Of a stretch of 21,660 bases of DNA, positions 1 to 21,660 are shown piece after piece. Numbering within the stretch: position 1 is the first letter of the stretch; each line of letters opens with the position of its first letter. The DNA comes from Clostridia bacterium (GTDB lineage Bacteria; Bacillota_A; Clostridia; Oscillospirales; QAKW01): the NCBI GenBank assembly GCA_017396865.1, contig JAFQKO010000063.1, positions 1-21,660 on the forward strand. Direction: 5' to 3'. The position numbers and the translations under genes were made by a program. The notes under the pieces are model-generated. The model ran no database searches. It was given only the letters and a program-made list of their open reading frames with translations, and was not told the origin of the DNA.

Positions 1-1
1 T

Positions 2-694
2 ATGATGATGAACGCCCCCAAGGGTCTGACTGCCGCTTCCGGCATTGATGCCGTCACCCACGCACTGGAAGCCTACGCCTCCATGCTTGCCACCGATTAC
101 ACTGATTCCCTTGCTCTGCGGAGCCTGAAGGTGATCTTTGAATACCTGCCGCAGGCCTACAAAAACGGCCCCGTGAACCCCGTTGCCCGGGAAAAGATGG
201 CCAACGCCGCCACCATGGCCGGTATGGCCTTCGCCAATGCCTTCCTCGGTGTCTGCCATTCCATGGCCCATAAGCTGGGCGCCTTCCATCATCTGCCCCA
301 TGGCGTTGCCAATGCGCTGATGATCGAAGAGGTGCTGCGCTTCAATGCCTCCGAGGCTCCCGTGAAGATGGGTACCTTCTCCCAGTATGATCATCCCCAT
401 ACCTTGGCTCGCTATGCCGAGATCGCCGACTACCTGAACCTCGGCGGCAAGACCGACGAGGAGAAGCTGGAGAACCTCATCAAGGCCATCAACGACCTGA
501 AGGCAACCGTTGGCATCAAGGAGACCATCAAGGACTACGGTGTGGACGAAAAGGCATTCCTCGAGAACCTCGACGAGATGGTGGAGCAGGCCTTCGACGA
601 CCAGTGCACCGGCGCCAACCCCCGCTACCCGCTGATGAGCGAGATCAAGCAGATGTATCTCAATGCCTACTACGGCAAGCATGAGACCGTATAA
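2..694 (+). CDS. adhE: Bifunctional aldehyde-alcohol dehydrogenase AdhE, C-terminal part (5' end outside window)
   Basis: This is the last 230 residues of an iron-dependent alcohol dehydrogenase domain; the reading frame is open to the left edge, so the true start lies outside. The sequence follows AdhE rather than stand-alone Fe-ADHs: the stretches FANAFLGVCHSMAHKLG and FDDQCTGANPRYPL are AdhE hallmarks. The expected iron ligands are visible: Asp and His in GIDAVTHALEAY, His in CHSMAH and His in LPHG. AdhE makes ethanol from acetyl-CoA in two NADH-dependent steps in the cytoplasm, usually as long filaments called spirosomes, and regenerates NAD+ in fermentation. Whether the N-terminal aldehyde dehydrogenase half is present cannot be seen, so the full two-domain enzyme is inferred from similarity. 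The stop codon runs into the ribosome-binding site of the next gene, so the two genes are probably co-transcribed. Confidence 0.93.
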   Translation: MMMNAPKGLTAASGIDAVTHALEAYASMLATDYTDSLALRSLKVIFEYLPQAYKNGPVNPVAREKMANAATMAGMAFANAFLGVCHSMAHKLGAFHHLPHGVANALMIEEVLRFNASEAPVKMGTFSQYDHPHTLARYAEIADYLNLGGKTDEEKLENLIKAINDLKATVGIKETIKDYGVDEKAFLENLDEMVEQAFDDQCTGANPRYPLMSEIKQMYLNAYYGKHETV

Positions 695-707
695 GGAGGA
701 AGAAACG

Positions 708-1460
708 ATGAAGCTGGATAACGTAATTGCAACAAGCAAAAATAAGGTGATCGTCCGTGATGGCGATCGGGTCTATAAGATTTTCAATGCCGATTATTCC
801 AAGGCGGATATCCTCAATGAGGCGCTGAATCAGGCGCGGGTGGAGGAAACCGGCATTAAGATGAATCGCATTCTGGAGGTTACTACGCTGGAGGACGGCC
901 GCTGGGCGATCGTCTCCGAGTTTATCGAGGGTAAAACCTTGGCTCAGCTGATGGAGGAGCATCCCGAGAAGGAAGAGGAGTATCTGGAGAAATTTGTCGA
1001 TCTGCAGATCAGCATCCACCGCAAGCGCGCCCTTCACCTCAATAAGATCCGCGATAAGATGAACATGAAGATGGATCAGGCCGATATCGACCCCACCACC
1101 CGCTATGAGCTTCATACCCGCCTGGCAGGTATGAAAAAGCACGTGAAGGTGCTGCATGGCGACTTCAACCCCACCAACGTGATCATGAACGATGCCGGTG
1201 AGCTGTACGTTCTGGACTGGGCTCATGCCACCCAGGGCAATGCTTCTGCCGATGCCGCAAGAACCTATCTGCTGTTCTGCCTGCAGGGCAGAGAGGATCT
1301 GGCCAAGAAGTATATGAAGCTCTTCTGCATCAAGAGCAATATCGCCAAGCAGCTGGTTCAGCAATGGCTGCCCATCGTGGCCGCCTCCCAGTCTGTTAAG
1401 GGCAACCCCGAGGAACGGGAATTCCTGCTCTCTTGGGTAGACGTTGTAGACTACGAATAA
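708..1460 (+). CDS. Aminoglycoside-phosphotransferase-fold small-molecule kinase
   Basis: The 250-residue protein has the protein-kinase-like fold of the APH/choline kinase family. Visible motifs are a VYKIF strand with the likely ATP-binding Lys24, the catalytic loop HGDFNPTNV (His150, Asp152, Asn157) and the metal-binding LDWAHA motif with Asp170. It should transfer phosphate from ATP to a small hydroxylated or aminated molecule in the cytoplasm; the substrate cannot be read from sequence, and an antibiotic-resistance role is not implied. The start is set by AAGGAGGA at 693-700, which overlaps the adhE stop; an in-frame ATG at 663 lies inside adhE and is rejected. It is followed by a strong terminator, so it closes the adhE transcript. 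Confidence 0.8.
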   Translation: MKLDNVIATSKNKVIVRDGDRVYKIFNADYSKADILNEALNQARVEETGIKMNRILEVTTLEDGRWAIVSEFIEGKTLAQLMEEHPEKEEEYLEKFVDLQISIHRKRALHLNKIRDKMNMKMDQADIDPTTRYELHTRLAGMKKHVKVLHGDFNPTNVIMNDAGELYVLDWAHATQGNASADAARTYLLFCLQGREDLAKKYMKLFCIKSNIAKQLVQQWLPIVAASQSVKGNPEEREFLLSWVDVVDYE

Positions 1461-1466
1461 GATAAA

Positions 1467-1504
1467 CAAAACCCTTGCTTTCAAAAAAGCAAGGGTTTTG
1501 TTTT
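1467..1504 (+). terminator. Rho-independent terminator after the adhE-kinase unit
   Basis: CAAAACCCTTGCTTT pairs with AAAGCAAGGGTTTTG around a short A-rich loop, followed by TTTT. The core 24 bases (1472-1495) recur exactly at 1796-1819. Confidence 0.88.
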
Positions 1505-1623
1505 AGACTGTCAAAAAAGGCACCGACCGCAGAAAAATAGGTAAAACCTAAAGTATGTGCCAATATTAATGATTGCAAGGAGAAGGGAAGTCTACTCTTT
1601 CTCTTTGTTCATTTTATAAGGTA

Positions 1624-1649
1624 AAAATCCGCATCGTGATGCGGATTTT
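1624..1649. repeat. Perfect 12-bp inverted repeat (terminator-like hairpin)
   Basis: AAAATCCGCATC and GATGCGGATTTT are exact reverse complements separated by two bases. The A and T ends would let it act as a terminator in either direction, though no gene ends right before it. Confidence 0.6.
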
Positions 1650-1673
1650 GATTGGAATTTTTCTGCTATCCGC

Positions 1674-1719
1674 CGATCCGCTCTCTACCGTACCTATGTA
1701 CGCCGACGAGAACGGATCG
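1674..1719. repeat. Long imperfect hairpin
   Basis: CGATCCG-C-TCTC (1674-1685) pairs with GAGA-A-CGGATCG (1708-1719) with one mismatch, and an inner CGTAC/GTACG stem (1689-1693 with 1698-1702) closes a CTAT loop. Two nested stems of this size suggest a folded RNA or a repeat element rather than chance. Confidence 0.5.
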
Positions 1720-1751
1720 ACGAATTCGTCACTCTTTTTTGATCAGTCTCC

Positions 1752-1789
1752 CAGCGTGTCAAAATAATAAATAGTTTTTTGACACGCTG
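1752..1789. repeat. 13-bp inverted repeat
   Basis: CAGCGTGTCAAAA and TTTTGACACGCTG are exact reverse complements with a 12-base AT-rich middle. Its right arm includes most of TTTTTTGACA, which is the reverse complement of TGTCAAAAAA at 1509-1518. Confidence 0.5.
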
Positions 1790-1826
1790 ACAAATCCCTT
1801 GCTTTCAAAAAAGCAAGGGATTTGTT
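1790..1826 (+). terminator. Second copy of the CCCTTGC...GCAAGGG terminator
   Basis: The stem ACAAATCCCTTGC / GCAAGGGATTTGT is followed by TTATTTT. It matches the hairpin at 1467-1500 over the 24-base core, and the adjoining pair is swapped (A-T there, T-A here), which keeps the stem intact. Confidence 0.7.
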
Positions 1827-1873
1827 TATTTTGCATAAAAAACGAAGGCGAATTTAGGCGGGTTCAACAAGGA

Positions 1874-1895
1874 AATGTTACATTAATGTTACATT
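1874..1895. promoter_or_regulatory. Tandem 11-bp repeat AATGTTACATT, candidate operator
   Basis: AATGTTACATT occurs twice head to tail with an 11-bp period, ending 12 bp upstream of a perfect -35 box. One helical turn of spacing on the same DNA face is typical of a regulator site. The TGTNACA core is the same as in the operators beside the XRE gene at 13997-14042. Confidence 0.45.
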
Positions 1896-1907
1896 TTGCG
1901 GAAACGA

Positions 1908-1936
1908 TTGACAGTAAAGAGGGTGCTTTATATAAT
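1908..1936 (+). promoter_or_regulatory. Perfect sigma-A promoter of the lipoprotein pair
   Basis: TTGACA at 1908-1913 and TATAAT at 1931-1936 are separated by 17 bp. A short dyad TAGGA-TATG-TCCTA (1942-1955) lies where transcription should begin and could be a further control site. Confidence 0.88.
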
Positions 1937-1972
1937 AAAAATAGGATATGTCCTAAAAAATGGGGGTTGTGA

Positions 1973-2893
1973 ATGAAAAAAACAGCATTGTTTTGCATCA
2001 TTTTAACTATATTGAGTCTTTGTGCGTGCGAGAAAAAAGCAGAGCCGCAAACAGAAAAAATGGAGGTTCTTGCTTCTGATTTTGCTACAGAAAAAGAGCA
2101 GGAATTCGTAGATCCGTCAATCGGTGAAGTTGTTGCTTCCTATGATCCGAAGGATTATCAAAATCTTCGTCGATATGGGCTTGAAACCGCTACGGTTGTG
2201 GATACTTCTCCGCAAACGATTGAAGAAATCTTGGCAGTTGTCCATGACGGTGGCTTGATTGTAACGGGAAAAGCATACGGATTGCGTGAAAGTATTGATG
2301 ATCCGCTATATTATGGCACCAAAACTTTATTTGAAGTTGATCATGTTTTTTACGGTGATGTTGAACCGGGAGAAGCAATAATTGTTCAAGAGGACTATCT
2401 TGTAAAAGAAGGAGAAAAAGGTGCGTATTTGTTTAGCTTAACCAAGCATTATTCCTATTTGCAAAATGGCGAGTACGTATTGTTGTTTTTAAGACCGGCG
2501 TCAAAATATGAAGGCTATGCGATTGTTCACAATGCCATTCCGATCGAGGAAGATTACCTGGAGTGGAGCGAGGAATATCTGGAGCGTTTTCTGGATTATT
2601 TCCGTGGAGATAAAACTCTTTTTGATATCCCGGAGACAACGGATGCTACAGTCGGAGGCAGTCCGGTTCGTATGTATTCGCCCGGATGGCCGAAACGAGA
2701 GATTTCAAATGAAGAATTAATTGCAGAAATGCAGGATAATCTGTTGTTTTACTTGGCAACCGAAATGAAAATAAAAATCTGGCCGACACGCCACGTTGAT
2801 TATGCCGGCGACCATTGCGGCCGAACAAAGAGCTCTCTCAAAAAGTGGCAAGAATATGAGGCCTTTGAAGCCTACCGTAAGGAACTTGAATGA
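1973..2893 (+). CDS. Predicted lipoprotein A of a tandem paralogous pair, unknown function
   Basis: This 306-residue protein begins with a lipoprotein signal peptide: two lysines, a hydrophobic stretch and a lipobox ending LCAC with Cys19 as the modified residue. It should be anchored outside the cytoplasmic membrane. The middle part (about 80-175) is rich in beta-strand patterns, and the C-terminal part contains EWSEEYLERFLDYFRGD, REISNEE, MKIKIWP and HCGRTK, all shared with the downstream paralog. No family is recognised. A weak G-rich ribosome-binding site (TGGGGG, 1961-1966) precedes the ATG, and a consensus promoter lies just upstream. The coding sequence is visibly more AT-rich than the core genes around it, which hints at an accessory origin. 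Confidence 0.8.
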   Translation: MKKTALFCIILTILSLCACEKKAEPQTEKMEVLASDFATEKEQEFVDPSIGEVVASYDPKDYQNLRRYGLETATVVDTSPQTIEEILAVVHDGGLIVTGKAYGLRESIDDPLYYGTKTLFEVDHVFYGDVEPGEAIIVQEDYLVKEGEKGAYLFSLTKHYSYLQNGEYVLLFLRPASKYEGYAIVHNAIPIEEDYLEWSEEYLERFLDYFRGDKTLFDIPETTDATVGGSPVRMYSPGWPKREISNEELIAEMQDNLLFYLATEMKIKIWPTRHVDYAGDHCGRTKSSLKKWQEYEAFEAYRKELE

Positions 2894-3831
2894 AAGTAAC
2901 AGTATTATTATTTATCGTTTTAACACTTCTCGGTCTTTGCGGCTGCCAAGCGAATAAACCGCAAGCAGAAGGAAGCCCTGATGTTTTGACTGCTCCGAAC
3001 TTTCCGAACGAAAAGGAGCAGGAGGGGGTTATAATGGACGCGGTGCAAGCTGTTGGCGGAACGGCTGTTCCCGCTTATGATCCAAAGGACTATGCTGATC
3101 TTCCGACACGAACCAACACGACGGCTATATTGAGCGATACCACACCGAAAACAACGGCGCAACTGCAAGAGCAGCTTGGCACAAGCGGGCTGATTGTTTC
3201 GGGGTATGCAACGGGGAACCGTATCAGTTACGATGAGGACGGTGCTTTTTATACCAAAGCGCAGTTTATAATTGATCGTGTTTTTCTCGGCTCTGTTTCG
3301 CCTGGCACAACCATCACGGTCAGCGAAGGTTACGTGGTGCGTGAAAATAAGAAAGAAACCTTTATCTATGCTTATGATCCCGAGCATTCGTATTTGCAGA
3401 ATGATGAATACGTATTGCTGATTGCAAAGCCCTCTAAGCTTGCTCCCGGCTGCTATACGCCGATCCATAACCCGCTGCCGATCGCCACCGATTGCGCCGA
3501 ATGGAGCGAGGAATATTTGGATCGCTTGCTGGATTATTTCCGCGGAGATCCCTCCACCTATGTTCGGCCGCAGGATGAGGTTTATACGGAAAACGGATAT
3601 TTAATCAAGGAGGAGGCACCGGATTGGCCGCGGCGCGAAATTTCAAACGAGGAAATGATTGCTGAGCTGCAGGATAATCTGCTGATCTATCTGGCAACCG
3701 AGTTGAGAATTAAGATTTGGCCGACCGAGCATATCAACTATGTGGATGAGCATTGCGGTCGAACGAAGCACAATATGCAGCGCTGGCAACTGCCGGAGAG
3801 CCAACTTTATCGCTACGGTTATGATATTTAA
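2890..3831 (+). CDS. Predicted lipoprotein B, paralog of lipoprotein A
   Basis: The 313-residue protein has a signal peptide with a LCGC lipobox (Cys19) and the same overall plan as the preceding protein. Shared landmarks are SYLQN-EYVLL, EWSEEYL-R-LDYFRGD, WP-REISNEE, QDNLL-YLATE, IKIWPTEH and HCGRTK near the C-terminus. Conservation is strongest in the last 130 residues and weak in the first 70. The start codon overlaps the upstream stop as ATGA, which points to translational coupling and equal production. Function is unknown; tandem duplication of a secreted lipoprotein suggests a pair that acts together or has diverged in ligand. The 3' half appears more GC-rich than the 5' half. Confidence 0.8.
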   Translation: MKVTVLLFIVLTLLGLCGCQANKPQAEGSPDVLTAPNFPNEKEQEGVIMDAVQAVGGTAVPAYDPKDYADLPTRTNTTAILSDTTPKTTAQLQEQLGTSGLIVSGYATGNRISYDEDGAFYTKAQFIIDRVFLGSVSPGTTITVSEGYVVRENKKETFIYAYDPEHSYLQNDEYVLLIAKPSKLAPGCYTPIHNPLPIATDCAEWSEEYLDRLLDYFRGDPSTYVRPQDEVYTENGYLIKEEAPDWPRREISNEEMIAELQDNLLIYLATELRIKIWPTEHINYVDEHCGRTKHNMQRWQLPESQLYRYGYDI

Positions 3832-3838
3832 ACAAGAA

Positions 3839-3869
3839 ACGTGCCGACCCTATGGTCGGCACGTTTTTT
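3839..3869 (+). terminator. Terminator after the lipoprotein pair
   Basis: ACGTGCCGACC and GGTCGGCACGT form an 11-bp stem with a CTAT loop, then TTTTTT. It could also help to stop the minus-strand operon that ends at 3874, since the other side is A-rich. Confidence 0.92.
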
Positions 3870-3873
3870 GATT

Positions 3874-4176
3874 TTATAAGTGATAATATTTATCGGAGGC
3901 GCGATCCTCCAGCAATAGGAGCTCCTTTTGCTTTCGATGGTTCAGCATCACCATTTTGACCCAGAACCAAATGATCACAAACAGGGCAACAATCGCCGAA
4001 AAGGCGATGGTAACGGGAGCGTTTTTAAATTCAAAGCCGCCCAGCAGATTGATCAGCAGGATGGCAATTGCGCCCGTGCCGAGGATGATCGAAGTATGCT
4101 TGATCTTCTTATTGCGATGGAAACGGAGCAGCTCTTTCCGTTCCTTATTATATTTTTCTAAAGCTTCCGGTTTCAT
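3874..4176 (-). CDS. Small two-transmembrane protein, unknown function
   Basis: The 100-residue protein has a charged, probably helical N-terminus (EALEKYNKERKELLRFHRNKK), a hydrophobic segment at about 28-46, a short loop GGFEFKNAPV and a second hydrophobic segment at about 54-76, then a charged tail. This predicts a hairpin in the cytoplasmic membrane with both ends inside. It is the last gene of the minus-strand operon: its ATG overlaps the stop of the VOC gene (ATGA), so it is likely translated by coupling. No family is recognised. Confidence 0.75.
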   Translation of the reverse strand: MKPEALEKYNKERKELLRFHRNKKIKHTSIILGTGAIAILLINLLGGFEFKNAPVTIAFSAIVALFVIIWFWVKMVMLNHRKQKELLLLEDRASDKYYHL

Positions 4177-4568
4177 TTTTCGCAGAAAAACTCCACTTCT
4201 TCCCCAACTGCGCCGATGCAGAAGGCAATGCGGGCAGGGAAGGGAGGCTCAGAGCCGATGACGATGTCCTTGGGCTCCATGGTAACCTCAAAGCCCTCGG
4301 CACGAACGGCCTCAATGCAACCGTCCACGTCGTCGGTGGCCAGCGCAAGATGCTGAATCGCACCCCGCTGCAGGCGGGAATCGGCATCGGAGAACAGCTC
4401 CATCATAGCGTCGCCGGTGGAGACCATCATTCCCAGATGCTCCCCCTCGCCCCAGGTGCGCACAACGGGCATTCCCAAAATGTCGCGATAAAAATGAACC
4501 AACCGCTCGAATTCCTCCAAGCCCTTGGCCTTTAAAGCGATGTGATGTACGCCCTTGATCTTAGCCAT
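4173..4568 (-). CDS. VOC (glyoxalase/bleomycin-resistance/dioxygenase) family protein
   Basis: At 131 residues this matches the single-module length of vicinal oxygen chelate proteins. It starts with KIKGVHHIALKA, the typical first strand, and repeats the fold at IQHLALATDDVDGCIEAVRAEGF. Candidate metal ligands fit the family spacing: His8 or His9, Glu57 in MMELF, His73 and Glu126 in VEFF. VOC proteins use a divalent metal to handle small molecules, for example methylglyoxal adducts or epimerisation of methylmalonyl-CoA; the substrate is not evident here. The start overlaps the end of mscL by 8 bases, and the next gene overlaps its stop, so it sits inside a tightly packed operon. Confidence 0.85.
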   Translation of the reverse strand: MAKIKGVHHIALKAKGLEEFERLVHFYRDILGMPVVRTWGEGEHLGMMVSTGDAMMELFSDADSRLQRGAIQHLALATDDVDGCIEAVRAEGFEVTMEPKDIVIGSEPPFPARIAFCIGAVGEEVEFFCEK

Positions 4569-4965
4569 TGTTCTTCTCCTTCAGCAGGTCGCGGATCTCC
4601 TCCAGCAGAACGGTTTCGTCGCTCTTAACGGGCTCGGCAGCAGCGGCGGCAGCTTCCTCAGCCTTCTTGTGTCTGTTCTTGAGAGCGGAGAGGGTCTTGA
4701 TGACCATGAAGAGGCAGAATGCAATGATCAGGAAATCGACGATATTCTGAATGAAAATGCCGTACTCAATCGTAGCACCGCGCACAACGAAGTTCAGCTC
4801 GTAGAAGTTCTTGCCGATCAGGATACCAACCAGCGGCATGATGATGTTGTCCACCAGGCTGGTTACGATGGCCTTGAAGGCAGTACCCATAACGAACGCA
4901 ACAGCCATATCCAGGATGTTGCCCTGCGCCATAAACTCTTTAAACTCTTTGAAAAACTTTTTCAT
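4561..4965 (-). CDS. mscL: Large-conductance mechanosensitive channel MscL
   Basis: The 134-residue protein is a full-length MscL. The first helix has the family signature QGNILDMAVAFVMGTAF followed by VTSLVDNIIMPLVG; the second membrane helix covers about 70-95 (IQNIVDFLIIAFCLFMVI). An alanine-rich linker leads to the C-terminal amphipathic helix ETVLLEEIRDLLKEK. MscL forms a homopentamer in the cytoplasmic membrane and opens under tension to release solutes during sudden osmotic downshift. A clear AAGGAG ribosome-binding site precedes the ATG. It lies 16 bp downstream of a phosphatidyltransferase gene in one operon, which links the channel to membrane lipid supply. Confidence 0.96.
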   Translation of the reverse strand: MKKFFKEFKEFMAQGNILDMAVAFVMGTAFKAIVTSLVDNIIMPLVGILIGKNFYELNFVVRGATIEYGIFIQNIVDFLIIAFCLFMVIKTLSALKNRHKKAEEAAAAAAEPVKSDETVLLEEIRDLLKEKNNG

Positions 4966-4981
4966 AACTTTTTCTCCTTTA

Positions 4982-5545
4982 TTATTTAGCTGCTTTGGGC
5001 AGCATAAAGATCGACTTAACGTTGCTGTTGTATTCCTTCGAGAGGATATGGATCAAAAATTCCTCCAGCGAGGAGAGGGCGGTGGCAATGCAAACCACAA
5101 AGCAGCCCGCAACCATAAAGCAAAGGGGAAGGAAATAGGGCACGCTGAACATCAGCAGGCCGGTCAGCTTATTGGCATAGGTGTGAACAGAGGCGAAGCG
5201 CTTGTATTTGACGGCGGCCACGGTGTAGGAAACCAGCCGCAGCAGAATCACCGCGCCAACGGCGATCCAGATCTGCCAAGGGAGCTTTGCCCAAAGCACG
5301 GGGAATACCATCAGCAGCATCACGAAGTAAAAGAGCAGATCGGCCACGCTGTCCAGTCGGGAGCCGAATTCGCTGGATTGCTTGAGTATCCGCGCCAACC
5401 ATCCGTCCAGCACATCGCTGACCCCGCAGATGGTGTAGATGACGTAAAACTCCACCGACGAAACGGTTGTGAAGGGCAGAGCCGCTGTTCCCAAAAGCCG
5501 AATGCAGGTTATGAAATTGGGAATCGTAAGATAGGTGTTGGTCAT
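4982..5545 (-). CDS. CDP-alcohol phosphatidyltransferase family membrane enzyme
   Basis: The 187-residue protein contains the complete family motif D-x2-DG-x2-AR-x8-G-x3-D-x3-D as Asp44, Asp47-Gly48, Ala51-Arg52, Gly61, Asp65 and Asp69, followed by several membrane helices. Such enzymes swap CMP of a CDP-activated lipid for an alcohol, making phospholipids such as phosphatidylglycerophosphate; PgsA-like activity is the most likely guess, but the headgroup cannot be told. The start is placed at the ATG at 5545 because AAGGA sits just before it and a perfect promoter lies at 5604-5632, inside the longer open frame; the longer version is therefore not possible from that promoter. It leads the operon with mscL. 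Confidence 0.85.
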   Translation of the reverse strand: MTNTYLTIPNFITCIRLLGTAALPFTTVSSVEFYVIYTICGVSDVLDGWLARILKQSSEFGSRLDSVADLLFYFVMLLMVFPVLWAKLPWQIWIAVGAVILLRLVSYTVAAVKYKRFASVHTYANKLTGLLMFSVPYFLPLCFMVAGCFVVCIATALSSLEEFLIHILSKEYNSNVKSIFMLPKAAK

Positions 5546-5603
5546 AATTGCGTCCTTGCTTAATTTAAAAATAATGTCGAAATTCGTTGACCGTATCACT
5601 ACG

Positions 5604-5632
5604 ATTATACTTCGAATGGAAGATGGTGTCAA
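5604..5632 (-). promoter_or_regulatory. Perfect sigma-A promoter of the phosphatidyltransferase-mscL operon
   Basis: On the minus strand TTGACA (5632-5627) and TATAAT (5609-5604) are 17 bp apart. It starts only 15 bp after the stop of the RHH gene, so transcription from the SPFH promoter may also run in. Confidence 0.9.
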
Positions 5633-5647
5633 TCTTTTTTTGAAAAA

Positions 5648-5845
5648 TTATACGTCTAATTCAGGCGGTACGTCGATTTCATCGGATACGTATTTGCCGT
5701 TCCTTTTCCGTTGCCGAACGCACTCGGTCAGGAGATATTCGATCTGCCCGTTGAGGGAGCGAAAATCATCCTCTGCCCAGGCGGAAAGCTGGGCGTAGAG
5801 CTTGGCAGAGATGCGCAAGGGAACCTGCTTTTTCTCGTTCGCCAT
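5648..5845 (-). CDS. Arc-type ribbon-helix-helix DNA-binding protein
   Basis: This 65-residue protein begins [22 protein letters not shown] and continues [20 protein letters not shown]: one beta-strand and two helices in the order of Arc/MetJ-type ribbon-helix-helix repressors, with PLRIS as the DNA-contacting strand and [10 protein letters not shown] as the second helix. It should dimerise and bind short operator repeats. Its ATG overlaps the stop of the SPFH gene by one base (TAATG), so the two are translationally coupled and made together. The tandem repeats in the promoter of that operon are natural candidates for its own operator. A toxin-antitoxin role is unlikely, as no toxin-sized partner is present. 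Confidence 0.8.
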
Positions 5846-6861
5846 TAATATAAGCTCCCCGAATTGACGATGGGCTGGGCATCCTTATTGCCGCAGAGCA
5901 CCACCAGCAGATTGGAGACCATCGCCGCCTTGCGCTCCTCGTCCAGCGCAACGATCCCGCCGTCGTTCAGCCGATTGAGCGCCATTTCAACCATCCCGAC
6001 CGCACCGTCCACGATCATTTTGCGGGCGTCGATGATGGCAGAGGCCTGCTGCCGCTGCAGCATAACCGCGGCAATTTCGGGTGCGTAGGCAAGGTAGGTG
6101 ATGCGTGCTTCGATCACCTCTAAGCCCGCATTGCTTACCCGTGATTGAATTTCATCGCGAATCCGCTCCGCAACGATCTCGCTGGAGCCGCGCAGGGAGC
6201 CCTCGTCCGGCTCGCCGTCACCGGTGGTGTCCACGTTCTGTGCTACGTCGTAGGGATAGATCCGAACAATGTTGCGCAGCGCCGCGTCGCATTGCAGAGA
6301 AAGGAATTCTTTATAGTTATCTACGGTGAAAACCGCCTTGGCGGTATCGGCCACCCGCCAGATCACGGCGATGCCGATCTCCACGGGATTGCCCAGGCAG
6401 TCGTTGATCTTCTGCCGATTGTTGTTCAGGGTCATCGCCTTGAGGGAGATCACCCGACTGACCGATTGATAGCTCAGGCCGCTGCCCAGCTTCACCGCAA
6501 CGCCCTCCTCCCGATCTACGTCGCCGCTTTGGCGCAGATTGGTTTTGGCCGCGGGATTGACCGCCGCCACAAAGGGATTGACAAAATAGAAGCCCTCGCC
6601 CTTCAGCGTGCCGATGTATTTGCCGAAAAGGGTCAGCACCAACGCCTCCTGCGGCTTTAAGATCTTCAGCCCCAAAAAGGGAATCCAACCGATGCAGAGC
6701 ACCGCAATGCCGAGGATCATACAGGTTGCGCCGATGGCGGTGTTATGATTGTCCAGCAGGATGCCGCCGCAGATTGTACTGCCGATTGCGGCCAACAGGA
6801 TCAGAACGGTTAGCACCAGCGCGACCATTCCATTTTTTGCTTTTAACGTTTTTTCTTGCAT
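5845..6861 (-). CDS. SPFH/Band 7 (stomatin-prohibitin-flotillin) membrane scaffold protein
   Basis: The 338-residue protein has two hydrophobic segments at about 12-34 and 42-64, then an SPFH domain starting at [27 protein letters not shown] and running to about 275 ([34 protein letters not shown]), followed by the helical region [22 protein letters not shown] typical of the end of such domains. These proteins oligomerise in membranes and organise local lipid or protein assemblies; a specific client is not evident. The gene has an AAAGGAGG site and its own promoter. Coupling to a ribbon-helix-helix regulator directly downstream is the unusual feature. The long flotillin coiled coil is absent, so this is a shorter stomatin-like type. 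Confidence 0.9.
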
Positions 6862-6889
6862 TTGTAATGCCTCCTTTGGTATCTGTATG

Positions 6890-6910
6890 ATATCATTTTA
6901 ATATCATTTT
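6890..6910. promoter_or_regulatory. Direct repeats ATATCATTTT over the SPFH promoter, candidate RHH operator
   Basis: ATATCATTTT occurs at 6890-6899 and again at 6901-6910, an 11-bp period, overlapping the -10 box and spacer of the SPFH promoter. The first copy also forms the palindrome ATGATATCAT (6887-6896 approximately). Ribbon-helix-helix proteins often bind such same-face tandem sites, so autoregulation is inferred. Confidence 0.45.
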
Positions 6911-6923
6911 TGGAAAAAGTCAA
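6895..6923 (-). promoter_or_regulatory. Promoter of the SPFH-RHH operon
   Basis: On the minus strand TTGACT (6923-6918) and TAAAAT (6900-6895) are separated by 17 bp, about 35 bp upstream of the SPFH start codon. Confidence 0.75.
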
Positions 6924-7031
6924 GTTTTTTTCGATAAAACTTGCTTGTCTGTTAAAATTATACTTGTATTTTCGGATGAAATATGAGAAAATAATAGATG
7001 CTAATTTTGCATATAAATATAGGAGGCTTTT

Positions 7032-8405
7032 ATGAGCGAAAAAAGAAGTGGCTTTACCGGGCGGATCGGATTCGTTCTGGCGGCAGCCGGATCAGCGGTC
7101 GGCCTGGGTAATATCTGGCGGTTTCCGTATCTCGCCGAGCAATACGGCGGCGGTATTTTTCTGCTGGTTTATTTGATTTTGGCAATTACCTTCGGCTTTT
7201 CTTTGATGTGTGCCGAGATTGCCATCGGCAGAAAGACCGGCATGAGTGCGATTAGTGCCTTTGCAAAGCTGAATAAGAAATATTCCTTTATCGGCGTGCT
7301 GGCGGCAATTGTACCTGCCATCATCCTGCCCTATTATTCCGTTATCGGCGGCTGGGTTACCAAGTATTCCTTTGAATACTTTACCGGTGGTGCCCATGAA
7401 GTGGCGGGCGATAGCTTTTTCGGCAATTTCATCGGCAGCACCTGGGCGCCCTTGATCTTCTTCCTGATCTTTATCGGGATCACAGCGCTGGTCGTTATGG
7501 GCGGTGTGGAAAAGGGCGTCGAGAACGTCAGCAAATTCATGATGCCGATCTTGGTGATCTTGATTTTGATCATCGCAGGCTATACCCTCTTTGTTCCCGA
7601 GATCCGTAAGCATATCGGCGATTATTTCATCCCCGATTTCAGCAGCCTGACTGCGGGCAGCCTGGTGAAAACCATCCTCGGTGCCATGGGTCAGTTGTTC
7701 TATTCCATGTCGCTGGCCATGGGCATTATGATCACCTACGGCTCCTATATGAAAAAGGATAACCATATTGAAAAAGCGGTTCATCAGATCGAATGGTTCG
7801 ATACCGGTATTGCATTTTTAGCGGGCTTTATCATCGTCCCCGCAGCCGCTGCCTTTTCCGGTGGCGTCAATAATTCCGGTCCGGGCTTGATGTTTGCCAC
7901 GCTGCCGAAGGTTTTTGAAAAGATGCCCGGCGGCACCATCGTCGGCGCAGCCTTCTTCATTTTGGTGTTGTTTGCGGCGCTCACCTCCTCCATCTCCTTG
8001 ATGGAAACGGTGGTTTCGATCATCTGCGATAAGTTCAAGCTTAGCAGAATGAAGTCCTGTGTGATCGTTTTGATCGGCGCAATCCTGCTGGGCTTGCCCT
8101 CCTCGCTGGGCTTCGGCGTATGGTCGCATATCATGCCGCTCAATATGGATCTGCTCACCTTCTTCGACTTTATCAGCAATAGTGTGCTGATGCCCATCGT
8201 GGCGCTGCTCACCTGTATCTTCATTGGCTACGTCCTTAAGCCGAAGGCGTTGATCGATGAGATCGAGAAAAACGGTCGCTTTGGTGGGAAGGGCTTGTTC
8301 GTTGTTGTAATTAAATACTTTGCACCGGTCTGCATCATCGCAATTTTGGCTTCTTCGGTTGCCGATGGTTTGTTGAAGGCGTTTACCGGCGTAGGACTCT
8401 TCTAA
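7032..8405 (+). CDS. Sodium-dependent neurotransmitter-symporter family (NSS/SNF) transporter
   Basis: The 457-residue protein starts with the NSS first-helix signature: FVLAAAGSAVGLGNIWRFPY with the unwound GSAVGLGN segment that holds sodium and substrate, then EQYGGGIFLLVYL. About 11 to 12 membrane helices follow, including the SISLMETVVS region near residue 325 that matches the helix 8 sodium site (serine-rich). Bacterial members of this LeuT-fold family import amino acids, for instance tryptophan or branched-chain residues, using the sodium gradient; the exact substrate cannot be read. AGGAGG lies at 7021-7026. It is a single-gene unit between divergent SPFH and a strong terminator. No clean promoter was seen in the AT-rich upstream stretch. 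Confidence 0.93.
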   Translation: MSEKRSGFTGRIGFVLAAAGSAVGLGNIWRFPYLAEQYGGGIFLLVYLILAITFGFSLMCAEIAIGRKTGMSAISAFAKLNKKYSFIGVLAAIVPAIILPYYSVIGGWVTKYSFEYFTGGAHEVAGDSFFGNFIGSTWAPLIFFLIFIGITALVVMGGVEKGVENVSKFMMPILVILILIIAGYTLFVPEIRKHIGDYFIPDFSSLTAGSLVKTILGAMGQLFYSMSLAMGIMITYGSYMKKDNHIEKAVHQIEWFDTGIAFLAGFIIVPAAAAFSGGVNNSGPGLMFATLPKVFEKMPGGTIVGAAFFILVLFAALTSSISLMETVVSIICDKFKLSRMKSCVIVLIGAILLGLPSSLGFGVWSHIMPLNMDLLTFFDFISNSVLMPIVALLTCIFIGYVLKPKALIDEIEKNGRFGGKGLFVVVIKYFAPVCIIAILASSVADGLLKAFTGVGLF

Positions 8406-8415
8406 AGATAAAACG

Positions 8416-8450
8416 AACTCCCGCAATGCTTGGCATTGCGGGAGTTTTTT
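8416..8450 (+). terminator. Terminator of the NSS transporter gene
   Basis: AACTCCCGCAATGC and GCATTGCGGGAGTT form a perfect 14-bp stem with a three-base loop, followed by TTTT. Confidence 0.93.
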
Positions 8451-8451
8451 A

Positions 8452-8488
8452 TGTAAAAATAAAGCCCTTGTTTTGCAACAAGGGCTTT
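8452..8488 (-). terminator. Terminator of the minus-strand small membrane protein gene
   Basis: AAAGCCCTTGTT and AACAAGGGCTTT (8461-8488) pair with a TTGC loop; on the minus strand a T-rich run follows at 8460-8452. Together with 8416-8450 it separates two convergent units. Confidence 0.82.
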
Positions 8489-8498
8489 TGGAACGAAC

Positions 8499-8699
8499 TC
8501 AGGCAACGACTTCTTCTTCGTCGTCCAGATCTTCAAAATCGTCGAAATCATCGAAATCGGTTTCGAAGGCCAGATCCGAAGGGGCAATTTCGGCTTTCTT
8601 CTTCTTTTTAGCGATGTGCTTCAGAAGCAGAACCGTAGCAACCGTTGCTGCGATTACGCTCAGAATAACGGAGATAACAATGATCTGATTTTTTTTCAT
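8499..8699 (-). CDS. Small single-pass membrane protein with acidic tail
   Basis: The 66-residue protein has one hydrophobic helix (about 5-26, IIVISVILSVIAATVATVLLL), then a lysine cluster KHIAKKKKK that should sit at the cytoplasmic face, and a very acidic, phenylalanine-spaced tail FETDFDDFDDFEDLDDEEE. The order places the acidic tail in the cytoplasm. The family is not recognised; the repeated FDD units suggest a docking or charge-based interaction. AAAGGGG precedes the ATG, a promoter lies at 8741-8769 and a terminator follows, so it is a complete single-gene unit and likely real despite its size. Confidence 0.75.
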   Translation of the reverse strand: MKKNQIIVISVILSVIAATVATVLLLKHIAKKKKKAEIAPSDLAFETDFDDFDDFEDLDDEEEVVA

Positions 8700-8740
8700 G
8701 GTACGAATACCCCTTTCGTTGAATTTATCTACTTAACAAT

Positions 8741-8769
8741 ATTTTAACATAACTTTTTTCAAAAATCAA
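8741..8769 (-). promoter_or_regulatory. Promoter of the small acidic-tail membrane protein
   Basis: On the minus strand TTGATT (8769-8764) and TAAAAT (8746-8741) are 17 bp apart. The -35 box overlaps the stop codon of the upstream GtrA-like gene. Confidence 0.7.
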
Positions 8770-9209
8770 TCATTTTTAAAGATAAAAAATTGATAGATAA
8801 TGAAATAAATAAATTCGATCATAAATCGAAGGGCATAAATGACGGCGATTCCCATCCAGCCGCTCACCAGCCCGCCTACAAAATTGATGATTTCCATCAT
8901 AACGAGGGTCACCATCGTGATCGCCATAATGGCAATCATCAGCTGGCGCGCCACGTAGAAGAAGGGGGCACCGTATTGCCGATAAACCCAATATTTTAAG
9001 ATAAAGAATAGAATGGGAAAGCGAACCAAGAAAACGATGAAATCCAGCGATTCTGGCTTCACAAAGAACCGTGCGATCAAATAGATCACCAATGCGGTTA
9101 CCAGCGCGGCAATCGCATAGCGCAGCACCTCGCCCTTGCGGGCAACCAGCGCATCGTAAAATTTATCGGAAAGGCGATGCGGATTTTTCTTTTGATTGGT
9201 TTTGGCCAT
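8766..9209 (-). CDS. GtrA-like four-helix membrane protein
   Basis: The 147-residue protein has four predicted membrane helices in two similar halves. Each half ends in an aromatic-basic motif: FFILKYWVYRQY in the first and FIYFIIYQFFIFKND at the C-terminus, matching the repeated pattern of GtrA-type proteins, which help move or use undecaprenyl-linked sugars in cell-surface polysaccharide work. That assignment rests on pattern only. The start at 9209 is chosen because AGGAG lies just before it and an extended -10 promoter lies at 9243-9251; an upstream in-frame ATG at 9311 would begin before that promoter and is rejected. Confidence 0.65.
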   Translation of the reverse strand: MAKTNQKKNPHRLSDKFYDALVARKGEVLRYAIAALVTALVIYLIARFFVKPESLDFIVFLVRFPILFFILKYWVYRQYGAPFFYVARQLMIAIMAITMVTLVMMEIINFVGGLVSGWMGIAVIYALRFMIEFIYFIIYQFFIFKND

Positions 9210-9242
9210 GGCTTTTTCTCCTGTTTTGATTGAGATGCTCCT

Positions 9243-9251
9243 ATTATAACA
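9243..9251 (-). promoter_or_regulatory. Extended -10 promoter of the GtrA-like gene
   Basis: On the minus strand the sequence TGTTATAAT combines a perfect -10 box with an upstream TG. The -35 is weak (TTTTCA, 17 bp upstream), as is usual for extended -10 promoters. An imperfect hairpin AGGGCTGCA/TGTAGCCCT lies further upstream. Confidence 0.6.
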
Positions 9252-9431
9252 TAAAAAAACGCAGATGAAAAGGGCTACACTAAAAATAATGCAGCCCTCT
9301 TCACCAAACAAAAGAGAAATATGAAAAGTGTCGCAAGATCCATTTCCGACCTGCTACGCTTATAGTATAACCGATAAATGTGAAAATAGTGTGAACGCGG
9401 GGTAAAGAGTTTTCAAAAAAAGAATGAACGA

Positions 9432-9460
9432 TTGACTTTTGTGTTCAAAAGGGGTATACT
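9432..9460 (+). promoter_or_regulatory. Promoter of the Mrp gene
   Basis: TTGACT (9432-9437) and TATACT (9455-9460) are spaced by 17 bp. The preceding 9252-9431 stretch holds no gene. Confidence 0.82.
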
Positions 9461-9495
9461 TTGTTAAGATTATTAAATGTAAGGAAGTGTATAAA

Positions 9496-10320
9496 ATGGG
9501 ATGCACACATAATTGTGATACCTGCTCCTCCAACTGCTCCGGTAAGGGCGCAGAGAAGGAGAGCCTCATGGAAAAGCCCCATGAGCTGAGTAACGTAAAA
9601 AAGATCATCGGTGTTGTCAGCGGTAAGGGCGGCGTCGGAAAAAGCATGGTCACCTCGCTGGCGGCCGTTGCGATGCAGCGCCGCGGGTTCCGCACCGCCG
9701 TTTTGGATGCGGATATTACCGGCCCCTCCATCCCCAAGGCCTTCGGTCTTTCGGGCAAGCGGGCAGAGTCCAACGGTGAGGCGCTGTTCCCCGTGACCTC
9801 TAAAATGGGTACCCAGATCATGAGCGTTAACCTCCTGCTGGAGGATGAAAATGCGCCGGTCGTCTGGCGTGGGCCCGTCATTGCAGGCGCGGTCAAGCAG
9901 TTCTGGACCGACGTGATCTGGAACGACGTCGACTATATGTTCGTCGATATGCCTCCCGGCACCGGCGACGTACCCCTGACGGTGTTCCAGTCCCTGCCTG
10001 TTGACGGCATCATCGTTGTTACCTCTCCGCAGGATCTGGTTTCGATGATCGTCAATAAGGCGGTCAAGATGGCCGAGATGATGAATATTCCCATCCTCGG
10101 TATTGTGGAAAACTACAGCTATCTGCGTTGCCCCGATTGCGGTAAGGAGATCAAGGTCTTTGGCGAAAGCCATCTGGAGTCGGTTGCGAAGGAGCATAAG
10201 CTGCAGGTTCTGGCTAAGCTTCCCATCGATCCCGAGCTGGCAAGCCTTTGCGATCAGGGCATGATCGAGCTTTATGAAGGCGATTATGCCGAGAGCATTG
10301 CGGATTATTTGATGCAGTGA
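9496..10320 (+). CDS. mrp: Mrp/NBP35-family iron-sulfur cluster carrier ATPase
   Basis: The 274-residue protein carries a deviant Walker A motif GKGGVGKS (43-50), DADITGPSIPK, the MPPGTGD segment and a CPDC pair (Cys212, Cys215) that, by family knowledge, binds a bridging 4Fe-4S cluster at the dimer interface. It also has an N-terminal cysteine cluster C-x3-C-x2-C-x3-C (Cys3, 7, 10, 14), as in NBP35-like members. The protein should hold and hand over Fe-S clusters in the cytoplasm in an ATP-dependent way. The start at 9496 is fixed by AAGGAAG at 9481; an earlier in-frame ATG at 9439 lies inside the promoter. Its neighbours, a glycyl-radical enzyme and a three-cluster activase, are heavy users of Fe-S clusters. 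Confidence 0.92.
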   Translation: MGCTHNCDTCSSNCSGKGAEKESLMEKPHELSNVKKIIGVVSGKGGVGKSMVTSLAAVAMQRRGFRTAVLDADITGPSIPKAFGLSGKRAESNGEALFPVTSKMGTQIMSVNLLLEDENAPVVWRGPVIAGAVKQFWTDVIWNDVDYMFVDMPPGTGDVPLTVFQSLPVDGIIVVTSPQDLVSMIVNKAVKMAEMMNIPILGIVENYSYLRCPDCGKEIKVFGESHLESVAKEHKLQVLAKLPIDPELASLCDQGMIELYEGDYAESIADYLMQ

Positions 10321-10358
10321 AAAAAGCCGCCGGCCCATGGAGGCTTGGCGGCTTTTTT
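10320..10358 (+). terminator. Terminator or attenuator between mrp and the glycyl-radical enzyme
   Basis: AAAAAAGCCGCC pairs with GGCGGCTTTTTT, a perfect 12-bp stem with a 15-base loop. The T run ends one base before the GGAG ribosome-binding site of the next gene. No promoter is visible in the 12 bp that follow, so the next two genes must depend on read-through or on a promoter inside mrp. Confidence 0.85.
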
Positions 10359-10370
10359 GGAGAACGTGTG

Positions 10371-12533
10371 ATGACAGAGCGAATCAAGCGATTACATGAA
10401 CAATGTAAAAAACGCGGAGAAGCAGGTTTGCCGCTCCATTTTCAGGCGGATTTGCATGCGTCGGCCCTCGGTCGGTTTGCAAGCCTGCCCCATGGGGAAA
10501 AGCTGGCGCGGGCGATGGGCTATGCCATTGAGAATATGGACGTTTTTGCCTATGAGGATGATCGGCTCGGCGGGCGGGTCTGCTATTATCGAGAGAACGA
10601 GAAAAAGCCGAGCGGCTATTGTGCGGAGCTGGATTGTGATACACCTGCCAACGAAGCCTTTCGGCGGAAATGCCCCGATGCAGACGTGCTTCAAAGGAAT
10701 AAACTGATTCATATATCTGTCAAGGGTCATATCTCCTGGCGGTATGATCGGATCTTGAAATTGGGCGTGAGCGGCTTCAAAACGCAGGTGGAAGGATATC
10801 TTTCCAAAGCAAAAGATGCCGAGGCGAAGGAATTCTACGAGGGTGTTTTGATCCTGCTGGACGCGATGCTTGCCTTCAACGATAAGCATATTGCCGCCTA
10901 TGAACAGCTCGGGAATTTTGAACTGGCCGAGCGGATGAAGCGGGTGCCCCGCTATCCTGCCGAGAGCTTTCGGGATGCGGTGCAGGCGTATTTTATGCAG
11001 CATATCGTTGTCATGCGGGAGAATCCATACGGCGGCAACAGTCCCGGGCGGCTGGACTATTATTTGTGGCCCTATCTGAAAAAGGACTTGAAAAAGGGCG
11101 TATGCACCCTTGAAGAGGCAAGAGAGATCATCGATGAGCTGTTTCTGCGCATCGATGAACGGATCCATAATAAGGATGGTTGGGCTGAAACCATCCTCGT
11201 TGGGGGAACAGCGCCCGACGGAGCTTCGGCGATCAATCCCTTGACTTATATCATGGTGCGATCGCTCATGGAGCTCAATATCACCCATCCGCTTGTGTAC
11301 ATCCGCCTGCCCAAGGATCCGCCCAAGGAGATTCTGGACCTTTGTGCGGACTATCTGATGGCGGGCAATAACCGCGCTCAGATCCTCTCCGATCCGCCCA
11401 TTATGGAGGCACTGATGAACGTTGGCGTTCCCTATGAGGATGCGGTCGATTATTTTTGCGGCGGTTGCATGGAGATCGGTGTGCAGGGTAAGAATTCCGA
11501 TCTGCTGTACGTCGGCTGGGTCAACACGGCGAAGATGCTGGAACTGATGATTACCGGCGGAACTTGCCTTAAAACGGGGGAGACGCTGCCCTGCTTCCAA
11601 AGCGAAAAGGGCTTGGCGGGCTATTCTGATTTCGAGCGCTTTTACGTAGATTTCCTGAAGGAAGCCAAGCGGCTGATCCATCTTGGCCTGAGCTATCAGG
11701 ACGATTGCAGCTACTATGCCGAAAAGAATCGCCCTGCCTATCTGTTATCTTCGATGATGGACGATTGCCTGGCGCGCGGCCGCAATATGCACGGCGGTGG
11801 CGCCCGATACCACGATTACGGCGGAACTCCGCTGGCCTTGCCCAATACGATCGATTCACTTTTGGCGATCAAGCTGGCGGTGTTTGAGCAAAGGCTTTGC
11901 TCGGCCGAAGAATTGATCGCGGCATTGAAGGCGGATTACAAGGGCTATGAACCGCTGCAGCTGCAGCTGAAGCAACTGCCGAAATACGGGATGGACAACG
12001 ACGAGGCAGATGCCTTCGCTGCCCACGTGATGCGGGATTTCACCGAGATGTATCATTCCTTTACCACCCGCCACGGCGGGAAGGGCAAACCGGTCATTCT
12101 GACCTTTACCTATGCACCGGAGGCTGCGGCCATGCTCGGTGCACGGGCAGACGGCAACCATGCGGGAGCAATGGTTGCCCACGGAATAACGCCTCAGGCC
12201 TCGGCAATGACCAAAGGGATCACCGCAGCAGTCAACTCGCTGGGAAAGATGCCCCATGAAGCGTTCTCAGGCGGCGCCTCGACCATGTGGGATTTCGATA
12301 GTTCCTGGGTGAATGAGGATATTATCCGTGCGGTGCTTTGCACCTTTATTGAAAAGGGCGGACAGATCTTTCAGGGAAATACCACCTCGGTGGAGGATCT
12401 GGTCAAGGCGAAGGATGATCCCGATAACTACCGGCATCTGATCGTGCGGGTGGGCGGCTATTCGGCGCGGTTTGTAAATCTGAGCAGTAAGCTGCAGGAT
12501 GAGATCATCGGCAGAATACGGCATAAAGGATAA
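10371..12533 (+). CDS. Glycyl-radical enzyme (pyruvate formate-lyase superfamily), substrate unknown
   Basis: The 720-residue protein has both defining sites: the catalytic thiyl Cys366 in FCGGCMEIG and the radical Gly696 in VRVGGYSARF, 24 residues from the C-terminus. Cys-x-Glu (Glu368) resembles the eliminase/dehydratase branch (glycerol, choline, hydroxyproline enzymes) rather than pyruvate formate-lyase. The Asp that lies 14 residues after the Cys in glycerol dehydratase is Tyr380 here, so a diol substrate is doubtful. It is shorter than the usual 780-850 residues. The start at 10371 is set by GGAG at 10359-10362; an earlier in-frame ATG at 10317 lies in the terminator stem. The activase follows after 9 bp. 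Such enzymes work only without oxygen. Confidence 0.92.
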   Translation: MTERIKRLHEQCKKRGEAGLPLHFQADLHASALGRFASLPHGEKLARAMGYAIENMDVFAYEDDRLGGRVCYYRENEKKPSGYCAELDCDTPANEAFRRKCPDADVLQRNKLIHISVKGHISWRYDRILKLGVSGFKTQVEGYLSKAKDAEAKEFYEGVLILLDAMLAFNDKHIAAYEQLGNFELAERMKRVPRYPAESFRDAVQAYFMQHIVVMRENPYGGNSPGRLDYYLWPYLKKDLKKGVCTLEEAREIIDELFLRIDERIHNKDGWAETILVGGTAPDGASAINPLTYIMVRSLMELNITHPLVYIRLPKDPPKEILDLCADYLMAGNNRAQILSDPPIMEALMNVGVPYEDAVDYFCGGCMEIGVQGKNSDLLYVGWVNTAKMLELMITGGTCLKTGETLPCFQSEKGLAGYSDFERFYVDFLKEAKRLIHLGLSYQDDCSYYAEKNRPAYLLSSMMDDCLARGRNMHGGGARYHDYGGTPLALPNTIDSLLAIKLAVFEQRLCSAEELIAALKADYKGYEPLQLQLKQLPKYGMDNDEADAFAAHVMRDFTEMYHSFTTRHGGKGKPVILTFTYAPEAAAMLGARADGNHAGAMVAHGITPQASAMTKGITAAVNSLGKMPHEAFSGGASTMWDFDSSWVNEDIIRAVLCTFIEKGGQIFQGNTTSVEDLVKAKDDPDNYRHLIVRVGGYSARFVNLSSKLQDEIIGRIRHKG

Positions 12534-12542
12534 AGGTGAACC

Positions 12543-13457
12543 ATGGAAGGAACCGTTTTTGATATTCAACGCTTTTGCATCCATGACGGGCCGGGGATCC
12601 GTACCACCGTGTTTTTAAAGGGCTGTCCCTTGCGGTGCATCTGGTGCCATAACCCCGAATCGCAGAGGCAGGAATCGGAGCTGGCATACTATCCTCAAAA
12701 ATGTATCGGATGTGGGGCTTGCGTTACCGCCTGCCCGAACGGCTGCCATCAAATCGGTGCTGAGGGGCATCGCTTGGAGCGTAAGGCTTGCGTTCGGTGC
12801 GGTCGTTGCGCCGAAAGCTGCGTTGCAAACGCCTTGGAGCAGCTCGGCAGAACCGAAACGGTCGAAGCGGTGCTGGAGGAAGTGCTGCGGGATTGTGCCT
12901 TTTATCAGAATTCGGGCGGTGGGCTTACCGTTTCGGGCGGCGAGCCGCTGATGCAAAGCGAGTTTTTGCTTGCATTGCTGAAGGGCGCCAAGGCGGCGGG
13001 GCTGCATACCTGCATTGAAACCTGCGGTTATGCGTCCCAAGAAACCATCCGCAAGGTGGCGCAGTATACTGATCTCTTTTTGTTTGATGTCAAGGAAACC
13101 GAAGAGGAGCGCCACCGGAAGCTGACCGGTGTGCCCTTTGCCTCGATTTTGGAAAATTTGAAGCTTTTGGATTCCTTGGGCGCAAAAATCATTCTGCGCT
13201 GTCCCTTGGTTCCGGAAATCAACGTACGGGACGCTCATCTTGCGGAAATTGCCCGTATTGCGGCGAGCTTAGAGCACGTTCAAGAGGTCAACGTGATGGC
13301 CTATCATCGGCTGGGGAACGGCAAATACGATGCCCTTGGTAAGCAAAATAAAATGAGCGGTCGTGAGGCCATGACCGAGGAACAAAAGAAAGCGTGTATC
13401 GAAGCGATTATCGCGCATATAAAAGAAATAACCGAAAAAGAAATCAAAGTTTGCTAA
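12543..13457 (+). CDS. Glycyl-radical enzyme activating protein (radical SAM, three Fe-S clusters)
   Basis: The 304-residue protein has the radical SAM motif C-x3-C-x2-C as GCPLRCIWCHNPE (Cys28, Cys32, Cys35) and the SGGEPL motif that binds the methionine of SAM. Between them lies a ferredoxin-like insert with two clusters of C-x2-C-x2-C-x3-C type: Cys54-57-60-64 and Cys83-86-89-93. It should cleave SAM and pull a hydrogen from Gly696 of the partner enzyme encoded just upstream. The insert is typical of activases of the eliminase-type enzymes, not of the short PflA. Ribosome-binding site AAAGGTGA precedes the start. The stop codon directly abuts a MITE-like element, which thus lies at the very end of the operon. 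Confidence 0.94.
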   Translation: MEGTVFDIQRFCIHDGPGIRTTVFLKGCPLRCIWCHNPESQRQESELAYYPQKCIGCGACVTACPNGCHQIGAEGHRLERKACVRCGRCAESCVANALEQLGRTETVEAVLEEVLRDCAFYQNSGGGLTVSGGEPLMQSEFLLALLKGAKAAGLHTCIETCGYASQETIRKVAQYTDLFLFDVKETEEERHRKLTGVPFASILENLKLLDSLGAKIILRCPLVPEINVRDAHLAEIARIAASLEHVQEVNVMAYHRLGNGKYDALGKQNKMSGREAMTEEQKKACIEAIIAHIKEITEKEIKVC

Positions 13458-13740
13458 TTAGGGCGGTGCACCATAGTGATAACTCGCTTAAAAATCGTCC
13501 TTTTTGCGTCAATACTGCATTAAAAGACCACGGTACGCGACAGCGTACCGTGGTCTTTTGCTTTGTCTGACACAAAAATGCCTGATTTTTAAGAGCTTTG
13601 CAGTTTTGCCGCTGCAGATTTTTCTCGCAAGGATGGCTTGAAACCGCAGGAATACTGTCGTATTTCAAGGTTGAAAAACATGCTTGCGTGGAAAAAGATC
13701 AAGGCAAAGCCGGGGTTCACACTGTGGTGCACCGCCCTAA
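13458..13740. mobile_element. MITE-like element, 283 bp, 21-bp terminal inverted repeats
   Basis: The left end (13458-13478, TTAGGGCGGTGCACCATAGT then G) and the right end (13720-13740) are reverse complements with a single mismatch; similarity continues weakly a few bases inward. No transposase or convincing ORF lies inside. The interior holds a perfect 17-bp hairpin (13522-13559) and an imperfect one with CTTGAAA/TTTCAAG arms. This architecture fits a non-autonomous element mobilised by a transposase elsewhere. No clear target duplication is visible: the flanks are GCTAA on the left and GGGGT on the right. It also fills the space between two convergent genes and may act as their terminator. 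Confidence 0.75.
13522..13559. terminator. Perfect 17-bp bidirectional hairpin inside the MITE-like element
   Basis: AAAAGACCACGGTACGC and GCGTACCGTGGTCTTTT are exact reverse complements with a GACA loop. With A and T runs at the ends it can stop transcription both from the activase gene and from the XRE gene on the other strand. Confidence 0.78.
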
Positions 13741-13767
13741 GGGGTACTTTTTTCAGCATTAATGGCC

Positions 13768-13974
13768 TTATTTTTGAAATTCTTCACCTCGGATTAAATA
13801 ATCAATCGATACATTGAAGTATTGCGAGAGTTTTAATAGCATTGCGATATCCGGGCTGCGTTTTCCGCTTTCATAATAGGAAATGGATTCTCTGCTGATG
13901 GCGAGGTCTAATGCAACCTTTAACTGACTGTAACCTTTTTTCTTTCGAATTAACTTTAGTCCTTTCATTTCCAT
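13768..13974 (-). CDS. XRE-family helix-turn-helix repressor
   Basis: The 68-residue protein is almost only a Cro/CI-type DNA-binding domain: GLKLIRKKKGYSQLKVALDLAISRESISYYESGKRSPDIAMLLKLSQYFNVSIDYLIRGEE. The turn between YSQLKVALDLAIS and the recognition helix RESISYYESG is canonical. The start at 13974 is chosen for its AAGGAGG site; an upstream in-frame ATG at 14040 would place the coding region across the promoter and operator. It is transcribed away from the lipoprotein gene at 14071, and the shared intergenic region carries two dyads with TGTNACA cores, so it probably represses both itself and the lipoprotein gene. Confidence 0.88.
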   Translation of the reverse strand: MEMKGLKLIRKKKGYSQLKVALDLAISRESISYYESGKRSPDIAMLLKLSQYFNVSIDYLIRGEEFQK

Positions 13975-13989
13975 AAAATAAAAACCTCC

Positions 13990-14018
13990 TTGACAAGATT
14001 GTAACATTGTGTTACAAT
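13990..14018 (+). promoter_or_regulatory. Promoter of the Cys-rich lipoprotein gene
   Basis: TTGACA (13990-13995) and TACAAT (14013-14018) are 17 bp apart. The -10 box is one arm of the palindromic operator; because the dyad is symmetric, TACAAT also appears on the minus strand (14003-13998), facing the XRE gene. Confidence 0.82.
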
Positions 14019-14042
14019 CAAAAATGTAACAATTTGTCACAT
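13997..14042. promoter_or_regulatory. Two palindromic operators with TGTNACA cores
   Basis: Operator 1 (13997-14019) is GATTGTAACA-TTG-TGTTACAATC, a perfect dyad of 10-bp arms filling the promoter spacer. Operator 2 (14024-14042) is ATGTAACA-ATT-TGTCACAT, the same design with one mismatch and the same 3-bp centre. The centres are 25 bp apart. Their position between a repressor gene and its divergent neighbour supports a role as binding sites of the XRE protein. Confidence 0.7.
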
Positions 14043-14070
14043 ATTGCGTGACGGTTAGGAGGAAAAAATT

Positions 14071-15150
14071 ATGAAAAGAATTCTTTGTTTTGTTTTGCTG
14101 GTTGTAATGTTGTTTTGTGTGGTTGGGTGTTCGAGCGGAGAAGGCGATAGCGAAGGCGCCTCTGCCGGAACGGCGGAACCTGCAGAAGGCGATGTAGGCG
14201 GTGTTGATGTTGACGCTAATGGTGTTGACGCTAATGGTGTTGATGCATCAACCGGTGATGGCAGTGTTGAATATATTACCGAGCGTCATGTTCAATACGA
14301 GGAAAAGCAGAAGGAATACATTTTGTTTTTTGGCTTTTTAAATGCAGCTGAGGAATTTGTCGCTGCAAGCGGTACTGCATCTGTCGATATTGCTGACTGC
14401 AACGGCCGTTCTCTTTATAGCGCTAATCTTCAATTTAGTGAAGAAGATTTCTCGACGTGGGAAAATGCAGTTGATGGAGAACGGTATATTTGTGCTTTGT
14501 ATATTGATGCATCGAAATTTCCGCACTGTGATTCCGATAGTGGAACACTTTCATTTACGATCGATCTGGATGATGGAACTTCATTTGATGTGTCGGAGCT
14601 TACCGTTTATGATCTTCCGGAACACGAGTGGGAGAGTGCAACCTGTACGTCGCCAAAGAAGTGTAAAACTTGCAAAGCGACATCAGGAAAGGCAAACGGG
14701 CATAGCTATGCTTCTGATGGTACGTGTTATAGTTGCAATGCCGTAAATCCGACTGTGCAAAATGCATTGGATTCTTGTTCGTTGAAGCTTCCAAGTCTGC
14801 CGTGCTCGTTATCATCATATGGTTTTCGCGATAATTTGGAATATACCTTTAGTGTTACTAATATCAAATATCAGTTTACGGTTGATAATGATGGTTATGC
14901 TGAATTGACATTGTGGTTCTCCGGAATAAAGGATTATGATTCGGATGGTAGTGGTCAAAGTGATACTTGTAAGATCGGATATAAGATTTACGACAGTAAC
15001 AATAATGTGGTAGTATCCGACACCTTCTATTCACCGGGGTTGGCAATGGGTGAAAAATTTAGTGACAAAGAAGAAACTGCATTTTGGTCGTCGGATAAAA
15101 TGCGTCCGGGTGCATATCGTCTTGAAATTCTATCTACTAATCAAAGATAA
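14071..15150 (+). CDS. Cys/His-motif lipoprotein, unknown function
   Basis: The 359-residue protein has a lipoprotein signal peptide ending VVGC (Cys20), then an acidic, low-complexity linker with GVDAN repeats. At about 70-180 there is a beta-rich domain, then a compact Cys/His patch H-x-W-x4-C-x5-C-x2-C-x9-H-x7-C-x2-C (His185, Cys192, 198, 201, His211, Cys219, 222) that resembles small metal-binding repeats of secreted Firmicutes proteins, and a C-terminal beta-rich domain with aspartate-rich DYDSDGSGQSD. It should be anchored on the outer face of the membrane. AGGAGG is at 14057-14062. The gene is AT-rich and is likely under the divergent XRE repressor. Function is not known. Confidence 0.82.
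   Translation: MKRILCFVLLVVMLFCVVGCSSGEGDSEGASAGTAEPAEGDVGGVDVDANGVDANGVDASTGDGSVEYITERHVQYEEKQKEYILFFGFLNAAEEFVAASGTASVDIADCNGRSLYSANLQFSEEDFSTWENAVDGERYICALYIDASKFPHCDSDSGTLSFTIDLDDGTSFDVSELTVYDLPEHEWESATCTSPKKCKTCKATSGKANGHSYASDGTCYSCNAVNPTVQNALDSCSLKLPSLPCSLSSYGFRDNLEYTFSVTNIKYQFTVDNDGYAELTLWFSGIKDYDSDGSGQSDTCKIGYKIYDSNNNVVVSDTFYSPGLAMGEKFSDKEETAFWSSDKMRPGAYRLEILSTNQR
14206..14250 (+). repeat. 15-bp tandem repeat in the lipoprotein linker
   Basis: Three units of GGTGTTGACGCTAAT type (14206-14220 with one change, 14221-14235 exact, 14236-14250 degenerate) encode VDAN/GVDAN/GVDAS. In-frame length variation here would change the linker without breaking the protein. Confidence 0.7.
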
Positions 15151-15188
15151 AAAAATCGCATCGACTTAATGGTCGATGCGATTTTTTT
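15151..15188 (+). terminator. Terminator of the Cys-rich lipoprotein gene
   Basis: AAAAATCGCATCGAC and GTCGATGCGATTTTT form a 15-bp stem with a six-base loop, then further T. It begins at the stop codon. Confidence 0.92.
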
Positions 15189-15214
15189 GTTCGTTTTCGT
15201 TCAAACTAACCGTT

Positions 15215-15229
15215 GAGGTGATTGATTTG
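15215..15229 (+). promoter_or_regulatory. Ribosome-binding site and TTG start of gpr
   Basis: GAGGTG at 15215-15220 is followed after six bases by TTG (15227-15229). No ATG in this frame has a usable site nearby, so a TTG start, which lowers translation, is the best reading. Confidence 0.65.
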
Positions 15230-16090
15230 AACATTCCATCGGATCTGATGATCGAGCAATTAGAAGCGGCGGAGATGACACTGCCGAAAGGGATCCGCAA
15301 CGAGGTGCGGGAGCTTGCCCATTGTACCGTTACCGAGGTGACGGTCTCGGACGACGAGGGCGCAGCCGCCCTCGGGCGGGAGCGGGGGCGATACGTCACC
15401 ATCGAGACGGCCAAGACCTACGAGATCGGTGAGCCTGCCTTTGAGGAGATCGCCGCCGCATTGAGCGAGCGGCTTAAAACCATGCTGGGCGATTGCCGTC
15501 GTGTACTGGTGCTGGGCATCGGCAATCCCGCCATCACCCCCGATAGCTTAGGTGCAAAGGCGGTGGAGCGGCTGATGGTAACCCGCCCGCTGGCTGAGCG
15601 CCCCGCGGCCTTTACCGAAACCGCCGCCATCGCCGCCCCCGTTTTTGGGATCAGCGGGATCGAGAGCGCCGAGCTGGCGGCGGGCTTGGTGCGAACGGTG
15701 CGCCCCGATTGCGTGATTTTGATCGATTCGCTGGCAACCGCCCGTTTGGAGCGTCTTTGCAAAACCATCCAGCTTGCCGACGTGGGGCTGACGCCCGGTG
15801 GCGGGGTGGATAACGCACGGCGAGAGCTCTCGGTGCGCACCCTCGGGGTGCCGGTGCTGTCTCTCGGAATCCCCACGGTGGTGGATTGCAGGGCACTTTT
15901 GCGCCATGCAATCGGAGAAAATTGGGAAAATTACGGTGTAAATTTACACCCTTATGAAGAAAACCTGATCGCTACCCCGCGGGAGATGGCGCTGGCAACC
16001 GATATGGGTGCAAAGTTAATTTCCTTTGCACTTAACAAAGCGTTGCACGGCGATCTTTCTACCGAGGAAATTTTGAAGTATTTATATTAA
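15227..16090 (+). CDS. gpr: Germination protease GPR (spore protease)
   Basis: The 287-residue protein follows GPR in order: GRYVTIET near the N-terminus, VLVLGIGNPAITPDSLGAKAVERLMVTRPL, GISGIESAEL, PDCVILIDSLA, GLTPGGGVDNAR, TLGVPVLSLGIPTVVD and the C-terminal IATPREM-AL--D. GPR degrades the small acid-soluble proteins that coat spore DNA once germination starts. The start is taken as TTG at 15227, 6 bp after GAGGTG (15215-15220), because the N-terminus then reads NIPSDLMIEQ, in line with the usual IRTDLA region; the first in-frame ATG (15176) lies in the upstream terminator. It is about 80 residues shorter than the Bacillus protein, lacking a segment before the C-terminal TPREM. spoIIP follows. 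Confidence 0.92.
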   Translation: MNIPSDLMIEQLEAAEMTLPKGIRNEVRELAHCTVTEVTVSDDEGAAALGRERGRYVTIETAKTYEIGEPAFEEIAAALSERLKTMLGDCRRVLVLGIGNPAITPDSLGAKAVERLMVTRPLAERPAAFTETAAIAAPVFGISGIESAELAAGLVRTVRPDCVILIDSLATARLERLCKTIQLADVGLTPGGGVDNARRELSVRTLGVPVLSLGIPTVVDCRALLRHAIGENWENYGVNLHPYEENLIATPREMALATDMGAKLISFALNKALHGDLSTEEILKYLY

Positions 16091-16098
16091 GCACCCTT

Positions 16099-16122
16099 CA
16101 TATCCTTTATAGAAAGGATGTG
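16099..16122 (+). promoter_or_regulatory. Hairpin that would hide the spoIIP ribosome-binding site
   Basis: CATATCCTTT (16099-16108) pairs with AAAGGATGTG (16113-16122) over 10 bp including one G-T wobble, with an ATAG loop. The right arm contains the AAAGGA site that serves the ATG at 16129. Confidence 0.5.
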
Positions 16123-16128
16123 AAAGAA

Positions 16129-17163
16129 ATGAGAAAATGGATCGCAGGGCTTTTGATCGCGGTGCTGGCGGTTGCGGCGTGGTTTGGCCGGGAGCTTTGG
16201 ATGCCGCCGATGGCGCGGCTTTCTTTGGATCAGCTTCGGGCGATGCCGCTCAGGCGGGTAGGGGTGTTTTTGCTGAAGCATACCGATCCTGCCATGAAAA
16301 ATATCAGCCGTTATCTGACCGAGGAGTTCCTTGAGTCGCCGGACGAGCTGTTTTTATACTTCCAAAAGGAGGAGCAGCAGGCAGAGCTGCCTGCGCCCGA
16401 GGTGTTACCCGAGGCGGTGCAGGCGGCCAATCTTTCGGCGCTCTCCGGTACTTATAATCAGGTCAACGGCACAGCGGTGGCCAATTCCACCGATTTCGAC
16501 GTACGTGCTTTGCTGGATGATACGGTGGAGATGCCCGATTTTGAGGCAGGAAAACCTGCGGTGCTGATCTACCATACCCATACTACCGAATGCTATCGCA
16601 ATGAGGAGGGTGTAACCAACACCACCGACGTCAACAAAAACGTGGTGGCGGTGGGGAAGGCGATGAAGCAGGTGTTTGAGGCGGCGGGCTATCCCACCAT
16701 CCATATTACCGAGGTGTTCAATCAGAAGAAATTTAATCAATCTTATACCTATTCCCGTGCGGCGGTGGAAAAGGTGCTGGAGCAGTATCCGTCCATTCAA
16801 GTGGTGTTGGACGTTCATCGGGATTCCATCAGCAGCAATGGGGTGGATTATTTTCCCGTTACCGAGGTGGAGGGCAAGCAGGCGGCGCAGGTGATGCTTG
16901 TTTGCGGCACCGATGCTAAGGGACTGGAGCATCCCGATTGGCGGAAAAATTTCATTTATGCGTTGGCGCTTTCCCGCCGAATGGGCAGCCTCTACGGAGA
17001 GCTTTCCCGACCGGTCAATCTGCGTACCGATCGGTTCAATACCCATTTCACCCCCTATACGCTGCTTTTGGAGGTGGGCAGCTCTGCCAATACTCTGAGC
17101 CAGGCGATCTACGGCGGGGAGCTGACCGCAATGGCGATGATCGATCTTTGGAATAATACTTGA
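16129..17163 (+). CDS. spoIIP: Stage II sporulation protein P (SpoIIP), peptidoglycan hydrolase
   Basis: The 344-residue protein has one N-terminal membrane anchor (WIAGLLIAVLAVAAWF) and an extracytoplasmic C-terminal domain with the SpoIIP signatures AVLIYHTHTTECYR, VVLDVHRDS, and LLLEVGSSANTLSQA. In the engulfment machinery SpoIIP acts as amidase and endopeptidase with SpoIID and SpoIIM, cutting the septal wall and driving membrane movement around the forespore. Start at 16129 (ATG) rather than GTG at 16120, because AAAGGA at 16113-16118 is too close to the GTG. gpr directly upstream is the classic arrangement in Bacillus and Clostridia and supports both calls. No sigma-E or sigma-F promoter could be assigned with confidence. 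Confidence 0.93.
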   Translation: MRKWIAGLLIAVLAVAAWFGRELWMPPMARLSLDQLRAMPLRRVGVFLLKHTDPAMKNISRYLTEEFLESPDELFLYFQKEEQQAELPAPEVLPEAVQAANLSALSGTYNQVNGTAVANSTDFDVRALLDDTVEMPDFEAGKPAVLIYHTHTTECYRNEEGVTNTTDVNKNVVAVGKAMKQVFEAAGYPTIHITEVFNQKKFNQSYTYSRAAVEKVLEQYPSIQVVLDVHRDSISSNGVDYFPVTEVEGKQAAQVMLVCGTDAKGLEHPDWRKNFIYALALSRRMGSLYGELSRPVNLRTDRFNTHFTPYTLLLEVGSSANTLSQAIYGGELTAMAMIDLWNNT

Positions 17164-17188
17164 TTATAAATAAAAAATAGTTTATAAT
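17160..17188 (+). promoter_or_regulatory. Promoter of the cysteine desulfurase-thiI unit
   Basis: TTGATT (17160-17165) and TATAAT (17183-17188) are 17 bp apart. The -35 overlaps the stop codon of spoIIP, so this housekeeping unit is separated from the sporulation genes. Confidence 0.82.
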
Positions 17189-17223
17189 ATAATATTATTA
17201 TAAGAAAAAGGTCGGAAAGAAGT

Positions 17224-18339
17224 ATGATCTATCTGGATAACAGTGCAACAACCCGCCCCTATGACGCGGTTGCGGCGCTGATGGCGGAGGAGCAGCTCAA
17301 GCATTTTGCCAACGCCTCCGCATTATACCGCCCCGCCTTGGATGCGGAGGATGGCATTTTGGCTGCCAAGCGGGAGATCGCCGCGGTGCTGAAATGTACC
17401 CCCGATGAGGTGTATCTCACGAGCGGCGGCACCTATTCCAATAACCTGGCGGTGTTCGGCAGTGTGGAAGCCCGCCGTCGGATGGGGAACCGTGTGGTGC
17501 TCTCTGCGGTGGAGCATCCCAGCATCGAGGCCTGCGGCGCGGTGCTGGAGGAGCGGGGCTATGAGGTTGTTTATGCCGCGCCCGATGCCGAGAGCTTCGA
17601 GGCGGCCATCAATGAAAAAACCGTTCTGGTGGCGGTGATGATGGTCAATAATGAGACCGGTCAGCGCCTGCCCGTGGAGCAGATCGCAGGGATGATCCGC
17701 CGCAAAAAGGCGCCTGCCCATTTTCATATCGACGGCGTGCAGGCCTTCGGCAAGCTCCCTACCTCGGTGGCGGCGCTGAAATGCGATAGCTTTTCCATCT
17801 CGGCCCATAAGCTGAAGGGGCCGAAGGGGATCGGCGCACTGTATCTGAAAAAAGGGGTGCGGCTGAAAAATATCCTCTTTGGCGGGGAGCAGGAAAAGGG
17901 GATGATCCCCGGTACGTATAATAGCCCCGCAGCAGCAGGCTTCGGCTTGGCGGTGCAGCTTTATAAAAAAGAGAATCATGCGCATTTTGAGGCGCTGCGG
18001 GCCCGATTTTTGGAGCGGGCAAAGGCGCTGCCCTTTTTACAGATCAATTCCCCTGCCGACGGTGTGCCCTATATCCTGAACGTTTCCTGCATGGGCTATC
18101 TCGGCGAGAATGTGCTGCATTTTCTGGAGGAGAAGGAGATCTACGTATCTCAGGGCTCGGCCTGCTCCTCTAAAAAAGCGCGCAGCAGCTCGGTGCTGGC
18201 GCGAATGGGCAAGAATGAGCAAACGGTGATGGGCGCTTTGCGCATCAGCTTCGGGATTGAAAATACGCTCGAAGAGGTGGATGCCTTGATGGATGCGCTG
18301 GCGCTGGTCCCCGAAAAAATTCAAAAACGGTATAGATAA
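17224..18339 (+). CDS. NifS/IscS-like cysteine desulfurase (probable sulfur donor to ThiI)
   Basis: The 371-residue PLP enzyme shows IYLDNSATT at the start, His98 in AVEHPS, MMVNNETG, the cofactor lysine Lys196 in SAHKLKGPKG and the catalytic loop GSACSSKK with Cys314. It strips sulfur from cysteine, leaving alanine, and carries it as a persulfide. The gene sits immediately before thiI, the same order as the NifZ-ThiI pair of Bacillus subtilis, which makes 4-thiouridine in tRNA; this suggests a dedicated tRNA-thiolation role rather than general Fe-S assembly, and no IscU-like scaffold gene is nearby. The usual TSGGTE-NN motif has Tyr71 in place of Glu. The ribosome-binding site is weak (GGAAAG). 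Confidence 0.9.
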   Translation: MIYLDNSATTRPYDAVAALMAEEQLKHFANASALYRPALDAEDGILAAKREIAAVLKCTPDEVYLTSGGTYSNNLAVFGSVEARRRMGNRVVLSAVEHPSIEACGAVLEERGYEVVYAAPDAESFEAAINEKTVLVAVMMVNNETGQRLPVEQIAGMIRRKKAPAHFHIDGVQAFGKLPTSVAALKCDSFSISAHKLKGPKGIGALYLKKGVRLKNILFGGEQEKGMIPGTYNSPAAAGFGLAVQLYKKENHAHFEALRARFLERAKALPFLQINSPADGVPYILNVSCMGYLGENVLHFLEEKEIYVSQGSACSSKKARSSSVLARMGKNEQTVMGALRISFGIENTLEEVDALMDALALVPEKIQKRYR

Positions 18340-18490
18340 AGGAAGGATAAGTTTGAAACAGGTTTCAAACTTATAGATTTAACGCCGATTTTCTCGCCGT
18401 TTACACGGCAACCGAAAATCATGGCACTTATGACCATTCCTTCATGGTTCGTTTGTGCTTGATGTAAAATGAAAGGAGTGGTCATAAAAT
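18340..18490 (+). promoter_or_regulatory. Structured leader of thiI with sequestered ribosome-binding site
   Basis: Three stems can be drawn. Stem 1: TAAGTTTGAAAC (18348-18359) with GTTTCAAACTTA (18362-18373), perfect. Stem 2: GCC-GATTTTC (from 18384) with GAAAATC-AT-GGC (to 18425), with an inner CCGT/ACGG closed by TTAC. Stem 3: TTATGACCATTCCTT (18428-18442) with AAGGAGTGGTCATAA (18473-18487), 15 bp with one wobble, which covers the AAGGAG site of thiI. No known riboswitch motif is recognised (in particular no thiamine-box CTGAGA). The region could also be a dispersed intergenic repeat. Confidence 0.55.
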
Positions 18491-19657
18491 ATGATGGAAC
18501 AAATGATTTTGGCAAAATGCGGCGAGATCGTATTGAAGGGCTTGAACCGCAGCCATTTCGATCAGATCCTCTTGAAGAATTTAAAGGATTCTTTGAAGGA
18601 TCTGGGCGAATTCGAAATTACGCTGGCGCAGTCTACGGTGTACGTACGCGCCACCGACGGCGCCGATATGGACGAGGCCTTTGAGCGCACCTGTAGGGTG
18701 TTTGGCTTTGCGGCGGTCTGCCGTGCCTACGTATGTGAAAAGAATATGGAGTCGATCAGCGCCTTGGCGCGGGAGTGCCTCACCGATACCATGGAGGAGA
18801 TCCGTACCTTCAAGGTGGAGGCCAAGCGCAGCGATAAGCGGTTCCCCCTTAAATCGCCCGAGATCTGCCGCGAGATCGGCGCGGTGCTGCTCTCTCGCTT
18901 CCCCCATCTGCGGGTAAACGTCCATAATCCCGACGTCACCGTAACGGTGGAGGTGCGGGATTTCGGCGCCTATATCCATGCGGTACGGGTGCAGGGTGCG
19001 GGCGGTATGCCCTACGGCTCCAACGGCCGTGCCTGCCTGCTGCTTTCGGGCGGGATCGATAGTCCTGTGGCGGGCTACATGATGGCCAAGCGCGGCGTGA
19101 AGCTGACCGGTGTGCATTTCTTCAGCCCGCCCTATACCGGCGAGCGTGCCAAGCAAAAGGTGCTCACCCTCGCCGAGGAGCTGCGTGCCTATTGCCCCGG
19201 GATGAAGGTGCAGGTGGTGCATTTCACCAAGGTGCAGGAGGCGATCCGCGATTGCTGCAACGAGGAGTATTTCACCGTGATCATGCGGCGGTTTATGATG
19301 CGGGTCGCCCGCGAGATCGCAAGAAATACCCGTAGCGGCGCTTTGATTACGGGCGAAAGCCTCGGTCAGGTCGCCAGCCAGACGATGGATGCCCTGCGGC
19401 TGACCGATAGCGTCACCGATGCGTTGGTGCTGCGTCCCCTGATCGGGATGGATAAGGAGGAGATCGTGCAGATCTCCCGTAAGATCGGCACCTTTGAAAC
19501 CTCGATCCAGCCCTATGAGGATTGCTGCACCGTCTTTACCCCCAAGCATCCCAAAACCAAACCAACCCTCAGCGATATCGAGCGGGAGGAAGCCAAGCTG
19601 GATATTGAGGCCTTGGTGGCGGATGCGTTGGCAAATGTTGAAATAGTAGAGGCATAA
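18491..19657 (+). CDS. thiI: tRNA 4-thiouridine synthetase ThiI (no rhodanese domain)
   Basis: The 388-residue protein has an N-terminal ferredoxin-like part, a THUMP RNA-binding domain (about 60-165) and a PP-loop ATPase with SGGIDSPVAG (186-195), followed by GESLGQVASQT and the C-terminal YEDCCTVFTPKHPKTKP. It adenylates U8 of tRNA and inserts sulfur to make 4-thiouridine, a near-UV sensor, and may contribute to thiamine thiazole synthesis. The rhodanese domain of the E. coli enzyme is missing, as in Bacillus, where the partner cysteine desulfurase passes sulfur directly; that partner is encoded just upstream. ATG at 18491 is used with AAGGAG at 18473-18478, a rather long 12-base gap, and that site is buried in a predicted stem. 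Confidence 0.95.
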   Translation: MMEQMILAKCGEIVLKGLNRSHFDQILLKNLKDSLKDLGEFEITLAQSTVYVRATDGADMDEAFERTCRVFGFAAVCRAYVCEKNMESISALARECLTDTMEEIRTFKVEAKRSDKRFPLKSPEICREIGAVLLSRFPHLRVNVHNPDVTVTVEVRDFGAYIHAVRVQGAGGMPYGSNGRACLLLSGGIDSPVAGYMMAKRGVKLTGVHFFSPPYTGERAKQKVLTLAEELRAYCPGMKVQVVHFTKVQEAIRDCCNEEYFTVIMRRFMMRVAREIARNTRSGALITGESLGQVASQTMDALRLTDSVTDALVLRPLIGMDKEEIVQISRKIGTFETSIQPYEDCCTVFTPKHPKTKPTLSDIEREEAKLDIEALVADALANVEIVEA

Positions 19658-19698
19658 ACTTGAAAATCAATTTCAAGCTTAGAAAGGAATGGTTATAA
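19656..19698 (+). promoter_or_regulatory. Inverted repeat and ribosome-binding region copied from the thiI leader pattern
   Basis: CTTGAAA (19659-19665) and TTTCAAG (19671-19677) form a dyad with a TTGAAA...TTTCAA core like that of stem 1 upstream of thiI. AAGGAATGGTTATAA (19684-19698) matches 13 of 15 bases of the thiI ribosome-binding region at 18473-18487. The start codon follows at 19701. Confidence 0.45.
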
Positions 19699-19700
19699 AA

Positions 19701-21335
19701 ATGAATAAGAACGTTCGTATGCATTTAATCAGCGCCGCAATCATGCTGTTATTCGGCGCAATCAACTTTTATTTCACCTTGCCTGCGATCAATATCCATG
19801 CGCCCGGCTTTTTGGGTTATTTGGTGTCGCTGTGCGTGGTGTACGCCGTTGCGTATCTGGTGCAAAGCCATTTCGTCGGCGTGCAGGAGGTGCAGATAGA
19901 GGGGCATAAGATCAAGCTTTCCCTTACCGTGAAGATTCTGATCGGTATCGTGCTGGCTTGTGCGCTGGTTTGGATCGTCGGTAGCGCTTGGGGTGCGCAG
20001 ATCTTTAATGCGGGTGCCTATCGCAATCTGCTGAAGGTGGAAAACGGCGACTTCACCGAGGATGTTTCCGAAATCACCTATGATAATATCCCGCGGCTGG
20101 ATTCCGCTTCGGCGCAGATGCTGGGTGACCGTAAGATGGGTGAGCTTTCCGATATGGTCAGCCAGTTCGCCGTTATGAATAATTATACCCAGATCAATTA
20201 TAAGGGCCGCCCTGTGCGGGTCACCCCCTTCGAGTATGCCGATATCTTTAAGTGGTTCTCCAACGTGGGCGACGGAATTCCCGGCTACCTGATGATCGAC
20301 ATGGTGACCCAGGAAGCGGAATTGATCCGTTTGGAGGAGGGAATGAAGTATTCCACCGCCGAGCATTTCAATCGTTATCTGGATCGTCATCTGCGGTTCC
20401 AATATCTCACCAAGATCTTTGGCGATGCCACCTTCGAGGTAGATGAAGAGGGCGTTCCTTATTGGGTTTGCCCCACCTATAAATTTACGATTGGCCTTTA
20501 TGGCGGCAAGGATATCGAGGGCGCTGTTTTGGTCAATGCCATCAACGGCGAGTCCACCTACTACGACGTTTCCGAAATCCCCAGCTGGGTCGACCGTGTT
20601 TACAGCGCCGACCTGATCATCGAACAGTATGACTACTACGGCGCCTATGTCAACGGCTATTGGAACTCGGTTTTTGCCCAGAAGGATTGCACCATCACCA
20701 CCGACGGTTATAACTATATGGCCTTCGGCGACGACGTATATATGTATACCGGTGTTACCAGTATGGCAGCCGATCAGTCCAATATCGGCTTTATTCTCTG
20801 CAATCAGCGCACCAAGGAAACCAAGTTCTATCCCATCCCCGGTGCGGAGGAATATTCGGCAATGCATTCGGCCGAGGGTCAGGTGCAGGAGATGCGGTAT
20901 ACCGCCACCTTCCCGCTGCTGCTGAATATTGCCGAGGAGCCCACCTATTTCATCGCATTGAAGGATGCCAATAATCTGGTTAAGATGTATGCGATGGTCA
21001 ACGTGCAGCAGTATCAGATCGTGGTCGCTGCCGATACGGTGGAGGATTGCGAAAAGCTGTATATCGAGCGGTTGGCCAAGGACGTTAAGCCGCAGCCCGA
21101 AAAGGAAGAGGTCAAGGATGCCGAAATCAGCGGCGTGATCACCGAGATCCGCAGCGCTGTTGTGGGCGGGAATACCTGCTACTATTATAAGCTGGAGGGG
21201 CAGGCAGCCACCTATGCACTGAGCGTTGCCACCGATGAGCGGGCGGTCATCCTCAACGTGGGAGATACGGTAACCTTCACCTATGCAGGCGATGCAAAGG
21301 CCGAAATCATCACCGTGAAAACCATGAAAAAATAA
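19701..21335 (+). CDS. Conserved clostridial membrane protein, unknown function
   Basis: The 544-residue protein has three N-terminal membrane helices (about 8-27, 36-55, 75-97) and a large, probably extracytoplasmic part. Well-formed landmarks are RLDSASAQMLGDRKMGELSD, INYKGRPVRVTPFEYADIFKWF, PGYLMIDMVTQEAEL, VPYWVCPTYKFTIGLYGGKDI, VDRVYSADLIIEQYDYYG and NVQQYQIVV. I recall similar uncharacterised proteins in Clostridia, but no function is known to me. The last 70 residues (AEISGVITEIRSAVVGGNTCYYYKLEG) look like a separate small beta-barrel of OB type. The start at 19701 is chosen because the in-frame ATG at 19689 lies within the ribosome-binding site AAGGAATGG. It follows thiI by 43 bp and ends at a strong terminator. 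Confidence 0.85.
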   Translation: MNKNVRMHLISAAIMLLFGAINFYFTLPAINIHAPGFLGYLVSLCVVYAVAYLVQSHFVGVQEVQIEGHKIKLSLTVKILIGIVLACALVWIVGSAWGAQIFNAGAYRNLLKVENGDFTEDVSEITYDNIPRLDSASAQMLGDRKMGELSDMVSQFAVMNNYTQINYKGRPVRVTPFEYADIFKWFSNVGDGIPGYLMIDMVTQEAELIRLEEGMKYSTAEHFNRYLDRHLRFQYLTKIFGDATFEVDEEGVPYWVCPTYKFTIGLYGGKDIEGAVLVNAINGESTYYDVSEIPSWVDRVYSADLIIEQYDYYGAYVNGYWNSVFAQKDCTITTDGYNYMAFGDDVYMYTGVTSMAADQSNIGFILCNQRTKETKFYPIPGAEEYSAMHSAEGQVQEMRYTATFPLLLNIAEEPTYFIALKDANNLVKMYAMVNVQQYQIVVAADTVEDCEKLYIERLAKDVKPQPEKEEVKDAEISGVITEIRSAVVGGNTCYYYKLEGQAATYALSVATDERAVILNVGDTVTFTYAGDAKAEIITVKTMKK

Positions 21336-21343
21336 GCATTCAT

Positions 21344-21381
21344 CTGCGTCGGAGATGGGACTCTCCGACGCAGAATTTTTT
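21344..21381 (+). terminator. Terminator after the conserved membrane protein
   Basis: CTGCGTCGGAGA and TCTCCGACGCAG form a 12-bp stem with a TGGGAC loop, followed by AATTTTTTAT. Confidence 0.92.
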
Positions 21382-21403
21382 ATAAAACTTTTTGAAAAAA
21401 GTG

Positions 21404-21432
21404 TTGACATTTGATAATGGGTCGTGTATAAT
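21404..21432 (+). promoter_or_regulatory. Perfect sigma-A promoter of the tRNA-Gly pair
   Basis: TTGACA (21404-21409) and TATAAT (21427-21432) are exactly 17 bp apart, 33 bp before the first tRNA, as expected for a highly expressed stable RNA unit. Confidence 0.93.
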
Positions 21433-21465
21433 ATAACACGTCGCCGAAAGGTGGCAGTTAAATAT

Positions 21466-21541
21466 GCGGGTGTAGCTCATCTGGTAGAGCGCGACCTTGC
21501 CAAGGTCGAGGTAGCGAGTTCGAGCCTCGTCACCCGCTCCA
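21466..21541 (+). tRNA. tRNA-Gly (anticodon GCC), copy 1
   Basis: The 76-base cloverleaf has acceptor arms GCGGGTG/CACCCGC, D arm GCTC-ATCTGGTA-GAGC, anticodon stem CGACC/GGTCG with loop TTGCCAA (anticodon GCC), T loop TTCGAGC, discriminator T and an encoded CCA end. It reads GGC and GGU glycine codons. Confidence 0.96.
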
Positions 21542-21556
21542 AAATTTAATATCATT

Positions 21557-21632
21557 GCGGGTGTAGCTCATCTGGTAGAGCGCGACCTTGCCAAGGTCGA
21601 GGTAGCGAGTTCGAGCCTCGTCACCCGCTCCA
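21557..21632 (+). tRNA. tRNA-Gly (anticodon GCC), copy 2
   Basis: This 76-base gene is identical to the first copy, including the encoded CCA, and lies 15 bp after it in the same transcript (period 91 bp). The tandem copies probably raise the dose of this glycine acceptor. What follows, to the end of the window, is AT-rich without a gene. Confidence 0.96.
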
Positions 21633-21660
21633 AAAAAGAAGTAACTTTTGTCTACCAAAA

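Follow-up and report, generated by a model that had tools for sequence, protein, structure and literature searches.

The window analysed here is a 21,660-nt stretch of DNA in which a gene for a NifS/IscS-like cysteine desulfurase is followed on the same strand by thiI, encoding tRNA uracil 4-sulfurtransferase (Table 1). A gap of 151 nt lies between the desulfurase stop codon (18337-18339) and the start of the thiI open reading frame (ORF) at 18491. The true start of thiI is probably the second ATG, at 18494; relatives begin the gene with A/GTGGAACA, which matches this second ATG. An earlier note, made from the sequence alone, had described the gap as three stems, the last of them a 15-bp stem with one wobble that hides the thiI ribosome-binding site. 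Both descriptions hold on paper. Positions 18347-18487 form a left hairpin (S1), a middle hairpin, and a right hairpin (S3), and RNA folding of 18300-18520 gives -59.1 kcal/mol, compared with -45.1 +/- 4.4 kcal/mol for 200 dinucleotide shuffles (z = -3.2), none of which folded as low. S1 has 13 bp and arms that are 100% complementary, while the 15-nt arms of S3 are 93% complementary, the wobble being their single departure. Within S3 lies the Shine-Dalgarno (SD) sequence AAAGGAG, with a predicted mean unpaired probability of 0.048. The middle hairpin, which folds at about 18383-18425 and which we refer to as the core, consists of GCC/GGC with an AU bulge, an AU-rich stem, an internal loop UC/AACC, and a GC stem. 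A search of Rfam over this part of the window returned nothing at the gathering threshold; at E values up to 5 it returned only XIST_intron and AaHKsRNA69, both implausible and far under their gathering scores.

Table 1. Positions and supporting matches of features at the thiI locus of the window.
Feature	Position	Strand	Sequence	Support
NifS/IscS-like cysteine desulfurase, 5' neighbor of thiI	17224..18339	+		best match TIGR03402, 284.8 bits, under the equivalog cut-off
Putative native (old) thiI Shine-Dalgarno	18339..18346	+	AAGGAAGG	in the alignment, opposite the AAGGAAG/AAGGATG that stands immediately 5' of thiI in each of the four closest relatives
Left hairpin S1	18347..18374	+	ATAAGTTTGAAAC-AG-GTTTCAAACTTAT	
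Core (middle) hairpin of the family	18381..18425	+		covariance model R1, 53.4 bits, E 9.1e-13, the window being one of the 11 training sequences of R1; BLAST
S3 left arm	18428..18442	+	TTATGACCATTCCTT	
Putative replacement Shine-Dalgarno	18472-18478	+	AAAGGAG	same kind of box ends other SD-type copies
S3 right arm	18473..18487	+	AAGGAGTGGTCATAA	
thiI (tRNA uracil 4-sulfurtransferase)	18491..19657	+		TIGR00342, 381.9 bits, cut-off 264.5
Second, coreless unit before the next gene	19659..19700	+	CTTGAAA..TTTCAAG (hairpin, 19659-19677); AAAGGAATGGTTATAAAA (right-end box, 19683-19700)	

Other repeats occur elsewhere in the window. Two identical tandem tRNA genes (21466-21538 and 21557-21629) start 91 nt apart and give an 80-nt perfect repeat, and two 38-nt terminator-like hairpins (1466-1503 and 1790-1827) are 95% alike and 324 nt apart. 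Two tandem ORFs (1973-2893 and 2890-3831) have common DNA repeats of 144 and 98 nt with 72-73% identity, and are thus probably paralogous.

The leader is absent from thiI in relatives. We compared the best 80 of 589 relatives found by a ThiI scan of species genomes. In the four closest (L001-L004; 78-84% protein identity), the desulfurase and thiI are separated by only 3, 16, 1, and 3 nt, and AAGGAAG or AAGGATG stands immediately 5' of thiI. The aligning sequence of the window is now about 145 nt 5' of the start codon. As read from this alignment, the window insert sits between the native thiI SD and the start codon, and would bring thiI a replacement SD that is predicted to be sequestered. 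None of the 80 loci (best 80 of 589) has a core in front of thiI (model R2, E <= 0.01), the sequence available before thiI being shorter than 300 nt in 3 of the 80 (81 nt in the shortest). The sole R2 match among these loci is weak and lies 2.7 kb upstream of the gene (L011).

Copies of the core are instead dispersed through the genomes of relatives, where, and not in the window's own genome, they were counted. A BLAST search with the leader against the genomes of the four closest relatives found copies of the middle hairpin in two, G003 (four copies) and G001 (two copies), at a best E of 0.0015; the remaining matches in these two, and all matches in G002 and G004, looked like chance. The G003 match at E 0.0015 also gives the window core support that does not depend on a model. 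The copies in G001 and G003 follow a common plan of S1 hairpin, core, and S3 hairpin, and some are in tandem. A further genome, G005, has seven dispersed copies. Of 12 genomes from the same family, 6 matched model R1 (11 sequences, including the window) at E <= 0.1. In a sample of 394 genomes from the order (Oscillospirales, as we infer from names in the list of thiI relatives), model R2 (18 sequences; E <= 0.01) finds the core in 42, at 1 to 15 copies per genome, although the weakest single matches (E near 0.002) may be chance. Tandem arrays are frequent: at least 14 genomes have neighboring cores 108-180 nt apart (R2 coordinates). A full-length model, R3, built solely from seven SD-type copies including the window, recovered 34 of 394 genomes of the order at E <= 1e-5, and its matches included copies of the -10 type (both types are described below). 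Across the class, 6 of 391 genomes matched at E <= 0.001, four of which were already among the earlier matches. The named carriers L001-L003 are bins from goat and roe deer rectum. A scan of viral sequences with a 14-base core pattern gave at least 120 stretches; a pattern this short probably matches by chance, and we therefore make no claim on phages.

Element units are about 110-180 nt long and, by eye, contain no conserved ORF. Most copies have the order hairpin-core-hairpin, while some are without S1 or S3. Over the element in 32 other loci, Rfam again gave nothing above the gathering score. One copy has a sub-threshold Gut-1 match beside it on the opposite strand (L161, 1560-1630; 32.1 of 50 bits), which is absent from 13 other loci checked.

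In the alignments, the family core covaries as a structured motif. Among 45 cores from 37 sources (alignment A5), 12 of 15 pairs show two-sided changes and 97.2% of cells pair. Covariation scores 0.515, a value reached by 0 of 500 shuffles (shuffled alignments, 0.122), and the score falls to 0.020-0.069 when partners are slid by 1-3 columns. A larger set of 82 cores, 68 of them distinct (A6), gives the same picture (12 of 15 pairs two-sided, 97.3% pairing; 0.466 versus 0.109, 0 of 500 shuffles). Fitting to the model structure biases both alignments in favor of that structure. An unfitted alignment (A1) of 11 mostly close sequences has two-sided changes in only two pairs, and 8 of 500 shuffles score as high. 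Further pair types do not rise above shuffles (222 of 500 in A5, 163 of 500 in A6), and the innermost pair of helix 3 is often unpaired in both fitted alignments. By eye, the internal loop UC/AACC and the 3' AU bulge are almost invariant. The earlier note had pointed to covariation among thiI leaders as a check on its proposal of a regulatory RNA; covariation is indeed present, in a repeat family before unrelated genes and not in thiI leaders.

Family copies mostly precede genes. When ORFs are called mechanically, 55 of 81 distinct copies fall in none. Among these, copy and nearest downstream ORF share a strand in 44 of 53 cases, compared with 28 of 52 (28:24) for the upstream ORF; these strand counts leave out the 26 copies lying in mechanical ORFs, and at least one of the nine opposite-strand calls is wrong, as the copy in L304 is followed by ricT in sense. 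An NCBIfam scan covered 30 downstream proteins of the 81 copies and assigned no family to 10 of these proteins (E <= 1e-10). The proteins above curated cut-offs (mnmA, fmt, valS, pyrG, lexA, uvrA, ilvE, ricT, and TIGR03960) have no common function, and weaker matches include recD2-like and gyrB/parE-like proteins. A tRNA-modification regulon (thiI, mnmA and, by eye, queH) was considered and dropped because the other downstream targets are unrelated. The alternative that the earlier note had offered, in which the gap is a dispersed repeat and carries the ribosome-binding site by chance, is supported: the note had named unrelated copies of the segment as evidence against its own proposal, and such copies are present in relatives' genomes. 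Two further placements were seen by eye. In L145 (G047:C39, 1501-1544), a copy in sense appears to break a coding sequence, the reading frames differing on either side; in L132 and L135 (G002), copies adjoin a tRNA-like T-arm, and part of the repeat there looks like a tRNA gene's 3' end.

The outer hairpins flanking the core are a property of the family and often carry an expression signal. A hairpin scoring at least 10 stands directly 5' of the core in 60 of 79 distinct copies, versus 4 of 78 at a distance of 700 nt, and directly 3' of it in 53 of 78, versus 1 of 74. Of 76 copies, 44 have an upstream TATAAT, 33 have a downstream one, and 26 have both, while control offsets give 0-3 of 73-74. 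TATAAT/ATTATA arms form both inverted and direct repeats. A second type of copy, to which the one at thiI in the window belongs, ends in an SD followed by a start codon (9 of 76 copies, window included); controls gave 0, the control being lenient since its SD strings were drawn from the copies themselves. Copies whose S3 hides an SD are a minority (the same 9 of 76); the core covaries across the family. Three copies (L149, L157, and L301) end, by eye, in a terminator-like hairpin with a U-tract. Read together, the sequences show a family whose copies are dispersed, often tandem, mostly in sense, and placed before unrelated genes.

In 3.3 Mb of DNA, the right-end box AAAGGARTRGTYATA is confined to SD-type elements and window position 19683. 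On the opposite strand it matches three times, in each case the left arm of S3 in one of these copies. Nine distinct sense copies of the element continue past the box, and all nine have ATG or GTG 0-4 nt further on. In the window, the box AAAGGARTGGTYATAAAA of the thiI leader reappears with zero mismatches before the next gene (19683-19700), within the coreless unit of Table 1. This unit, which is not seen at the corresponding place in L001-L004 (read from the alignment), is probably a remnant or minimal form of the element. The inner part of the window's S1, TTGAAAC..GTTTCAA, is common to other SD-type copies. A conserved leader peptide was considered for these copies, in which, by eye, the SD is followed by TTG AAA CAA and further codons; it was rejected because stop positions differ, the window having its stop after seven codons.

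Orthologous sites with and without the element are found at thiI, at ychF, and at a radical-SAM gene. At the radical-SAM site (TIGR03960), G018 (L400) reads TGCTATAAT, then 112 nt of element, then ACTATC. In G059 (L402), whose neighboring protein is 98% identical to that of G018, TGCTATAAT and ACTATC are adjacent in the continuous sequence TGCTATAATACTATC. As the insert has a TATAAT-like sequence at its end as well, its exact boundary is ambiguous, and automatic alignment places the L402 box at the insert's right end. The unoccupied G059 site could have arisen by deletion between two TATAAT-like repeats. Automatic alignment did not delimit a clean target duplication, and no parent insertion sequence was found.

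At the ychF site, the core is present in G080 only and absent from 27 other orthologous loci. The gene ends in FNV in 28 of 28 loci and in FRFNV in 23 of 28. In G080, the left arm of S1 is the gene end itself (18 coding nt plus the first stop base), and the right arm is a perfect 19-bp inverted copy of it. The left arm codes for a conserved protein terminus, which places the making, or the selection, of the inverted copy with the element. Other G080 copies have an S1 reaching into coding ends (L298 twice, and L304), and in L303 both S1 arms are inside coding sequence. In the window, the outer ATAAG of S1 looks native, with CTTAT as its inverted copy. Among copies of the -10 type and of the window type, S1 and S3 are largely shared from copy to copy, so that little of them derives from the target (TATAAT, or ATAAG/CTTAT for the window). 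The tandem cores of L304 (G080:C49, 2135-2179 and 2026-2070, both on the minus strand) form a repeated unit that includes the upstream gene's last codons, which suggests that the array was duplicated locally and not inserted twice. This also weakens tandem integration of a circular intermediate, a route that we had considered.

We consider it very probable that the 151-nt thiI leader arose by insertion of one copy of a three-hairpin element that is dispersed and non-autonomous. Against this reading count the copies without S1 or S3, the S1 arms of L303 inside coding sequence, the pepQ position common to two close species (described below), and the sense bias and conserved internal loop, which would suit a regulatory RNA equally. 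How such an element might move can be sketched from its ends. It would spread by using expression signals, or strands exposed near those signals, as sites; insertion would leave an inverted copy of the left flank; and a substitute signal, provided by the right end, would keep the downstream gene working. More tentatively, and with a probability well below even, the family may represent a class of mobile hairpins whose insertion sites are specifically expression signals (a -10 box, a terminator U-tract, or the interval separating an SD from its start codon). An inserting element would duplicate the adjoining target as an inverted repeat, thereby making its own hairpin, and would close with a restored signal that lets the host gene survive. 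The UC/AACC loop would then be a handle for a mover protein or ribonucleoprotein, and the thiI leader would be the SD-type form. The active form of the core could be single-stranded DNA or RNA. At thiI, the substitute SD would be held in the predicted 15-bp hairpin, which ribosomes, a chaperone, or temperature might open; given this predicted position, initiation at thiI is probably rarer than it was before the insertion if nothing opens the hairpin. We infer lower or conditional ThiI synthesis as a result of the insertion, and any regulation of thiI may be a by-product of it.

A different account of the same family is that of a true cis-regulatory RNA, with an aptamer-like core and S3 as expression platform, that spreads easily and has thiI as a recent regulon member. 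The covarying core, its nearly invariant internal loop, and the sense bias toward downstream ORFs (44/53, against 28:24 upstream, by mechanical calls) are all as expected of such a family, as are S3 hairpins that hide an SD (9/76), resemble terminators (L149, L157, and L301, by eye), or overlap promoters (most copies). We nevertheless judge it unlikely. The downstream genes are functionally unrelated, genomes hold tandem copies, and most S3 hairpins are neither SD-hiding nor evidently terminator-like. Decay points the same way: the pepQ site is filled in two close species (L426 of G018, 1360-1405; L425 of G041, 2671-2716, minus strand), but the core has decayed in G018 (26.7 versus 44.1 bits) though the genes are 98% identical. 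Far less probable still, and in our view hardly credible, is the device specific to thiI that the earlier note proposed, be it a riboswitch, ThiI autoregulation, a tRNA sensor, or a thermometer. The thiI leader of the window does resemble RNA thermometers and SD-sequestering riboswitches in that a stable S3 is predicted to cover the SD. Unlike them, the structure is not conserved at thiI, where none of the 80 loci (best 80 of 589) has the core and the four nearest relatives have a junction of 1-16 nt; the same core stands ahead of unrelated genes without SD hiding, and no Rfam family matches above its gathering score.

Mobilization of REP-like hairpins by a Y1 (RAYT) transposase is another route to a dispersed family. 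REP/BIME elements are hairpins with an internal mismatch, intergenic and clustered. The thiI-leader family shares these features, being a multi-copy, often tandem, intergenic hairpin with an internal loop, and the high-copy genomes G104, G113, and G274 have one or two Y1 matches. Yet the Y1 transposase, the sole transposase family tested, is not enriched among carriers (10 of 28 tested, out of 42, versus 11 of 24 non-carriers) and is absent from eight other high-copy genomes (G018, G041, G059, G080, G101, G258, G305, and G379). The family also differs from REP/BIME elements with RAYT in its larger, three-hairpin unit. We regard this route as very improbable.

The inserted element belongs to a known broad kind of repeat. 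Like a MITE, it is short, has no mover gene inside, occurs in many dispersed copies, and is present or absent at orthologous sites. A review describes Correia elements, a MITE of Neisseria, as short, non-autonomous, many-copy repeats that mostly map just 5' of genes, have sigma70-like promoters, and give transcripts that RNase III cuts at the terminal repeats (PMC10969869). By that account, the thiI-leader family is similar in being short, non-autonomous, multi-copy, mostly before genes, and equipped with promoter-like boxes, but differs in its covarying core with a conserved internal loop between two further hairpins, in the direct and inverted signal copies at its ends, in having some SDs, and in its hosts. 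A survey of 50 genomes describes, in its main text, structured multi-copy motifs (MRSC) that were judged selfish, with inconsistent orientation and nearby transposases as class marks (PMC11109978). The thiI-leader family is likewise structured and multi-copy, but is mostly in sense and has no mover found (Y1 tested). One of these motifs, MRSC-65-2, has a UYCCGG repeat where the thiI-leader family has UC/AACC (PMC11109978). Compared by main-text description only, the family may be some unnamed MRSC. We found no description of it in the literature searched (including PMC11109978, PMC8632094, PMC8040213, and PMC10969869, with supplements and most subscription journals outside the scope). The family is thus MITE-like and akin to MRSC, with no Rfam match and no published description found within that scope. 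It is unusual for its kind in its three hairpins, its conserved internal loop, the signals at its ends, and an inverted flank copy at one well-checked site.

Taken gene by gene, such repeats are mistakable for riboswitches, as nearly happened at thiI. Strong covariation together with SD sequestration is not proof of a gene-specific regulatory RNA. If true, the insertion rule (a site at a -10 box, SD, or U-tract; an inverted flank; a rebuilt signal) would point to a mobilization mechanism beyond any mover found, and it would be checkable by comparative genomes alone. Such repeats change the promoters and ribosome-binding sites of many genes, some of them essential, in little-studied Clostridia.
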